Shown here piece by piece: positions 1-64,000 of a DNA stretch of 64,000 nt. Source of the DNA: Thermococcus eurythermalis (GTDB taxonomy: Archaea; Methanobacteriota_B; Thermococci; Thermococcales; Thermococcaceae); the NCBI RefSeq assembly GCF_000769655.1, contig NZ_CP008887.1:372001-436000 (forward strand), written 5' to 3'. The notes beneath the pieces were generated by a model. It searched no databases, was not told the DNA's origin, and saw nothing but the letters and a program-made list of their open reading frames with translations. A program made the position numbers and the translations under genes. Each line of letters opens with the position of its first letter. The stretch's first letter is position 1.

Positions 1-588
1 CCCGGCGACGAGATTGCCTTCGCCCTCGATGCCGCTTCCAGCGAGTTCTTCCACCCGGACAAGGACAAGTACGTCGTGAGTGGCAAGGAGTACGACAGGG
101 GCGAGCTCCTCGAGCTCTACCGCGAGCTGGTCTCGGCCTACCCGATAGTCTCCATCGAGGACCCGTTCCAGGAGGAGGACTGGGAAGGCTTCGTCATGAT
201 AACCAAGGAGCTCGGCAGGAAGGTTCAGATAGTCGGCGACGACCTCTTCGTCACCAACCCAAGGAGGATAAGGAAGGGCATCGAGATGGGCGCCGCCAAC
301 GCGCTCCTCCTCAAGGTCAACCAGATTGGAACCCTCAGCGAGGCGATAGACGCAGCTTACACCGCCTTTAGGGCCGGCTATGGAGTCGTTGTCTCCCACA
401 GGAGCGGAGAGACCGAGGACAGCACTATAGCAGACCTCGCCGTTGCCCTCAACGCCGGCCAGATCAAGACCGGCGCCCCAGCCAGGAGCGACAGGAACGC
501 CAAGTACAACCAGCTCATACGCATAGAGGAGGAGCTCGAGGGCATAGCCGTCTATCCGGGCAAGAAGTTCAGGAACCCGTTCCTCTGA
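1..588 (+). CDS. eno: Enolase, C-terminal part (5' end outside window)
   Basis: Enolase converts 2-phosphoglycerate to phosphoenolpyruvate in glycolysis and gluconeogenesis. The reading frame is open from base 1 and carries the C-terminal barrel: the metal-binding SIEDPF segment, a GDDLFVTNP segment, the catalytic lysine region [11 protein letters not shown], and SHRSGETED, all hallmarks of the family. About 195 residues are present, so a little under half of a usual enolase of about 430 residues. A GTG at 76 is internal to the frame and is not the start. The gene ends seven bases before the stop of the convergent PadR gene. Confidence 0.97.
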
Positions 589-594
589 TGGGGC

Positions 595-1089
595 TTAGGC
601 TTCCTCTTCCCCTTTCTTCTTTGCCTCAAGCATCTCTCTGAGGGCCTTTCTCTTGGCGTTGAGTATCTCACAGACCCTGTCAAGGATTTTAAGGTATTCC
701 TCTATGGCCTCCTTGGCAAGCTCCCGCCCGTAGCCCAGCTCCTCCAGCTTCTTCCTCAGCGCTTCGTGGTACTGGACGGCTATGTAAAGGGACTGGAGCG
801 TTAGTTCGTTCGCCTCCCTGAGGTACTCCCATCCCTTTTCAGTGAGGGTGTACTTGATGAGCTTTCGCTTTCCATGGTACTCCTCCTTCGGCTCTAAAAG
901 GCCCTCTTCCACCATCTTGCTCAGCATGTTGTAGAGGTTGCCGTGGCTCGGCTTCCACGTCCCCTGGCTTATCTTCTCAATCTCCTTGAGGATTTCATAG
1001 CCGTGCGCCTCTCCCTTGAAGCCGACAATGACGAGTATGAGATGCCGAATTGGAGCAAGGAACATGTTCCTCATAGATGGGACAGCCAT
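595..1089 (-). CDS. PadR-family transcriptional regulator
   Basis: A 164-residue winged-helix regulator of the PadR type. Residues about 15-90 form the winged helix, with the typical MLSKMVEEGLLEP recognition-helix and wing region, followed by a charged helical dimerisation tail rich in Lys and Glu. PadR repressors usually control a neighbouring multidrug exporter, and here the gene is divergent from an MMPL/RND exporter across 109 bases holding an inverted repeat. The ATG at 1089 is preceded by GAGGTGGT on the minus strand. The likely role is ligand-responsive repression of the exporter and of itself; this is inferred from context. Confidence 0.9.
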   Translation of the reverse strand: MAVPSMRNMFLAPIRHLILVIVGFKGEAHGYEILKEIEKISQGTWKPSHGNLYNMLSKMVEEGLLEPKEEYHGKRKLIKYTLTEKGWEYLREANELTLQSLYIAVQYHEALRKKLEELGYGRELAKEAIEEYLKILDRVCEILNAKRKALREMLEAKKKGEEEA

Positions 1090-1114
1090 GACACCACCTC
1101 GAAAGGTTTATAAG

Positions 1115-1135
1115 ATATGTTCGTTCCAAACATAT
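1115..1135. promoter_or_regulatory. Putative PadR operator (inverted repeat)
   Basis: ATATGTT (1115-1121) and AACATAT (1129-1135) form a perfect 7-bp inverted repeat with a 7-base spacer. It lies between the divergent PadR and exporter genes. A second imperfect repeat (aatatgtctc ... gagatattt, 1140-1165) overlaps the probable TATA element of the exporter near 1157-1166. PadR operators are typically ATGT-N-ACAT dyads of this size, so this is a good candidate for autoregulation and exporter control. Confidence 0.6.
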
Positions 1136-1198
1136 TTGGCAATATGTCTCCTAAAGAGATATTTATGATTACCCCTTAAAAGATTTGAGGTGGTAGTA

Positions 1199-4100
1199 AT
1201 GGCGTGGAACGAGTGGATAGCAAAGCACCCAAAGACGGTGCTGGCAGTCTGGGTGGTGCTCATCGTCATTCTGGCACCGCTCGCCGGAAGGATTAGCGAG
1301 CTGACAGACTACAGCACAGAGCAGATGGTGTCCCACAACATAGAGTCCATCAGAGTCCAGGACATCATGAGCGAGGAGTTCACAGGAGCTCAGAACGAAG
1401 ACATGACGTACCTGCTGATAACGAACATCAGCGTCAACGACGAAAACGCGAGGAAAGCCTATTACGCGTTTAAAGACCGCGTTGAGGGCAGGTACGCCAC
1501 GAACGTAACATCTTACTATGACGCCCTCGACATGCTCTGGGACATGGACTACGAGCTGACCCTCAACATCACGAGGATGACCGCTAACATCACGGGAGTC
1601 CTCTACACGACAGTTAAGGGCGTCAACGACGGCTACGGAATGGTTCTGAGCCAGACGCTCCTTCTGAAGAACACAACCGAAATGGTAAGGGGAAGCCTCG
1701 TTGAAACCGCGGGGGCGTATCTGGCCCTCAAGGCCAACATGACGGCTCTCTACACTCAGCTCAATTCAACTGCCACTCTTCTCAGGGCCGCCGACGGGGC
1801 ATACCTCCAGATATGCGCTCAGAACCCGAATATGACCACTCAGGAGAAAGTCCTGGCCCTTCAGAACGCCCTTGAGAGCCAGGTTCCTGAGAACCAGAAA
1901 GCAATCGTCCCCGTCATAGCCCAGACCGTTGTGTCCTCAGACCCCTACTGCAAAGGTACGCTCCTCTCGAATGATGAGCTCCTCAGGAACACCACGGTCG
2001 AACTCGTGTACGGCATGGTCGCGGATACTGGCCTTGAACTCCCCAAGGAGGTTCTCTTCCAGCTGTACGACAGTAAGGGTAATGAGGCCGTTATAGACGC
2101 CCTCACCAAGAGCATTCTCAAGGGCCAGATAGCCCAGATGATGGAAAACCTCGCCCCGAACCCCGAGGCCGTTGCGGAGGCACTCGTTGAGGAGGTTGCG
2201 AAGGACCCGCAGGGAATAATAAGCGGGGAGAGGCTTGAGGACGCCACGGTCTCAGTCGTCCTTGCCATGGTGCCGCAGAAAACCGACGAAACTGAGAGCC
2301 TCGTCAGGGCCCTCTATGAGGGAGCCGATCCAAAGGAGCTCGCAAAGGAGCTCTTCCTCAAGGGAATAGGAGAGCAGTCCGGAGAGCAGGAGATGCCAGA
2401 GGAGTTCAAAGAAACAATGGAGGCCCTCATCGAGCAGGTCATAGAGAACTACCCGCTGAGCGAGGAGGAAATCGAGAGCCTTGTGAAGAAGACAGTCCTC
2501 TCGACTATATCGAGCTACGCGAAGGACAACCCCTACGGAGTCGAGCTGAAGTTCAACGAGACCCTGCTGGCTGAGATAGCCTTCCGCTTCAAAGACAACC
2601 CCAGCGCGATAACGAGGGAGGACGTCAAGCCCCTCGCGGAGGAGCTCTGGCCGGTTGTCAAGGAGAATGCAGGAACCTACCTCAGCATGCTCAAGAGCGA
2701 GGACAACACCACGGTTCTCATAACGTTCATACCGCTGGGAGAGCCCGGCCCCGATACAGACCCGTACCTCTACTACGCCCAGAACGCCACCAAGGTCAAG
2801 GAGATTGCCCTAGAGGAGTTCGGAAAGTACTTCCCTGACGCCTTCGGGGCCCTCGGAGGAACCCCCGTCCAGTCGCACGAGATGACCGCGTACGGCCGGA
2901 GCGATAACCAGAAGACCAGCCAGGCGAGCATCATAGGCGCCCTCGTCGTGCTGTTCATACTCATGGGAGGGGCCCTCCTGGCGACGTTACTGCCCTTCAC
3001 GGGCGTCGCAACCTCTGCGCTTACGGCCCTCGGAATAGCGTACCTGCTCACTAAGGGTGGAATCCTCAACATCGGAAGCTGGGCCCAGATGCTCACCATA
3101 ACGACCGCCCTCGGTCTTGGAATTGATTACTCGACCTACTACGTCCACCGCTTCAAGGAGTACATAGCCGAGGGCTATGAGCACGAGAAGGCCGTCGCAG
3201 AGGCACTCAAGAGGGCTAAGGACGCCGTCCTAGCGAGCGCATTCACGGACATCATAGCCTTCGCGAGCTTCGTCCTTGCCTGGGAGTTCCCGATATTCCA
3301 GCAGATGGGAATGGTAATCCCGCTGGCGGTCATAGCTGTGCTCCTCGCCAGCCTGACGTTCATACCGGCAATAACGGCCCTCATAGGCGACAAGGCGATA
3401 TTCTGGTGGCCGAGGCACATAAAGCACATCGAAACGCTCGATGTCCACGAGAGGAGCAGAATAGCCGAGTGGGTCGTCAACCACGCCAAGGTCGTCCTGC
3501 TCATAGGCCTCCTGATAGCGGTTCCTGCAACTTACACGTTCTTCACGTTCGAGGGAACCCACGACATGAGCCTCTTCCTGCCAGAGGGAAGCGAGACCCT
3601 CACCTTCATGCAGCTGAGCCAGGAGAAGCTCGGAGCGGCCATAACATCCCCGAACTACGTCATAATTGACCTCGGCCACAGCATAAGGGACGACGACCTC
3701 AAGGTGATAGAGGAAATAACTGCCCACATAACGACGATGGAAGGCGTCAAGGCCGTCTACTCACCTACCAGGCCCTACGGCGAGCCGGTGAGCAACCTGA
3801 CTCTGTCAGCGGTCAAGGCGCTCGGAGGAGACAGGTTCATCTCAAGCAAGGGCGACAAGGTGATGATTCAGATAGACCCGGTCTACAAACCGACAGACGA
3901 CAGGGCCAAGGAGCTCGTCAAGGCGCTGAGAAGCTACATTGCAGAGCTTGAGAAGGAGGGCAAGATAAAGGAGGGACTCGTCGGCGGAGGGGCGGCGCTC
4001 TCAATGGACCTCACCGACAGGATAAACGACATCTTCTGGCACAGGATAATTCCAGTGGCCCTCGTGCTGATGTTCCTCTCGCTGATACCGACGCTCAAGG

Positions 4101-4570
4101 GACTGCCGGCGGTCGTCTCGACGATGATGACAATATTCCTCGGCGTCATGACGAGCATCTGGGTCTCGACGTGGCTCTTCGGCAGGGTCTTTGACCAGGA
4201 AATCATGTGGTTCCTGCCGCTCATGGTCTTCGTAGTGCTCATGGGAGTCGGCATAGACTACAACAGCTTCTACCTCGTCAAGGCCAGGGACGAGTTCGAA
4301 AGAAGGTCGCCGAAGGACGCCCTCGTCGTGGCGGCGGGAACCATGGACACCCTCGTAATAGGCCTTGCCGTGGTCCTGGCGAGCACCTACGGCGCGCTGA
4401 TGCTCAGCAGCACGTGGGGAACGAGGGAGATAGGCTTTGCATTGGCCGCTGGAGTCCTGCTGACGGCGACGATGGCGGTGTACTTCATAGGCCCGGCCTT
4501 CATGAGCCTCTTCGGCGAAAAGGCCTGGTGGCCGCTGTTCAAGAACCAGGGAGAGGCCAAGAAGGAGTGA
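1199..4570 (+). CDS. MMPL/RND-superfamily exporter
   Basis: A 1123-residue membrane transporter of the RND superfamily, MmpL/hydrophobe exporter type. It has the usual duplicated layout: TM1 at about 12-30, a very large external domain (about 35-570), a block of TM helices (about 575-735), TM7 near 765-785, a second external domain, and a last TM block (about 950-1105). Both membrane blocks carry the GxGIDY signature (GLGIDYST and GVGIDYNS) with the acidic residue used for proton coupling. The start is ATG 1199; the in-frame GTG at 1190 lies inside the GAGGTGG ribosome binding site (1187-1193). The substrate is unknown; it is probably controlled by the adjacent PadR protein. Confidence 0.93.
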   Translation: MAWNEWIAKHPKTVLAVWVVLIVILAPLAGRISELTDYSTEQMVSHNIESIRVQDIMSEEFTGAQNEDMTYLLITNISVNDENARKAYYAFKDRVEGRYATNVTSYYDALDMLWDMDYELTLNITRMTANITGVLYTTVKGVNDGYGMVLSQTLLLKNTTEMVRGSLVETAGAYLALKANMTALYTQLNSTATLLRAADGAYLQICAQNPNMTTQEKVLALQNALESQVPENQKAIVPVIAQTVVSSDPYCKGTLLSNDELLRNTTVELVYGMVADTGLELPKEVLFQLYDSKGNEAVIDALTKSILKGQIAQMMENLAPNPEAVAEALVEEVAKDPQGIISGERLEDATVSVVLAMVPQKTDETESLVRALYEGADPKELAKELFLKGIGEQSGEQEMPEEFKETMEALIEQVIENYPLSEEEIESLVKKTVLSTISSYAKDNPYGVELKFNETLLAEIAFRFKDNPSAITREDVKPLAEELWPVVKENAGTYLSMLKSEDNTTVLITFIPLGEPGPDTDPYLYYAQNATKVKEIALEEFGKYFPDAFGALGGTPVQSHEMTAYGRSDNQKTSQASIIGALVVLFILMGGALLATLLPFTGVATSALTALGIAYLLTKGGILNIGSWAQMLTITTALGLGIDYSTYYVHRFKEYIAEGYEHEKAVAEALKRAKDAVLASAFTDIIAFASFVLAWEFPIFQQMGMVIPLAVIAVLLASLTFIPAITALIGDKAIFWWPRHIKHIETLDVHERSRIAEWVVNHAKVVLLIGLLIAVPATYTFFTFEGTHDMSLFLPEGSETLTFMQLSQEKLGAAITSPNYVIIDLGHSIRDDDLKVIEEITAHITTMEGVKAVYSPTRPYGEPVSNLTLSAVKALGGDRFISSKGDKVMIQIDPVYKPTDDRAKELVKALRSYIAELEKEGKIKEGLVGGGAALSMDLTDRINDIFWHRIIPVALVLMFLSLIPTLKGLPAVVSTMMTIFLGVMTSIWVSTWLFGRVFDQEIMWFLPLMVFVVLMGVGIDYNSFYLVKARDEFERRSPKDALVVAAGTMDTLVIGLAVVLASTYGALMLSSTWGTREIGFALAAGVLLTATMAVYFIGPAFMSLFGEKAWWPLFKNQGEAKKE

Positions 4571-4573
4571 CCT

Positions 4574-4600
4574 CTTTTTTCCCATTTTTGTCCCGGAAGG
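4574..4600 (+). terminator. T-rich terminator after the exporter
   Basis: Two T-runs (cttttttccc and atttttgt) follow directly on the stop codon of the exporter gene. Archaeal termination typically needs only such poly-T stretches on the coding strand. Confidence 0.55.
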
Positions 4601-4678
4601 GTTTTTAGCCCCTTTTCACTTTTCTCCATGAAGTTCATTCAAAAAGGTGGCCAATGAAGGGGGCGGAAACTTCACCAA

Positions 4679-4917
4679 CTACAACCCCCCGTTCTGCAGG
4701 GTGATTAAAATGGTGGAAAGAAGGAAACTCAAAATTTACATCCCCGGAATCAAATTCCCCCCGCAGGATTGGGGGGTTTCACCCCCCACGTCCTTGCTAA
4801 CCCCCTCCCCCCGAAGGTGGGGCTTCGCCCACTGCAACCCCCGGCTCTGAAAGGTGATTGAAATGGAAGCAGAAAAAAAGAAACTGAAGATATACATCCC
4901 CGGAATCAAATTTCCCT
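4679..4917 (+). repeat. Diverged tandem duplication of a gene start with hairpin-rich filler
   Basis: Two direct copies of about 85 bases, at 4679-4760 and 4832-4917. Each runs from ctacaaccccc / ctgcaaccccc through a GGTGAT-type ribosome binding site, a start codon and the codons for KLKIYIPGIKFP. The second copy is the real 5' end of the radical SAM gene; the first is a dead remnant that falls into C- and G-rich sequence. The filler at 4760-4831 contains the hairpin ggggggtttcacccccc and the element ggtggggcttcgccca, which resembles the hairpin repeats at 26764-26830. This looks like an old tandem duplication interrupted by a small repeat element. Confidence 0.7.
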
Positions 4918-5702
4918 CTGTCTCGCTCACAGGAAGCTACTGCGCCCTCAACTGCGCCCACTGCGGGAGACACTACCTTGAGGGCATGAAGAAGCCCAGG
5001 AAAAGGGAGCTCGTTGACTTCTGCCTCGACCTCGAGCGCTCCGGAGGTTTGGGCTGTCTGCTGAGCGGGGGAATGGACTCCCGGCTGAAGGTGCCGATTG
5101 ACAAGTACGCGGACGAGCTGAGGGAGATTAAGAGGAGAACGAACCTGAAGCTCAACGCCCACGTCGGTTTCATAGACGAGAGCGATTTGGAGTGGCTGAA
5201 GTACGTTGATGTCGTTTCTCTCGACTTCGTCGGCGATGACGACGTGATAAGGCGAGTTTACAAAATAGACAAGACTGTAGAAGATTACCTTCGCATAGTT
5301 GAACTTCTGACCGAGAACGAAATCCGCGTGGCGCCCCACATAACGATAGGCCTCGACTTCGGGAGAATCCACTGGGAGTACCGGGCCATAGACCTGCTTA
5401 CTCAGTATCCGATAGACGTCCTCGTGCTGGACGTACTCATACCGACAAAAGGGACGGAGATGGAGAGCGTTCCGAAACCGGGCGTCGAGGAGAGCCTGAA
5501 GGTCGTAAAATACGCCCGCGAACGCTTCGACGGAGAGATAAGCATAGGCTGCATGCGGCCGCTGGGACGGTGGAGGCTTGAGTTCGACAGGGGGGCAGTC
5601 CTGGCAGGAGTTGACAGGCTGACGAACCCGCCGAGGAAAATCATAGAGTGGGCAAAAACTGTTAGAGAAGTCGAGATAATCTACGAGTGCTGTGTGATGT
5701 AG
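4863..5702 (+). CDS. Radical SAM protein, lipoyl/biotin synthase-like
   Basis: A 279-residue radical SAM enzyme. The cluster-binding CX3CX2C motif is visible as CALNCAHC close to the N-terminus, followed by an LSGGMDSR glycine-rich stretch for SAM binding. The N-terminus IPGIKFPSVSLTG and overall length match my memory of an archaeal family once called uncharacterised biotin synthase homologues, one member of which acts in archaeal two-protein lipoyl synthesis (LipS2). That specific function is a guess. The start is ATG 4863 with ribosome binding site GGTGAT (4854-4859); the in-frame GTG at 4854 is part of that site. A decayed copy of its 5' end lies directly upstream. Confidence 0.85.
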   Translation: MEAEKKKLKIYIPGIKFPSVSLTGSYCALNCAHCGRHYLEGMKKPRKRELVDFCLDLERSGGLGCLLSGGMDSRLKVPIDKYADELREIKRRTNLKLNAHVGFIDESDLEWLKYVDVVSLDFVGDDDVIRRVYKIDKTVEDYLRIVELLTENEIRVAPHITIGLDFGRIHWEYRAIDLLTQYPIDVLVLDVLIPTKGTEMESVPKPGVEESLKVVKYARERFDGEISIGCMRPLGRWRLEFDRGAVLAGVDRLTNPPRKIIEWAKTVREVEIIYECCVM

Positions 5703-5773
5703 GGCTCAGAAAACACAATCCTCTTTAAGACCTCCTGTTGAAATACTCTCAAACAATAAAAAGGACACTAAAT

Positions 5774-6055
5774 TCATCTCCCAAGCAGATTTATCCTTTT
5801 GAGCTCCGTTTCTGCATCTTTAATGGCTTCATCCAGGGCTTTTAGAAGGATTCCTTTTGAAACTTTAACTGTGATTTTAGCCCATGCAACAAAGAACAGA
5901 ACAACCATACCACCCATGCTGGAGGCGTAGATTATTTCCAGTGGATCGTAAGTTCCAAGGGTAAACCTGACAAAAGGCGGACGGGTAAGGCCTGCCAACC
6001 TAACCAGTGTTGATAGTACTTTTCCCAGACCTTGCTTTAGTTGGGCTGGTCCCAT
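5774..6055 (-). CDS. Small single-pass membrane protein in toxin-like cluster
   Basis: A 93-residue protein of unknown family. A hydrophobic segment at about residues 43-65 (IIYASSMGGMVVLFFVAWA) should span the membrane, with a charged, probably helical C-terminal tail. The ATG at 6055 is preceded by GGAGAG; the longer GTG start at 6067 has no spaced ribosome binding site. Its start overlaps the end of the reconstructed upstream family A gene (stop at 6037), suggesting translational coupling. It is the last gene of the accessory minus-strand cluster, and by position could be an immunity protein, but nothing in the sequence proves this. Confidence 0.6.
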   Translation of the reverse strand: MGPAQLKQGLGKVLSTLVRLAGLTRPPFVRFTLGTYDPLEIIYASSMGGMVVLFFVAWAKITVKVSKGILLKALDEAIKDAETELKRINLLGR

Positions 6056-6572
6056 ACTACTCTCCACTCTTCCTTGGGCAGTTTTCCTTTTTTAATGAAC
6101 TCTTTTAGTTCTTTCAGGTCATCAATGTAGTCCTTTAAGTTAATTGTAGCATTTAAAATATAAACATCCCATAAATCTCGACATCGTACTCATTTAAGTA
6201 GCTTTCATCGCTCTCCTCCCAAAACTCATCCGGACGGAGGAGTCTAAATCTTAAATGCTCGACTTCCACAGGCTTCTTCTGCATAATACGGCTTATGTTT
6301 TCGATAGTACGTTGAATGTTTTTAGTAAACTCCTTAACGGGGATTTGGAAGTCCCTGCCGTCGGGAAGTTTAATCGTAACATACCCTCCATTTTCCACGA
6401 GTTTCAGTCCAAAAAAATCACCGGAACCCTTCAACTCTGCAAGTATCTCCAGTACTTCCGTAAACTCCTGTACCGGGACGGGTTCATCAGTGAGGAATAG
6501 GGGTTCTTCAGCTGTTATTAGAACGGGAAATCCTTCCTCCTCTGAGGTGAAATAAAAGGAAAGGTACATCAT
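6037..6572 (-). pseudogene. Companion family A, copy 1 (frameshifted)
   Basis: The frame starting at ATG 6572 runs 139 codons and stops at 6153, but homology with copy 2 (7825-8356) continues in another frame to a stop at 6037. One extra G in the G-run at 6168-6170 restores a protein of about 178 residues ending in LKEFIKKGKLPKEEW, matching LKDFVADGKLPGK of copy 2. Shared features are an N-terminal segment of the form FPVLI...EPLFLTDEPV, a KLPDG turn in mid-protein and an (E/D)YDVEIYG motif near the C-terminus. It lies directly downstream of the decayed toxin-domain remnant, so it may be a cognate immunity protein. The frameshift could be real decay, phase variation or a homopolymer sequencing error. 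Confidence 0.75.
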
Positions 6573-6583
6573 AACACAACCCC

Positions 6584-7035
6584 CTAATATTTAGATGCAG
6601 GAAACGCGGTAACTATCCTATACCACCCTTTCCCTACTTTTTCAAGAACTACTGCCATTTTTGTTCCAAGTTTTGGAGAGTATCTTACGAGTACTATTCT
6701 GCCTGGCTTCTTCCCACAGTCCATGTAATCGGGATTTCGTATGGTTTCCTTTATTTCCCTCATGATATCCTAGGCAGAGAGGTACTTAAATTTATCCTTG
6801 AATTTGTACACGTTTGTGAGTATGTGGCGTATAATGATGTGTCTAGCACCTTCCTTATCAAGTATAACCCATCCTCCATCAAAGACCCCACAAGATAGTG
6901 TTGCTCCTCTGAACCAGATGTTACCGAAATGAGGGTATTCCTTGTCAAATTCTTCAGCAAGCTTCTTCGCCTTCTCTGCGTCCCATCCGTTGAGGTATGC
7001 CTACGCAAGGTGCTCTTCAAAGTACCTGTGCAAGA
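6584..7035 (-). pseudogene. Orphan, decayed C-terminal domain of the secreted toxin-like protein
   Basis: Reading the minus strand in one frame from about 7035 gives YFEEHLA*AYLNGWDAEKAKK, then an RHIIIRH segment, and finally IVTAFPASKY before a TAG at 6584. This is clearly homologous to the last 150 or so residues of the protein at 9007-10008 (AQAYLNGWDANKAKK ... FITAYLD). Two in-frame TAG codons interrupt it, at 7001-7003 (where the intact paralogue has Gln) and 6770-6772. No N-terminal secretion region is present, and the segment abuts the stop of the upstream gene. It resembles the orphan C-terminal modules left beside polymorphic toxin genes. Confidence 0.8.
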
Positions 7036-7764
7036 TTACAGGCTATGAATAAAGTTTCTAAACCTCTTCAGGACTCCAATATATGCTAGTAATGGTTCTC
7101 TCAATGGGCCTTCTGGGAGCAACTGGGTTAGTTCTTCCAAGGAGTTTAACGTTTCCACACCCATTTTCAGGAAAGCCCTTGATAAGAGACCTGCATCACA
7201 CTCCATTACTATCCGTTTCGGGTTGAGCGTTCCATCTTTTTCGGCAAAGTAAGTCTCCGAACACACGAGCACCGTTTCTCCCCTGAGTTTGAACACCACC
7301 GGATTCAGGCTCTTTCCAAGCGTGGCATCGAAAACAGGTTCTCCAATATCCGGACACTCCAGTAGATACTTCCGTCTAAGCTCCTCAATAGGAACCTCTT
7401 TCAGCCGTGGGTCAGGAATTCTCTTAATTTCTGAGGGATAAATCCACTTCCGCAGAAATCCCACAAACCAGTCCTTTGTGACTATCTCTCTGTTAAACTT
7501 TTCCAAGGCGCCTCTGAGATAGATGCTCACAAGGAACGAGTTCTGAGGAACGCTGAGGAATACAAGTGTCTCATTGGAATCATCCGCGAGCACTTCATGC
7601 CCCATGATTTTCAGCGAGTACCTGCCGGGGGGTAAACGGAAGAGCTTCGAAAGAGCATGGAGGCGCAGGGGCTCCTTTTTGTTTTGGAGAGGCAATCCCT
7701 CCGGGTAGTCCATATTCTCCAGCTTTTTTCTCAAGTATTCAACATCGAAGTACCAAGTTATCAA
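7036..7764 (-). CDS. Uncharacterised 242-residue protein in toxin-like cluster
   Basis: I do not recognise the family. The likely start is TTG 7764, preceded by GGAGGGAG at good spacing; an in-frame TTG at 7779 lies just upstream of that site. There is no signal peptide or clear membrane helix. The middle part contains NPVVFKLRGETVLVCSETYF, which resembles SPVVFRKEGDYLLIEAF in the 170-residue protein at 8448-8960, so the two may share a domain. The stop codon sits exactly where homology of the following orphan toxin domain begins, which may mark a recombination joint. Confidence 0.65.
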   Translation of the reverse strand: MITWYFDVEYLRKKLENMDYPEGLPLQNKKEPLRLHALSKLFRLPPGRYSLKIMGHEVLADDSNETLVFLSVPQNSFLVSIYLRGALEKFNREIVTKDWFVGFLRKWIYPSEIKRIPDPRLKEVPIEELRRKYLLECPDIGEPVFDATLGKSLNPVVFKLRGETVLVCSETYFAEKDGTLNPKRIVMECDAGLLSRAFLKMGVETLNSLEELTQLLPEGPLREPLLAYIGVLKRFRNFIHSL

Positions 7765-7824
7765 GGCTACTCCCTCCAAAGGAGTCTTTCCTACCGCCCA
7801 AGTCCAAGCATCCCAATGGATTTG

Positions 7825-8356
7825 TCAATGTGCCTTTTTGCCGGGCAGTTTGCCGTCCGCCACGAAATCCTTGAGAAGTTTAAGCTCCTCAACGTATCCC
7901 TCGAGATTAACGAACGCTTCCAGTACGTACGTGCTCCCGTAAACTTGAACTTCGTACTCGTCCATGACGTCCTCGCGTTCACCGGGCATCTCAAGCACTT
8001 CAGGTGAAGGCAGCTTTAGCTTGAACCTGAGCCACTCCATCCGCACCGATTTACCGTGGAGAACCGCCTTCATATTTTGGAGAGGTCTGAACTATCCCGG
8101 AAAGCTTTTTACGGGTGACGTGTACCTTTCCCCCATCCGGTAAGGTCAGGCAAACCCTTCCACCTTCTGCCCTTATCTTCAGGTCCCAGAGCCTTTCTGG
8201 CGGGTTCTCCATTGATTGGAGCGCCTTTAGGGAGCTCATGAATTCATCCAGCACCACCGGGTCTTCACTGATGAAAACCGGCCCGTCTCCGAGAACCAGC
8301 ACGGGAAGCCCCTGTCTCCATCCTGGAGGAAGAAAGAGAATGTAATCACGCCTCAC
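7825..8356 (-). pseudogene. Companion family A, copy 2 (frameshifted)
   Basis: Two overlapping frames (8051-8356 and 7825-8073) together match the whole length of family A copy 1. The first half shares LPVLV...GPVFISEDPV and the LPDGGKVHV turn. The second half shares EWLRFKL, DEYEVQVYG and LKDFVADGKLP. A single-base shift near the C/A run at 8075-8080 would join them without changing the spacing relative to copy 1. The first frame begins with GTG at 8356. It could alternatively be two genes, but the alignment with copy 1 favours one disrupted gene. Function is unknown; by position it may be an immunity protein of the upstream toxin-like gene. Confidence 0.7.
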
Positions 8357-8438
8357 ACCTCAAGCATTCGACGTATTTCCCTTTTCCATCTGGGGGGTAT
8401 TCGTTCCTTAAGCTGTCCGGAACTTCAGTATCAAGCAT
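8346..8438 (-). CDS. Possible 30-residue small protein
   Basis: A short frame from ATG 8438 to TGA 8346 would encode a 30-residue peptide ending KYVECLRCEA, with two cysteines three residues apart. It fills the gap between the 170-residue gene and family A copy 2 and overlaps the start of the latter by 11 bases. No strong ribosome binding site is visible. It may be a real small gene or a remnant of a larger one. Confidence 0.3.
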   Translation of the reverse strand: MLDTEVPDSLRNEYPPDGKGKYVECLRCEA

Positions 8439-8447
8439 TCCACGGCA

Positions 8448-8960
8448 TCAACCCTCGAGCACGTCCTTATACTTGCTCTTCCGCACGAGCTCTTTAACTC
8501 TCTCAAGCCCTGTCAGGTAGGCTTCGTCCCTGGTTCCCTTCAGGTACTCCTCGAGGAATTCCAGGGCGGCTTTAACATACTCCCTGACTTCGACTCTCTC
8601 CCTACCGACAAACCGCTCGTTTTCGAAGGCTTCAATAAGCAGGTAATCGCCCTCCTTCCTGAACACCACGGGAGAAATCGGCTCGTAAGTGCCAAAACCC
8701 ACCTCGAGCTTTCCGCCCCTGCAGTTCCTTCTTATCACCCTCCTCTCGTCCTCCTCGAACTTTTCAAGCACGTAGGGAATTTCATCGCATGACGAGACTG
8801 CAAAGGTTACTGTGGCGAGGATTGCCGCCAGCGCCTGCACAATGTAGCAGAGCGCCAATACAAACTCTTTTCCGTTAACCTCCACCTCGATCTCAGCCCC
8901 AAATCCTTCGGATTCCTCCAGCTCTTCAAGCGAGGTATCAACCGAGAACTTAACCGGCAT
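8448..8960 (-). CDS. Small membrane protein next to toxin-like gene
   Basis: A 170-residue protein of unknown family. The start is ATG 8960 behind GGGGGTGGT; the in-frame GTG at 8969 lies inside that site. A hydrophobic segment at about residues 33-55 (LALCYIVQALAAILATVTFA) predicts one membrane helix, after an acidic N-terminus. The C-terminal half is charged and helical (YVKAALEFLEEYLKG). It is the first gene downstream of the secreted nuclease-like protein, the usual position of an immunity gene in polymorphic toxin loci; that role is an inference from order only. Confidence 0.65.
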   Translation of the reverse strand: MPVKFSVDTSLEELEESEGFGAEIEVEVNGKEFVLALCYIVQALAAILATVTFAVSSCDEIPYVLEKFEEDERRVIRRNCRGGKLEVGFGTYEPISPVVFRKEGDYLLIEAFENERFVGRERVEVREYVKAALEFLEEYLKGTRDEAYLTGLERVKELVRKSKYKDVLEG

Positions 8961-9006
8961 TAAGACCACCCCCGGCTTTTTCTTTAAAAAATTTAAAGGT
9001 GGCGGG

Positions 9007-10008
9007 TCAATCCAAGTAAGCTGTGATAAATTTGTAAATTCCCCGTGCTCTATCGTACGATAGGACGACTCTAACCTTCCTGCCTATCCACTTGCCCCTA
9101 AAATATCCGAACCTCTTTTCGACCACGAACTTGCGGGGAGTGTGCTCGGGGTCACTGCAGTCAATTCTTCCTTTCTTGATTGTTTCTCCGATTAAGGAAA
9201 GAATGAAGTCTGCGCTCCAGTCAGAGGGAAAGACTGTCAGTTTTCCTTTTTTGCCCAGCCTCTGTCTTAGAATGTGCCGTTTAATAAAATGAACTGCCCC
9301 ATATTTGTCGTTACCTTTTTCAATGATGACGTCTCCTTCTGGGAAGTAACTACCACAGGCATATCTTCCCCTGAACTTTACCCGAAAGTTCTTGTACTGC
9401 TTGTCAAACTCTTTTGCAAGCTTCTTCGCCTTGTTAGCGTCCCATCCGTTGAGATATGCCTGTGCAAGGAGTTTGCCGTATTCCTTCGGGCTGAATAAGT
9501 CCTCAACGGCCTTGACCTCGTCCCTGGTTATTGTGATGATGGGCTTCACTATGACGGCTTCCTTTTTGAGGCCCCACCATTTCTTCTTAACGTAACCGTA
9601 ACCAATCTCTGCTTTACTCCCCCAGAAGTTCATCTTAACGCCTTTCGCCAGTTCCTGATTACCGTCCTTAATCTTGTCAGGAATCTCGCTTACGAAGGCC
9701 TCGGTGAACTCGCTGACGGGTTTCGAATACACGTACTTGGCAATGGCCGCGACAATGCTCCCTATGGCCACTATCCAGCCAATACCCGGGACAAAGACCT
9801 CAAGGAAAGGCTCCACAACAACAGTGGCGCCTCCGAACTGTGGCTGAACCTCACCCCCCGGCCCCTTCTCAGGACTGAACTCCTGTGGAACTTTTACAGT
9901 GCCGTTCGCCGTCGCGTTAACGAAGCTTGCCGCGGCGCTCGCTCCCCTGAGGGCCATCCCAAGGAAGAGCACCACCAAAGCCACGGCGAGAAACCGCTTC
10001 CAGCCCAT
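9007..10008 (-). CDS. Secreted protein with C-terminal EndoU/CdiA-CT-like nuclease domain (candidate polymorphic toxin)
   Basis: A 333-residue protein with a Sec-type signal peptide at residues 1-26 (KRFLAVALVVLFLGMAL then ASA) and a second hydrophobic segment at about 75-100. The start is ATG 10008 behind GGAGGTGACT, not the earlier in-frame GTG-region start at 10119. The last hundred residues contain AVHFIKRHI, TVFPSDWSADFIL, an ETIKKG helix and the end RGIYKFITAYLD. That order (His-rich segment, FP..W, helix, terminal ITAY) recalls BECR-fold RNase toxins such as bacterial EndoU and CdiA-CT domains. This fold call is from memory of the pattern and needs a profile search. It heads a minus-strand cluster with an orphan copy of its own C-terminus. 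Confidence 0.7.
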   Translation of the reverse strand: MGWKRFLAVALVVLFLGMALRGASAAASFVNATANGTVKVPQEFSPEKGPGGEVQPQFGGATVVVEPFLEVFVPGIGWIVAIGSIVAAIAKYVYSKPVSEFTEAFVSEIPDKIKDGNQELAKGVKMNFWGSKAEIGYGYVKKKWWGLKKEAVIVKPIITITRDEVKAVEDLFSPKEYGKLLAQAYLNGWDANKAKKLAKEFDKQYKNFRVKFRGRYACGSYFPEGDVIIEKGNDKYGAVHFIKRHILRQRLGKKGKLTVFPSDWSADFILSLIGETIKKGRIDCSDPEHTPRKFVVEKRFGYFRGKWIGRKVRVVLSYDRARGIYKFITAYLD

Positions 10009-10307
10009 GCAGTCACCTCCAGTATCGTTCAGTTGGATAACAAATCCAAAACTTAAAGAGTTTACTGTTTTAAGTATTGTCACGGGAATGTAAATTGGAA
10101 ATACATTACTACTCCACAAAAATTCAATTACATCCCCAGAACAGCACAGTTAAAGGGGCTCCAAAGAGATTAATAGCCAACCAGAAAATCGGAAAATAAA
10201 AACCAGCCAAAGGAACCCATTTGCATGTTTACGAACTTAATGGAAATGCAGGGCTCACCCTTCCTCGCATCATCATAAATCAGAAAGGAGAACGCCGATC
10301 ATCGCCC

Positions 10308-10760
10308 TCAGACTTCTTCTTTTACCGTGACAAATGAGACCATTGTTACTGTCTGATCTATGCCCTTTATCTCCCTGAGCCTGTCCACGACTATCTTTCC
10401 TATCTCCTCAGCGTTCGGTGCGCGAACTTTTATTAGCAAGTCCCACTCACCGGCAACGATGTGGACCTCATAGACGCCCTCAAGGGCAGCGACCCTCTCG
10501 GCTACTTCCCTCTGAGTGAGCCCCGAATCAGGGTCGTAGCGCGCCAGTATGAAGGCTGTCGTTCCCAGGTCAAGTTTCTTGTAGTTGGGCTTAACCGTGA
10601 ACTTCTCGATTATCCCTTCATCAACCAGCTTCTTTATCCTGTAGTGCACTGTCGTCCTCGGGATGCCAAGTTTCTTGCTCAGAGATGCTATGTTCTCCCT
10701 GGCGTTTTCCTTAAGTTCCCTCAACAACCTTATGTCTGTAGCATCAAGCGAACTCGCCAT
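10308..10760 (-). CDS. Lrp/AsnC-family transcriptional regulator
   Basis: A 150-residue Lrp/AsnC regulator. The N-terminal helix-turn-helix (LDATDIRLLRELKENAR ... IPRTTVHYRIKKLVDEG, residues 5-50) is followed by the RAM-type effector domain with EVHIVAGEWDLLIKVRA, whose glycines form the ligand-binding turn. These proteins form dimers to octamers and usually respond to amino acids. The start is ATG 10760 behind AAGGGGATC. It faces a 168-base stretch after the toxin-like cluster in which I see no gene. Targets cannot be read from the sequence. Confidence 0.93.
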   Translation of the reverse strand: MASSLDATDIRLLRELKENARENIASLSKKLGIPRTTVHYRIKKLVDEGIIEKFTVKPNYKKLDLGTTAFILARYDPDSGLTQREVAERVAALEGVYEVHIVAGEWDLLIKVRAPNAEEIGKIVVDRLREIKGIDQTVTMVSFVTVKEEV

Positions 10761-10816
10761 CGCGATCCCCTTTTGTCATTATTACAATTCACACCGTGAT
10801 AATTGGAATGATTTCA

Positions 10817-11371
10817 TTATTTAAGGTTTTCCTTTAACCAAGTTGCAAAAGCGTGCAACGCCCTGCCCCTGTGAGATATCCTGTTCTTTTCGTCCGTTGT
10901 CATTTCGGCAAAAGTTCGGTCGAAACCTGAAGGTCTGAATATGGGATCGAACCCGAATCCACCGGTTCCCCTCGGCTCCTCGGTTATAACACCATCCACC
11001 CTGCCCTCAAAAATGTGAAGCTCACCGTCCCAGTACGCCACGATGCTCTTGAAATAGGCCCTCCTGTCCTCAATGCCCCCCATAAGCTTCAGGATACCGT
11101 TTATTCCAAGAGTTTTGTAGACGTAGGCAGAATAAACCCCCGGAAAACCGTTAAGGGCCGAAATAAACAGGCCCGAATCATCTATGAAGAAAGGACCCTC
11201 AACTCTCTCCGCCAGCCATTTTACCCCGTAGTCCGCCACCTCCTCGAGGGAATCCGCCTGTATCTCTGGATACTCAACCTTCAGCTGGTAGACTTCCAAC
11301 CCAACGCTGGCAAGGTACCTCCTGGCCTCCTCCACCTTACCAGGATTTGAAGTTATAAAAGCAACCCTCAT
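10817..11371 (-). CDS. rdgB: XTP/dITP diphosphatase (Ham1/RdgB)
   Basis: A house-cleaning nucleotide pyrophosphatase that hydrolyses dITP, ITP and XTP to monophosphates and keeps deaminated purines out of nucleic acids. The 184-residue length is typical. Visible family motifs are the N-terminal [12 protein letters not shown] for triphosphate binding, DDSGLFI with the metal-binding acidic residues, [11 protein letters not shown], and the C-terminal [11 protein letters not shown]. The ATG at 11371 follows a GGTGG-type site. Confidence 0.95.
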
Positions 11372-11418
11372 CGAACCACCGTAGAAAGGTATAAGGAAAG
11401 TCCTAAAAAAGTATGGCT

Positions 11419-11907
11419 TCAGTCGATCTTGTAGCCTATCTTCTCCACGAGCTCCCTGCGCTCCTTCCTCTGCTCCTCGGTCTCTATTTTGTTGGCCGCC
11501 TTGCCGTCAACAACTCCAAGGACGCTCCGTCCAAGGTCGGTCTCGGCGACGATGACCTGGAACGGGTTCTCGCTGGCGCCGTAGACCATGACCACAGCTG
11601 GGTGGTTCTTGACGGTGTTCAGGACGTTTATCGGGAAGGCGTTCTTCATCAGGATGACGAAGACATGGCCCGCGCCGATTTTCACGGCGTTCTTTGCGGC
11701 GAGCTCTTCAAGCTCCTTGTCGTTTCCGGTGTAGCGCGTGAGCTGGGGCTTGGCTTCGTTCATTGCTATGCCGAACTTTATCCCTGGAACAGCCGTGAGA
11801 AGGGCCCTCGCAAGGTCGTCAACCGTGAATATCGAGAAGTTACCCTGTCCGATTATGACCTCCACGCCCTCGGGCTTTTCAATGTCAACGACTTCAATCT
11901 TCACCAT
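11419..11907 (-). CDS. Adenosine-specific kinase-family protein
   Basis: A 162-residue protein matching the archaeal adenosine-specific kinase family (COG1839 by memory). Recognisable segments are [19 protein letters not shown], a [18 protein letters not shown] region, and [17 protein letters not shown]. The family forms small globular trimers and is reported to bind AMP and phosphorylate adenosine. The start is ATG 11907 behind GGTGGTGG; the GTG at 11916 falls in the ribosome binding site. It is divergent from an Lrp-like regulator across 81 bases. Confidence 0.85.
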
Positions 11908-11988
11908 GGCCACCACCGGAAGAATTTAATAACCGAGGGGATATAACTTTTTCCGAGGGGTAATTTTTCAACTGCGGTGGTGCCGCGA
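11908..11988. promoter_or_regulatory. Divergent promoter region with repeated ccgagggg element
   Basis: The 81 bases between the divergent adenosine-kinase-like and Lrp-like genes hold two direct copies of ccgagggg (starting at 11932 and 11953), with gatataact between them as a likely TATA element for the plus-strand gene. attaaatt near 11925-11932 could serve the minus-strand gene. The repeats could be regulator binding sites. Confidence 0.4.
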
Positions 11989-12909
11989 ATGGGCGAGGTT
12001 AAACAAGATGAAATCGAATTCCTCGCGGAGCTTCTGAGTAAGTACCCCCTCGAAAGCCTCAGAAAAATAGCCTCGACCGAGGGGATAGACTATTACAGAC
12101 TGAAGAGAATTTACGACCGCTATTACGGTAAATACCTTGTCATCAGTGCCACATACAACATACGGCGTATCGGACTGAAGAGCTTTGTCGGATTTCTCAG
12201 CGTCCCGGCCGAAAGGCTTATGGAAGTCGCCGTTAGGATGACAAAAAACCCCTTCATCGGCTACGTTAACCCGGCGTTCGGGTTCAAGAACGGCCTGTCA
12301 ATCATCTTCTACGTCCCGAAAGACCAGGTGAATGATATAGACGAGATGCTCGCCAAATATTCCGATGACTTTGAATACTACGAGGTCTGGGCGTATCCAC
12401 CCCCCGAAAAGCCCAGAGAGTGGGGAGACTGGGAGCTGGGCCACGACTACGCGGTCCTGATGGACATCTTGAAATGGGACGCACGGACGCCGATAAAGCG
12501 AATAGCAGAGCGGCTCGACAAGACGAGACCAACGATAAGGTACATGATAAACAGGCTCAGGGAGAAGAAAATCCTCACCGGGTTCTCCCCCATGGTGGAT
12601 ATGAACGTCCACGACAGGGGCGTTATTGGAATATCAAGCGAAATAAAAGAAGACGTCCTGAACAGGTTCAAAGAGTACGAAATCATGGCAGGATACCTCC
12701 CGGGCAGGGGCTACCTCCTTGAATGGTTCTTCTCATCGAAGGAGGACATGGGGGGAAAGGTTCTGGAGTTCAGCGCCTACGTAGAAAAGCTCCTGATAGA
12801 GTACTTTGAACCGAGCTTCAAAGAGCTTAATGACGGCAACAAAAAGACAGCGTTCCAGAGAATGGTAAAAGAAGACGGAAGCGGCTACCGCTCGATCCTA
12901 GAGTTTTAG
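11989..12909 (+). CDS. Lrp-like transcriptional regulator, long form
   Basis: A 306-residue protein that appears to contain two helix-turn-helix regions. One is N-terminal (SLRKIASTEGIDYYRLKRIY). The other, at about residues 150-200, is a clear AsnC/Lrp-type domain (LMDILKWDARTPIKRIAERL followed by TRPTIRYMINRLREKKIL). The rest resembles effector-binding halves, so it may be a tandem Lrp duplication. The start is ATG 11989 behind GGTGGTG; the upstream in-frame GTG 11977 lies in that site. Its end overlaps the convergent SPASM gene by four bases. Confidence 0.78.
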   Translation: MGEVKQDEIEFLAELLSKYPLESLRKIASTEGIDYYRLKRIYDRYYGKYLVISATYNIRRIGLKSFVGFLSVPAERLMEVAVRMTKNPFIGYVNPAFGFKNGLSIIFYVPKDQVNDIDEMLAKYSDDFEYYEVWAYPPPEKPREWGDWELGHDYAVLMDILKWDARTPIKRIAERLDKTRPTIRYMINRLREKKILTGFSPMVDMNVHDRGVIGISSEIKEDVLNRFKEYEIMAGYLPGRGYLLEWFFSSKEDMGGKVLEFSAYVEKLLIEYFEPSFKELNDGNKKTAFQRMVKEDGSGYRSILEF

Positions 12910-13832
12910 AGGGATATCAGGCAGTACTCCATGCCGTCTATCTCGCCCGTCGCCTGATACTCAAGGGCCCTGCAGTCGTGGCAGATGTATTTGAACGGAC
13001 ATGTGGCGCAGGTGGGTATGTTGTCCTTCGTCATTCTCCAGAACGACCTAAGCCTCTTTTTCCTCAAAGTCTCCTTGAGTGTCATTCTGGTAAGGTCGCC
13101 TGCGACGTAGTTCCTCAGGAGCGGGCAGGGCAGAACGTAGCCGTCAGCGGTGACCGCGACGGTTCCGGAGAGGCAGTCGTGGTACTTCTCCGCACTGGGG
13201 TTGTATATCCTGCGGAGCTCAATGACGTTGAAGTTGAGCCTCCTGGCCGAACCCGGGAAGAGGACGTCAACGTAGACTTCGCCTCTGAAACTGCCTGAGA
13301 GCAGCCCGGTGCGGAAGTCTTCAGGGGCCACCATTATGAGGGCGCCGTGGAGCCAGGGGTAAGCCGAGAGCTCATCGAGGGTGTGCTCTGGGTAGCTGAG
13401 CTCCGCGATGAAGTTGACGCCCTCAACCGGGGTAACCTTGTCGAGGTCATCAAAGAGGACAACCGCGTAGACCTCAGGGAACTCAAGCTCGCTCGCGAAC
13501 ACCGAGAGGGCAAGGAGCGTCTCAACGTTGTCGTAGTTGGTAAGCCACACTTCTTTTCCGCCCAACTTCCGGAACTCAAGGAGTATCTCTTTCATTCTCT
13601 CAATGCTCAGCGGCTCCCTGCGGAGAATGAACCTGTTGTTGCCAATGCAGCCGATTGAACGGGGGATGCCCTCAACCTCGGAGAACTTTCCCTTACCCGC
13701 GCCGAGCTGGAGTATGAGCCTCTCAAGCTTTCCGTTGCTGGTTTTATTCGACCAAGGAGGCTTCGCGACGCTCACCACAGACTGGGACTGAAAAACCTCG
13801 CCAGCCGAACCAGCACAAACGGCCTTCTCCAT
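12906..13832 (-). CDS. SPASM-domain protein lacking the radical SAM cysteine motif
   Basis: A 308-residue protein. The C-terminal SPASM domain is intact: HDCLSGTVAVTADGYVLPC, then CATCPFKYICHDC and a final GMEYC, giving seven cysteines for auxiliary iron-sulfur clusters. Upstream, where a radical SAM CX3CX2C motif should be, there is only IGCIGNNRFIL with one cysteine, although the following layout (LSIERMKEILLEFRKLGGKEVWLTN) still looks like a radical SAM barrel. So it is either a degenerate enzyme or a cluster-carrying partner. SPASM proteins act in peptide and protein modification; no precursor peptide is visible beside it. The start is ATG 13832. Confidence 0.75.
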   Translation of the reverse strand: MEKAVCAGSAGEVFQSQSVVSVAKPPWSNKTSNGKLERLILQLGAGKGKFSEVEGIPRSIGCIGNNRFILRREPLSIERMKEILLEFRKLGGKEVWLTNYDNVETLLALSVFASELEFPEVYAVVLFDDLDKVTPVEGVNFIAELSYPEHTLDELSAYPWLHGALIMVAPEDFRTGLLSGSFRGEVYVDVLFPGSARRLNFNVIELRRIYNPSAEKYHDCLSGTVAVTADGYVLPCPLLRNYVAGDLTRMTLKETLRKKRLRSFWRMTKDNIPTCATCPFKYICHDCRALEYQATGEIDGMEYCLISL

Positions 13833-13862
13833 CACCGCTCACCGGGAGCAGGTACGAAGGAC

Positions 13863-13911
13863 GGATATATATACTTTTTCTATTCGGATTTTGCTGACTA
13901 TTGAGAATAGT
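13863..13911 (-). promoter_or_regulatory. Promoter of the SPASM gene with upstream dyad
   Basis: On the minus strand an unusually strong TATA-like run, agtatatatatcc (13863-13875), lies about 30-40 bases before the start codon. A perfect dyad ACTATT-gag-AATAGT (13897-13911) sits just upstream of it, a position where archaeal activators or repressors bind. Confidence 0.5.
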
Positions 13912-13930
13912 ATGCAAAAAGTGGAGAAAG

Positions 13931-14356
13931 TCAGACTGGAACCTGCCTGTCTCCCTCAATCCAGAACGTGCCCTCATCTGTCACTTCCTTCTTCCACACC
14001 GGAACCCTCTTTTTGACCTCGTCCAGCGCCCAGGAGCAGGCCTCAAAGGCCTCCTTCCTGTGCTTTGCACTGGCCACTATGAGTATTGTGTCTTCCCCAA
14101 CCGGGAGCTCGCCGTAGCGGTGCCATATGAGCATGTCCAGAATCGGAAACTTCTCAAGGGCCTCCTTTCTTATCCTCTCCATCTCGGCCTCGGCCATCTC
14201 AGGATAGGCCTCGTAAATGAGCTTCTCAACCCTCCTGCCGTGGCTCTCGTTCCTGACCTGACCTAGAAAGACCACGTACGCCCCGCTCTCAGGGATACGG
14301 AGAAGGCTTATCGCTTCATCAACGCTGAAGGGCTCCTTTGTCAGCTTGACTTTCAT
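13931..14356 (-). CDS. moaE: Molybdopterin synthase catalytic subunit MoaE
   Basis: A 141-residue MoaE, the large subunit of molybdopterin synthase, which inserts sulfur from MoaD thiocarboxylate into precursor Z. Family signatures are GAYVVFLGQVRNESHGR, LIYEAYPEMAEAEM, WHRYGELPVGED and the C-terminal PVWKKEVTDEGTFWIEG with the catalytic lysine. The start is ATG 14356 behind GGGGAT. MoaD and the MoeB-like activating enzyme are about 1 kb away on the same strand, separated by a plus-strand lipoprotein gene. The cofactor is tungsto- or molybdopterin in these organisms. Confidence 0.95.
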   Translation of the reverse strand: MKVKLTKEPFSVDEAISLLRIPESGAYVVFLGQVRNESHGRRVEKLIYEAYPEMAEAEMERIRKEALEKFPILDMLIWHRYGELPVGEDTILIVASAKHRKEAFEACSWALDEVKKRVPVWKKEVTDEGTFWIEGDRQVPV

Positions 14357-14426
14357 GCCTAATCCCCTGGGAAGATAAGCCCGGAAGGTTTAAAGTTTTA
14401 GTTCCAGAGCAGATGCCGGTGAAAGC

Positions 14427-15236
14427 ATGAGGAAGCTTACGGTGCTGATACTCGTGCTTATTGTAGTCTCGGCGGGGTGCATTGGAGGGGACACTTCCCA
14501 GCCCCAGACTTCAAAGGCAGACGGGGAGACAACAAGCCCACAGAGCCCCATCAAAACCGGCTCCGAAAAGGAGAACACCCCGATTGACCCTGTGAAGGCC
14601 TTGGAAGAAATAAAGCAGTACTCCTACGCCGAGGATGCCAGTGTTGAGCTGGACATGGAGATGAAGTCCGGAAACTTCACACAGGAAGCAAACTTCACCA
14701 TGATAATAGAGGAGATGGGGTACGTGGACTTTGAAGAGAAGAAGGCCAAGATTATGACAACGACGACCACACTGCCAGACAACGTGACGTTCAATATGAG
14801 CCTGGTTGTTGTCGACGGAAAAGTCTACATCAAGGATATTGGTGAGAGGATTGCCAAAAACGATACTTCGTTCTGGCGCATCAACCCGGTTTCGGTTGCA
14901 AGGGAACTACTCAAACTCCAGCCGGTCGGCAACTACACAGAAAACGGAACACTTGTCCTCGTATATTCTGTTCCAGAGGAACTGATACTCCCGATGGCAG
15001 AGTTTTATTTCGCAACCCCCGACATGAACACCACCGTGACCGACGCGACCGCCGAGCTGTACTTCACCGATGAAGGGTTCACTGGAATGAAACTGACCTA
15101 CGGAATCATCGCCACCACTACGGCAGAAGACATAAGCGGGGAAATAATAGAAGTCACCGAGAGGGGCTACTGGAAGGGGACAATAAAAATAACTTCCATC
15201 AACAAAAAAGAAGAAGTTGAAGCCCCGTCTACCTGA
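14427..15236 (+). CDS. Secreted lipoprotein of unknown function
   Basis: A 269-residue protein with an N-terminal hydrophobic segment and lipobox VSAGC at residues 14-18, so it is probably lipid-anchored at the outer face of the membrane. After a Ser/Thr/Pro-rich linker (about 20-55) comes a beta-rich domain with many N-glycosylation sequons (NFT, NVT, NMS, NTT). The layout resembles archaeal LppX/LolA-like lipoproteins, but I cannot assign a function. The start is ATG 14427 behind GGTGAAA. Its end overlaps the convergent MoeB-like gene by eight bases. Confidence 0.75.
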   Translation: MRKLTVLILVLIVVSAGCIGGDTSQPQTSKADGETTSPQSPIKTGSEKENTPIDPVKALEEIKQYSYAEDASVELDMEMKSGNFTQEANFTMIIEEMGYVDFEEKKAKIMTTTTTLPDNVTFNMSLVVVDGKVYIKDIGERIAKNDTSFWRINPVSVARELLKLQPVGNYTENGTLVLVYSVPEELILPMAEFYFATPDMNTTVTDATAELYFTDEGFTGMKLTYGIIATTTAEDISGEIIEVTERGYWKGTIKITSINKKEEVEAPST

Positions 15237-15927
15237 GCTCAACGACGTCAAAGTTGTTGTAGGCCAGGTCAACCAGCAGGAGCCTGTTGAGAAGGGGCTC
15301 ACCGACCCCGGTCAGGAGCTTTATGACCTCCATCGCCTGTATTGAACCAATGACGCCGGCGGTGGCCCCGATTATCGGGAACTTCCCGCTTTTTTCTTTC
15401 ACACTGGGGAAAATCTCGCGCAGGCTCTTTGTTTTTCCGGGGACTATTGTCGTCACCTGGCCAAAAGTCCCCTCGACGGCACCGTGGACGAGGGGAATGC
15501 CCTTTCTCTGGGAGTACTCATCGAGCAGGAAGCGGGTCTCAAAGTTGTCGAGGCAGTCAACGATTACATCGACCCCCTCAAGGACTTCGTCAACGTTATC
15601 CTCACTCAGCCTCCCCACGAATGTCTCGATTTTTATATCGGAGTTGAAACGCTCCAGCTTCCACTTCGCGGAGAGGGGCTTCGGGTTCCTCGCCACGTCC
15701 TCTTCCCAGTGGAGTATCTGCCTGTTGAGGTTGCTGAGCTCGGGCTCCTGCTCGTCTATCAGGAGGAGTGTTCCCACCCCCGCGGCGGCCAGGTAGTAGG
15801 CCACAGGGCTTCCGAGACCGCCGACGCCAACCACCGCGACCTTCGCCCGTTTGAGCTTCTCCTGTCCCTCCGTTCCAAAAATCATTATCTGTCTGTCGTA
15901 CCTCTCCAGCTCCCTCTCGCTCAGCAT
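15229..15927 (-). CDS. moeB: HesA/MoeB/ThiF-family adenylyltransferase (E1-like)
   Basis: A 232-residue E1-like enzyme that adenylates the C-terminal glycine of small ubiquitin-fold sulfur carriers such as MoaD. The nucleotide-binding motif VVGVGGLGSPVAYYLAAAG and the SNLNRQILH segment are clear, as is DCLDNFETR with the metal-binding Asp. The zinc-binding CxxC pairs common in bacterial MoeB are absent (the region reads KFPIIGATAGVIG). The start is ATG 15927 behind GGTGGTT; the gene starts two bases after the stop of moaD, so the two are co-transcribed. Confidence 0.9.
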   Translation of the reverse strand: MLSERELERYDRQIMIFGTEGQEKLKRAKVAVVGVGGLGSPVAYYLAAAGVGTLLLIDEQEPELSNLNRQILHWEEDVARNPKPLSAKWKLERFNSDIKIETFVGRLSEDNVDEVLEGVDVIVDCLDNFETRFLLDEYSQRKGIPLVHGAVEGTFGQVTTIVPGKTKSLREIFPSVKEKSGKFPIIGATAGVIGSIQAMEVIKLLTGVGEPLLNRLLLVDLAYNNFDVVELR

Positions 15928-15928
15928 A

Positions 15929-16195
15929 TCAACCACCACTCACCGGCGGGAAGAGCGCCACGGCATCACCGTCCCGGAGAACCTCATCAAAGCGGGCATA
16001 GCGGCCGTTCAGGGAGACGTTGACGTCAGCTAAGTCGTCGTCCTCGGCAAAAACCTCGTTCTTCAGAACCGGGTGCCTCTCCTTGAGGATTTCTATCAGC
16101 TCTCTTATCGTTATTCCATCGGGAACCTCAAGCTCCTCCTCACTCTTACCAACGAGGGAGCGGTAGCGGGCAAAATACCTCACCTTGACCCTCAT
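15929..16195 (-). CDS. moaD: MoaD-type ubiquitin-fold sulfur carrier
   Basis: An 88-residue MoaD/ThiS/SAMP-like protein. It begins RVKVRYFARYRSLVGKSEEE and ends LFPPVSGG, with the diglycine needed for adenylation and thiocarboxylation. It supplies sulfur to molybdopterin synthase and in archaea may also be conjugated to proteins or used in tRNA thiolation. The start is ATG 16195 behind GGTGGTG. It is followed directly by its probable activating enzyme. Confidence 0.92.
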   Translation of the reverse strand: MRVKVRYFARYRSLVGKSEEELEVPDGITIRELIEILKERHPVLKNEVFAEDDDLADVNVSLNGRYARFDEVLRDGDAVALFPPVSGG

Positions 16196-16251
16196 CCACA
16201 CCACCGGAAGAAGTTGGGAGGAGAGTTAAAAAGGGTTGCTGGACGGCTTTG

Positions 16252-16764
16252 TCACCAAGGGACGCTCTTCCAGCCCATTTTGTAGGCAAAGTAGTTGGCG
16301 CCCCAGTGGATGAAGGGCGAAAATACGAGGAGGAAGATAATCTGCCCGCTGGAGAGAGTCTTAACAGGATAGGCGAAGGCAAGGGCGCTTATCAGGAAAC
16401 CGAGCTGGTCGAGGCCTATGGCCGGAGCACCGCGCGGGAGGTTTGCGCGCCTCTTGATGAAGCTCCCAACGAGGTCACCAAAGAGCGCACCGAATGAAAG
16501 CAGGAACGCGAGCTTTACCGCCGTCGGAAGGTCTCCGTAGAACCCAGGGGTTATGAAGTACTGGACTACACCAACGAGGGTCCCAATGGCAACTCCACCG
16601 ATGAAGCCCCGCCAGGTCTTTCCATCTCCAAGAATCCTCCGTCCGTCCCTCCACTTTCGCCCGCCGTCTATGGGCGGCCCTCCCCCCACGAGAACCGGGG
16701 AGGCGTTGGCAAAGTAGGCGGGAAGGATGTACCAGAACGCCCAGAACACGGATTCCAGCCCCAT
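16252..16764 (-). CDS. carS: CDP-archaeol synthase
   Basis: A 170-residue integral membrane enzyme that transfers CTP to 2,3-bis-O-geranylgeranylglycerol phosphate, giving CDP-archaeol for polar lipid synthesis. It matches the CarS family (formerly DUF46): PILPAYFANASPVL-like N-terminus, GGPPIDGGR, the DGRRILGDGKTWRG cytoplasmic loop, GALFGDLVGSFIKRR, and GLDQLGFLISAL. About five membrane helices are visible. The start is ATG 16764 behind GGTGGTGA. Confidence 0.95.
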   Translation of the reverse strand: MGLESVFWAFWYILPAYFANASPVLVGGGPPIDGGRKWRDGRRILGDGKTWRGFIGGVAIGTLVGVVQYFITPGFYGDLPTAVKLAFLLSFGALFGDLVGSFIKRRANLPRGAPAIGLDQLGFLISALAFAYPVKTLSSGQIIFLLVFSPFIHWGANYFAYKMGWKSVPW

Positions 16765-16836
16765 TTCACCACCAGAGGAATAAACTGGGAACCTTTTATA
16801 AGGGTTGGGGCTGGAATCCGAGACAGGGTGACAGGT

Positions 16837-17736
16837 ATGATAAAGAAGCTCGTTGCAATAGTGCTCCTCGCGTTGCTCCTATGGGGGGCTTATGTCTCGT
16901 ACACACTCCTCAGCTCGCCACCAAAGCTCAGCGCCCGCTGGGGCACAGTGACCGAGACAAACACGGAGCTGATAATCGAGGGTGAATGGAACCGGCCCCT
17001 TCTCCTGCCGGTTTCACTGGAGAACACCACAATGGGCTTTATGGGAATACCCATCGCCAGGACGGAACGGGTTGAGCTCTCTGGAGAGAACGCACTCATC
17101 GCCCTCAGCATAGACAACCAGAACCTGATCAGCGCGCTTTTCAAGTACCTTGAGAACGGACAGAGCGGAACTTTTGAAGTTTCCTTCAAGGGGACGGCCC
17201 TGAAAGTAATCCCCTTGAGGTTCAGCGTGACCCGAAACGTCGGTATGGACGTCTTCAAGACCTTCAACTTCACCTCCGAGAGCAAGCCTGTGCTCGGGGG
17301 CCTCGCGTACACGCCCGCACTCCTCGAGACCAAAGTCACCAGGGTGGAAGAGAAGGACGGTAAGGGAACGTTAATCGCCGACATGAGGCTCTACAACCCC
17401 AACTCGTTCCCAATCCCGCTCTCAAACCTGACGTTTGATGTGTACGCGAATGATGTAAAGATTGGAACCGGGTACCTCCTTAAGCCCACTACAATTCCGG
17501 CCAAGGACTACGCGACCGTCAGGACGACAATAGAGCTCGATAAGAGCGCACTGGCCAGGGCCTGGGCTCTTCACGTGAAGAACGGCGAAAGGAGCACCAT
17601 AGAAGTCCAGATGGGGGTCTCAGTGAGCCTGCTGGGTAAAAACCTCAAGATACCCCTCAAAACCGAGAAAAGGTACCTCGAGACCCACATAATAGAGGAC
17701 ATCAACGGGGCACTGGCAGGGCTCGTGCGGGGGTGA
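16837..17736 (+). CDS. Membrane-anchored LEA-type-2 (WHy) domain protein
   Basis: A 299-residue protein with one N-terminal membrane anchor (residues 4-24) and an external beta-sandwich part. The second half contains ADMRLYNPNSFPIPLSNLTF, the signature of the LEA2/WHy domain (water stress and hypersensitive response) with its N-P-N-S-F/Y core; the first half may hold a related but more diverged copy. Such domains are common as archaeal cell-surface proteins of unknown role. The start is ATG 16837 with GGGTGA upstream. Confidence 0.8.
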   Translation: MIKKLVAIVLLALLLWGAYVSYTLLSSPPKLSARWGTVTETNTELIIEGEWNRPLLLPVSLENTTMGFMGIPIARTERVELSGENALIALSIDNQNLISALFKYLENGQSGTFEVSFKGTALKVIPLRFSVTRNVGMDVFKTFNFTSESKPVLGGLAYTPALLETKVTRVEEKDGKGTLIADMRLYNPNSFPIPLSNLTFDVYANDVKIGTGYLLKPTTIPAKDYATVRTTIELDKSALARAWALHVKNGERSTIEVQMGVSVSLLGKNLKIPLKTEKRYLETHIIEDINGALAGLVRG

Positions 17737-17765
17737 GCTTTTAAATCAAGCCCCTCTTTTTTCAC
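17737..17765 (+). terminator. T-rich terminator and promoter of next gene
   Basis: gcttttaaatcaagcccctcttttttcac follows the stop of the LEA2 gene. The terminal T6 run is a plausible archaeal terminator; cttttaaatc may serve as the TATA element of the following gene, whose start lies about 35 bases downstream. Confidence 0.45.
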
Positions 17766-17778
17766 TATGGTGAGAGAA

Positions 17779-18294
17779 ATGAACGTTAAGGAAATCCACG
17801 AGTTCCTCAACAGAATCTGGAACGACATCTTCACGCTCAACGAGGAGCTCAAGGTCGAGCTCCCAAAAGAAGGGTTCAAAGTGGAGGACGTGGAGGAGGT
17901 CTTTGGAGCGTACATATTCCTCGACGGCGAGTGGGTTAGAATGGACTACCCCCACCCGGCTTTTGAGGTGAAGCCGCAAATCGAAGTCGGGGCGACGCCG
18001 GAGAGCTACTACTTCGTGGTTGCAGTTCCAAAGGAGAGAATAAACGAGGGCTTCCTGGAGGCGTTCCTTGAGCTCTTCCCGAGGAGCTTCATCTACGGGA
18101 GCGAGGACTTCCTGAGCGACGTCCACAACTGGAGAAGAGGGGAGGCGTCGCCTGAGGAAATCCTTAGAAGAATCGAGGAGAGCCGTGAGAAGGTCTTCCA
18201 GTTTGAGGCGAACTTTGAGAGCGCCGGAGAGCTGAAGAAAGGGCTTTTGAAGCTCATTGAAGCCGGAAAGCGCTTTGAAATCTTTGACCTGTGA
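17779..18294 (+). CDS. Conserved hypothetical protein
   Basis: A 171-residue soluble acidic protein. I associate it with a family seen in Thermococcales (possibly DUF3201), of unknown function. Readable landmarks are FGAYIFLDGEWVRMDYPHPA, YYFVVAVPKERI and FPRSFIYGSEDFL. The start is ATG 17779 behind GGTGAGAG; the earlier ATG 17767 overlaps the T-rich promoter region. The next gene, an RNA methyltransferase, starts nine bases after its stop, so the two are probably one transcript. Confidence 0.7.
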   Translation: MNVKEIHEFLNRIWNDIFTLNEELKVELPKEGFKVEDVEEVFGAYIFLDGEWVRMDYPHPAFEVKPQIEVGATPESYYFVVAVPKERINEGFLEAFLELFPRSFIYGSEDFLSDVHNWRRGEASPEEILRRIEESREKVFQFEANFESAGELKKGLLKLIEAGKRFEIFDL

Positions 18295-18303
18295 GGTGTC
18301 GCG

Positions 18304-19455
18304 ATGAGCCCGGAGGAAGCGTTTCCAGCGGAGCTCAGGGAGTACTACCGGAAGCTCTTCGGGAGCGAGGCAGAGGAGATAATGGCGTCGCTCAGGACTC
18401 CCGTCGAGAAGTATTATATCCGCGTCAACACCCTCAAGACGAGCAGGGAAAAGCTGATGAGAATCCTCAGGCGCGAGGGCCTGAAGCCGAAGAGGAGCCC
18501 CTACCTAAAGGAGGGCATCTACTTCGAGAGGGAGGGCCCGAACTTCCCCGACGACTACAAACCGGGCCTGCCGGTGGTGAAGGCAAACAAGTTCGCGAGC
18601 GAGAGCGTCTACCAGGGGGCACACCTCTACGCCCCCGGAGTCCTGCAGGCGGACAGGAACATAAAGCCCGGCGACGAGGTCGAGATACGCGACCCAAGGG
18701 GCCTGCTCGTCGGGATTGGAATAGCCAGAATGAGCGCAAAGGAGATGGTCGTCTCGACGAGGGGCCTGGCAGTCGAGGTCACCCTGCCCAAGTTCAAGCT
18801 CCCGAGCCTGAACGAGCTGGAGTCCTTCAAGGAGGGCCTCTTCTACGCCCAGAGCCTTCCCTCTATGGTGGTGGCCCACGTCCTTGAGCCGAGCGAGGAG
18901 GAGCTGATAATAGACATGGCCGCCGCCCCCGGCGGAAAGACGAGCCACATCGCCCAGCTCCTCCAGAACAGGGGGGAGATAATCGCCATAGACAAGTCGA
19001 GGAACCGGCTGAAGAAAATGGAGGAGGAGCTCAACAGGCTCGGTGTGAAGAACGTCAAGCTTATCCGAATGGACGCGAGGAAGTTACCGGAGCTCGGTCT
19101 CCAGGCAGATAAGATACTCCTCGACGCCCCGTGCACCGCCCTCGGCATAAGGCCAAAGCTCTGGGAGAGCAGGACGCCGAAGGACATCGAGGCGACGGCC
19201 CGTTACCAGAGGGCCTTTATCTGGGCTGCAATAAAGTCTCTCCGCAGAGGGGGAGTCCTCGTATACTCCACCTGCACGCTGAGCTACGAGGAGAACGAGG
19301 CCAACGTGAAGTTCATGCTGGAGAAGGGACTCAAGCTTGAGGAGCAGGCGGTCTTCATAGGCTCTGAGGGAATTGAAATGGAGGAAGTCCAGCGCTTTTA
19401 CCCAAACAGACACCTGACGCAGGGCTTCTTCATTGCAAGGCTCAGGAAGGTGTGA
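18304..19455 (+). CDS. RNA (cytosine-5) methyltransferase with PUA domain, NSUN6-like
   Basis: A 383-residue m5C methyltransferase of the NOL1/NOP2/Sun family. A PUA domain is inserted at about residues 90-175 (LYAPGVLQADRNIKPGDEV), as in NSUN6 and its archaeal homologues, which methylate C72 of tRNA acceptor stems. The SAM motif MAAAPGGKTSHIAQLL is at about 203-218. The two catalytic cysteines are in DAPCTALG (motif IV) and YSTCTLS (motif VI). The target tRNA position is inferred from the domain order. The start is ATG 18304 behind GAGGTG. Confidence 0.92.
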   Translation: MSPEEAFPAELREYYRKLFGSEAEEIMASLRTPVEKYYIRVNTLKTSREKLMRILRREGLKPKRSPYLKEGIYFEREGPNFPDDYKPGLPVVKANKFASESVYQGAHLYAPGVLQADRNIKPGDEVEIRDPRGLLVGIGIARMSAKEMVVSTRGLAVEVTLPKFKLPSLNELESFKEGLFYAQSLPSMVVAHVLEPSEEELIIDMAAAPGGKTSHIAQLLQNRGEIIAIDKSRNRLKKMEEELNRLGVKNVKLIRMDARKLPELGLQADKILLDAPCTALGIRPKLWESRTPKDIEATARYQRAFIWAAIKSLRRGGVLVYSTCTLSYEENEANVKFMLEKGLKLEEQAVFIGSEGIEMEEVQRFYPNRHLTQGFFIARLRKV

Positions 19456-19458
19456 CGG

Positions 19459-20469
19459 ATGGACTGGAAGAAAGCCGGACTCATGGGCTTTGGAGTCCTC
19501 ATCATTGGCCTCCTGCTGTGGTGGGCAGGAATACGGGACGTCATTGAGCTCCTGGGCCGGGTTAAGCCGGACTACTTCCTCCTGGCAGTTCTTATGTACA
19601 TCATCGGGCTCCTCACGTGGGGCCTGCGCTGGAAGGTTCTCCTCGACGCCATCGGTGTGAGGACGGGCTTCAGGAAAGTGCTCCTCGCCCTGCTTTCCGG
19701 TATATTCGTCAACAACGTCACCCCTGGGGCGAGGGGCGGTGGCGAGCCCGTCAGGACTTATTTCCTCGCGAAAGAAATCCAGAAGCCCTACGGCCAGGTC
19801 TTCGCGACTGTTATGATGGACAGAATCCTCGACATTATTCCCGTTGTGGTGATGCTGGCCCTTTCAACCGCCTACGTCTACAGGCTCGGCTCCATCTCGC
19901 TCACCATTATACTCGTCCTCCTCGACATTGCCTTTGCGGGCCTTATACTCTTCACCCTTGGAATCCTGCTGAGCGAAAAGAAGACAAAGGGTGCCCTCTA
20001 CTGGTTTTTCAGGCTCTTTGAGAGGCTCGCCCCCCAGAAGGCGGAAGACTACCGGGACAGGTTTAAGAAGACCGTTGAAGAAGACGTCCCGAGGTTTCAG
20101 AGCGACTTCCGCTTTTTGATGAGGCACAAGGGGGCCTTCCTGCTTGCCCTGGCTTACTCAACCGCCTCCTGGCTCACGGTCGTCCTCAGGACGTACTACG
20201 TTTTCAGGGCAATCAACTACCCTGTCTCACTGGTTGACGTCATGGTAGTCCAGATGGTGGGAATGGTCATAGGCATGGTGAGCGTGATTCCGGGGGGAGC
20301 CGGAATCATAGAGAGCGTAAACTCCGCGGTCTATATTCTTCTAGGGATAAGCAAGGAAGTCGCCGTCACGGCGACGCTTCTGGACAGGCTGATTTACTAC
20401 TGGGTTCCAACCGCAGTGGGGGCTCTGGCGACTGCCCACCTCGGGACAAAGATAAAGAGAAAAGTTTAA
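19459..20469 (+). CDS. Flippase-like integral membrane protein (LPG synthetase TM / UPF0104 family)
   Basis: A 336-residue membrane protein with about eight helices. It matches the lysylphosphatidylglycerol synthase transmembrane family without the catalytic aminoacyl domain. Typical segments are NNVTPGARGGGEPVRTYFL near residue 90 and MVSVIPGGAGIIES near residue 275. Members are thought to move lipid-linked molecules across the membrane. It starts four bases after the methyltransferase stop. Confidence 0.87.
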   Translation: MDWKKAGLMGFGVLIIGLLLWWAGIRDVIELLGRVKPDYFLLAVLMYIIGLLTWGLRWKVLLDAIGVRTGFRKVLLALLSGIFVNNVTPGARGGGEPVRTYFLAKEIQKPYGQVFATVMMDRILDIIPVVVMLALSTAYVYRLGSISLTIILVLLDIAFAGLILFTLGILLSEKKTKGALYWFFRLFERLAPQKAEDYRDRFKKTVEEDVPRFQSDFRFLMRHKGAFLLALAYSTASWLTVVLRTYYVFRAINYPVSLVDVMVVQMVGMVIGMVSVIPGGAGIIESVNSAVYILLGISKEVAVTATLLDRLIYYWVPTAVGALATAHLGTKIKRKV

Positions 20470-20499
20470 TTAAAACGGGCATAAACAAGAGGGATTGAC

Positions 20500-21332
20500 A
20501 TGAAGTTCGGAGTTGTTGCCCGCCGGGATAAGGCAGAGGCTTTGAAGCTGGCTTATAGAGTCTACGACTTCCTCAAGGTCAGCGGCTACGATGTGGTGGT
20601 TGATGAGGACACATACAGATACCTGAGGGAGTTCGACGAGTCGGACATTCTCCCCCTGGAGGACTTCGACGTGGACTTCATAATAGCCATAGGCGGCGAC
20701 GGGACCATCTTGAGGGTGGAGCACAAGACCAAGAAGGAAATCCCAATCCTCGGGATTAACATGGGGACACTCGGGTTTCTCACGGAAGTCGAGCCCCACG
20801 AGACGTTCTTCGCCCTCAGCAAGCTCCTAGAGGGGGACTACTTCATAGACGAGCGCATAAAGCTGAGGACTTATATTGACGGGGAGGCCAGCGTGCCGGA
20901 CGCCCTCAACGAGGCGGCTATTCTAACCGGAATCCCCGGAAAGATAATCCACCTCAAGTACTACATCGACGGCGGGCTTGCGGACGAAATCCGCGCGGAC
21001 GGGCTCATAGTCTCGACGCCAACCGGGTCCACGGGCTACGCCATGAGCGCCGGCGGGCCGTTTATTGACCCCAGGCTCAGCGTCACGGTCATAGCCCCTC
21101 TCGCACCCCTGGCGCTCAGCTCAAGGCCGATGGTAATCCCGGCGGAGAGCAGGATAGACATCAGAAACATGACGATAACGAGGGAAATCCTGCTCGCCAT
21201 AGACGGCCAGTTCTACACCTACCTGCCCCCCGAGACCGAGATAACGATAAAGCTCTCCCCCAGGAGGGCCAGGTTCGTGCGCTTCACTGAAGAGATATAT
21301 CCCAAATACACGATGAGGCTCAAAAAGAGGTT

Positions 21333-21336
<4 letters not shown>
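20500..21336 (+). CDS. nadK: NAD kinase
   Basis: A 278-residue ATP- or polyphosphate-dependent NAD kinase that makes NADP. The diagnostic [12 protein letters not shown] motif is at residues about 61-72. The second conserved region, [19 protein letters not shown], is at about 168-186, followed by [12 protein letters not shown]. The start is ATG 20500 with GAGGGAT upstream. Its stop overlaps that of the convergent DUF835 gene. Confidence 0.96.
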
Positions 21337-25004
<3,668 letters not shown>

Positions 25005-25073
25005 ACCATCACCTCCAAAAGAATCTCCACAGGCCATAAAAAAGCTTATTGGTTCTCGTCCCAACTTTAACCT

Positions 25074-26286
<1,213 letters not shown>

Positions 26287-26312
26287 GCCCCTTTTTCCCA
26301 CTTTTAAACACT
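26287..26312 (+). terminator. T-rich terminator after tpiA
   Basis: gcccctttttcccacttttaaacac directly follows the tpiA stop: two T-runs of five and four, the usual archaeal intrinsic signal. Confidence 0.45.
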
Positions 26313-26325
26313 GGTTTGTAGGCTT

Positions 26326-26336
26326 AAGATTTATAA
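26326..26336 (+). promoter_or_regulatory. TATA box of tRNA-Gln
   Basis: agatttataag lies about 30 bases before the mature 5' end of the tRNA, the normal position of the archaeal BRE/TATA element. Confidence 0.7.
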
Positions 26337-26362
26337 GCCTGGACTCTGCTTTTCTATCGGGC

Positions 26363-26438
26363 AGCCCCGTGGTGTAGCGGCCAAGCATGCGGGACTTTGG
26401 ATCCCGCGACCCGGGTTCGAATCCCGGCGGGGCTACCA
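26363..26438 (+). tRNA. tRNA-Gln (anticodon UUG)
   Basis: The acceptor arms AGCCCCG and CGGGGCT pair fully. The anticodon stem CGGGA/TCCCG encloses loop CTTTGGA with anticodon TTG, and the T arm CCGGG-TTCGAAT-CCCGG is perfect. The discriminator is A and the CCA end is encoded (26436-26438). No intron is present. Confidence 0.95.
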
Positions 26439-27013
26439 CACAAACTTCGCCTGCGCGAAGTTTGACCAAGGTTTATGATTCTTTTTTGGAATGCTGTTCT
26501 TTGGATGGATTTCTTCTTGAGTTACTCCTTTTGAAGGGGTGAATTCCCTTGAAAGCGCCTTTTATAAGAGGTTCAAGCCTTTTAGCGCTCCGATGGAGCG
26601 CGGTTTAAGTAGAACCTCCCCAAGAAGAAGCATTGGTAGTGAATTCTTCCTCGAAGGGCTAAAATGAAGAGGCAAATCCCTTCTTAAGAAGAGTCTTGTA
26701 CAATGAATCACAAACTTTTGGTCAAGCTTTGCTAAAGCTTGCTCTGTACTCTCAAACCCCCGAGTGGGGCTTCGCCCCACAACCCCGTTCTTTTTAAAAC
26801 TCTGGGGGGCTAACGCCCCCACGCCCCCAGAATTTTGCCTGCGCGAAGTTTAGTGAAGCTTTTTGTAGAACAGCCGTTGAAAGCGACCACAAACTGTGGC
26901 CATTACTCCTCAAGTGATGCCCCGTCACCAGTGATCGGGTGTTCATTTTGCCAATTTGAGAAGTTTAACTAACAACCCCGAACTTTTTACGGGTTGTTAC
27001 TCGAAAATAAAAA
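26439..27013. repeat. Non-coding, hairpin-rich intergenic stretch after tRNA-Gln
   Basis: I find no convincing gene in these 575 bases; a frame at 26562-26822 (minus) has low-complexity composition. The stretch instead holds several hairpins. AAACTTCGC-ctgc-GCGAAGTTT at 26442-26463 is perfect, and half of it recurs at 26835-26851. GTGGGGC-ttc-GCCCCAC is near 26764-26780, GGGGGC-taac-GCCCCC near 26804-26820, and caagctttgctaaagcttg near 26723-26741. The GGGGC-TTCGCCCC type also occurs at 4760-4840. These look like short mobile or structural repeats typical of tRNA-flanking DNA. Confidence 0.6.
26971..26998 (-). terminator. Hairpin downstream of the EVE gene
   Basis: AACAACCC (26971-26978) pairs with GGGTTGTT (26991-26998) around an A/T-rich loop. 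It lies 16 bases beyond the stop of the minus-strand EVE gene and may act as its terminator or protect its 3' end. Confidence 0.4.
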
Positions 27014-27460
27014 TCAGAGAAGGCTTTCAATGAGCTTGTAGTCTTCTTCTGGGATTTCTCTCATCGCCTTGCCCATCAGGTGACCGCTCCAGCGCTTCTT
27101 GTTGGTGATGAACTTCAGCTTTGGAACCAGCGGCTTGAACTCAACCTCGCCGAGCTTTACGGGCCTAATCTTCACCCTCAGCGGGTAAGTCTCGTTGAGG
27201 TGCGGCGGGCTCTTGAAGATTCTGCTTGAGTCCGTGTAGGGCTCGCTAACGACCTCGAAGATGCCAACGATCTTGGGTTCGAGAATCTCTTTGTTTTTCC
27301 TCTCCTTGTTTTTCCTCTCCTGCTTGACGTAGAAGACGAGCTTATCACCGGGATTGACTTTGGCAATGGTGTTCCTGTGCCTTCTCGGCACGCCCCAGAC
27401 GTTCTTCTCCTTGACAACCTCCCAGTTCTCGCGGTTCGTAATGCAGAGCCAGTACTTCAT
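27014..27460 (-). CDS. EVE-domain protein
   Basis: A 148-residue single EVE domain (PUA-like fold). Typical features are [16 protein letters not shown] at the N-terminus, [24 protein letters not shown], the [12 protein letters not shown] strand, and a closing [20 protein letters not shown] domains read modified bases and are often found beside modification-dependent restriction and other defence genes, as here. The stretch [11 protein letters not shown] is encoded by two exact tandem copies of a 15-bp unit (27291-27320). The start is ATG 27460 behind GGGTGA. Confidence 0.88.
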
Positions 27461-27602
27461 TTCACTTCACCCGTAAAGGCAGTTGGGCTCCAAAGGATAA
27501 ATAAGTTGTTGTCTCAAATTTGGGACCCATGGCACTCACCGCAACGCTAAAATACCCCACTTAGTAATTATCCCTTTGGGTAGAGTAACAGGTGGGATAC
27601 CC

Positions 27603-30600
27603 ATGGTCAGGGATAAAGCCGAGAAAATCAAAGCTGTTCTTGAGGGCCTCGAAAAGGAGACTAAAACTGAAGAAGCCATTAAAACCTTCCGCGAGATTTT
27701 CACGAAATTCTGGGGTTTTAGTTATCGGGATGAGGACATAGAAAGGGAGTACCTCGATAACTTTGTTGATGGGAACACGGGTGTCCTGAAAGTCATTGCC
27801 ATCACCGAGCCTGAGGAGGGGGCCGAGTTCTTTGTTATCTATGGTGAGACCTGGAGTGATACCGTGAGGTACCGCCAGAGGCTGATAAAGAGGCTCCTGG
27901 AGTTTACGGGTTCCCTTGGACTCGACTTTGCGAACTTCATTCTCATCCTGGATATTAAAAAATCGGCCGGAGGCCCACGCAAGTTCTGGAAGCTCATCGT
28001 GCCCCTCTATCAGAGGCACCTGGAGAGCGCCAAGCTCAACATCTATACAATTGACCCTGAGGACAAGAAGCTCCGGACTCTTGCGTGGAACTTGGCCCGG
28101 GTTTCCGAAGAAATTGAGAAGAAAAGGAAAGTATTGCCCGCCAGTGAGATCAGGGCCCTGATAAATGAACACATGCTCGTACAGCCCCTGACGGAGCAGT
28201 TCTTTGAGGACTACAAAGAGTACTACCTGAAGCTCAAGGACTGGATAAAGGCCAGCTACGGGGATGCCCTGAGAAAGGCCTGCCCGCCGGACTATCTATC
28301 AACCGTTGATGAATCCGCAAAGGTTCCCCAGGAGAAAGCCGAGGATATCTTCGTTGAGAGGGCCGCCAAGACCTTTGCCCACACCTTCTTCAACAGGCTC
28401 ATGTTCGTCTACTTCCTCCAGAAAAAGGGATGGATAGTTGATAGGGCGACCCTCAGAAAGGAGCTCAGGGAAAAAGTTGACGTTAAGAACTTCGTCAGAT
28501 GGCTTCTGGAGCAGCATGAAGAATATGGGGGCAACTTTTACGGTGACTACCTAAGGGTTCTGTTCCTCTATGCGATGAACACTCCGAGAAGGGACTGGGC
28601 CAGGCTTAAAACTCCTGAAGTTAAAGAAACCCTGTCAAAGATACCGTCGCCCACCGTTAGGGACGTCTTCCTCTACGGTGTTCCATACTTCAACGGCGGC
28701 CTCTTCAGCCCAGTTAAGATGGAGGGCGTGAACCTGGACGAGATAATTACCGAGATCGACGACAACCTGCTCAGGAGGATAATAGTTGACTTCTTCGAGG
28801 GCTACAACTTCACCGTTACCGAAGAGACCCCCTACGAGGTTGAGGTGGCCGTTGACCCGGCCATGCTGGGCAAAATTTACGAGTCCCTCATCGCCGAGGA
28901 GGAAAAAGCCGGCGAGGAAGAGGAGAGAAGGGCCTCGGGGATATTCTACACCCCGCGGGCAGAGGTTGACTTCATGTGCAGGATGGCCGTTTACCAGTAC
29001 CTCCGGAGGAACACAGGAGTCGGGGAAGAACTCATCAGGGGGTTCGTCTTCACGCCCGCCCACGAGTGGAAACCGGGGAAGCTGTCGTGGGGTGAGATTG
29101 AAGAGCTCGAAAGGGCCCTAAACGAGGTTAAAGTCGTTGATCCGGCCGCCGGAAGCGGTGCCTTCCTCGTGGGCATGTACCACCTCCTAATCGAGCTCCA
29201 CGAGAAGCTGACGGAGGACAGCAGGGCAACCTACAAGAAGAAGCTTGAGATAATCAGGGACAACATCTACGGCGTTGACATCAAGGAGTGGGCGATAAGG
29301 GTTGCAAAGCTCAGGCTCTGGCTGGCCCTCATAGAGGAAGAGGAGAGAATCCCCAACGAGCCAATCCTGCCAAACCTTGAGACGAAGCTGGCGGTTGGAG
29401 ACTCGTTAGCGCCACCTCACTTCGTTCTGAAGCTCGGCGGAAGGAAGAGGGTTATAGAGATACCCCTCGCCAAGTTCCGTGAGGGTCTCAAGCTTTTAGG
29501 GGCGAGGAGGGGTGCCAGCGAGGCCATAGTCGCTTACAAAGGCCTCGTGAGAAAGTACTACATGGGCGAGAAGATAGACGGCAAGCCCGTGACGCTCAGG
29601 GACATAGAGAAGGCCAAGTGGGGAGTCCTCCAGGAGTTCCTTGAGATGGCCCTCCAGGAGGAGCTGAAGGCAAAGGAGAAGAAGGAGATTAAACTGCTCC
29701 TTGAGGCGGTGAAGAAGGAGGACTTCTCGGCCCTTGAGAAGCCACCCTTTATCTGGGAGCTTGATTTCCCCGATGTCATGCTTGAGAAGAAGGGCTTTGA
29801 CATCGTGATAGCGAACCCGCCCTACGTGAGGCAGGAGAAGATTTACCCGGAGTACTATGACCTGGCGGAGTTCCAGATGCTGCCGAAGAAGGAGCAGAAC
29901 AGGCTCAAGAAGGAGTACAAGAACAGGATAAAGACCCACATGGAGACCATAATAAAGGAGAAGTTCAAGCACGAGATGAAGCTCCCCGGCAGGAGCGACC
30001 TCTACGCCTACTTCTTCGTCCAGGGGGTTAACCTGCTGAACCCCAAGGGGGCGCTGGTCTTCATCACCTCAAACTCCTGGCTCGACGTTGACTTCGGGAA
30101 GGCCCTGCAGGAGTTCTTCCTCCGCTTCACCCACCTCAAGGCGGTGATTGACTACACGAGGAGGAGCTTCGAGCAGGCCGATGTCAATACGGTGATTACG
30201 GTTTTGACGAGAAAGCCCAAGGAGCTGTTCAACACGGTCGGGGAGGAGTGCGTCAACTTCATCCTGCTGAAGAGGGGCTTTGAGGGCATTGAGTCAGGGG
30301 TTGCGGAGAAACTGCTCGAATGCTACGCCGGAAAGGTGAAGGGCGTTGAGGTCTTTGGCGGGGAAGTTTACAGCTACGAGGACGATGATGTTAGGGTCAG
30401 GAGCGTTAAAGCGGTGGAGCTCGCCAGAATGGGCGGCTTCGAGGTCGGAAAAAGGAACCCCCTCCTCGGGACTTACAACATCTTTGGTGAATACGGGGGC
30501 ATGAAGTGGGGCGGAATTTTGATTAGAGCACCGAGGATATTCTACGTGATTCTGGAGAAAGGTAAGGGGAAGCTCGTGAGGCTGGGGGATATTGCTGAGG

Positions 30601-31550
30601 TCACAAGAGGATTCACAACAGGAGCGAACGAGTTCTTCTACCTTGAACCTATCAAGAACCCGATAGAGTGGCCAGTCTGTCCTATTTGTGGCAGGGTTCA
30701 CAGGCCGGAGGAAGGATTAGTCGCCGTCAAAAATAAAGCGGGTTGGGAGGGCTACATTGAGGAGGAGTTTTTGAGGCCTGTAATAATAAGTCCCCGAGAA
30801 ATTAGGAAACCTCTAATCTATGAGCAAGAACTAAAGATGGTAGCGTTTATTTGTAACGAATCCAAAGATTCGCTAAAAGATCATCAAAAACTTCACGCTC
30901 TTAATTACATCCAATGGGGAGAGCAGAGAGGATATCCTCAGCGTAGCACCCTTAAAAGTAGAAAGCCTTGGTATGGACTAGTTCCCCATAAAACTCCTGA
31001 TGTACTATGGCCAATGATACACAATGACAGGCTTATTGTTGGGATTTTGCAGAGTAGAAATATTGTAGTTGATCACAACCTATTTGAGATAACTGCCGAC
31101 GAAAAAAATGCATCATTGGCTCTTTTTGCATCATTATTTGCAACATACCAGGCACTTATTCGAGAACTTATTGGACGTTCGAATCTTGGAGAAGGAGCGC
31201 TGAAGACTGAAGGAGTTGATATTCAAAAGCTTATTGTCTTTAAGCCTGAAGCTTTGGCTGGATTCACAGAACAGCTAAAACAGGTGTTTGAAAGACTGAA
31301 AGACTACGAAATCAAGTCCATCTTCGAGGAGCTCGGCCTCCCGAAGCCCAACCGCGATTTGAGCAACATCAACCCCGAGGACGTCTCCCTCGACAGGGTT
31401 CTTCCCGACAGGCGGGAGCTCGACAGGGTCATCTTCGAGGCCCTTGGATTGACGGAGGAGGAGCAGCTTGAGGTTTACAGGGCGGTGGTTGAGCTCGTGA
31501 AGGCGAGATTAGTTAAGGCGAGGACGTTTTCGAAGAAGGGGAGGGGGTGA
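27603..31550 (+). CDS. Large N6-adenine DNA methyltransferase, PglX/Eco57I type
   Basis: A 1315-residue modification enzyme, from ATG 27603 behind AGGTGGGAT. The SAM motif VVDPAAGSGAFLVGM is at about residue 510 and the catalytic DIVIANPPYV at about 735, an arrangement of gamma-class adenine methyltransferases with a long insert. No PD-(D/E)XK motif is obvious in the N-terminal half, so restriction may rely on other island genes. A CPICGRVH zinc-ribbon motif is near residue 1024. The presumed target recognition region (about 1050-1225, bases 30770-31270) is clearly AT-richer than the rest, suggesting a swapped specificity domain. The partner may be the PLD-helicase at 36837. Confidence 0.85.
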   Translation: MVRDKAEKIKAVLEGLEKETKTEEAIKTFREIFTKFWGFSYRDEDIEREYLDNFVDGNTGVLKVIAITEPEEGAEFFVIYGETWSDTVRYRQRLIKRLLEFTGSLGLDFANFILILDIKKSAGGPRKFWKLIVPLYQRHLESAKLNIYTIDPEDKKLRTLAWNLARVSEEIEKKRKVLPASEIRALINEHMLVQPLTEQFFEDYKEYYLKLKDWIKASYGDALRKACPPDYLSTVDESAKVPQEKAEDIFVERAAKTFAHTFFNRLMFVYFLQKKGWIVDRATLRKELREKVDVKNFVRWLLEQHEEYGGNFYGDYLRVLFLYAMNTPRRDWARLKTPEVKETLSKIPSPTVRDVFLYGVPYFNGGLFSPVKMEGVNLDEIITEIDDNLLRRIIVDFFEGYNFTVTEETPYEVEVAVDPAMLGKIYESLIAEEEKAGEEEERRASGIFYTPRAEVDFMCRMAVYQYLRRNTGVGEELIRGFVFTPAHEWKPGKLSWGEIEELERALNEVKVVDPAAGSGAFLVGMYHLLIELHEKLTEDSRATYKKKLEIIRDNIYGVDIKEWAIRVAKLRLWLALIEEEERIPNEPILPNLETKLAVGDSLAPPHFVLKLGGRKRVIEIPLAKFREGLKLLGARRGASEAIVAYKGLVRKYYMGEKIDGKPVTLRDIEKAKWGVLQEFLEMALQEELKAKEKKEIKLLLEAVKKEDFSALEKPPFIWELDFPDVMLEKKGFDIVIANPPYVRQEKIYPEYYDLAEFQMLPKKEQNRLKKEYKNRIKTHMETIIKEKFKHEMKLPGRSDLYAYFFVQGVNLLNPKGALVFITSNSWLDVDFGKALQEFFLRFTHLKAVIDYTRRSFEQADVNTVITVLTRKPKELFNTVGEECVNFILLKRGFEGIESGVAEKLLECYAGKVKGVEVFGGEVYSYEDDDVRVRSVKAVELARMGGFEVGKRNPLLGTYNIFGEYGGMKWGGILIRAPRIFYVILEKGKGKLVRLGDIAEVTRGFTTGANEFFYLEPIKNPIEWPVCPICGRVHRPEEGLVAVKNKAGWEGYIEEEFLRPVIISPREIRKPLIYEQELKMVAFICNESKDSLKDHQKLHALNYIQWGEQRGYPQRSTLKSRKPWYGLVPHKTPDVLWPMIHNDRLIVGILQSRNIVVDHNLFEITADEKNASLALFASLFATYQALIRELIGRSNLGEGALKTEGVDIQKLIVFKPEALAGFTEQLKQVFERLKDYEIKSIFEELGLPKPNRDLSNINPEDVSLDRVLPDRRELDRVIFEALGLTEEEQLEVYRAVVELVKARLVKARTFSKKGRG

Positions 31551-31556
31551 TTCCGT

Positions 31557-32135
31557 GTGCTTAAAGGATGGGCAAAGCTTATTCTTGGGTTATTAGCTTA
31601 TTCTCCTCTCTTTGTGATAATATTGATAAAGAACCTTCCTCTGATGTGGGGACTCATTGCTGGGGCGGGGGTATTTATTATAATTTTCCTGTTGTCTCGG
31701 GCAGTAATAAACTCCGTGAGGAAAACAAGTGGACAGTTAATATTGGTTAAAATAGATAGGGATCTTAATGAACAATATGTTGGTTTTATCGTCACATACA
31801 TAGTTCCGTTTATTGGAACCATTAGGACAGTAAATGATGTGATCTCACTGGGAATTTTGTTAGTAGTTATATTTGCTCTGTATCTAACGACGTCTCTATT
31901 TGCTGTTAATCCCTTATTGAAGTTACTTTTTGGATACAATCTTTATCTATGCACTATTAATAATAAAGATGGAATACTGTTGTCAATGGAAAAACTTAAT
32001 AGGGATGAAGAATTATTTTTGCCAGCATATTGCCTAGATTCAGGATCCCACATTTTCATTCATCATAGGGGAGGTGTGATGAAACATGAGTCAGGTAACA
32101 GCGGAGATAGAGGAAAAGACTCTAACAAGAATTAA
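31557..32135 (+). CDS. KwaA-like membrane protein of a Kiwa-type defence system
   Basis: A 192-residue protein with four membrane helices (about 8-24, 30-49, 73-88, 96-118), then NPLLKLLFGYNLYL and a soluble tail. Size, helix number and the NPLL..GYNLY segment match what I recall of KwaA, the membrane sensor of the two-gene Kiwa antiphage system. The next gene, overlapping by 50 bases, looks like KwaB. The start is GTG 31557 behind GGTGATT. Base composition is much richer in A and T than the flanking methyltransferase, a sign of acquisition. The identification rests mainly on the gene pair. Confidence 0.55.
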   Translation: MLKGWAKLILGLLAYSPLFVIILIKNLPLMWGLIAGAGVFIIIFLLSRAVINSVRKTSGQLILVKIDRDLNEQYVGFIVTYIVPFIGTIRTVNDVISLGILLVVIFALYLTTSLFAVNPLLKLLFGYNLYLCTINNKDGILLSMEKLNRDEELFLPAYCLDSGSHIFIHHRGGVMKHESGNSGDRGKDSNKN

Positions 32136-33162
32136 AGTTTCAGACCTTGAATTTCCCCCATTGGATAAAGTTCAGGATGAAGTTCCAGTCATTACTCCAA
32201 GAATGTTTATCATCAAACGATATCGTACCCCAAAAGAGGAGAGTACTCCTTACAAGTACCTATTTTATCCTGCCACCATTACTGATGAAGTGGTAGGAAG
32301 CTTTAAGGAAATCCTATCCACTTACATTGATTACATTTCAGAGCTAGAAACTGAAAGTATTCCCATGTATCATCCAGATTTGGAAGAATTTCCTTGCTAT
32401 GTTGAATTAACTTCAGATGGCTTCCCGTACTGGTCCTATTTTGTCAATGTCCTGAGGTTGGACTATGAGGCAAAAGCTCCCAAGAACATCGAGAGTAATC
32501 TCTGGGGATATCTGTTTTATCTACGTGCTCCATACTACGCAATAGGATATGCGAAGAGATTATCAAAATCCAAAATTGTCAAGAAGAAACGTTTTTTAAA
32601 AGGTGGCCTTGTTGATAGAAATATTGTCTTTAATTCAGTCGAAGAAATCGATGGGATAGAATTTGATGAGTCTGTAGACTTTTTATTTGTTGTAAAATTT
32701 AGCAAGAACGACCCCAACCAAGTAAAATCTTCATGGGGAATAATCTGGAACAAGAACGGTTTTGAGTCCCTGTTAAATGTCTATGAATATCAAAAGCAAA
32801 AAGCCCTAGAAGTCCTAGAGCAATGTAATACGCTTCAATCTGTTCTCACAGATGAAGACCTTCAAAATTTCAAGCAGACTGTAGAATCTAACAGACAGCT
32901 CCATAAAATGCTACTTCATCCGGTGACAAAACAATACATGAATGAGGCAACTATAGAGGATTTCAAATGGGTAAAAGAAAAGTTTGGCGATGAAGTTTCT
33001 TTTGATATCGACGAAGATTCAAATAGAGTCATACTTCCCCCTACTGATTCTGAAGAATACAAAAAGGCTGTTAGAGAGGTTTTAGGAGTGATAGGAGCTA
33101 GGTTCACAAAAACCCTCAATGATCAACACATTTCAAAGGGAAAACCTGAAGAGTTGAGGTGA
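32086..33162 (+). CDS. KwaB/DUF4868-like protein of a Kiwa-type defence system
   Basis: A 358-residue soluble protein resembling the DUF4868 family, which includes KwaB. Supporting segments are YYAIGYAKRLSKSKIVKKK in mid-protein, then FNSVEEIDGIEFDESVDFLF, NKNGFESLLNVYEYQKQKA, and a helical C-terminal part with NRQLHKML. KwaB binds DNA and, with KwaA, blocks phage replication and transcription at the membrane. The start ATG 32086 follows GAGGTGTGATG and lies within the end of the kwaA-like frame, so the two are coupled. The assignment is from memory of the family and needs a profile search. Confidence 0.6.
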   Translation: MSQVTAEIEEKTLTRIKVSDLEFPPLDKVQDEVPVITPRMFIIKRYRTPKEESTPYKYLFYPATITDEVVGSFKEILSTYIDYISELETESIPMYHPDLEEFPCYVELTSDGFPYWSYFVNVLRLDYEAKAPKNIESNLWGYLFYLRAPYYAIGYAKRLSKSKIVKKKRFLKGGLVDRNIVFNSVEEIDGIEFDESVDFLFVVKFSKNDPNQVKSSWGIIWNKNGFESLLNVYEYQKQKALEVLEQCNTLQSVLTDEDLQNFKQTVESNRQLHKMLLHPVTKQYMNEATIEDFKWVKEKFGDEVSFDIDEDSNRVILPPTDSEEYKKAVREVLGVIGARFTKTLNDQHISKGKPEELR

Positions 33163-33169
33163 TAGAACT

Positions 33170-34075
33170 ATGAGTGATACTCTAAGAAAATTAAGCTACG
33201 AATTAGATAATGCTTTGAAATTTTCTATTCAGGATAGTCCTATAGGTAAGGAACCCAAAATTGTTGAAACGTATTTAACTAATATTTCCGCCATGTTCAC
33301 ACACCCATTTCCATTACGAGCCGATAATCAGTGGCATTTAGTATCAATCCGTACAAAATTTGTCCACCAGAAGCCATATGCATTATTTAGTTCTAGTGGA
33401 CCATGCGGAAAAACAAAGATAGAATTGGGAGATATCCTATTTGTCGTAAAATATCTTGATTCCCACTCGATACCAATCGAAATAAGAGCCTCATTTCTTC
33501 AAGCAAAGCTAACTAATAAAAACATGTGGAAAATAACAGCCCATCAGCAAGAATTTCTAATGAGTCCCCACAGATACAAATTCAAATTTGGTAAAAAGTG
33601 GGATAGTGACCAGCAAGAAAGAAGAATAAATTCCAGATCTAGTTGGTTGTTCACATACTTATTAATGTCTACCCAGGGCGTTCCCAATTTAGCTACGAGT
33701 CCAGAAATTGTGGAGCTCTGGAGGCAAAAACCATGTAAAGATTACACAATACCAATGGATTTCTTTGTTCCAGTCATTTACTCAAGAACACCCCAATTTT
33801 CAGGTTTTGTATGGTATAACAAATTTGTAGGTGGAAGCTATGCATTATGGCTCTACAAGTTCCTCAGAAAGAATGGAGTGGGGGGATACATTGTCAATAA
33901 TGGTAAGATTTCAAATTTAGAATTGAATGATTTAGTTAATACAATTCACAGATTTGTAGGCTTTCTACCTGATCCCCCTAAGGAGTTTGAGGGATATTAC
34001 GGTGAAGGAACATTTGGGATCATTGAGTTCACGTTCACTCCAGTAGAAGAAAGAGAACTTAGGAGACTTGACTGA
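33170..34075 (+). CDS. Uncharacterised third gene of the Kiwa-like operon, possible nuclease
   Basis: A 301-residue protein that I do not recognise. It starts seven bases after the KwaB-like stop with GGTGAT upstream, so it belongs to the same AT-rich operon. At residues about 80-112 it reads KIELGDILFVV ... ASFLQAKLTNKNMW. An acidic residue, a GD and a QxK separated this way resemble the D-QxK variant of PD-(D/E)XK nucleases, as in Mrr- and Cap4-type enzymes. If so, it would be an effector added to Kiwa. The C-terminal half (VWYNKFVGGSYALWLYKFL onward) has no assignment. Confidence 0.6.
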   Translation: MSDTLRKLSYELDNALKFSIQDSPIGKEPKIVETYLTNISAMFTHPFPLRADNQWHLVSIRTKFVHQKPYALFSSSGPCGKTKIELGDILFVVKYLDSHSIPIEIRASFLQAKLTNKNMWKITAHQQEFLMSPHRYKFKFGKKWDSDQQERRINSRSSWLFTYLLMSTQGVPNLATSPEIVELWRQKPCKDYTIPMDFFVPVIYSRTPQFSGFVWYNKFVGGSYALWLYKFLRKNGVGGYIVNNGKISNLELNDLVNTIHRFVGFLPDPPKEFEGYYGEGTFGIIEFTFTPVEERELRRLD

Positions 34076-34135
34076 AGTTCCCTCCCAAAATCGAAGCCAT
34101 CTCAATAATAACTGACATGTTAGATGGGGATTCCT

Positions 34136-34870
34136 ATGCACAACCTCGATAAAGCGTTGCTGGAACTCTTTGCTAGCTCCGGAGGAACTCTCACAGCAAA
34201 CTTAAAACCATACCTTAGCCTAATTCTTGAGATTTATGGAGCATTTGAGATTCTCGACCGATTCATCAAATGGAGGAAGAAAGAAGAAAAGAGGAGAAAA
34301 CTCAAAAGATCCCTTGCACTCACGTTCCAGAAAAAGCTCGACAAGGCTCGTAATGATCTTGAAAAACTGGCGGATGACCTTGCATACGCGTTTGGGGCCC
34401 TGTTCATTTACTCCATTGCAATACCCCCATTTGAACCCAAAGAAAAGGCCAGAGACATAATCAAACAGCTCGAAAATGATTACATCGAGATGACAAAGAG
34501 CATGGGGGAATTAATGAGATTGGTCAAGAAACACGAAAAAATGATAGTTTCGGCCCTTGAGCTAGATGAAACCCAAATTATGTTGCTGGAAGGTTTAAGT
34601 GAGGCTTTTGAAAAAGAAACCCCGGATATCAAGGCACTCGTGGACTACCTGCCCCTAATCGTTCAGGAAATGCAGAAGACTGAAAAAGAGAGAAAGGCTT
34701 TCGGCCGTGAGCTTGCTAAAGGAATAGGAAAGTTCAACTCTACTACCGGACTCGCTGTAATAAACCGAGCCCTCGGAATCAACCGGCGGTACAAGAGGTG
34801 CTTCAAAAAAGCGGCTAAGCACGGACTCAAAGAGTTCTCCGAGAAGTTTAATGAATGCATCGCCCGTTAA
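34136..34870 (+). CDS. Coiled-coil protein of unknown function
   Basis: A 244-residue, strongly charged helical protein; the start is ATG 34136 behind GGGGATT (ATG 34124 is also possible). It has a hydrophobic N-terminal part (YLSLILEIYGAFEILDRFI), a basic stretch KKEEKRRKLKRS, and long helices likely to form a coiled coil. One weak hydrophobic segment (YAFGALFIYSIAIPPF, about 85-100) could touch the membrane. It is convergent with the minus-strand HEPN-like operon. Function is unknown; it lies inside the defence island. Confidence 0.6.
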   Translation: MHNLDKALLELFASSGGTLTANLKPYLSLILEIYGAFEILDRFIKWRKKEEKRRKLKRSLALTFQKKLDKARNDLEKLADDLAYAFGALFIYSIAIPPFEPKEKARDIIKQLENDYIEMTKSMGELMRLVKKHEKMIVSALELDETQIMLLEGLSEAFEKETPDIKALVDYLPLIVQEMQKTEKERKAFGRELAKGIGKFNSTTGLAVINRALGINRRYKRCFKKAAKHGLKEFSEKFNECIAR

Positions 34871-34890
34871 CTTCCCACCCACTTATCCCC

Positions 34891-35457
34891 TCAGCGCAGT
34901 GTTTTCAAGGCCCTCTTGATGCAATCAATAACCGTATTCTTGCGCACCCGAATGATATCCTCTAACTTATCCCCGTCCTCATCATCGAGTAGGTTTTCCA
35001 CAAAGGAGTACTTTCGCTGGGCTTTTCGAACGTAGGATTGTGATGAGAAGTTAACTTTTTCCGAGCCTCTTGGCGTTTTAATCTCCGGCATCTCTTTTAG
35101 GTCGTAGTCCGCCGCGTTTCTTAGGCTCCTAAGATATACCATGGAATTATGAACTTGCCTGATCCTAACATCGTTAATTTCCTCTTTAAGTGCTTCAAGA
35201 AAAGCTATTATTGCTGCATGGGGGCTACCACCCTCAAGGGAAGCGATGAAGTCCCTAAGATCCTTATCACATAGGGATGGAGGGTATTTTTTCAACCCGT
35301 TCTTTAAAACCTCCCGCAGCTGTAAAAAGGCCGAGTAATAATACCTTCCAACAGCCGTTCTGTTTATGGCATCTCGAGGGGGAGCGCCTGAGTCATTATT
35401 TAAAGAACTTAAATAGTCCCCAACTAACTTGAACCCCTTTGGGTCAAAGTCGGGCAT
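34891..35457 (-). CDS. HEPN-like protein
   Basis: A 188-residue helical protein, last of a three-gene minus-strand operon. AVGRYYYSAFLQLREVL near residue 35 and LRSLRNAADYDL near residue 110 follow the HEPN/UPF0332 pattern of a YY-AF helix and an LR..ADYD helix. The canonical RxxxxH ribonuclease motif is not evident, so it may be a non-catalytic HEPN domain. HEPN proteins are frequent in toxin-antitoxin and antiphage systems. The downstream edge faces the convergent coiled-coil gene. Confidence 0.65.
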   Translation of the reverse strand: MPDFDPKGFKLVGDYLSSLNNDSGAPPRDAINRTAVGRYYYSAFLQLREVLKNGLKKYPPSLCDKDLRDFIASLEGGSPHAAIIAFLEALKEEINDVRIRQVHNSMVYLRSLRNAADYDLKEMPEIKTPRGSEKVNFSSQSYVRKAQRKYSFVENLLDDEDGDKLEDIIRVRKNTVIDCIKRALKTLR

Positions 35458-35469
35458 GCTACCCCACCA

Positions 35470-36009
35470 TCATTCAAAGAGAGAGTACACGAGTATTCTG
35501 TTGGATACCTTGGGGTCTGCTGAGAGGAGCTGGTACTCAAAGTCCTCAGACATATCAACTGCTTCCTCGGAATCTTTGAACTTCGCTATTATTACAATGT
35601 GGGGGTTGAGGCCGCCTTCGGGGGTTCCTGCAGTTATCTTTATCTCCCTGACTTCTGGCTTGTCCAACCATTCGGGGAGAATTCTTAGGAGATAACCGAG
35701 TATCAGCTCTTTGTGAGGTATCGAAGTCTCAAGCAGGGATTCAAGATCTACATTAAGCTTTCCCTTCCACCCCTCCTGAAGGCTCGAAAGGAGTACAATC
35801 TCACGAAGGGTTAGCAGCGCCCTCGCTATGTTTGATGAGAGTGCTGACAGAGCGCTTTCTAACGCACTTGTTACTTCCTCAGATACAGTTAGCACCTCCT
35901 CTGGCTCCTCTGAGGATAACGCCAGGCCGCTCTCGTAGTAGAGCGTTTGCTGTCCAGCTCGAATGGTTCCCGTGAAGTACTGGTTAGTTTCCTTGAGCGA
36001 CATCGCCAT
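35470..36009 (-). CDS. Uncharacterised protein of HEPN-linked operon, middle gene
   Basis: A 179-residue protein without recognised motifs. The N-terminal half is a Ser/Leu/Glu-rich helical region (EVTSALESALSALSSNIARALL). The C-terminal half is more globular with REIKITAGTPEGGLNPHIVI and ends RILVYSLFE. Its start overlaps the upstream 195-residue gene by 26 bases and its stop is 13 bases from the HEPN-like gene, so the three are one operon. Role unknown; probably a structural partner of its neighbours. Confidence 0.6.
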   Translation of the reverse strand: MAMSLKETNQYFTGTIRAGQQTLYYESGLALSSEEPEEVLTVSEEVTSALESALSALSSNIARALLTLREIVLLSSLQEGWKGKLNVDLESLLETSIPHKELILGYLLRILPEWLDKPEVREIKITAGTPEGGLNPHIVIIAKFKDSEEAVDMSEDFEYQLLSADPKVSNRILVYSLFE

Positions 36010-36571
36010 CGCTGAGCACCTCCCCTATAGCGTTGTAGAGTTTCATCAAATCCCCTTTTGTCATGATAAGGTTGATTGCAACGGGCTTCTTGTCCTTTAA
36101 GTGTTCGATTTTTAAGAGGTAGTACTTCAACTCCGCTCCATCCACGTTTATCTCTGCAGGATGCACCTCAATATTGTCAATTACAGGCAGGGTATAGGCT
36201 CTTTTGAGTTTGGCTTTTACTCTGAGGTCAGGAACGTTGAAGGTTTCAGAGATTTTCTTTTCAATCTCATTTTCGGGCTCCTTTTCGTTGAAGACCATCT
36301 CTCCCAGTATCTTTAGTGTTTTTTTCATTGCCGCATTTAGATAGCGTTTCTGCTCGTTCGTATCAAGGCCCATTTCTTTAAGGGTGGAGAGCACGTTGTT
36401 GCCTGGGAGGGATATTGTGAGCTGACCATCCTTACCAAGGGCAACCTTTGGCCGGTAGTCTGAGAGAACTTTTTCAATGACTTTATTGATTAGATCATCA
36501 TCAAGCTTTGGCTTTTCACTCTCTGCTTTCGCCAGCAACTGGAGAATCTTAATAAGTTCGCTGTTCTCCAT
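35984..36571 (-). CDS. Uncharacterised protein of HEPN-linked operon, first gene
   Basis: A 195-residue soluble protein with no family I can name. It has an N-terminal helical region, then a beta-rich part with VALGKDGQLTISLPGNNVL and a C-terminal stretch DGAELKYYLLKIEHLKDKKPVAINLIM. It heads the minus-strand trio. The promoter is probably the gatatatcc element near 36618-36627, which is close to palindromic and may also serve the plus-strand side. Confidence 0.6.
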   Translation of the reverse strand: MENSELIKILQLLAKAESEKPKLDDDLINKVIEKVLSDYRPKVALGKDGQLTISLPGNNVLSTLKEMGLDTNEQKRYLNAAMKKTLKILGEMVFNEKEPENEIEKKISETFNVPDLRVKAKLKRAYTLPVIDNIEVHPAEINVDGAELKYYLLKIEHLKDKKPVAINLIMTKGDLMKLYNAIGEVLSDGDVAQGN

Positions 36572-36633
36572 AGAATGCCCCCACTTCTTCTTGGGTTTCT
36601 GAGCTTAAAAAAATTCCGTCTGGATATATCAGT

Positions 36634-36825
36634 TTGACTAACAACCTCAAGAACGCGGTGGTGGCCCTCGGAGAGGGAGGGCTCCTTAATGACCTTAGAT
36701 CCAAAATGGAAAAGGACGTAGGCCTCCTAATTGAGCCAGTATCAATGGAAGAGTTTTTGAACTTTGTTGAAGAGTTACGATTGGAACTCATAGGTATTGT
36801 CGCAGAATTGGGGGGACTTAGTTGA
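36634..36825 (+). CDS. Possible 63-residue protein upstream of the PLD-helicase
   Basis: An open frame that would start at TTG 36634 (or GTG 36658) and end in TGA 36825, eleven bases before the helicase start, with GGTGAAA just after its stop serving the helicase. The product would be helical and acidic (MEEFLNFVEELRLELIGIVAELGG). No clear ribosome binding site supports the start, so it could be a small antitoxin-like partner, a gene remnant or chance. Confidence 0.35.
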   Translation: MTNNLKNAVVALGEGGLLNDLRSKMEKDVGLLIEPVSMEEFLNFVEELRLELIGIVAELGGLS

Positions 36826-36836
36826 GGTGAAAACTG

Positions 36837-39800
36837 ATGTCTGAGTCCGCAATCTCCCTCCTCGACAAATACGGGCTTGTGGATAACAGAATTAGAGAAG
36901 TGAATGGTAAGAAAAAGGGAATCAGGCTGATAGACGTCCTCAGGGAAGTATTAACCTCCGGGGACTACAACAGGATTGACGTCGCCGTGGGCTTTCTGTT
37001 CATCAGCGGCATGAAAGAAATACAGGATGAGCTTGAAGAGTTCTTCTCCAACGGCGGAAAAATGCGCATAGTAATTGGGAACCAGACCAACAGGGAGACC
37101 TACGAACAGCTGAGCATGGTTTATCATTCCCTCGAAGCCCTGAAGAGATTAAAGGAGAAAGTCGAAAGCGAAAAATCGGATCTGGATGAGCAGAGCAGGG
37201 ACATTGAGGCCAACGCAAACTACATGGAGCAGACTCTTGAGAACGAGGAATTCCTCCAAAAACTGCTGAAATGGCTCAGAGACGAGAAACTTGAGATCCG
37301 CGTTTATGTGAAGGAATTCATGCATGCCAAGGCGTACCTGTTCTACCCTTCGAGGGGCTCTGTTACGAGAATCGGGCTGGTGGGCTCCAGCAACTTCACC
37401 CTGGCAGGATTTTCGGGCAATACGGAGCTAAACGCGCTCGTCCAGTCAACGCACTTCGAGAGCCTCAAGGAATGGTACGAGGAGATATGGGAAGAGGCCG
37501 TCCCGTTTAATCCCAAGCTTCTTGAAGTGATTGAGAGAAGCTGGGCAAACCAGATCCCTGGAAACCTTCCATTGCCATACGAGGTCTTAATTCGGGGTCT
37601 CTATGAACTCTACAAGGAGATGCTGGAGGAAGACTCAAAATTCTTGCTAAGGAAACTGGATGAGACCCTCTACGATTTCCAGAGGGACGCCGTCAGAAGG
37701 GCCATAGCAATAGTAAACAAGTACGGTGGAGTTCTCATAAGCGATGTGGTCGGCCTTGGAAAGAGTTACATAGGCCTGGCCCTGCTGGAGCACTTCTCCC
37801 TTTTCGAGCTCCTCCATGGACGCTCAAAAGAGGTGGCGGTGATAGCTCCTCCGGAACTGGTTAAGTACTGGGAAGGCCTTCTCAACGAATTCCGCATTCC
37901 GGGAAGGGTGTTTTCCGCGGGTTTATTACCTCGCAGAGAACTCTCACCTGAAAAATACCGGGAGATGGAGAATTACATTCGGAGCGTGGAGACTGTTCTG
38001 GTGGACGAGGCCCACCACTACGCCAACACCAACACAAAATCTTATAGAAACCTTCAGGAACTCCTCACTGGTAAGAGGGTTATTCTCCTCACGGCAACCC
38101 CCTACAGGAAGCAGTACAAAGACATAATCAACCAGATTCGCCTATTCCTACCTGAGAGAAGGCACCCATTCCCGATAACACCCCAAACATGGGATGAGCT
38201 GGTAAAAGCTATCGAAAAAGGGGAGATAGACCCCTCGTACGTCCTGCGGGAGATAATGATAAGGAGAACCAGATACGATATTCTGCGTCTTTACGGCGGA
38301 AAAGACAACTGCATAAAAGTAAAAAGGCGTAAAGAACCCTTATGCTTCCCCAGAAGAAAACTTTCAGTCCTGACGTACAAGATATCGGAAGTTTACCCGA
38401 TTGAGTTCGTCCCCAAGGAGCTTGTCTCAAAGATAGCCTTTGACTCGTCAATAAAACCGGATGATATCTACACCCTCTTCCTCGCAGGTATTAGCTCCAT
38501 GAAATACGCGAGGTTTGCCCTCTATGACTATGTGATACCCCACTACAAAGATGCCGAACCCTACAGAAGCCTGTCCTCCGTTGGGAGGAACCTAAGGGGC
38601 CTAATGAGGATTCTCTACCTCAAACGCCTTGAGAGTTCATGGTATGCCATGTACCAGACCCTTAGGAGGGACATAATAAAGACCGAGAACTTCATCAAGT
38701 TCGTGGAGCACAAGTTCATCCCGGCTGGAGACGAGTTCGATGACGTTCTCCTCGGAAAGATAAATGGAAACAGGACACCCAAGGTTCTCAGCGATGAGGA
38801 AGTTGAAGGATTCATCAAGGAGTACACCGCCTCAAGAACTCCACAGTACAAGGCCGGTGCCTTTAGGAGGAGTGAACTTCTGGATGACCTCCGCTACGAT
38901 CTGGAAAAGCTCAAGGCCATGGAGGCGGCCCTACGTCCCCTAAAGGAATACCTCGAAAAGAATCCAGGAAGGGACCCAAAACTAAAGGTTCTTGCTGAAG
39001 AAATACAGAAGCTGTGGAAGGAGGGGAAGAAGATACTGGTTTTCAGTGAGTTTGAGGAGACCGTTCAGTGGGTTTACAATGGACTCCAGGAGATTATAGA
39101 GAACGAAGAACTCAAACGCAAGATGGCATACGTAAGTTCGAATACAAAAGGAATTGCCGAGAAGATAAGGCGGTTTGCACCGAAGGCCAACAGATATGAG
39201 GAATACATAGACAAAGAGGACGAGCTTGACATCTTGATCTCCACGGACGTTCTCAGTGAGGGTCTTAACCTCCAGGACGCCAACGTTGTTGTTAATTACG
39301 ACCTTCACTGGACTCCCATAAAGCTCATACAGCGCATAGGAAGAGTTGACAGAATAGGAACAAAACACGACAAAATATTGGTCTATAACTTCTTTCCCGA
39401 GACCAAACTCGAAGAGAATCTGGGCCTGGTTGAGAAGGTCAGGAGAAGGATTGCAGAGTTCAACAATGCACTCGGTGCTGACGGTAAAATCCTCGAAGAG
39501 TCTGAAGAGTGGAACCCGTCTGCGATAGAGGCGATTTATCGGACCAGTAACTTAGATGAGATTGAACTTGAAGCTGATAAGTCCCTCCTCTCGGTCACAA
39601 CATTTGCGGAGAAACTTGTGAGGGAATACATGGAATCCCACAAGGAAAGGTTTGAAGAACTGAAAAAGAGATATTCAATGAGAAGCATTGCTCTTTCAGA
39701 CGCTAAAGAGCCTTATGCTTTCTTTGTCCTCTCCAACGGTGTTACGTCACAATACTTAATCTACAGACTGGTGGATGGAGAATGGAGGAAGCAGAACGTC

Positions 39801-40310
39801 CCAATAGAGCAATTAATTGCCAGAACTGGGTTGTCAGAAGAAACACCCCCATACAATGATGAGAAGGCCATGGACGTTTATCGTGAGGCCGCAAGAATCG
39901 CGTTAAGGGACTTTAAGAGGCTCCTCAAGATAAGTGGCAGTGCCCTTGAATACAGTAGAAGGCGTCCCTCCAAGTATCCTCCAAAGGTCAAGTTAATACT
40001 TCAGAGACTTCAGAGCAGGCTGGAAAGGACTAAAAAACCCGGTGAGAGAGAATTGCTTTCAAAATTAGTTGATCTGGTCCAGTGGGGCTACCTAAACCAT
40101 GAGCCGTTTAAAGATGCACTGCTGAAGGCAAAAATCAACAAAAACGCCCGTACTGAAGATATAATCGAGCTGTGCCAAGAATTGATAGACCGCTTCGGCA
40201 TCGCTACCCGTCGCAAAACTCTGCAGGAAGAAGCCAAGAAGAGAGAGCTAGAGGGAACAAAACCACACATTGTCGCTGGATTATTGTTTGTGCCCCGAAG
40301 CTCCTCTTGA
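36837..40310 (+). CDS. PLD nuclease-SNF2/SF2 helicase fusion
   Basis: A 1157-residue protein fusing a phospholipase D-family nuclease-like domain to a helicase. The PLD half-motif is HAKAYLF at about residue 162 with VGSSNFTLAGF shortly after. The helicase has Walker A VVGLGKSYIG (about 303), DEAH box VDEAHHY (about 388), TATPYRKQ (motif III region) and QRIGRVDRIG (motif VI, about 831), an SNF2/rapA-like layout. This combination is known from DISARM-, Dpd- and other antiphage systems, where helicase and PLD parts translocate and cut DNA. With the large methyltransferase 5 kb upstream it could form a restriction-modification-like system. The start is ATG 36837 behind GAGGTGA. Confidence 0.85.
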   Translation: MSESAISLLDKYGLVDNRIREVNGKKKGIRLIDVLREVLTSGDYNRIDVAVGFLFISGMKEIQDELEEFFSNGGKMRIVIGNQTNRETYEQLSMVYHSLEALKRLKEKVESEKSDLDEQSRDIEANANYMEQTLENEEFLQKLLKWLRDEKLEIRVYVKEFMHAKAYLFYPSRGSVTRIGLVGSSNFTLAGFSGNTELNALVQSTHFESLKEWYEEIWEEAVPFNPKLLEVIERSWANQIPGNLPLPYEVLIRGLYELYKEMLEEDSKFLLRKLDETLYDFQRDAVRRAIAIVNKYGGVLISDVVGLGKSYIGLALLEHFSLFELLHGRSKEVAVIAPPELVKYWEGLLNEFRIPGRVFSAGLLPRRELSPEKYREMENYIRSVETVLVDEAHHYANTNTKSYRNLQELLTGKRVILLTATPYRKQYKDIINQIRLFLPERRHPFPITPQTWDELVKAIEKGEIDPSYVLREIMIRRTRYDILRLYGGKDNCIKVKRRKEPLCFPRRKLSVLTYKISEVYPIEFVPKELVSKIAFDSSIKPDDIYTLFLAGISSMKYARFALYDYVIPHYKDAEPYRSLSSVGRNLRGLMRILYLKRLESSWYAMYQTLRRDIIKTENFIKFVEHKFIPAGDEFDDVLLGKINGNRTPKVLSDEEVEGFIKEYTASRTPQYKAGAFRRSELLDDLRYDLEKLKAMEAALRPLKEYLEKNPGRDPKLKVLAEEIQKLWKEGKKILVFSEFEETVQWVYNGLQEIIENEELKRKMAYVSSNTKGIAEKIRRFAPKANRYEEYIDKEDELDILISTDVLSEGLNLQDANVVVNYDLHWTPIKLIQRIGRVDRIGTKHDKILVYNFFPETKLEENLGLVEKVRRRIAEFNNALGADGKILEESEEWNPSAIEAIYRTSNLDEIELEADKSLLSVTTFAEKLVREYMESHKERFEELKKRYSMRSIALSDAKEPYAFFVLSNGVTSQYLIYRLVDGEWRKQNVPIEQLIARTGLSEETPPYNDEKAMDVYREAARIALRDFKRLLKISGSALEYSRRRPSKYPPKVKLILQRLQSRLERTKKPGERELLSKLVDLVQWGYLNHEPFKDALLKAKINKNARTEDIIELCQELIDRFGIATRRKTLQEEAKKRELEGTKPHIVAGLLFVPRSSS

Positions 40311-40378
40311 TTCCCAAATTATTTCTTTGGAAGAATGGATATAAACACTAAAAACTATGTAATGGTAGGTGAATTGAC

Positions 40379-40831
40379 ATGAAAACGCAAGAAAACATAG
40401 TTGGAGCCACATTTCCCGTGCCAAAACCCCTGCTGGACAGGATACTCGACAAGGGAAAGACTGTCTTCGTCAAGCCCTCGACGCTCAGGCTCAAGCCCGG
40501 CATGAAAGTGATATTCTACGCCTCAAGGGAAGATCAGGGCTGGCACGGTGAGGCGGAGGTCGAGAGCGTTGAGCACTTCACGAACGTCGAGGAGATAATC
40601 AAGAAGTACGGGAGAGAACTCTTCCTTACTCCGGAAGAGCTCAGAAAGTACGAGCGCGACAGGGTAAGGTGGCACTCAAGGGGAAGAAGGCCGAGGCCCT
40701 GGATGGTTGTTAAGCTGAAGAACGTTCGTAGGTATCCGAAAATAGTCAGGCCGAAGAGGTTCATTGCCGTTTCTGGCAGATACATCAGAGAGGACGAGTA
40801 CAGGGAGATTTTGAGGAAGGCGGGGCTTTGA
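40379..40831 (+). CDS. DUF365-like PUA-fold protein
   Basis: A 150-residue basic protein resembling the archaeal DUF365 family: IVGATFPVPKPLLDRILDKG, VFVKPSTLRLKPGMKVIFY and a GWHGEAEVESVEHF strand. The fold appears related to ASCH/EVE PUA-like domains that bind nucleic acid. Together with the EVE protein at 27014 it frames the restriction genes. The start is ATG 40379 behind AGGTGAATTG; gatataaac near 40339 is a likely TATA element. Confidence 0.7.
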   Translation: MKTQENIVGATFPVPKPLLDRILDKGKTVFVKPSTLRLKPGMKVIFYASREDQGWHGEAEVESVEHFTNVEEIIKKYGRELFLTPEELRKYERDRVRWHSRGRRPRPWMVVKLKNVRRYPKIVRPKRFIAVSGRYIREDEYREILRKAGL

Positions 40832-40840
40832 GGTGGTGTT

Positions 40841-41856
40841 ATGGATCTATCCGGTGTACTTGAACGGGTTAAAGAACTTGCCGGCAGGGTCTCCAACGAA
40901 GAGTCCACGAAACAGCACATAATCCTCCCAATTCTTCAGGCTCTGGGCTGGGATATTTTCAATCCCGATGAGGTCGAGCCGGAGCTTAGCACGAACGAAG
41001 GGCGGCCGGACTACACTCTTAGGCTTGACGGAGAAGCGGTGGCTTTCCTTGAGGCCAAGAGCACCAAGGTGCCGATATTCAAAGGGGGACGAATAGACCC
41101 GAGCCACGCGAGGCAGCTCACGAGGTACTGCTTTGACCAAGGTGTCGAGCTTGGAATCCTTACCAACGGGCTCCAATGGGCCCTGTTAAAAGCCTTCGAG
41201 CCCGGGAAGAGCGTTGATGAGAGGGTCATTCTCGCCGTCGATCTTATAGGCCAAAGCACAGAGAATGCCGCCGAAAGGCTCCGGTGGCTCTCAAAGGGAA
41301 AAATCACTAATTACAGGAACATTCCGCCGGAGTACTCAAGGGTACTCACTCAAGTGCCTGCGCGAACGATATCGGCTTCAACGCTTCTGAGGACTCGTTC
41401 TGCTGTGACGTCCTCCTCTCAGGATCACAGGTTCAGAACCCTTTACGTGTCTGCTAGGGAAATTCCGTCCCTTCCAGCATCGGCGATTCCAGTGAGAGAG
41501 CTTCTGGGAACTGATCTCAAAGGGTATCAGCCCTCAGGGTGTTCGTAAAACTCAACGGTAAGTGGTACCGTGTTGATGTCTCCCGTTGGGAGAACTGGAG
41601 GAGATATAAGCTTGCCTGGAGCAGTGTTACTGCGGTGGTCGTGAGGTTTCTCTGTGATAGGGGAATGTGCGACCTTCCAGAGATCGGCCAGTTCATAACC
41701 AGGCAGTACCCTCAGACTCATCCGGAGTGGTACGCCAAAATTGACAAATGGTACCTTCGCGGGCCGGGCAATGGGGAGCAGGCAGTGAGGGTATTCCGTG
41801 AACTTGAGAGACACCTTGGAGTTGAGATTGCCCTCGAAATTATGAACACAGGATGA
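40841..41856 (+). pseudogene. HsdR_N-type restriction endonuclease-like protein, frameshifted
   Basis: The frame from ATG 40841 (behind GAGGTGGTG) encodes 235 residues with the type I restriction N-terminal nuclease pattern: HIILPILQALGWD, GRPDYTL and VAFLEAKST, i.e. D and ExK catalytic residues at about 51-68. It stops at 41548, but the overlapping frame 41539-41856 continues as VFVKLNGKWYRVDVSRWENW, a C-terminal domain that normally follows KGYQPS in such proteins. One extra G in the run at 41537-41539 would restore a single protein of about 338 residues. Either the gene is broken or the G-run is misread. Confidence 0.72.
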
Positions 41857-41879
41857 TGCCTCTTTAGCGGGGGGATACG

Positions 41880-42590
41880 ATGGCTGAGTTTCCAGAGCGT
41901 AAATTTTGCGACAACTGTGGTAACCTAATGATACCCAAACAGACTCCCGAGGGAATTGTTTTCAAATGCCGATACTGTAAAATGGAAGTGCTGGTAACTG
42001 AGGATGGAGAACGGGTAATAAAGCCACCTCTCAAGGTTCCAAACCACCACTCTGAAACATTATGGGTTAATGGGCATAGTGTGCCTTTTTATTATCTGGG
42101 TTATTATATACCCAAAAGAAGAGGGTACCCAGATGAGTTCTCACAGCAAGTGCTTGAGTTTAAACAAGGGTATCCATTTATTGTTTCAAGGTTCGCAGAA
42201 GAAGTTGTTAATTTAATAAGATTCAGAGAGTTGGAACCGGATATAATAGTCCCAATACCTAGGAGCTCCGCGGGCAAGATTGGTCTGGGACACAGGCAAC
42301 TAGCAGAGTATATTTCGCGAACCCTTGGCATACGGAACGGCACGGGAGTTCTTGTGAGAAAAATTTCGGTTCCCTCTGCACACTTGGCTAGATCACTTGA
42401 AGAACGACCCAATGAGGCACTCCACAATTTTTCAATAAGTTGCACCGGAGACATACAGGATTTAAGAGTCTTGCTCTTCGACGATATTCTAACCACGGGA
42501 GCAACGGCGATGGCCTGCATTAAAAAGCTTTTTAGGTGTGGAGCGTCGGAAGTTTATCTGATAACACTGGCAAAAACAGGGATGGGGTGA
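41880..42590 (+). CDS. ComF-like phosphoribosyltransferase with zinc ribbon
   Basis: A 236-residue protein. The N-terminal zinc ribbon CDNCGNLMI ... CRYCKMEV is followed by a phosphoribosyltransferase domain with PDIIVPIPRSSAGKIGLGHRQ and the PRPP-binding loop VLLFDDILTTGATA. This is the ComFC architecture. It is followed four bases later by a DprA gene. ComF-DprA pairs act in DNA uptake in bacteria, while phosphoribosyltransferase-DprA pairs have also been noted in stress and conflict systems; the position here, in a defence island, supports the latter. The start is ATG 41880 behind GGGGGGAT. Confidence 0.85.
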   Translation: MAEFPERKFCDNCGNLMIPKQTPEGIVFKCRYCKMEVLVTEDGERVIKPPLKVPNHHSETLWVNGHSVPFYYLGYYIPKRRGYPDEFSQQVLEFKQGYPFIVSRFAEEVVNLIRFRELEPDIIVPIPRSSAGKIGLGHRQLAEYISRTLGIRNGTGVLVRKISVPSAHLARSLEERPNEALHNFSISCTGDIQDLRVLLFDDILTTGATAMACIKKLFRCGASEVYLITLAKTGMG

Positions 42591-42593
42591 ACC

Positions 42594-43292
42594 GTGGTTC
42601 AGAAAAGACTTGTTGATTATTCGAGCAATCTGGAGCCTTTGGATATCGCCGAAATACCCATTGATTCCCCCAAGTATCCAATCATGTTGCGTCAGATAAA
42701 GGATCCGCCAAAAACGCTTTATGCTCTTGGTAACATTGAGCTCTTAAATCTACCTGCAATTGCCATTGTTGGCACAAGAAAGCCAAGCAATCTTGGCAAA
42801 AAATACGCAGAGTGGGCCACCAAGTTTTATGCACAACAGGGATTTGTTATTGTTTCTGGTCTCGCACTGGGAATTGATTCGATTGTGACAAGAACTGCAC
42901 TGGATGTTGGTGCCAATTTAATTAGTGTTCTTCCTTCCCCTGTTGACAGCATTGTACCTAAGAAAAACGAAGAGCTCGCAAAAGAAGTCGTTAAGAAGGG
43001 AGGGCTCCTTATCTCAGAATTACCCCTCGGTACTAAAGTCAGGAAACACCACTTCATCCGAAGGAACAGAATAATTAGTGGTATCTCCCTCGGAGTGGTT
43101 ATCGTTGAAGCTGACTTAACGAGTGGCACAATGCACACCGTGAAATTTGCCCAACAACAGAGGAGGATTCTTTTAGTTGCAGATGTCCCTGCGAGTGGAA
43201 ATGAAAAACTAAAAAATGACGGGTTTCCAATTATCCGTCTAAAGAAAAGTCTAAATGAAAAAAAGGCAGTATCCTCTGACCTCTCTCATTGA
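42594..43292 (+). CDS. DprA/Smf-family protein (SLOG Rossmann fold)
   Basis: A 232-residue DprA-like protein. Signature segments are YPIMLRQIKDPPKTLYALGN, AIVGTRKPSNLGKKYAEWA, VSGLALGIDS, ISELPLGTKVRKHHFIRRNRIISGIS, and VEADLTSGTMHTVKFA, all typical of the nucleotide- and ssDNA-binding Rossmann core. The C-terminal DML1-type winged helix of bacterial DprA is missing. The start is GTG 42594 behind GGGGTGA, coupled to the ComF-like gene. In archaea without known competence this pair may process invading DNA or make a nucleotide signal. Confidence 0.88.
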   Translation: MVQKRLVDYSSNLEPLDIAEIPIDSPKYPIMLRQIKDPPKTLYALGNIELLNLPAIAIVGTRKPSNLGKKYAEWATKFYAQQGFVIVSGLALGIDSIVTRTALDVGANLISVLPSPVDSIVPKKNEELAKEVVKKGGLLISELPLGTKVRKHHFIRRNRIISGISLGVVIVEADLTSGTMHTVKFAQQQRRILLVADVPASGNEKLKNDGFPIIRLKKSLNEKKAVSSDLSH

Positions 43293-43414
43293 AAGGGAAA
43301 GACGAGCGCTGCTTTTGGCTTAGCCACCCAGGTACTCGGCTCTAATAGAAGGCTGCTCTATTCTCCCCATTTAAGACCAATAATGAGTTCTTGACCATTT
43401 TCCAGCAAAAGTTT

Positions 43415-44101
43415 CTAAAACGCAAACTCCTCCACGCTGAACTGCTCGATGACCCTCTCGAAGTCGTGCTCAGGGGCATAAACGAATCCACAGCGGGTGC
43501 ACTTCAAAACGCCGTTCTCCTCGGCAAGCGGGGAGAAGCAGACCGGACAGCGGTACTCCTCTCGCCTCAAAGAGTCATAAACCTCGTCCCTCATGACGAG
43601 CAGGTTGAGCTCGCTCTCCCAGTCCTCGTGGAGCATTCCCCAGTAGGGGGTCTCGACCGGATAGAAGTCCTCAAGGATTAGAGCCTTAATCCCTATCCCC
43701 CTAACCCCCGGTGGAAGCTTACCGGCGGGTTCTATGCTGACAACATACTGGTCATAGAACTCTATGTGCTCGGCCCTGATTGTCAGCCCGCGGGAGAGCC
43801 TTGAGCGGAGCGGAATCAGCTGGAGGAACAGGCTTTCCCTCTCCACGTCCCAGCTCGCGCTTATTGAGACGCTCCCCTTCACGAAGAACTGGGTTATCGA
43901 GCGCTCGTCCTTCTCCTCGCCAGCAAAGGAAAAGCCCAGCTTTCTCATCGCCCTTCCGAGGAAGTTCGGCCTGGGGAGCTTTTGGTAGTTAATCAGATAC
44001 TCCCCCATCCACCCCGCAAGGGGCATGGAGTAGCCTATGAACGCCTGCTTCTCGACGCGCAGGTAGGCAACGCTGGGGAGGAGCTTGAACTGGTCGAGCA
44101 T
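43415..44101 (-). CDS. Conserved hypothetical protein with C-terminal zinc ribbon
   Basis: A 228-residue protein ending in a zinc ribbon (CPVCFSPLAEENGVLKCTRC). The preceding part is beta-rich (SVSISASWDVERESLFLQLI) without a recognised family. It lies 31 bases downstream of the DP2 gene on the same strand, so it could be co-transcribed with the replication genes. Function is unknown; a nucleic-acid or protein-binding role is only suggested by the zinc ribbon. Confidence 0.65.
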   Translation of the reverse strand: MLDQFKLLPSVAYLRVEKQAFIGYSMPLAGWMGEYLINYQKLPRPNFLGRAMRKLGFSFAGEEKDERSITQFFVKGSVSISASWDVERESLFLQLIPLRSRLSRGLTIRAEHIEFYDQYVVSIEPAGKLPPGVRGIGIKALILEDFYPVETPYWGMLHEDWESELNLLVMRDEVYDSLRREEYRCPVCFSPLAEENGVLKCTRCGFVYAPEHDFERVIEQFSVEEFAF

Positions 44102-44132
44102 CGGAAGAAATAGGCGGAGGGACTATAAATAG

Positions 44133-47100
44133 CTAACTCCCGAAGAACTCATCGAGGCTTATGCGCTTCTTCCGCTTTGCCTTCGCCTTCTCCCTCTTGA
44201 CTTCTTTCTTGAGGTCTCTCGACTTTTCGGCCTTGGGCTTCCTCTCCCTCTCGACCTCATTCTCTGCCTTCGCTTTCCTCGCCTTCCCGTCCTTCCCGTT
44301 GAATCCATCGAGGTAGCCGTTCTTTCCGTTGGAAGAACCCGTCCGCTCCCTAATCATCTTCTCGCACACATCCGCCGAGAAGCCGAGCAGAGTCCTCTGC
44401 TTTTCGGGCAAAACCGTCTCGAAGAGCGTCTTTATGTCCTTCTCGGTCAGGCAAATCCTCTGCCTCGTGTAGTCCTTGACTTTATAGCGGGTAACCAGCA
44501 TCTTTGCAGTGGGCAGGTACTTTTCCACCGCACCTTTGCTCACCGTCAGGACGATTTTTCCACCGCACTTGGGACAGCACCCGATGAGAGGGGGTCTCCG
44601 ATATTTCGTGTTGCACTTCACACAGCGGAACTCCTGCCTCGTGAAGCTCCTCAGGTTGCCCCTTAGGTCGGGAATCAGGTGGGAGTTGAGTATCGTCTCA
44701 GCCACGTGGTGTTCATCGACCGCCCGAATCCGCTCCGCCAAAGCGAGCTGTCTCTCGACCTTCTCGACCATGTCGCCGAGCTGTTTGTACAGGCTCATCT
44801 TCGGGCCCAGACCTATATCGTCCGTATCGTGGGTGAACTTTATCCCCTCGTACATCTCGGGCTTTCCAAGGCGGTCTTCAACGCGCTCGATGAACTTAAC
44901 CTCCTTGGGCGACTTCATCTCGTAGGTGGCCTCGTAGAACTCGAGGGGGTAATAGCGGACTACGTCCATATTGTGTACCTCGCTGTCGACCTCACGCGGG
45001 TCAAGGCGCGTGGTGACGACCAGCGGGGCGTCCATTTTGCCACCGCGCTTCTCTGGGAGATAGTACTTGCTGAAGTTTAGTAGTGCATCGAGGAGAAGCA
45101 TTACGGCGTCCTCGTCGCCATCACAATTTGCTGTAGTAATATTATTACTAATTATTATAGTATGATATTTGGAGGCGCTTAGCGAGTATACAACATCGTC
45201 GGGAGACTGAATGAACTCAACAGACCTAACTTTAAGGAGAACACCCATATCAGTAGCACGCCGATAGGGTTGGAAGTTATAGCCCCTCCACTGCTTGGCA
45301 ACACTGTTCTTTCTTTTGCTAATGAATCCGATTGAATTCATGAAATTCAACGCCTGAATACCGTAGAGGTTCAAACGGTAGATTTTAGACACGGGGACGG
45401 TACCACCCTTGACCTGATGGTATTTTTGAACAACGTTGCCGGGACGGGAATTCGCATCCCTGTCCACACCCCAGCTTGAGTAAAGGCCAAATTTAGAGAT
45501 TAGCAATGTATCAATGTCCTCTAACAGGGACCGGTTAACACTGTACACAACGACCATTGGCTTCGTTCCGATAATAGTTCCATCGCCCTCAAAGTACGCT
45601 CTAAGCATCTCCGCAACAGCGTCTTTCGGCAGTGTGTAAACCAGAGAGGGAACGCGCTTTGTGTGGGCGTTGTTCCCTGCACTGAGAACTTCTGTGAAGA
45701 GCAGGTACAGAATACGCGAGCCGACTGTAACCTTTTCCCTCCGCTCGTATATCTTGAAGCCATTGCCAAAGGCATCTCTCAGTGCCCTCTTGAGGTCCTC
45801 GCGAACTTCATCGTCCGCTATCGAGAAGCTTATCTGGTAAACGCTGTTGCTTTCCCTCGCGTAGCCCTCGGCGAGGTAATAGCCAAGGACCCGCATCAGA
45901 GGCCTTATTGGGACAAAGCGCTTGACCGTCACTTTGTCCCTCTTGAAAGCGAGCCGGCAGTCGGGAACGTCTTTGATTGATAGGCCTTTCTCTTTGAGAA
46001 CGTTGAGCAGTACTGAAAGCGGTAGGGAGTCCCTGCGGAGGTAATCGTATTTGACTTCAGCCCCAATCGATGAAAGCCAGTTCGAAAGTCCGCGAACCAT
46101 TATGGAGTCCCAGAGGGATTTGAACTTCTCGTCAGCGAAGGCCTCCAACAGGTCAAGGTTTTCAAGGGAAACTTCTCCGAATTCAAGTCTCGGGACGAGT
46201 ATTCTATCGCCCTCCTTCACCTCAAAGGCCCTCTTTTCCACGAACTTCCCGTTTTCGTAGACGAGAACCGGGTGGTCGACGGTCGTTTCGAAGCTCCTCC
46301 CGAGTTCGAGCTCGAAGCGAATCAGGTGGTCGGTGCTCGGCGCTTTTATAACGTCCTCGATGTCAGTGAGAACAACCTTCCCGCTCTCGGGGTCGAAGGA
46401 GTAGACCTTAACGTCCCTCTTCGACTTCCTTCTCACGTAGACCATGTTCTCGTAGCTTTCCCCTTCAAACAGCTCGTAGAGCTCGCGGAGAGGTATCCTC
46501 GCAGGTTTTCCATCAATCTGGACTAAGATTCTCGTATCGCCAGGGAAGCAGTTCCTCCTCTTCGCCGCATGATAATACGGGTGCGCGTAGCCGACCAGAA
46601 CGTCGGAGAAGCCGATAATCCTGCCGATGATTCCGGCCGAGGTGTGGGGTGCCAAACCGATGACGAGGTGGCCTATCAAATCCTCCATCTTCTCGGCATT
46701 GTAGAACCTCGGCAGGCCGTAGAACTTCTCGAGCAGGTCATCGACGAAGCGCGCGACCTTGAGGAGGTATTTTCCGGCCTCGTAGGAGAGGATTATGTCC
46801 TGAACCTTCAGCTCGACTATCTGGTCGTCCCGCTCAAGGGGCTTGCCCTCGAAGTCGTGGGTGTAGCCAAGTTCGCGAAGCTTTTCAACGCTGACCCCTA
46901 TCTCCTTCGGCTTGAAGTGCGTTATCGGGGCGTCGGTGGCGTCGAAGCGGATTGTGCCGTCCTTGAAAACGTAGACGTCGTTCTTAACCCTCAGGAGGCC
47001 CTTTTCAAGGGGCTCGGCCATTTTGTAGCCCGATGTCATACCCTTGACGCCCTTGAGCCTGTCGATGCCGTAGACCTTGACGTTGTCCATGGCCCGCCTC

Positions 47101-49436
47101 AGAAGTTCGGAGGGCTTTATCTCCCTCTCGGCGTAGGGCCTCAGCTCGACGTCGCAGCGCGGGCACCGGAAGCCGAACTCCTTCGCCTCGCTCTCTGGGT
47201 AGTCAACGTTGCACTTGGGGCAGTGCCAGAGGAGCTCCTTCCTCGTCCCACAGACGGGGCAGAGGTGCTCGGGGCCAACGTGTCCGCACTTAGGACACTT
47301 GAAGAAGGCTATCTCGACCTTAGCTGTTTTTCCTTCCTCAGCGGCCTTCTTAATGTCCCTGCTCTGGCCTCCCGCCAAACCAATCGGGAAGAGCACCTGA
47401 ACAGGGGGCTTCATCTTCCTCTCCTTGGCCTTCTCGGGCCTGCCCATTCTGGCCCCTATCCAGCTTATTCCCCTGTCGCGGAGCTTTATCGGGTTGTTCT
47501 CGTTGATTATATCAATGACCGTGTGGAACGGCTTAGCCTTGAACTCCCATTCGAGGTTGCCGAGGGGAGTCAAGAGTGCAGAACTCCAGGGGTAGTCAAC
47601 GACGATGACCTTTCTCCTGTCCTCTGTCCTCTCGAGCCTGTGGGGCAGGCCGAGGAGCTCAAGGTAGCGCTTGATTCTGGGGTCGTTGTCAAGGATTACC
47701 TTCCTCGCGAACTTCAGCTTCCGGAACTCGTCCCACTCGATTTGGGCGTTTAGTAAAGCCTTCTGGAGTTCCTCCACTTCCTCAGGCTTCAGCGTGTTCC
47801 AGTAGAGGGTGTAGTAGGGGTGGAAGGGTATGTCCAGAACCTTCGAGAGGTGTATAGCCAGCTCGACGCTCGGCCTGACCCTGAGCGGGTCTCTCAAAAG
47901 GCTTTCTAGGAAATCAGGGTCTATTTCGAGGTACTCAGCGGCCTCTTCTATTGCCTCGCGCGGGTTGTCGGAGAACGGCTTGAGCTCGACCTCGTAAAGC
48001 TCCTCGATTGCCTTCACCAGCTCCTGAACCCACCATTCCTCGACGTAGTTGGCCGGCAAAAGCGTCTGATTGTTCTCAACGAAGTCGCCGAAGTTCACGA
48101 GGGCATCTCCGACGTATAGAATCTCCTCAATCTCGTTTTTAACCCTGAGAGCCGTCTCGTAGTCGTCAACCCGTACGACGCTCCCGTCCTTGAGCTTGAC
48201 TATCGGCCCCTCAACAGTCGTTGCGGGGGTAACGATACAGCCCTTTCCGGGCCTCTCGGTCTTCATCTGCGTTCCTATCGCTATGAACTCGTCGAGGATT
48301 ATCATTGTGGCCGGGTTGACGCTCCACGTCGCAAAACCGCTGACCCTGCTCCTCCCGTAGCGCAGGCGGAAGCCACCGTTCTCTGAGGGTTCGGCGAAGA
48401 GTGGCCTACCACCTATTATCTCCTTCGTGTACTTCTTGTTAGGGGCGATGTTGGCCTTGAACTTCTCGTAGAGCTCGTAGTAGAAGCCCTTCTCAACCTT
48501 CTCAACGATCTCTTCCTTTGCGCCCGAATCCTCAGCCTTAGAATCTTCCGAAGGGGAACTCTCAACGCTCGCACCCTTTTCCTTGGCCTCGACGAACTCC
48601 TTTATCCAGTCCCATCCCTCAATACCCATCTTGTCTATGTACTTGACAAGCTTCTTCGCCTTCTGAAGCACACCCTCGGCAAGGACGAGGATAGCGCCGC
48701 CGCGGAGGTGGTTTGTCTCAACCCCGGGGACGTTCCTGTGGCTCACTTCCACCTTATCGGTCTCTTCACCGGTTATCTCAATCGGGATGTTCCTCATGGC
48801 GAGTCTGACTTCGTCTGCCTCCGGGTGGTACTGCAGTCTCGTAACGGCTCTATGGTAGAGGTCTATCTCCTCGACCATCCTCTCTATATGCTCCTCGCTC
48901 GGCTTGAAGCGGTCGAGGCCGAGCTTTTTCCTCACGTAGTCGCCTACGAGGACGCTCAGCGCCTGGGCCGTTCCACCAGAACTCCTGATGGGTCCAGCGT
49001 AGTAGAGCGCCAAGTACTCGCTGTTATCGGCCCATGTGTTGCGCTTTATTTTAACGTCAGCGATTCCCTCAAGCGGGGCTGAGACGATACCCTCTGTGAG
49101 TATCGCGAGGGCAGTTCTGACCGCCTGCTCCGCGTACTTCTCCTTGCTCCCCAGGTCGCCGAACTTGCCCTCGATGATTTCATCAACGACCTTAAGAGCC
49201 GCCAGTTCCTTACCGTACTCCTTGACGAGCTCTCTAATCCTTTCGGCGACTCCAGGGGGGCCGACGAGGCTCTCAACACGGCCGGCCATGTCGGTTGCCT
49301 GAGGAACCTCAACATCGAGGCTTGGGTCTTTCCCCTGGGCCCGGGCCTTTCTCGCAATCTCGTAGGCCCTGTCAATCTCCCTCTGGAGTGATTCGAAGTA
49401 AGCCTTCATCTCAGACGAGTAGAGCTCTTCCCCCAT
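44133..49436 (-). CDS. polC: DNA polymerase II (PolD) large subunit DP2, intein-containing
   Basis: The catalytic subunit of the archaeal family D replicative polymerase, 1767 residues including a 475-residue intein (host protein 1292). The N-terminal region VRIRELVKEYGKELAALKVV-like start, several zinc-binding CxxC pairs (CPKCGHVGPEHLCPVC, CPKCNVDYPES), and the active site CDGDEDAVMLL are all present. The intein splits the NCDGDED active-site loop. A Lys-rich tail ends in ISLDEFFGS, a PCNA-interacting box. The start ATG 49436 abuts the stop of DP1; cdc6, polB and polC form one operon leading away from oriC. Confidence 0.97.
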   Translation of the reverse strand: MGEELYSSEMKAYFESLQREIDRAYEIARKARAQGKDPSLDVEVPQATDMAGRVESLVGPPGVAERIRELVKEYGKELAALKVVDEIIEGKFGDLGSKEKYAEQAVRTALAILTEGIVSAPLEGIADVKIKRNTWADNSEYLALYYAGPIRSSGGTAQALSVLVGDYVRKKLGLDRFKPSEEHIERMVEEIDLYHRAVTRLQYHPEADEVRLAMRNIPIEITGEETDKVEVSHRNVPGVETNHLRGGAILVLAEGVLQKAKKLVKYIDKMGIEGWDWIKEFVEAKEKGASVESSPSEDSKAEDSGAKEEIVEKVEKGFYYELYEKFKANIAPNKKYTKEIIGGRPLFAEPSENGGFRLRYGRSRVSGFATWSVNPATMIILDEFIAIGTQMKTERPGKGCIVTPATTVEGPIVKLKDGSVVRVDDYETALRVKNEIEEILYVGDALVNFGDFVENNQTLLPANYVEEWWVQELVKAIEELYEVELKPFSDNPREAIEEAAEYLEIDPDFLESLLRDPLRVRPSVELAIHLSKVLDIPFHPYYTLYWNTLKPEEVEELQKALLNAQIEWDEFRKLKFARKVILDNDPRIKRYLELLGLPHRLERTEDRRKVIVVDYPWSSALLTPLGNLEWEFKAKPFHTVIDIINENNPIKLRDRGISWIGARMGRPEKAKERKMKPPVQVLFPIGLAGGQSRDIKKAAEEGKTAKVEIAFFKCPKCGHVGPEHLCPVCGTRKELLWHCPKCNVDYPESEAKEFGFRCPRCDVELRPYAEREIKPSELLRRAMDNVKVYGIDRLKGVKGMTSGYKMAEPLEKGLLRVKNDVYVFKDGTIRFDATDAPITHFKPKEIGVSVEKLRELGYTHDFEGKPLERDDQIVELKVQDIILSYEAGKYLLKVARFVDDLLEKFYGLPRFYNAEKMEDLIGHLVIGLAPHTSAGIIGRIIGFSDVLVGYAHPYYHAAKRRNCFPGDTRILVQIDGKPARIPLRELYELFEGESYENMVYVRRKSKRDVKVYSFDPESGKVVLTDIEDVIKAPSTDHLIRFELELGRSFETTVDHPVLVYENGKFVEKRAFEVKEGDRILVPRLEFGEVSLENLDLLEAFADEKFKSLWDSIMVRGLSNWLSSIGAEVKYDYLRRDSLPLSVLLNVLKEKGLSIKDVPDCRLAFKRDKVTVKRFVPIRPLMRVLGYYLAEGYARESNSVYQISFSIADDEVREDLKRALRDAFGNGFKIYERREKVTVGSRILYLLFTEVLSAGNNAHTKRVPSLVYTLPKDAVAEMLRAYFEGDGTIIGTKPMVVVYSVNRSLLEDIDTLLISKFGLYSSWGVDRDANSRPGNVVQKYHQVKGGTVPVSKIYRLNLYGIQALNFMNSIGFISKRKNSVAKQWRGYNFQPYRRATDMGVLLKVRSVEFIQSPDDVVYSLSASKYHTIIISNNITTANCDGDEDAVMLLLDALLNFSKYYLPEKRGGKMDAPLVVTTRLDPREVDSEVHNMDVVRYYPLEFYEATYEMKSPKEVKFIERVEDRLGKPEMYEGIKFTHDTDDIGLGPKMSLYKQLGDMVEKVERQLALAERIRAVDEHHVAETILNSHLIPDLRGNLRSFTRQEFRCVKCNTKYRRPPLIGCCPKCGGKIVLTVSKGAVEKYLPTAKMLVTRYKVKDYTRQRICLTEKDIKTLFETVLPEKQRTLLGFSADVCEKMIRERTGSSNGKNGYLDGFNGKDGKARKAKAENEVERERKPKAEKSRDLKKEVKREKAKAKRKKRISLDEFFGS
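45126..46550 (-). mobile_element. DP2 intein with LAGLIDADG homing endonuclease
   Basis: A 475-residue intein in-frame in polC. It begins CFPGDTRILVQIDG after host ...AAKRRN, has the block B-type TTVDHPVLVY, and ends HTIIISNNITTAN before host Cys of CDGDED. Two dodecapeptide motifs, MRVLGYYLAEGY and MLRAYFEGDGT, mark a DOD-type homing endonuclease domain. Some Pyrococcus PolII inteins at this site lack the endonuclease; this one is full-length and probably active. Confidence 0.93.
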
Positions 49437-51614
49437 TCAAACCCCCTCGCAGAACTGGTCAAAGCTCACAACGGCCCTCAGGCGGGCCGTCTCAACGTCT
49501 ATTATCGGCACGCGCGCGGGAGTCGGGACTATGTTCACCATCTTCTGGAACTCCGTCTGCGCCTGCCAGGTGCCCGTGTTTATGACGAAGACGCCGCTGT
49601 AAATCTGGTATTCCATAACGTGGACGTGGCCGGCCTGGAAGAGGTCTGGAACGCTCTCGATGACAAGGGTATCCTCTGGGTCAGGGGCTATTGGGACTTT
49701 GTTCCCGAAGGTCGGCGCGATGTGGCGGAGCTTGAGGAGGTCAACCATCGCCTGTGCCGGGTGGTGGTGGCTTCTCCCCGGAATAAAGTCAACGACGTCC
49801 TCTATTCCCCTTCCGTGGGCCACGAGGAACTCCCTGCCATGGAGGTTTATCACGGCAGGGTTGCTTATGATGACGGCGTTCTTGAGCTTGTAGAGCGGCT
49901 TGGCATACTCCTCGTAAAAGCCGGGCTGGGGAAGGGCAGTCCTCGCGGCGTCGTGGTTGCCGGGGCCGATGAACATCGTTATATGATCCGGAACGTTGCG
50001 GAGGAGGTTTGCCAGAGCTTCGTACTGGTCAAAGATATCGGGGATTTCCAGCTCGTTGTACTGGCCGGGATAGATACCGACGCCATCAACCACGTCGCCC
50101 CCGATTATCATGTACTTAATCCTGCTCACGAGTTCTTCCTCGGCCCTGCTGTTGACCTCGCCGTTGAGCCATTCGAGGAACTTCTCAAAGGCCTTCTCGC
50201 AGAACTTGTTCGAGCCGACGTGGATGTCGCTCAGCAGAATCGCGTAGACCTTCTCTTCCAGTGGAGGCTTCTCGCGCCTGAACTTCGGCACATCCGGGAG
50301 GAAGACGCGGTTGGCGAAGAAGATTCCCCTTCCAGACTGACCGCGGAAGGCAACGACTGAATCGGGCATTATTGCGTTGTAGGCCTGGGAAGCGTTCTCC
50401 TTGTCCCTGCCGAGGAAGACTTTAACCCGCCCTGTTGCATCTTCCACCTCGAACATGTAGCCCTTCGCCGTTTCGCGCTTGTCGTTCACTAGGCCGATTA
50501 TCGTGACTTCGTCGTCCCGGACGTAGCTCAGCTTCGCGATGTCTATGACCGTCCCGATTTCGGGGTTCTCGCGGAAGATTCTGCGCATCTTCTTGAGGCG
50601 CGATTTGAAGTAGTTCGAGTACGCCTGGATTATTATCTCGCCCTCCTTGCTCGCGGCGTTCTTGACCTTGGGGGCCTCGAACTTCACGTTCTTGACGTCA
50701 AAGGTCACTTCCCAATCGTCGGGGATTTCCTTCGCGCGGTAGTGGAAGCCCTCTTTGGGCCGTATCACGACGTCTCGGTACGTTGAGTAGCTCTTCTCAC
50801 CCTCGACGTCCTCGCCAACGTACGCTATGGGAATCCCGTAGTCGCCGTAGACGATTTTGGGCTTCACTCCGTTTCCGTTCTCGCCGTTCTCATAGTACTC
50901 CTCACTGTCGGCGTAGTTCCCGTAGCCGTTGCCGTTCAGGGGCTCGGCTTCCACTGGAAGTGAGTCCTCGACGACCTCGGTTAGTGACGAATCCAATGAA
51001 CCAGAGGCTTCATCCACGAGTTCTTCAGGTTCAGGCGTTCCAGTGGAAATAAAACTCTCCCCCTCTGAAATCTCGCTGGAAATCGATTCTTCAACAGGAT
51101 TAGATGCAGGAAATTGCTCCGATTCAGCGGTTGCTCCAGTGGAAATTGAAGTCTCGCCAACAATTTTGGCGGGTTCAACGCTCTCTTCCCCAGAAGAAGC
51201 CGTGGCAACCCCGCTTTCCACGACATCTCCAGTGGAAATAGAACCCGCATCCTCCGCGAGAACTGCTTCATCAGAAGGAGCGATATCCTCGGGAGAATCC
51301 CCTTCAACGGACTCAGAAACGGAGGTCTCGCCAGTTTCAACGACATCTTCAGAGTACCCAACGTCAGCAGGACTTACAGGAGTCTCTTCTGTGGCCTCTT
51401 CCGGGGCACTATCATCGGGGCTTCCAGTGGAAACTACGCCCTTCTCCACTAGAAAGTCCATGGCCAGGGCGGAGTCTATGACAAACGTCCCCCTCGCCTT
51501 TGCGAACTTTATGAGCTCGGCAAGCGTGAAGTCCCTCTTGTAGTGGGGTTCTAGAAGATAATAGGCTGATGGAGTTATCAGGTAGTTGTTCTTGATTAAA
51601 TCCTCGACCAGCAT
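49437..51614 (-). CDS. polB: DNA polymerase II (PolD) small subunit DP1
   Basis: A 725-residue DP1, the proofreading exonuclease subunit of PolD. A short N-terminal helical domain is followed by a long acidic, Ser/Glu/Val-rich linker (about residues 50-250), an OB fold (about 345-400, IGLVNDKRETAKGYMFEVED) and a calcineurin-like nuclease domain with AILLSDIHVG, IIGGDVVDGVG, FIGPGNHDAAR and AGHVHVMEY. The linker is odd: it repeats the peptide ISTG four times because its DNA carries origin-recognition-box motifs. The start ATG 51614 overlaps the cdc6 stop (TGATG). The stop TGA directly precedes the DP2 start. Confidence 0.97.
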   Translation of the reverse strand: MLVEDLIKNNYLITPSAYYLLEPHYKRDFTLAELIKFAKARGTFVIDSALAMDFLVEKGVVSTGSPDDSAPEEATEETPVSPADVGYSEDVVETGETSVSESVEGDSPEDIAPSDEAVLAEDAGSISTGDVVESGVATASSGEESVEPAKIVGETSISTGATAESEQFPASNPVEESISSEISEGESFISTGTPEPEELVDEASGSLDSSLTEVVEDSLPVEAEPLNGNGYGNYADSEEYYENGENGNGVKPKIVYGDYGIPIAYVGEDVEGEKSYSTYRDVVIRPKEGFHYRAKEIPDDWEVTFDVKNVKFEAPKVKNAASKEGEIIIQAYSNYFKSRLKKMRRIFRENPEIGTVIDIAKLSYVRDDEVTIIGLVNDKRETAKGYMFEVEDATGRVKVFLGRDKENASQAYNAIMPDSVVAFRGQSGRGIFFANRVFLPDVPKFRREKPPLEEKVYAILLSDIHVGSNKFCEKAFEKFLEWLNGEVNSRAEEELVSRIKYMIIGGDVVDGVGIYPGQYNELEIPDIFDQYEALANLLRNVPDHITMFIGPGNHDAARTALPQPGFYEEYAKPLYKLKNAVIISNPAVINLHGREFLVAHGRGIEDVVDFIPGRSHHHPAQAMVDLLKLRHIAPTFGNKVPIAPDPEDTLVIESVPDLFQAGHVHVMEYQIYSGVFVINTGTWQAQTEFQKMVNIVPTPARVPIIDVETARLRAVVSFDQFCEGV
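50948..51434. repeat. Cluster of five ORB/mini-ORB motifs inside the polB linker
   Basis: Motif copies lie at 50948-50960 (CTTCCACTGGAAG), 51037-51049 (GTTCCAGTGGAAA followed by taaaactctccccc), 51134-51146, 51227-51239 and 51421-51434. The copy at 51037 continues with almost the same extension as the full ORBs at oriC. All fall in the disordered linker region, where they encode ISTG or PVE. Spacing between copies is 80-190 bases. Confidence 0.75.
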
Positions 51615-52867
51615 CAGAACAACCTCCTCTGCTTGGAAAGGGTGAGGGTGAGGAGGCCTCTAACCTGTTCATCGTGGCGGTAGATGTTCTTAACCATATA
51701 TGGAGTCACGTTGAGGCGGATTTCCTTCGTCCTGCCGTAGCGGCCCTTGCTGACGACCTTGGCGTTGATGATGCCGAGCATATCGAGCTCGTTGATTAGG
51801 TCGCTCACGCGCCTCTGGGTGAGGGGCTCAACATCGAGGTGGTCGCAGAGGGACTTGTAGACGGAGTAAACGTCGCCTGTGTTGGCCGGCAGTTCGCCGT
51901 TCTCGTCGAGCATGACTATGGCGTAGAGGAGCACCTTCGAGTGGAGCGGGAGCGTCTTTATGACCTCTTCCATCGTGTCCTGCTCGATCTTCTCCTGCGC
52001 CTTCCAGACGTGCCTCTCGGTTACCTTGCTCGCCCCCTCGCGCTCCGCTATCTCTCCGGCCACACGGAGCAGGTCAAGGGCCCTTCTCGCGTCGCCGTGC
52101 TCCCTCGCGGCGAGGGCAGCACAGAGCGGGACAACGGCATCGTCAAGAACACCCTCGTAAAAGGCCTCCTCCGCACGCTGCATGAGAATGTCCCTCAGCT
52201 GGTTGGCGTCATAAGGCGGGAAAACAACTTCCTCCTCGCTCAGACTCGACAGGACGCGCGCATCGAGGTATTCCTTGAACTTGAGGTCGTTGGAGATTCC
52301 GATTATGCTGACCTTCGCCCTTGAGAGCTCGGTGTTGATCCTCGTGAGGGAGTAGAGTATGTCGTCACCGCTCTTCTTGATGAGCTTGTCTATCTCGTCA
52401 AGGACTATAATCACGAAGCGCTCCCTCGCGTCTATAACCTCCTTTAGCTTGGCGTAGACCTCATCGGTTGGCCAGCCGACGAGGGGAACCTCCACACCGC
52501 TCTCAGCTTTGAAGTGGTTGACTATCCTGGCGAGAACGCGGTAGTGAGTGTCAACAATCTCACAGTTTATGTATATGACCTCAACCGGGATGTTGTACTT
52601 CTCGGAGATCTTCTTGAGCTCCTCGGTGACGAACTTCACTGTAACAGTCTTACCGGTTCCAGTCTTGCCGTAAACGAAGACATTAGAAGGAGTCTCACCG
52701 CGGAGAACAGGAACAAGGATGTGGGCGAGCTCGTCTATCTGCTCGTGCCTGTGAGGGAGTTCCTTTGGTGTGTAACTATGCCTCAGAACTTCCTTGTTCT
52801 TGAAAATCTTCTTGGCGTGGAGGTACTTCTCGAATATTGAAGTCAGGTAGTCGTCCCTGTCTCCCAT
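51614..52867 (-). CDS. cdc6: Orc1/Cdc6 origin-binding protein
   Basis: A 417-residue AAA+ initiator that binds origin recognition boxes and loads MCM. Walker A VYGKTGTGKTVTVKF is at about residues 65-80 and Walker B VIIVLDEIDKL at about 150-160. The C-terminal winged helix contains LTQRRVSDLINELDMLGI. The probable start is ATG 52867; the in-frame GTG 52882 and ATG 52876 lie in or too close to the GGTGGAGAT site. It is the first gene of the cdc6-polB-polC operon and its 5' side faces oriC with one gene between. Confidence 0.96.
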   Translation of the reverse strand: MGDRDDYLTSIFEKYLHAKKIFKNKEVLRHSYTPKELPHRHEQIDELAHILVPVLRGETPSNVFVYGKTGTGKTVTVKFVTEELKKISEKYNIPVEVIYINCEIVDTHYRVLARIVNHFKAESGVEVPLVGWPTDEVYAKLKEVIDARERFVIIVLDEIDKLIKKSGDDILYSLTRINTELSRAKVSIIGISNDLKFKEYLDARVLSSLSEEEVVFPPYDANQLRDILMQRAEEAFYEGVLDDAVVPLCAALAAREHGDARRALDLLRVAGEIAEREGASKVTERHVWKAQEKIEQDTMEEVIKTLPLHSKVLLYAIVMLDENGELPANTGDVYSVYKSLCDHLDVEPLTQRRVSDLINELDMLGIINAKVVSKGRYGRTKEIRLNVTPYMVKNIYRHDEQVRGLLTLTLSKQRRLF

Positions 52868-53125
52868 GGTTCCCATCTCCACCGGAAATTATACTCTCCC
52901 ATTATAGCACCGCCATAATCGGGCGGACAAGGAAGACATTTCGTCAAAGATACGGGATATTTTTGGATTGTATCTAAGTATTGACCGAGATTTTGAACAT
53001 ACTACCAAATCTCCACCGGAAGCACAGGATACACTGGAAAGCATTGCAGGTGTGGGTGCTGGGGTTTATATACCTTGTTGAGCAGGAAGATGTAAAACAG
53101 ATATAGGGAAGGATAGGAATTGGCC

Positions 53126-53725
53126 TCACATATAACTCCTGTCAGACTCCTCGGGAAGCACCTCCGAGAGGAGTGCCAGGGCTTCATTCTTGGACATCCC
53201 TACCCTGGAAACCAGGAAGTCAAGGAGCTCTTCCCTGCTCGCGCCGTTGCGAAGCCTCTCGTATACCATAGCAAGCACGCGCTCCCTAAGGAGCTCCTCA
53301 AACTCCTCTTCGAGGCCGAGGGCCGAGACCGCAGAGAGGAGGCCAACCAGTAGGGCAGACAGGGCGTCGTTAAACTCATCCTTTTCAAGGCTCGACGTGT
53401 CAAGGTCAACCGCGAGGTAAACATCGTCGTTCATCCCCATGAGGAGGAACTTCATGAGGTTGACTTCCGCGTTGAGCTTGAGGAGCGCGTGGTAGACCTT
53501 GAGCTTCTCGTCTTTGGTCATGGAGAAAGTCTCAAGGCCCATTGGAACGAGGAGCCTAACAAAGCCGTCTCCAAAGGAGACCATCAACGTAAACGGCATC
53601 TTTGGGTGTTCAGCAATGTAGAGTCCCGGTTCAAGCTGCCTGGCCTCCCAGGGCAGGTCAACGATATCGTTTGCATCGTCGCTCCCCGAGCGCAGCCATT
53701 CGATTATGGTCTTCTCAATCTCCAC
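53126..53725 (-). CDS. Conserved hypothetical protein beside oriC
   Basis: A 199-residue soluble protein. The sequence (WEARQLEPGLYIAEHP, TLMVSFGDGFVRLLVPMGLE and KLKVYHALLKLNAEVNLMKFLLM) resembles YbjN/type III chaperone-like folds; this is a loose impression. The C-terminal third is helical. The start is GTG 53725 behind GGTGGTT; the earlier GTG 53734 is in the ribosome binding site. It sits between cdc6 and the origin. About 240 bases separate it from cdc6; these hold the cdc6 promoter and no gene that I can see. Confidence 0.65.
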   Translation of the reverse strand: MEIEKTIIEWLRSGSDDANDIVDLPWEARQLEPGLYIAEHPKMPFTLMVSFGDGFVRLLVPMGLETFSMTKDEKLKVYHALLKLNAEVNLMKFLLMGMNDDVYLAVDLDTSSLEKDEFNDALSALLVGLLSAVSALGLEEEFEELLRERVLAMVYERLRNGASREELLDFLVSRVGMSKNEALALLSEVLPEESDRSYM

Positions 53726-53977
53726 AGGAACCACCCTAAGAAATACGATGTGGGGACATTAATGGTTTGCCCTTCCACGAGAAACGGGAAAGTTTAGTGC
53801 ACAGGTATGTGCACGAAAATTTGCATTTGGAAACACTAAAAAAGATAGGGCCACTTATTTCCACTGAAAGAGAAATGAACATAAATGAACAGCCACAAAA
53901 GAGCATTAGTGAACTTTACAATACAAACCAGTTAAATAGAAATCGTTACTATTTTGCAGAAGTTAAACAGCACATAT

Positions 53978-54007
53978 CCCCCCCAGAGTTTCATTTCCAC
54001 TGGAACC
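53978..54007 (-). promoter_or_regulatory. Full-length ORB, left copy
   Basis: On the minus strand it reads GGTTCCAGTGGAAATGAAAC then TCTGGGGGGG. It shares 18 contiguous bases (CCAGTGGAAATGAAACTC) plus the G-run with the right copy at 54262. Orc1/Cdc6 contacts both the dyad and the G-rich end in known archaeal origins. Confidence 0.88.
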
Positions 54008-54261
54008 GACTTTTGGAAGCTTCCAATAGAAGACCGTTTGTTTGTTGGTAAAAGCTCCCGTTCTTTTTTTCTGCGCTGGTTTTTATATTTTTCTATGAAC
54101 ATTCGACGAATTTGTCTGGAATTTCAACCAGAATTTCTGAACGACATCATAAACCATGGGAAAACTCACTGAACAACATGATGGCTACATACCTCAAAAA
54201 TCCATCATCTTGGTGTTTGCATTTAGCCACCCATCTAAACCCGTCCTTTTTCCGAAAGTGG

Positions 54262-54289
54262 GCTCCAGTGGAAATGAAACTCTGGGGGG
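54262..54289 (+). promoter_or_regulatory. Full-length ORB, right copy
   Basis: Plus strand GCTCCAGTGGAAATGAAACT followed by CTGGGGGG. It is in opposite orientation to the left copy, with the G-run facing away from the AT-rich core. Confidence 0.88.
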
Positions 54290-54316
54290 TCTTTTCGATG
54301 GCCATCGAAAAAGACC
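54287..54316. repeat. Long inverted repeat in oriC
   Basis: GGTCTTTTCGATGG and CCATCGAAAAAGACC abut one another as an almost perfect palindrome, differing by one T/A, between the right ORB and the mini-ORB at 54321. It could be extruded as a cruciform or bind a dimeric protein. Confidence 0.7.
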
Positions 54317-54320
54317 TTTA

Positions 54321-54333
54321 TTTCCACTGGAAA
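54321..54333. promoter_or_regulatory. Mini-ORB in oriC
   Basis: TTTCCACTGGAAA, the 13-base core of the ORB. Read on the minus strand it continues TAAAGGTCTTTTTC rather than into a G-run, so it is a mini-ORB rather than a full box. Confidence 0.75.
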
Positions 54334-54421
54334 AACTGGTCTTTGTAGTATTTTTCTGAACATTTCTGGATAGTTTTGTGGTGGGGGTATATTTTTAAGT
54401 TTTGAGTGGAAACCATCATAC

Positions 54422-55441
54422 ATGATACCGGTCACCGTCGTGAGGCGGCTTCTCCGCGTGAGGGTCAAAATCAGCCGAAACCGGTTGCTGCAGATAGCCC
54501 TCGCCGTGCTGCTGCTTGCCGTGGTGTTTGCCGTTGCATTCGCTTATTTCGAGGGTGTTGACTTCTTCACGGCCTTCTACTGGGCGATTATCACGATGGC
54601 CACAATAGGCTACGGCGATGTAACTCCTTCAAGTGCAGGAGGGCGGGTAGTTGCAATGATTGCGTCCGTCGCCGGTATCTCCACTTTCACGGCCCTCGTT
54701 TCTCTCCTGGCTGAGAACTTCATCTCTTCGTCCCTGAGGAGGATGATGGGCATGCACCGGGTTAAATACTCCAACCACTACCTCATAATTGGCCAGGGCA
54801 GTAGCGTCCCCACCTGTGTTAGCGAGCTTCTGGGTGCGATTGAGCGCGGTGAGCTGAAGCTTGCCCCTATAGTCGTGGTCTTCCCCAGTGAAGAGGAGCG
54901 CAGGAAGGTGGAGCTTCCAGAGGAAATAGAAGTTCTCATAGGGGACCCCACCAACAGGGAGACCCTTGAGAGGGCCCGTGTTGAAAAGGCTTCTCACGTA
55001 ATCTTAGCCCTCGAAGACGACTCAAAGGCCGTCTTTGTTACCCTCATGGTGAAAAGGATGTCAAATGCAAGGGTTCTCGTCGAGGTCCTGAGTGAGGAGA
55101 GCGTTGAGCTCCTGAAGGGGGCCGGTGCGGATAGGGTCATCGTGAGCAGGAGCCTGGCAGGAAGGCTTCTCGCGAGTTCTGTCTTCGAGCCTGAGGTTGT
55201 TGACGTTATAGACGACATAACGAGCTCGGTTAAGGGCTACGACGTCACCGTGATAGACGGACGGGACTTCTGGGGCAGGCCGTACATAGAAGCCCTCCGC
55301 GAGCTCAAGGAGACAAAGGACCTGTTTCTTCTGGGCTACTACTTGGATGGCCCGGTTCTCAATCCCCCGCTCGACGAGCCGATTCCTAAGGGTGCCAGAC
55401 TGATAGTTCTGAGGAGTTCCATTTCCACTGGAAAATCCTGA
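54422..55441 (+). CDS. MthK/Kch-type potassium channel with RCK domain
   Basis: A 339-residue two-helix K+ channel. TM1 is at about 22-42, the selectivity filter TIGYGD at about 61-66 and TM2 at about 75-95. A cytoplasmic RCK/TrkA-N domain follows (YLIIGQGSSVPTC, LIGDPTNRETLERA, ASHVILALEDD), then a C-terminal RCK lobe ending KGARLIVLRSS. The last residues ISTGKS are encoded by a mini-ORB (55422-55434), which overlaps the 3' end of the gene. It starts at ATG 54422, just outside oriC. Confidence 0.92.
   Translation: MIPVTVVRRLLRVRVKISRNRLLQIALAVLLLAVVFAVAFAYFEGVDFFTAFYWAIITMATIGYGDVTPSSAGGRVVAMIASVAGISTFTALVSLLAENFISSSLRRMMGMHRVKYSNHYLIIGQGSSVPTCVSELLGAIERGELKLAPIVVVFPSEEERRKVELPEEIEVLIGDPTNRETLERARVEKASHVILALEDDSKAVFVTLMVKRMSNARVLVEVLSEESVELLKGAGADRVIVSRSLAGRLLASSVFEPEVVDVIDDITSSVKGYDVTVIDGRDFWGRPYIEALRELKETKDLFLLGYYLDGPVLNPPLDEPIPKGARLIVLRSSISTGKS
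55422..55434. promoter_or_regulatory. Mini-ORB at the 3' end of the channel gene
   Basis: TTTCCACTGGAAA, identical to the 13-base ORB core, overlaps the last codons of the channel gene, about 1.1 kb from the right-hand ORB. Confidence 0.6.
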
Positions 55442-55567
55442 GCTCGTGGTCTATCTTTTGTAGTTCTCTTCTTTCTTGGCTTTTCAGTAAAATTCGGGCG
55501 TTTATAAAGTTCGTTTTTCGAAACGGGCGAAAATCTTAAAAGATTGCCTCCCCGATTTTTCCGGGAA

Positions 55568-55582
55568 AAGTTATTTAACCAC
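55568..55582 (+). promoter_or_regulatory. radA promoter
   Basis: aagttatttaacc gives a good BRE/TATA-like element about 45 bases upstream of the radA start codon in an otherwise gene-free 180-base gap. Confidence 0.5.
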
Positions 55583-55622
55583 CGAACTTTACCCCCATTA
55601 AGGGTATTCCCGGGTGAGTCTC

Positions 55623-58124
55623 ATGGCGAAGAAGAAGGTTGAAGAGGTTAAAGAGCTTGAGGAGTTCGAGGAGCTTGAAATAGCCGAAAGCTCACCGTCA
55701 TCGTCCTCAAAGAAGAAGGAAAAAGAAATCAAGACCCTTGAGGATTTGCCTGGCGTTGGTCCTGCCACAGCTGAGAAGCTTCGCGAGGCCGGTTACGACA
55801 CGATAGAGGCCATAGCCGTCGCCTCACCGCTCGAGCTCAAGGAGATAGCGGGAATAAGCGAAGGTGCCGCGCTCAAGATAATCCAGGCCGCCAGAGAAGC
55901 CGCTAACATCGGAACCTTCATGCGCGCCGACGAGTACATGGAGAAGAGGAAGACCATTGGCAGGATTTCCACTGGAAGCAAAGCCCTCGACAAGCTCCTC
56001 GGAGGCGGAATAGAGACACAGGCCATAACCGAGGTCTTCGGTGAGTTCGGAAGCGGCAAGTGCTTCGCCAAGGACACTCCAGTCTACTACGAGAACGACA
56101 CCCTCGTTCACTTCGAGACCATCGGGGAGATGTACGAGAAATACCGGGCTTTGAACGGCGAAGTTCCCTTCGACACTGGCTTTGCGGTTCCACTGGAAAC
56201 GGTGAGCGTCTACACCTTCGACCCCTCAACTGGGGAAATAAGGCGAACTAAGGCGTCCTACCTGTACCGCGAGAGGGTCAGGAAGATACTTCAGCTCAAC
56301 CTGTCCCGCGGAAGGACGCTCAGAATAACCGCAGTTCACCCGGTTCTCGTCTTCAGAAACGGCCTTGAGTGGGTTCGCGCCGGGGAGCTCAGGGAGGGCG
56401 ACGTTATAGTTGGCGTTCGCAAGGTTCCAGCGAATTCAAAGAAGGTGCCTGATGAGAGGGCCTATTTCCTCGGCCTCTTCGTTGCGGAGGGGACGTCGAA
56501 CCCGCTCTCAATAACGACGGCCTCTGAAGGACTCAGGGATTTCGTAGTTGAATTCATCAAGCGCCATGACGGTTACGAACCCAGGGTTGAAGTTAGGCGC
56601 GGCCTCTACAGGATACTCCTCCGCAAGAAAACAGCCGAGTGGCTCGGGGAACTCTCCACTTCGAACGCTCAAAGCAAAGCAGTTCCGGAAAAAATACTCA
56701 ACGGTGACGAAGACGCGATAGTGAGCTTCCTTGCGGGCTATCTCGACGGGGACGGCCACGTTGCAAAATCCCACGTTGAATTCTTAACGAAGAGCAGAAA
56801 CCTTGCAGATGGCCTGGTTTTCCTGCTGAAGCGCCTTGGCATCTCGCCTGCGGTCTCTGAGAAGGAAATCAACGGTGAAGTCTATCACCGGATTTTCATA
56901 ACCGGCGAGGACAGGGCTTCATTCAGCCCGGTCCTTAAGGTTTCTCTGCTCAAGAACTCGGAGCTTCCGGACGGTGGCGTTGGAAGGTATCCACCTGTCG
57001 TTGCCCGGTACCTGGCCGCTCTTTACGGGCACTTCAGACTGCCTAAGAGGGACAACGAAACCTCCTACCACATACTAACTCGCAGTAAGAACGTCTGGTT
57101 CACAGAGGCAACCCTAGAAAGGGTCGCCGACTACTTCAGGGACGCTCTCAATAGACTGGAACTCGCAAAGAACGCGATTGAAAATGGGGAGAAACCGGAA
57201 CTTCCGTTCCCGTGGACAGCCCTTAGAAAGCACGGTTTCACCGAGAGACAGATTGCCAACTATCGCACCAGAGGGCTTCCGAAGCGCGAGCCGCTGAGGG
57301 GCAAAGTAGTCTCCGCCCTCCTGCGTGAGATTGAGGAGCACGAGAAGATAGCCAGGAAGGCCCTTGAGTTCATTGAACTCGTCAAAAAGCTTGAGTTCTA
57401 CGAGGTTAAGTCCGTTGAGCTCATCGACTACAACGACTGGGTTTACGACCTTGTCGTTCCGGAGACCCACAACTTCATAGCACCAAACGGCCTCGTTCTT
57501 CACAACACTCAGCTCGCGCACACCCTCGCCGTCATGGTCCAGAAGCCGCCTGAGGAGGGCGGGCTCGGCGGCTCCGTAATCTGGATTGACACCGAGAACA
57601 CCTTCAGGCCCGAGAGGATAAGGCAGATAGCCGAGGCCCGCGGTTTGGACCCCGACGAGACGCTCAAGAACATCTACGTTGCGCGCGCTTTCAACAGCAA
57701 CCACCAGATGCTCCTCGTCGAGAGGGCCGAGGAGATAATCAAGGAGAAGGCAGCCACCGACAGGCCGGTTAAGTTACTCGTCGTTGACTCTCTCATGGCC
57801 CACTTCAGGAGCGAGTACGTGGGCAGGGGAACCCTCGCCGAGAGACAGCAGAAGCTGGCGAAGCACCTCTCCGACCTGCACCGCCTGGCGGACCTCTACG
57901 ACATAGCGGTCTTCGTGACCAACCAGGTGCAGGCGAAGCCTGATGCCTTCTTCGGCGACCCGACGAGGCCCGTCGGTGGCCACATCTTGGCCCACAGCGC
58001 GACGCTCAGAATCTACCTAAGGAAGGGCAAGGCAGGAAAGCGCGTCGCCAGGCTCATAGACAGCCCGCACCTGCCCGAGGGCGAGGCCGTCTTCAGGATT
58101 ACAGAGAAGGGAGTTGAGGATTAA
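55623..58124 (+). CDS. radA: RadA recombinase, intein-containing
   Basis: The archaeal Rad51/RecA homologue, 833 residues including a 482-residue intein (host protein 351). An acidic N-terminus is followed by a helix-hairpin-helix ([20 protein letters not shown]), then [20 protein letters not shown] and Walker A GEFGSGK|TQLAH, which is split by the intein between Lys and Thr. Walker B is [12 protein letters not shown], and the L2 region reads [17 protein letters not shown]. The start is ATG 55623 behind GGTGAG; the GTG 55614 belongs to that site. Its GRISTG codons contain an ORB-core sequence (55966-55978). It acts in recombinational repair and replication restart. Confidence 0.97.
55966..56199. 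promoter_or_regulatory. Two mini-ORB-like motifs in radA
   Basis: TTTCCACTGGAAG at 55966-55978 (host RadA, conserved ISTGSK codons) and TTCCACTGGAAAC at 56188-56200 (inside the intein). The first coincides with a conserved protein motif, so codon coincidence is possible. Confidence 0.4.
56061..57506 (+). mobile_element. RadA intein with LAGLIDADG homing endonuclease
   Basis: A 482-residue intein starting [20 protein letters not shown] directly after GSGK and ending [11 protein letters not shown] before host Thr. Block B-like [10 protein letters not shown] and the DOD motifs [11 protein letters not shown] and [11 protein letters not shown] are intact, so both splicing and endonuclease functions look complete. 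Insertion is in the P-loop, a classic highly conserved intein site. Confidence 0.93.
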
Positions 58125-58153
58125 TCTTTTTAATCCCCTCCCCAACTCTCCTC

Positions 58154-58903
58154 ATGCCCAAGGTTGAGCTCAGGGAGAACCCATCTCCAGAGGAAATAAA
58201 ACTCCTCGTCGATTCGGCCGTTTCCTCCGAGGGAGTGCTTACAATCTTCGCCCGCTGTCGGGTCCACTACGACGGCAGGGCCAAAAGCGAACTCGGCCCC
58301 GGTGACAGGGTTATAATCGTCAAGCCCGACGGCTCTTTCTTGATACACCAGAAGGAGAAGCGCGAGCCGGTCAACTGGCAACCTCCTGGGAGCGTTGTCA
58401 GGCTGGAGCTCCGCGAAAAGCCCGTCCTCGTCTCGGTCAGGAGGAAGCCGAGGGAAACGCTGGAGGTTGAGCTTGAGGAAGTTTACCTAATCACCGTCTT
58501 CCATGCAGAGGACTACGAGGAGCTCGCTTTGACGGGTAGCGAGGCCGAGATGGCCGAGCTCATCTTTGAGAACCCCGAAGTTATAGAGCCCGGCTTTAAG
58601 CCCCTCTACCGCGAGAAACCGATTAAGCACGGCATCGTTGATGTCCTCGGCGTTGACAGGGACGGGAACCTCGTCGTCCTTGAGCTCAAGCGCAGGAGGG
58701 CAGACCTCCATGCTGTCAGTCAGCTCAAGCGCTACGTTGAGACGCTCCGCGAGGAGCACGAGAACGTCAGGGGAATCCTCGTTGCCCCGTCACTCACCTC
58801 CGGGGCCAAGAAACTCCTTGAAAAAGAGGGCCTCGAGTTCAGGAAGCTCGAACCCCCGAAAAGGGACAGGAAATCGAGGGGGAAACAGCTGAAGCTGTTT
58901 TAA
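58154..58903 (+). CDS. nucS: Endonuclease NucS/EndoMS
   Basis: A 249-residue mismatch endonuclease. An N-terminal DNA-binding half precedes a RecB-like nuclease core with HGIVDVLGVDRDGNLVVLELK (Asp, then ExK), and the C-terminus KQLKLF is a PCNA-binding box. It cuts both strands at certain mismatches and can act on branched DNA. It begins 30 bases after radA, so the two may be co-transcribed as a repair unit. Its stop overlaps the convergent gene by four bases. Confidence 0.96.
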   Translation: MPKVELRENPSPEEIKLLVDSAVSSEGVLTIFARCRVHYDGRAKSELGPGDRVIIVKPDGSFLIHQKEKREPVNWQPPGSVVRLELREKPVLVSVRRKPRETLEVELEEVYLITVFHAEDYEELALTGSEAEMAELIFENPEVIEPGFKPLYREKPIKHGIVDVLGVDRDGNLVVLELKRRRADLHAVSQLKRYVETLREEHENVRGILVAPSLTSGAKKLLEKEGLEFRKLEPPKRDRKSRGKQLKLF

Positions 58904-59283
58904 CCCATGTTCATCTCGTGCGGGAACAGTTCTCTCACCTTCGCGACCAGGATTCTTTCCCTTCTCTCGACTTCAACGACCCTTCCGAGCCCAAAGAGCT
59001 TTACCTTTGCCCTGCAGACCGTTATCTCGCGCTCGTCGCTTTCCTCCCATGGAACCCTCATTTCGAGCTGCTTTGCCTCAATGAGGTCTGCGAGCAGGCC
59101 TTCCGTCCCGGTGGAGACGTCCTCAATGGGGTCGTAGGTCAGGAACAGTTTGAGGGCCTCGTCCATTGCCTTTTCCACTGCTAAAACGTTCCTGGCGCTC
59201 CTGAGCTCTATCGTTCTGTAGGGGTTCCTTAGGAGTTCGTCCAGCACTCGTCTCGCAATGCCGCCGAGGATTACCGCTCTCAT
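58900..59283 (-). CDS. DUF473-like conserved archaeal protein
   Basis: A 127-residue protein. MRAVILGGIARRVLDELLRN and RTIELRSARNVLAVE recall the archaeal DUF473 family of unknown function. The start is ATG 59283 behind GAGGTGGT. It follows the PAC2 gene on the same strand by ten bases, so the two form an operon. Confidence 0.7.
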   Translation of the reverse strand: MRAVILGGIARRVLDELLRNPYRTIELRSARNVLAVEKAMDEALKLFLTYDPIEDVSTGTEGLLADLIEAKQLEMRVPWEESDEREITVCRAKVKLFGLGRVVEVERRERILVAKVRELFPHEMNMG

Positions 59284-59293
59284 CTGCACCACC

Positions 59294-60022
59294 TCACAGG
59301 TAGAGGCTCTCGTACTGCTTCATCTCCTTCTTCCTTGCCTCCTCCATCTGCTCGTGCATCTTTCTGAGCTGCTCCTCTATCATCTCCGCCTCCTTGATGA
59401 GAGGTTCGGTTGAGACGTCAATCGGCGTGAGCTTCTTGAGTACCTCGATGACGTTGGCCGCTGCCCTCGGGTCTGGCCTGTCGCCGAAGGTCTCGCCCAG
59501 GAGCGCATATGCGTCGAGGCCCCTTCTGCTCGCCTCCCAGAGGAGCTTTCCGCTCATGCCCATTATCGAGCCGTACTGGAGTATCTTCACGCCGAGGTTT
59601 TCAAGCTCTTTGTTGAGCTCCTCGCGCGCCCCGACGCCCCACACTTCCATCTTCTCCTTGAAGAAGCCTATCCCTATTCCGCCGATTGAGATTACCTTTT
59701 GGGCGTTCATCTCCTTGAGGTAGCTCGCGAGCTCTTTGGCTATCTCGTTGACGAGGGTCGGCGGGATGTATATGTCGGCCACTGCGAGGATTATGTTGTC
59801 CTTCCCGTAGAACCTGAGCGGTGGGTTGGGCTTCCCTTCGAGGATGAGCGCCATTGGTGGAAGGAACGGGCTCTCAACGTAGCCTATCATATCCATTCCA
59901 AGCTCCTTCGCCAGGAAGTTGCCCGCTATGTGGCCGACGAGGCCTATCCCTGGGTATCCTTCGATGAGAATGGGGTTCCTTATCTCCGGCAGAACGATCT
60001 TTACCGGCTTCTCGTTCTCCAT
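59294..60022 (-). CDS. PAC2-family proteasome assembly chaperone-like protein
   Basis: A 242-residue PAC2-family protein. Characteristic segments are PILIEGYPGIGLVGHIAGNF, VISIGGIGIGFF, and GETFGDRPDPRAAANVIEVL. The C-terminus is a long helix ending SLYL, which fits the HbYX rule (hydrophobic-Tyr-any) used to dock into proteasome alpha rings, as in the archaeal PbaB homologue. It may therefore be a proteasome activator or assembly factor; the HbYX role is inferred from the last three residues. Confidence 0.87.
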   Translation of the reverse strand: MENEKPVKIVLPEIRNPILIEGYPGIGLVGHIAGNFLAKELGMDMIGYVESPFLPPMALILEGKPNPPLRFYGKDNIILAVADIYIPPTLVNEIAKELASYLKEMNAQKVISIGGIGIGFFKEKMEVWGVGAREELNKELENLGVKILQYGSIMGMSGKLLWEASRRGLDAYALLGETFGDRPDPRAAANVIEVLKKLTPIDVSTEPLIKEAEMIEEQLRKMHEQMEEARKKEMKQYESLYL

Positions 60023-60091
60023 GCTCTCACCCCCACAACTGATTTAGTTCCCAAAGGTTATTAAATTTTCGTTCATTCGGTGCGGGCTTCA

Positions 60092-60104
60092 TTTCCACTG
60101 GAAA
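60092..60104. promoter_or_regulatory. Mini-ORB upstream of mtnP
   Basis: TTTCCACTGGAAA in the 128-base gap between the divergent PAC2 and mtnP genes. On the minus strand it continues TGAAGCCCGC. It lies about 5.8 kb from the right ORB, next to aacccttatatgtaag, the likely mtnP TATA element. Confidence 0.6.
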
Positions 60105-60150
60105 AGCAACCCTTATATGTAAGGGGCGCGCAGTTTACACGGTGATGACC

Positions 60151-60924
60151 ATGCCGAAGATAGGCATCATAGGCGGTTCGGGCGTTTACGGCGTCTTTGA
60201 GCCGAAGGAAACTGTAAAAGTTCACACCCCCTACGGGAGGCCCTCCGCTCCGGTGGAAATCGGCGAAATCGAGAGCGTTGAGGTGGCATTCATACCGAGG
60301 CACGGCAAGCACCACGAGTTCCCGCCGCACGAGGTTCCCTACAGGGCGAACATCTGGGCCCTCAAGGAGCTCGGCGTCGAGAGGGTTATTGGCGTCACCG
60401 CCGTCGGCTCGCTCCGCGAGGAGTACAAGCCCGGCGACATCGTCATAACCGACCAGTTCATCGACTTCACCAAAAAGCGGGACTACACCTTCTACAACGG
60501 GCCGAGGGTTGCCCACGTTTCCATGGCCGACCCCTTCTGCCCTGAGATGAGGAAGATATTCTACGAGACTGCAAAAGAACTCGGCTTCCCCGTCCACGAG
60601 AAGGGCACCTACGTCTGCATCGAGGGGCCGAGGTTCTCAACCCGCGCCGAGAGCTTCATGTTCAGGCAGTACGCCCACATCATTGGCATGACGCTCGTCC
60701 CGGAGATAAACCTCGCCCGCGAGCTCGGAATGTGCTACGTGAACATCGCAACAGTTACGGACTACGACGTCTGGGCCGAGAAGCCAGTTGATGCACAGGA
60801 AGTCCTCAAGGTCATGGCCGAGAACAACTACAAGGTTCAGGAGCTCCTCAAGAAGGGCATCCCGAAGATTCCGGAGGAGAGGAAGTGCGGCTGCGCCGAC
60901 GTGCTTAAGAGTATGTTCGTGTGA
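60151..60924 (+). CDS. mtnP: S-methyl-5'-thioadenosine phosphorylase
   Basis: A 257-residue MTA phosphorylase of the purine nucleoside phosphorylase family, salvaging 5'-methylthioadenosine from polyamine synthesis. [34 protein letters not shown] with the phosphate-binding residues, and [17 protein letters not shown] are diagnostic. The C-terminal CGCADVLK carries a CxC pair typical of hyperthermophilic homologues with disulfides. The start is ATG 60151 behind GGTGATG. Substrate choice between MTA and methylthioinosine cannot be settled by eye. Confidence 0.94.
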
Positions 60925-61089
60925 TGTGTGGCACGGTCTCTTCATCATATCTCTTTTACCGTTCTTTTTACTACTGCCTGTTGGTGCGCTTTTAAACTTG
61001 GATAATCTCTCCTAATGGTCGTCGAACAAACTGCGAGTAAAGTCTTTTACCCAACTCTTGAAAAAAACAGACACACCATGGTAAAGAGT

Positions 61090-61100
61090 AAAGCTTAAAT
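61090..61100 (+). promoter_or_regulatory. TATA box of the halocin-like gene
   Basis: aagcttaaata fits a BRE/TATA element and predicts a transcript start near 61121. This excludes the ATG at 61101 as the start codon and supports GTG 61134 or ATG 61128. Confidence 0.6.
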
Positions 61101-61133
61101 ATGAGTTTGTCTTCATTAATATTGGTGATGGCC

Positions 61134-61886
61134 GTGAAGCGGCTTGTGGGCATCTTGCTCGTCTTCCTCGTGCTTGGTCTGACGACCAGCTCAGCTATGG
61201 CTGCGTCAAACGTTGCGCCAGAGTCAACTCCGAGTGTTCCTCAAACCTCTAAATGCCCCTGTTGCTCCGGGAACGTGAGCCTGCCGAGGAATCTTAGAGT
61301 GCAGGAACTTAGGGGGCCAACAGCGTATCTAATGGTCTTAAGGGTTTTCAATGCTAAAGATTCAACAATGCTGAGAGAGCACTTGCAGGATCAAAACCTT
61401 GTGCCGATGTATGAAAAAGCTACCGTTTTGGTAGTGAAGTACAATGGAACAACGACAGAAATAGTTAAGGTGCCGCTGATTGGATCCACCAGTGTAGGGC
61501 AACTGGTGTATGTCCAGAACAAATATGGCTCTGCGTTAGCGCTGGGCAGATATGTATTAGGATCCCATGAAATAGAGGTTTATACTGTGAATACCAACGG
61601 GGATATTCATAGGGAGGTTCGTCCGCTGGGATTTTGGGGATCTTTGAAATGTTTCATCTGTGAATATGTGGCTGATGCTGTGATAAAGTTGGGAGGAGCT
61701 GCTGCATGTACTGGAGTATGTGGGACGGCGTGTCTAATGTCCACTCCAATTCCGGGTGCAGTGGCAGCATGCCTTTCCACGTGCTTTCCGATTTGTAGTG
61801 TTGTAAGTGGGATTGTAGTTGAGTATCTAAAATACAAGAAGTACATAAGCTCTCATGAAGTATGTAAAAAAGCAGGATATTGTTGA
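61134..61886 (+). CDS. Halocin C8-like bacteriocin (archaeocin) precursor
   Basis: A 250-residue secreted precursor. It has a Sec signal peptide (KRLVGILLVFLVLGLTTSSA), a pro-region with a CPCC motif, and a C-terminal hydrophobic domain of about 80 residues with ten cysteines (from base 61632). That domain begins WGSLKCFICEYVADA and ends SHEVCKKAGYC. Mature halocin C8 also has ten cysteines, a CxxC start and the end EACNRAGLC, so the match is striking; its precursor likewise has signal, N-terminal immunity region and C-terminal toxin. The start is GTG 61134 behind GGTGATG (ATG 61128 possible). DNA is AT-richer than the neighbourhood, suggesting transfer. Confidence 0.75.
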   Translation: MKRLVGILLVFLVLGLTTSSAMAASNVAPESTPSVPQTSKCPCCSGNVSLPRNLRVQELRGPTAYLMVLRVFNAKDSTMLREHLQDQNLVPMYEKATVLVVKYNGTTTEIVKVPLIGSTSVGQLVYVQNKYGSALALGRYVLGSHEIEVYTVNTNGDIHREVRPLGFWGSLKCFICEYVADAVIKLGGAAACTGVCGTACLMSTPIPGAVAACLSTCFPICSVVSGIVVEYLKYKKYISSHEVCKKAGYC

Positions 61887-61899
61887 GGGAGGAGTTACG

Positions 61900-62265
61900 A
61901 TGGCTCCATCTAAAATTCTTCAATCGAAACTTTTTATATATCTTTCTGAGATTATTTTAGATGAATTTTGTATATCTCTTATCATGACCATGGCCATATT
62001 TTCCGCTTTAAAAGGAAGTCCTTTAATAGCAGCTGTGATATCTGCCCTTGTCTTAATGGTTTACCTATTGTTGATTCGGAGGAGTATTCATTATAAAAAA
62101 CGGAAGTTATGGCTCTTGTGGGGTCTCTACAGAAACATGACCCGGAATATTGACAAAGAAGAGGGCAAAAGGATCGTGGCTCTTTTTATTTCTCGTGAAA
62201 AGAATCTTGAGCATAGGCGAGTTTTAGAGAAATATTCTCAGATTCTCATTGATGGTGAAGTGTAA
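61900..62265 (+). CDS. Small membrane protein, candidate bacteriocin immunity or export partner
   Basis: A 121-residue protein starting at ATG 61900, preceded by a strong GGGAGGAG site, 13 bases after the halocin-like stop. Two adjacent membrane helices (about 22-60, ISLIMTMAIFSALKG and IAAVISALVLMVYLLLI) are followed by a basic helical tail of about 60 residues. Small two-helix proteins directly after a bacteriocin gene are commonly immunity proteins. No homology is recognised, so this is inferred from position and topology. Composition is AT-rich like its neighbour. Confidence 0.6.
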   Translation: MAPSKILQSKLFIYLSEIILDEFCISLIMTMAIFSALKGSPLIAAVISALVLMVYLLLIRRSIHYKKRKLWLLWGLYRNMTRNIDKEEGKRIVALFISREKNLEHRRVLEKYSQILIDGEV

Positions 62266-62361
62266 TGAGTGCATGTGGAATAACTCTAGTGTAGAATAAG
62301 TGTTGTGTATAAGTGTCATCAACTGAGAAGCATATTCGTAGATTAATCCGGGGGTAGGAAA

Positions 62362-62871
62362 ATGAAGTGGTGGGTACTGATATTATTGACAGTCTTGGCT
62401 TTGGGATGTATTTCCCCCACCTATTCCAAAGGGGATATGGTCCCCTACTGGCACTCTATCAAGTCCTTCTCCGCCGAAGAGACAATAAAAATCGGCAATC
62501 AGACGTTTGAGAGCTACGTAAACTTTACAAAGCCCGACGAAATCTCCCGGGCCGACTACATAAACGGCTCCCTAATTCAGAAGGTTGTTATCAAAAACGG
62601 GATTGAGAAAATTGTAACCTCCAACGGGACTTTTACGCTCAACGCCACCATATATGACGTCAACGCCCTCGACCCATTCGCAGCAATACTCAACAACCTT
62701 GACTCCTTCAATGTTACGATGGGAGGTAACACTCTCATCTTGAAGCCGAAAAAGCCCGGCATGCCCGCTTACGAAGTTGAACTCAACGGAAAACTTCCAA
62801 AGAAAATTACAATAAAGCAGGACGGTTTGGTTGTTGTCGTTGAGTATCGGAAGATTACGACTAAGGCCTAA
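62362..62871 (+). CDS. Small lipoprotein, LolA-like
   Basis: A 169-residue lipoprotein: an N-terminal hydrophobic stretch and lipobox LALGC at about residues 12-16. The rest is beta-rich with repeated NxT/S sequons (NQT, NFT, NGT, NAT, NVT) and resembles the LolA/outer-membrane lipoprotein carrier-type fold seen in several Thermococcales lipoproteins. It is loosely similar in style to the lipoprotein at 14427. The start is ATG 62362 with GGGGGTAGG upstream. Function unknown. Confidence 0.7.
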   Translation: MKWWVLILLTVLALGCISPTYSKGDMVPYWHSIKSFSAEETIKIGNQTFESYVNFTKPDEISRADYINGSLIQKVVIKNGIEKIVTSNGTFTLNATIYDVNALDPFAAILNNLDSFNVTMGGNTLILKPKKPGMPAYEVELNGKLPKKITIKQDGLVVVVEYRKITTKA

Positions 62872-63040
62872 TTCCGTCCAGCGATTGGCCGTAATGGTAC
62901 GTTGGTTAGTTTGATTTCGTCCTTTCATTTCCTCAGCCCTATTTTTGACCCAAAATCTCGTGTGGTACTTTTGCAGGGGGTAATCCTTAAATATGAGTTC
63001 CCCTTCATAAGTAACACACTGCCTGCTTGGGGGTCTGAGC

Positions 63041-64000
63041 TTGGGCTCGAAGGGAGGGCCGGGCTACCGGGCACTGCTGAGAAGCGGCAACATTAAGGCC
63101 TTACTCCCTGCTTACTCTCTAAACATTTTCGCTGTGTCTTACCTCATCGGCTACTACCTGAACATAACACTCGCCTCCATCGGCGGCCCGGCGCTCGTGG
63201 GCCTCTTCGCGACAATCAGCAACGTCTTAGCGGGCTTTCTGCCGATTGTTGCCGGCGCTTTCGCCGATTCACACGGGAGGAGGTATATGATTGTTGTATC
63301 TGCGGTTTTTGAGGTGCTGGCGTTACTTTCTCTCGCCCTTGTGGCCGGTTCCGGAGGTAAGTTAATCGTTCTACCGGCAGTAATGCTCAGCGCCTCTTTT
63401 ACATCCTCCTCCCCAGCGTTGTTCTCCCTCATGGGCGAGTCCGTGCCGGGAGATAGCATGGGAAAGGCCATGTCGCTCCTCTTCATCGCGAGCAGTGCCT
63501 CCGGAATTCTGAGCTATCCCACCTTCGGTTATCTTGCTGGGAGGATTGATGACTCCCGTCTTTTTGTCCTTTCGGCCCTTCTGGTGCTCGTCTCCATCCA
63601 TCTCTACCTTCGCGTTTCTGAAACCGCCGGAAGAAGAGCCGGCAGACCCTTTGAGAGGTTTAAGGAAGCCCTTAAGGGAGTAACCCTTCTTAAAGAGCCT
63701 CCCTTAAAGCTTTTCATGGTTTGCATCTGCTTTGAGCTGTTCGTCAGCTCGATAGCCTCGCCCTTCGTTCCGGTGTTCCTTCAGAAAGTTTACTCGCTCA
63801 GCGTTTCCCAGATTTCCTGGCTGTACTCCGCCATAGGCTTTGCAACCCTTGTGGGTGCGTTTATAGCCGGCTACGTTGTGGACAGAATTGGCAGTCTAAA
63901 CTCCCTAATACTGAAGGACTCTCTTTCGGTGCCCCTGCTAATTCTCTTCGCACTCGCCCCGTTCTCTGGCGCTTTCCTGTTCTTGGCGGTTCTCGCCTTC
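63041..64000 (+). CDS. Major facilitator superfamily transporter (3' end outside window)
   Basis: The N-terminal 320 residues of an MFS permease, with at least eight membrane helices visible before the window ends. The loop between TM2 and TM3 has GAFADSHGRRYM, matching the MFS GxxxDxxGRR/K motif, and a second copy AGYVVDRIGS follows in the other half. The start is uncertain: TTG 63041 with GGGGGT at 63029 is the best candidate, since the frame is closed upstream at about 63010 and contains no ATG near there. cttaaatatg at 62987 is a good TATA element. The substrate is unknown. Confidence 0.85.
   Translation, partial: MGSKGGPGYRALLRSGNIKALLPAYSLNIFAVSYLIGYYLNITLASIGGPALVGLFATISNVLAGFLPIVAGAFADSHGRRYMIVVSAVFEVLALLSLALVAGSGGKLIVLPAVMLSASFTSSSPALFSLMGESVPGDSMGKAMSLLFIASSASGILSYPTFGYLAGRIDDSRLFVLSALLVLVSIHLYLRVSETAGRRAGRPFERFKEALKGVTLLKEPPLKLFMVCICFELFVSSIASPFVPVFLQKVYSLSVSQISWLYSAIGFATLVGAFIAGYVVDRIGSLNSLILKDSLSVPLLILFALAPFSGAFLFLAVLAF

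Follow-up and report, generated by a model that had tools for sequence, protein, structure and literature searches.

The oriC locus and its inverted ORBs

The sequence analysed here (the window, 64,000 nucleotides) comprises positions 372001-436000 of the 2,122,535-base chromosome of Thermococcus eurythermalis; positions below are those of the window. The origin region and the genes around it are as follows.

53735-54421: oriC intergenic region; the flanking ORFs end at 53734 and start at 54422, and the ORBs lie inside
53126-53734, minus strand: 202-aa ORF, bounding the intergenic region on the left
54422-55441, plus strand: K+ channel/TrkA ORF, bounding the intergenic region on the right
51614-52882, minus strand: cdc6/orc1 initiator gene (NCBIfam NF001625, E 1.6e-222)
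49437-51614: PolD small subunit, near oriC
44133-49436: PolD large subunit, near oriC
55614-58124: radA, near oriC

The initial annotation had proposed a chromosomal oriC in a neighbourhood of replication genes, and cdc6, both PolD subunits and radA do all lie alongside the region. The radA and PolD large-subunit genes (ORFs of 836 and 1767 aa) carry apparent in-frame insertions with intein-like ends, and the match to radA of relatives is often confined to the C-terminal part. The 202-aa protein matched no Pfam or NCBIfam family; its AlphaFold model (pLDDT 86) bears a weak resemblance to YbjN/secretion-chaperone-like folds, and its gene adjoins oriC even in genomes with a distant cdc6. An Rfam scan of oriC gave no significant match.

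Within the intergenic region, an inverted repeat of 40 nt with 93% complementarity, in which 53979-54018 pairs with 54250-54289, corresponds to two ORBs facing each other across an AT-rich core, as had been proposed. The ORBs and the elements next to them are listed below.

53978-54005, minus strand: left ORB (C-run, GAGTTTCATTTCCACTGGAA), forming the inverted repeat with the right ORB; kept in relatives
54263-54289, plus strand: right ORB (CTCCAGTGGAAATGAAACTCTGGGGGG), 25/25 to the reference
54321-54332, minus strand: third box, a mini-ORB match (TTTCCACTGGAA)
53858-53869: degenerate mini-ORB to the left of the left ORB, one mismatch
54013-54026: perfect 14-bp palindrome, unconserved and at chance level
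54290-54316: near-palindromic spacer from right ORB to third box; its sequence is kept, its symmetry is not

For comparison with relatives, a family-wide cdc6 search was run and the surroundings of cdc6 were retrieved from about 60 genomes. The ORBs were kept in nearly all Thermococcaceae examined, and the right ORB (CCAGTGGAAATGAAACTCTGGGGGG) matched at 20-25 of 25 positions in almost every genome in which oriC adjoins cdc6. The sequence at the third box, AGACCTTTATTTCCACTGGAA, is 86% similar to the left ORB across 21 nt, and in 45 genomes the box lies exactly 56 nt from the start of the right ORB. Allowing one mismatch or fewer, the window contains 20 mini-ORB-like 12-mers where 0.43 are expected; the box signal is therefore far above chance and reaches past 53735-54421.

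For T. kodakarensis, published marker-frequency data place a replication peak at 1,712,000, and for T. barophilus at 1,671,000 (PMC11005403). The oriC positions located here, about 1,711.5 kb in G023 (presumed T. kodakarensis) and about 1,673 kb in G086 (presumed T. barophilus), agree with these peaks in both relatives. GC skew, sampled in spaced stretches of the chromosome, was too weak to serve as proof of an origin. The inverted ORBs, their retention in relatives and the two marker-frequency peaks confirm the assignment of 53735-54421, by sequence and position, as a Thermococcus chromosomal oriC that fits the Thermococcales/Pyrococcus type, with initiator binding and initiation predicted. 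The origin itself is a further example of an already known type. In T. kodakarensis, deletion of cdc6 and of the greater part of oriC leaves growth unaffected (PMC5663688).

Two palindromes had also been singled out in the initial annotation. The 14-bp palindrome is present at 54013-54026, but it is absent from relatives and does not rise above chance level, perfect palindromes of 14-16 bp numbering seven in the window; it was discarded as an origin feature. The palindrome of 29-30 bases beside the right ORB exists as the near-palindrome 54290-54316, whose 20-bp core (54292-54311) is perfect and longer than any other perfect palindrome of the window. Its sequence and length are strongly conserved, and in one relative (L094) a changed pair is compensated, all of which might be expected if the palindrome itself were a functional cruciform or dimer site. 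Two inner pairs, however, are formed in only 14/39 and 20/39 distinct sequences and broken in the other 25/39 and 19/39, mostly without compensation. Where the origin lies away from cdc6, in the genus described below, the right arm accompanies the third box and the left arm differs; the outer portion of that box is formed by the right arm. The cruciform reading was rejected on the pair counts, and we regard a role for the palindrome itself as highly improbable. As judged from these alignments, it is the sequence of 54290-54316 that is constrained and not its symmetry.

A TGAACA element in the core

The AT-rich core contains a second class of repeated sequence, not noted in the initial annotation, which in the window takes the following form.

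54080-54108, plus strand: core element TTTTTATATTTTTCTATGAACATTCGACG (family consensus TATTTATAnnTTTnTATGAACANTGTTCA; duplex sequence TATGAACAATGTTCATA), second half decayed here
54138-54143, plus strand: TGAACG half-site in the core, supported by half-site enrichment
54170-54175, plus strand: TGAACA half-site in the core, supported by half-site enrichment
53876-53891, plus strand: two TGAACA half-sites to the left of the left ORB
54357-54362, plus strand: TGAACA half-site to the right of the third box

Between the ORBs, no 6-mer is more over-represented than TGAACA, with 83 copies against 9.0 expected from shuffles of 38 cores. The element has the pattern TATTTATAnnTTTnTATGAACA(NTGTTCA), often extended to TGAACANTGTTCA. 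Among 72 aligned cores, 63 have the TGAACA half-site of the element and 45 the full TGAACANTGTTCA, usually 165-169 bp to the left of the right ORB and about 100 bp from the left ORB. Additional half-sites are enriched on the right side of the core (48 versus 8.95 expected). At the sequence level, the core between the ORBs contains a conserved non-ORB motif, as does an origin of the ucm type. Only the first half of the element survives in the window (TATGAACATTCG), and the second half has been lost in all eight Pyrococcus-like genomes, 7/8 of which have the half-site; the full palindrome is therefore not essential everywhere.

In searches of whole genomes, 47/70 contained the full palindrome, mostly as a single copy. 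Some 54 copies occur in the 70 genomes, and by their coordinates about 44 lie at oriC, at a near-fixed distance from the ORBs; the other ten or so are scattered. Non-oriC copies of TGAACANTGTTCA were noted at L153 (~3002), L144 (~2785), L148 (2845 and 2931) and L136 (~7084); one is in an apparent CRISPR spacer, and others are intergenic, possibly in integrated elements. The 27 matches of the core palindrome in a huge collection of viral contigs were judged uninformative.

In one genus, comparison of the cdc6 regions revealed no ORB pair beside cdc6. The full palindrome pointed, in complete genomes of this genus, to loci 350-620 kb from cdc6, which adjoin radA, the K+ channel gene and the 202-aa ORF. 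ORB pairs at these relocated origins were predicted from the palindrome before the loci were inspected, and an ORB pair was present at 9/9 of them, at about 100 and 168-169 bp from the palindrome. The core palindrome thus locates origins in genomes where adjacency to cdc6 misleads.

The sequence TATTTATA sits roughly at the position of a TATA box relative to TGAACA, and in one genome a copy of TGAACANTGTTCA lies upstream of a regulator-like ORF. These observations would suit a promoter joined to a repressor operator, controlling a short or antisense transcript and having no part in replication. That reading deserves some weight but is unlikely, given the concentration of copies at oriC with their near-fixed ORB spacing, the persistence of the element beside the ORB pair when cdc6 is elsewhere, and the lack of any gene start just downstream of the core element in the window. 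In the literature covered, which does not include the key Pyrococcus papers, neither the core element nor boxes that follow the origin were found described, so an earlier report of either may exist.

ORB boxes in neighbouring and distant genes

ORB boxes, likewise not noted in the initial annotation, also occur inside the genes on either side of oriC and, more rarely, farther away.

50948-51433, minus strand: five ORB boxes within the dp1 coding sequence, two of them exact (51038-51049 and 51422-51433)
55422-55433: mini-ORB in the K+ channel gene, at its 3' end (12-mer match; codon-shuffle test)
55966-55977: mini-ORB in radA (12-mer match; codon-shuffle test)
56187-56199: mini-ORB within the intein-like insertion of radA (12-mer match; position in the ORF)
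60092-60103: gene-linked ORB-like box at the MTA phosphorylase gene, just upstream of a TATA-like sequence; orthologous in 10 genomes

The boxes reach about 3-5 kb from oriC into dp1, the K+ channel gene and radA. Compared with synonymous-codon shuffles, they number 93 versus 0.41 in dp1, 23 versus 0.02 in the K+ channel gene and 16 versus 0.06 in radA. In 21 complete Thermococcus genomes, the density of exact mini-ORBs drops steeply with distance from oriC, the successive values outward being 171, 51, 3.3, 3.7, 0.48, 0.40, 0.21, 0.067 and 0.020 per genome per 100 kb. The Pyrococcus-like genus has mini-ORBs that essentially end at about 3 kb from oriC. A reversed-motif control showed no clustering at oriC, its nearest copy being 129 kb away. 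Matsunaga is said to have described an ORB cluster inside dp1 in 2007, and the dp1 cluster is in that respect already known.

Genomes with relocated origins allow the gene and the origin to be separated. When oriC lies elsewhere, dp1 has no boxes (six genomes of the relocated-origin genus). The PIN-domain gene bordering the relocated oriC has boxes in 8/8 genomes (11 versus 1.08 expected), and in 0/22 genomes when oriC lies elsewhere. This reciprocal exchange shows, at the level of sequence comparison, that near-origin boxes follow the origin, not the gene.

Farther out, boxes were compared with the ORB at nine positions outside the searched 12-mer, for which the null value is 3.47. Resemblance was 7.36/9 at 5-30 kb and 6.18/9 at 30-250 kb; sites more than 250 kb from oriC scored 4.09/9 and are hardly ORB-like. 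As their extension is close to the null level, mini-ORBs beyond 250 kb were ruled out as real boxes. A box in the coding sequence of a THUMP-methyltransferase (9 genomes) was also set aside, having a weak ORB extension (4-6 of 9) that probably reflects protein constraint. Beyond 5 kb the sites are mostly gene-linked and orthologous, those at trpS being an example, and a smooth long-range gradient was therefore not accepted as a property of the origin. The long tail of the density gradient is largely made up of a few gene-linked boxes, treated as distinct from the halo at the origin; these could form an Orc1/Cdc6 regulon or act as titration sites.

Such boxes raise the alternative that those in and around the neighbouring genes serve gene regulation by Orc1/Cdc6 and not origin function. 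An ORB-like box is present in the trpS leader in 20/21 genomes whatever the location of trpS, even where the gene is 77-133 kb away; ORB-like boxes adjoin TATA-like sequences at the MTA phosphorylase and malic enzyme genes, with a further box near tpiA; and additional Cdc6-bound regions in P. abyssi are mentioned in a review (PMC5333045). The near-origin boxes, however, are within coding sequences, their presence tracks distance to oriC and not gene identity, and gene regulation does not predict the exchange between dp1 and the PIN-domain gene, which thus counts against it. For these boxes, gene regulation is improbable.

The malic enzyme boxes are at L266, L270, L271 and L302, and the tpiA boxes at L004, L304 and L306. 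In several genomes (L125-L127, L116-L123) the start of the cdc6 match is preceded, at a distance of about 30-135 bp, by a mini-ORB, also where cdc6 is far from oriC, which could indicate cdc6 autoregulation. The trpS gene is preceded by a conserved upstream ORF of 8-9 codons, M-x-G-[GD]-[CR]-F-W-[PL]-W-stop, the last W being absent in one relative. It starts about 24 nt past the TATA-like ACTTTAAA, occurs at 18/20 Thermococcus loci and is a candidate Trp leader peptide; the ORB-like box lies between it and the trpS ribosome-binding site. The upstream ORF was seen at L003 (~1431-1460; chromosome ~452.3 kb), L150, L151, L152, L285, L290, L296, L299, L303, L307, L309, L313, L315-L318, L149 and L278.

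Proposed mechanism and known systems

We consider it probable, at roughly 85%, that the locus is an oriC combining ORBs predicted to be bound by Orc1/Cdc6, a core element for a second factor and an origin-linked halo of boxes. Orc1/Cdc6, encoded next door, would bind both inverted ORBs and the third box. Judging from Pyrococcus work, the AT-rich core would be the site of duplex opening and MCM loading. The TGAACA element, like ucm with its protein UBP in Sulfolobus (PMC12141716), would most likely be bound by a second, non-Orc1 protein that aids opening or MCM handling. The halo, extending about 3-5 kb on each side, probably raises the local concentration of Orc1/Cdc6 or titrates it soon after initiation, a role suggested by analogy with Haloarcula oriC2D (PMC3936714) and with the P. 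abyssi dp1 boxes reportedly described by Matsunaga in 2007.

For Thermococcales origins in general, we see an even chance that a putative non-Orc1 factor binds TATTTATAnnTTTnTATGAACANTGTTCA and its half-sites as a dedicated second recognition element and that a halo of Orc1/Cdc6 boxes is maintained in any genes within a few kilobases and re-evolves with new neighbours. As the genomes are related, the counts given above exaggerate how many independent events there were; the independent evidence is strongest for the origin prediction in another genus and for the reciprocal exchange between dp1 and the PIN-domain gene. At the sequence level, that exchange shows that initiator boxes in coding sequences are under selection according to how far they lie from the origin. 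With its near-fixed geometry, the core element can be approached directly by mutagenesis and protein pull-down, as ucm was in Sulfolobus. These results bear on how archaeal origins open and on why Thermococcales retain an origin that T. kodakarensis can lose.

The oriC of Pyrococcus abyssi and P. furiosus, with its ORBs and mini-ORBs, is known from the work of Matsunaga between 2001 and 2010 (reviewed in PMC4010727 and PMC5333045). The present origin resembles it in being single and linked to cdc6, and in having inverted ORBs and mini-ORBs. Boxes inside dp1 are reportedly shared as well. It differs from the Pyrococcus descriptions in that the K+ channel gene and radA carry boxes too and that there is a third box with full spacing. 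In the Pyrococcus oriC descriptions surveyed, the TGAACA core element was not found, although its half-site is present in the Pyrococcus-like genomes as noted above. The presumed oriC of T. kodakarensis is a locus of the same type, for which the authors name one ORB and three mini-ORBs; the extracts of that report contain no mention of the core element, or of coding-sequence boxes beyond the 640-bp deletion (PMC5663688).

The Sulfolobus ucm/UBP system (PMC12141716) is similar in that a short conserved non-ORB motif lies in the region of unwinding, halfway between ORBs. UBP has sites by the hundred in the genome (PMC12141716), in contrast to the full palindrome here, with about one copy per genome. 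In Haloarcula hispanica, a G-rich inverted repeat between the inverted ORBs of oriC1 acts as an enhancer, and an ORB-rich region outside the origin, oriC2D, has been proposed to titrate Cdc6 (PMC3936714). An inverted repeat between two inverted ORBs and an extra cluster of ORBs outside the origin are common to both systems. A G-rich inverted repeat of the haloarchaeal oriC1 type is absent between the ORBs here, the inverted element of the core being the AT-rich TGAACANTGTTCA; and, unlike those of oriC2D, the extra boxes lie within coding genes over several kilobases and move with the origin.
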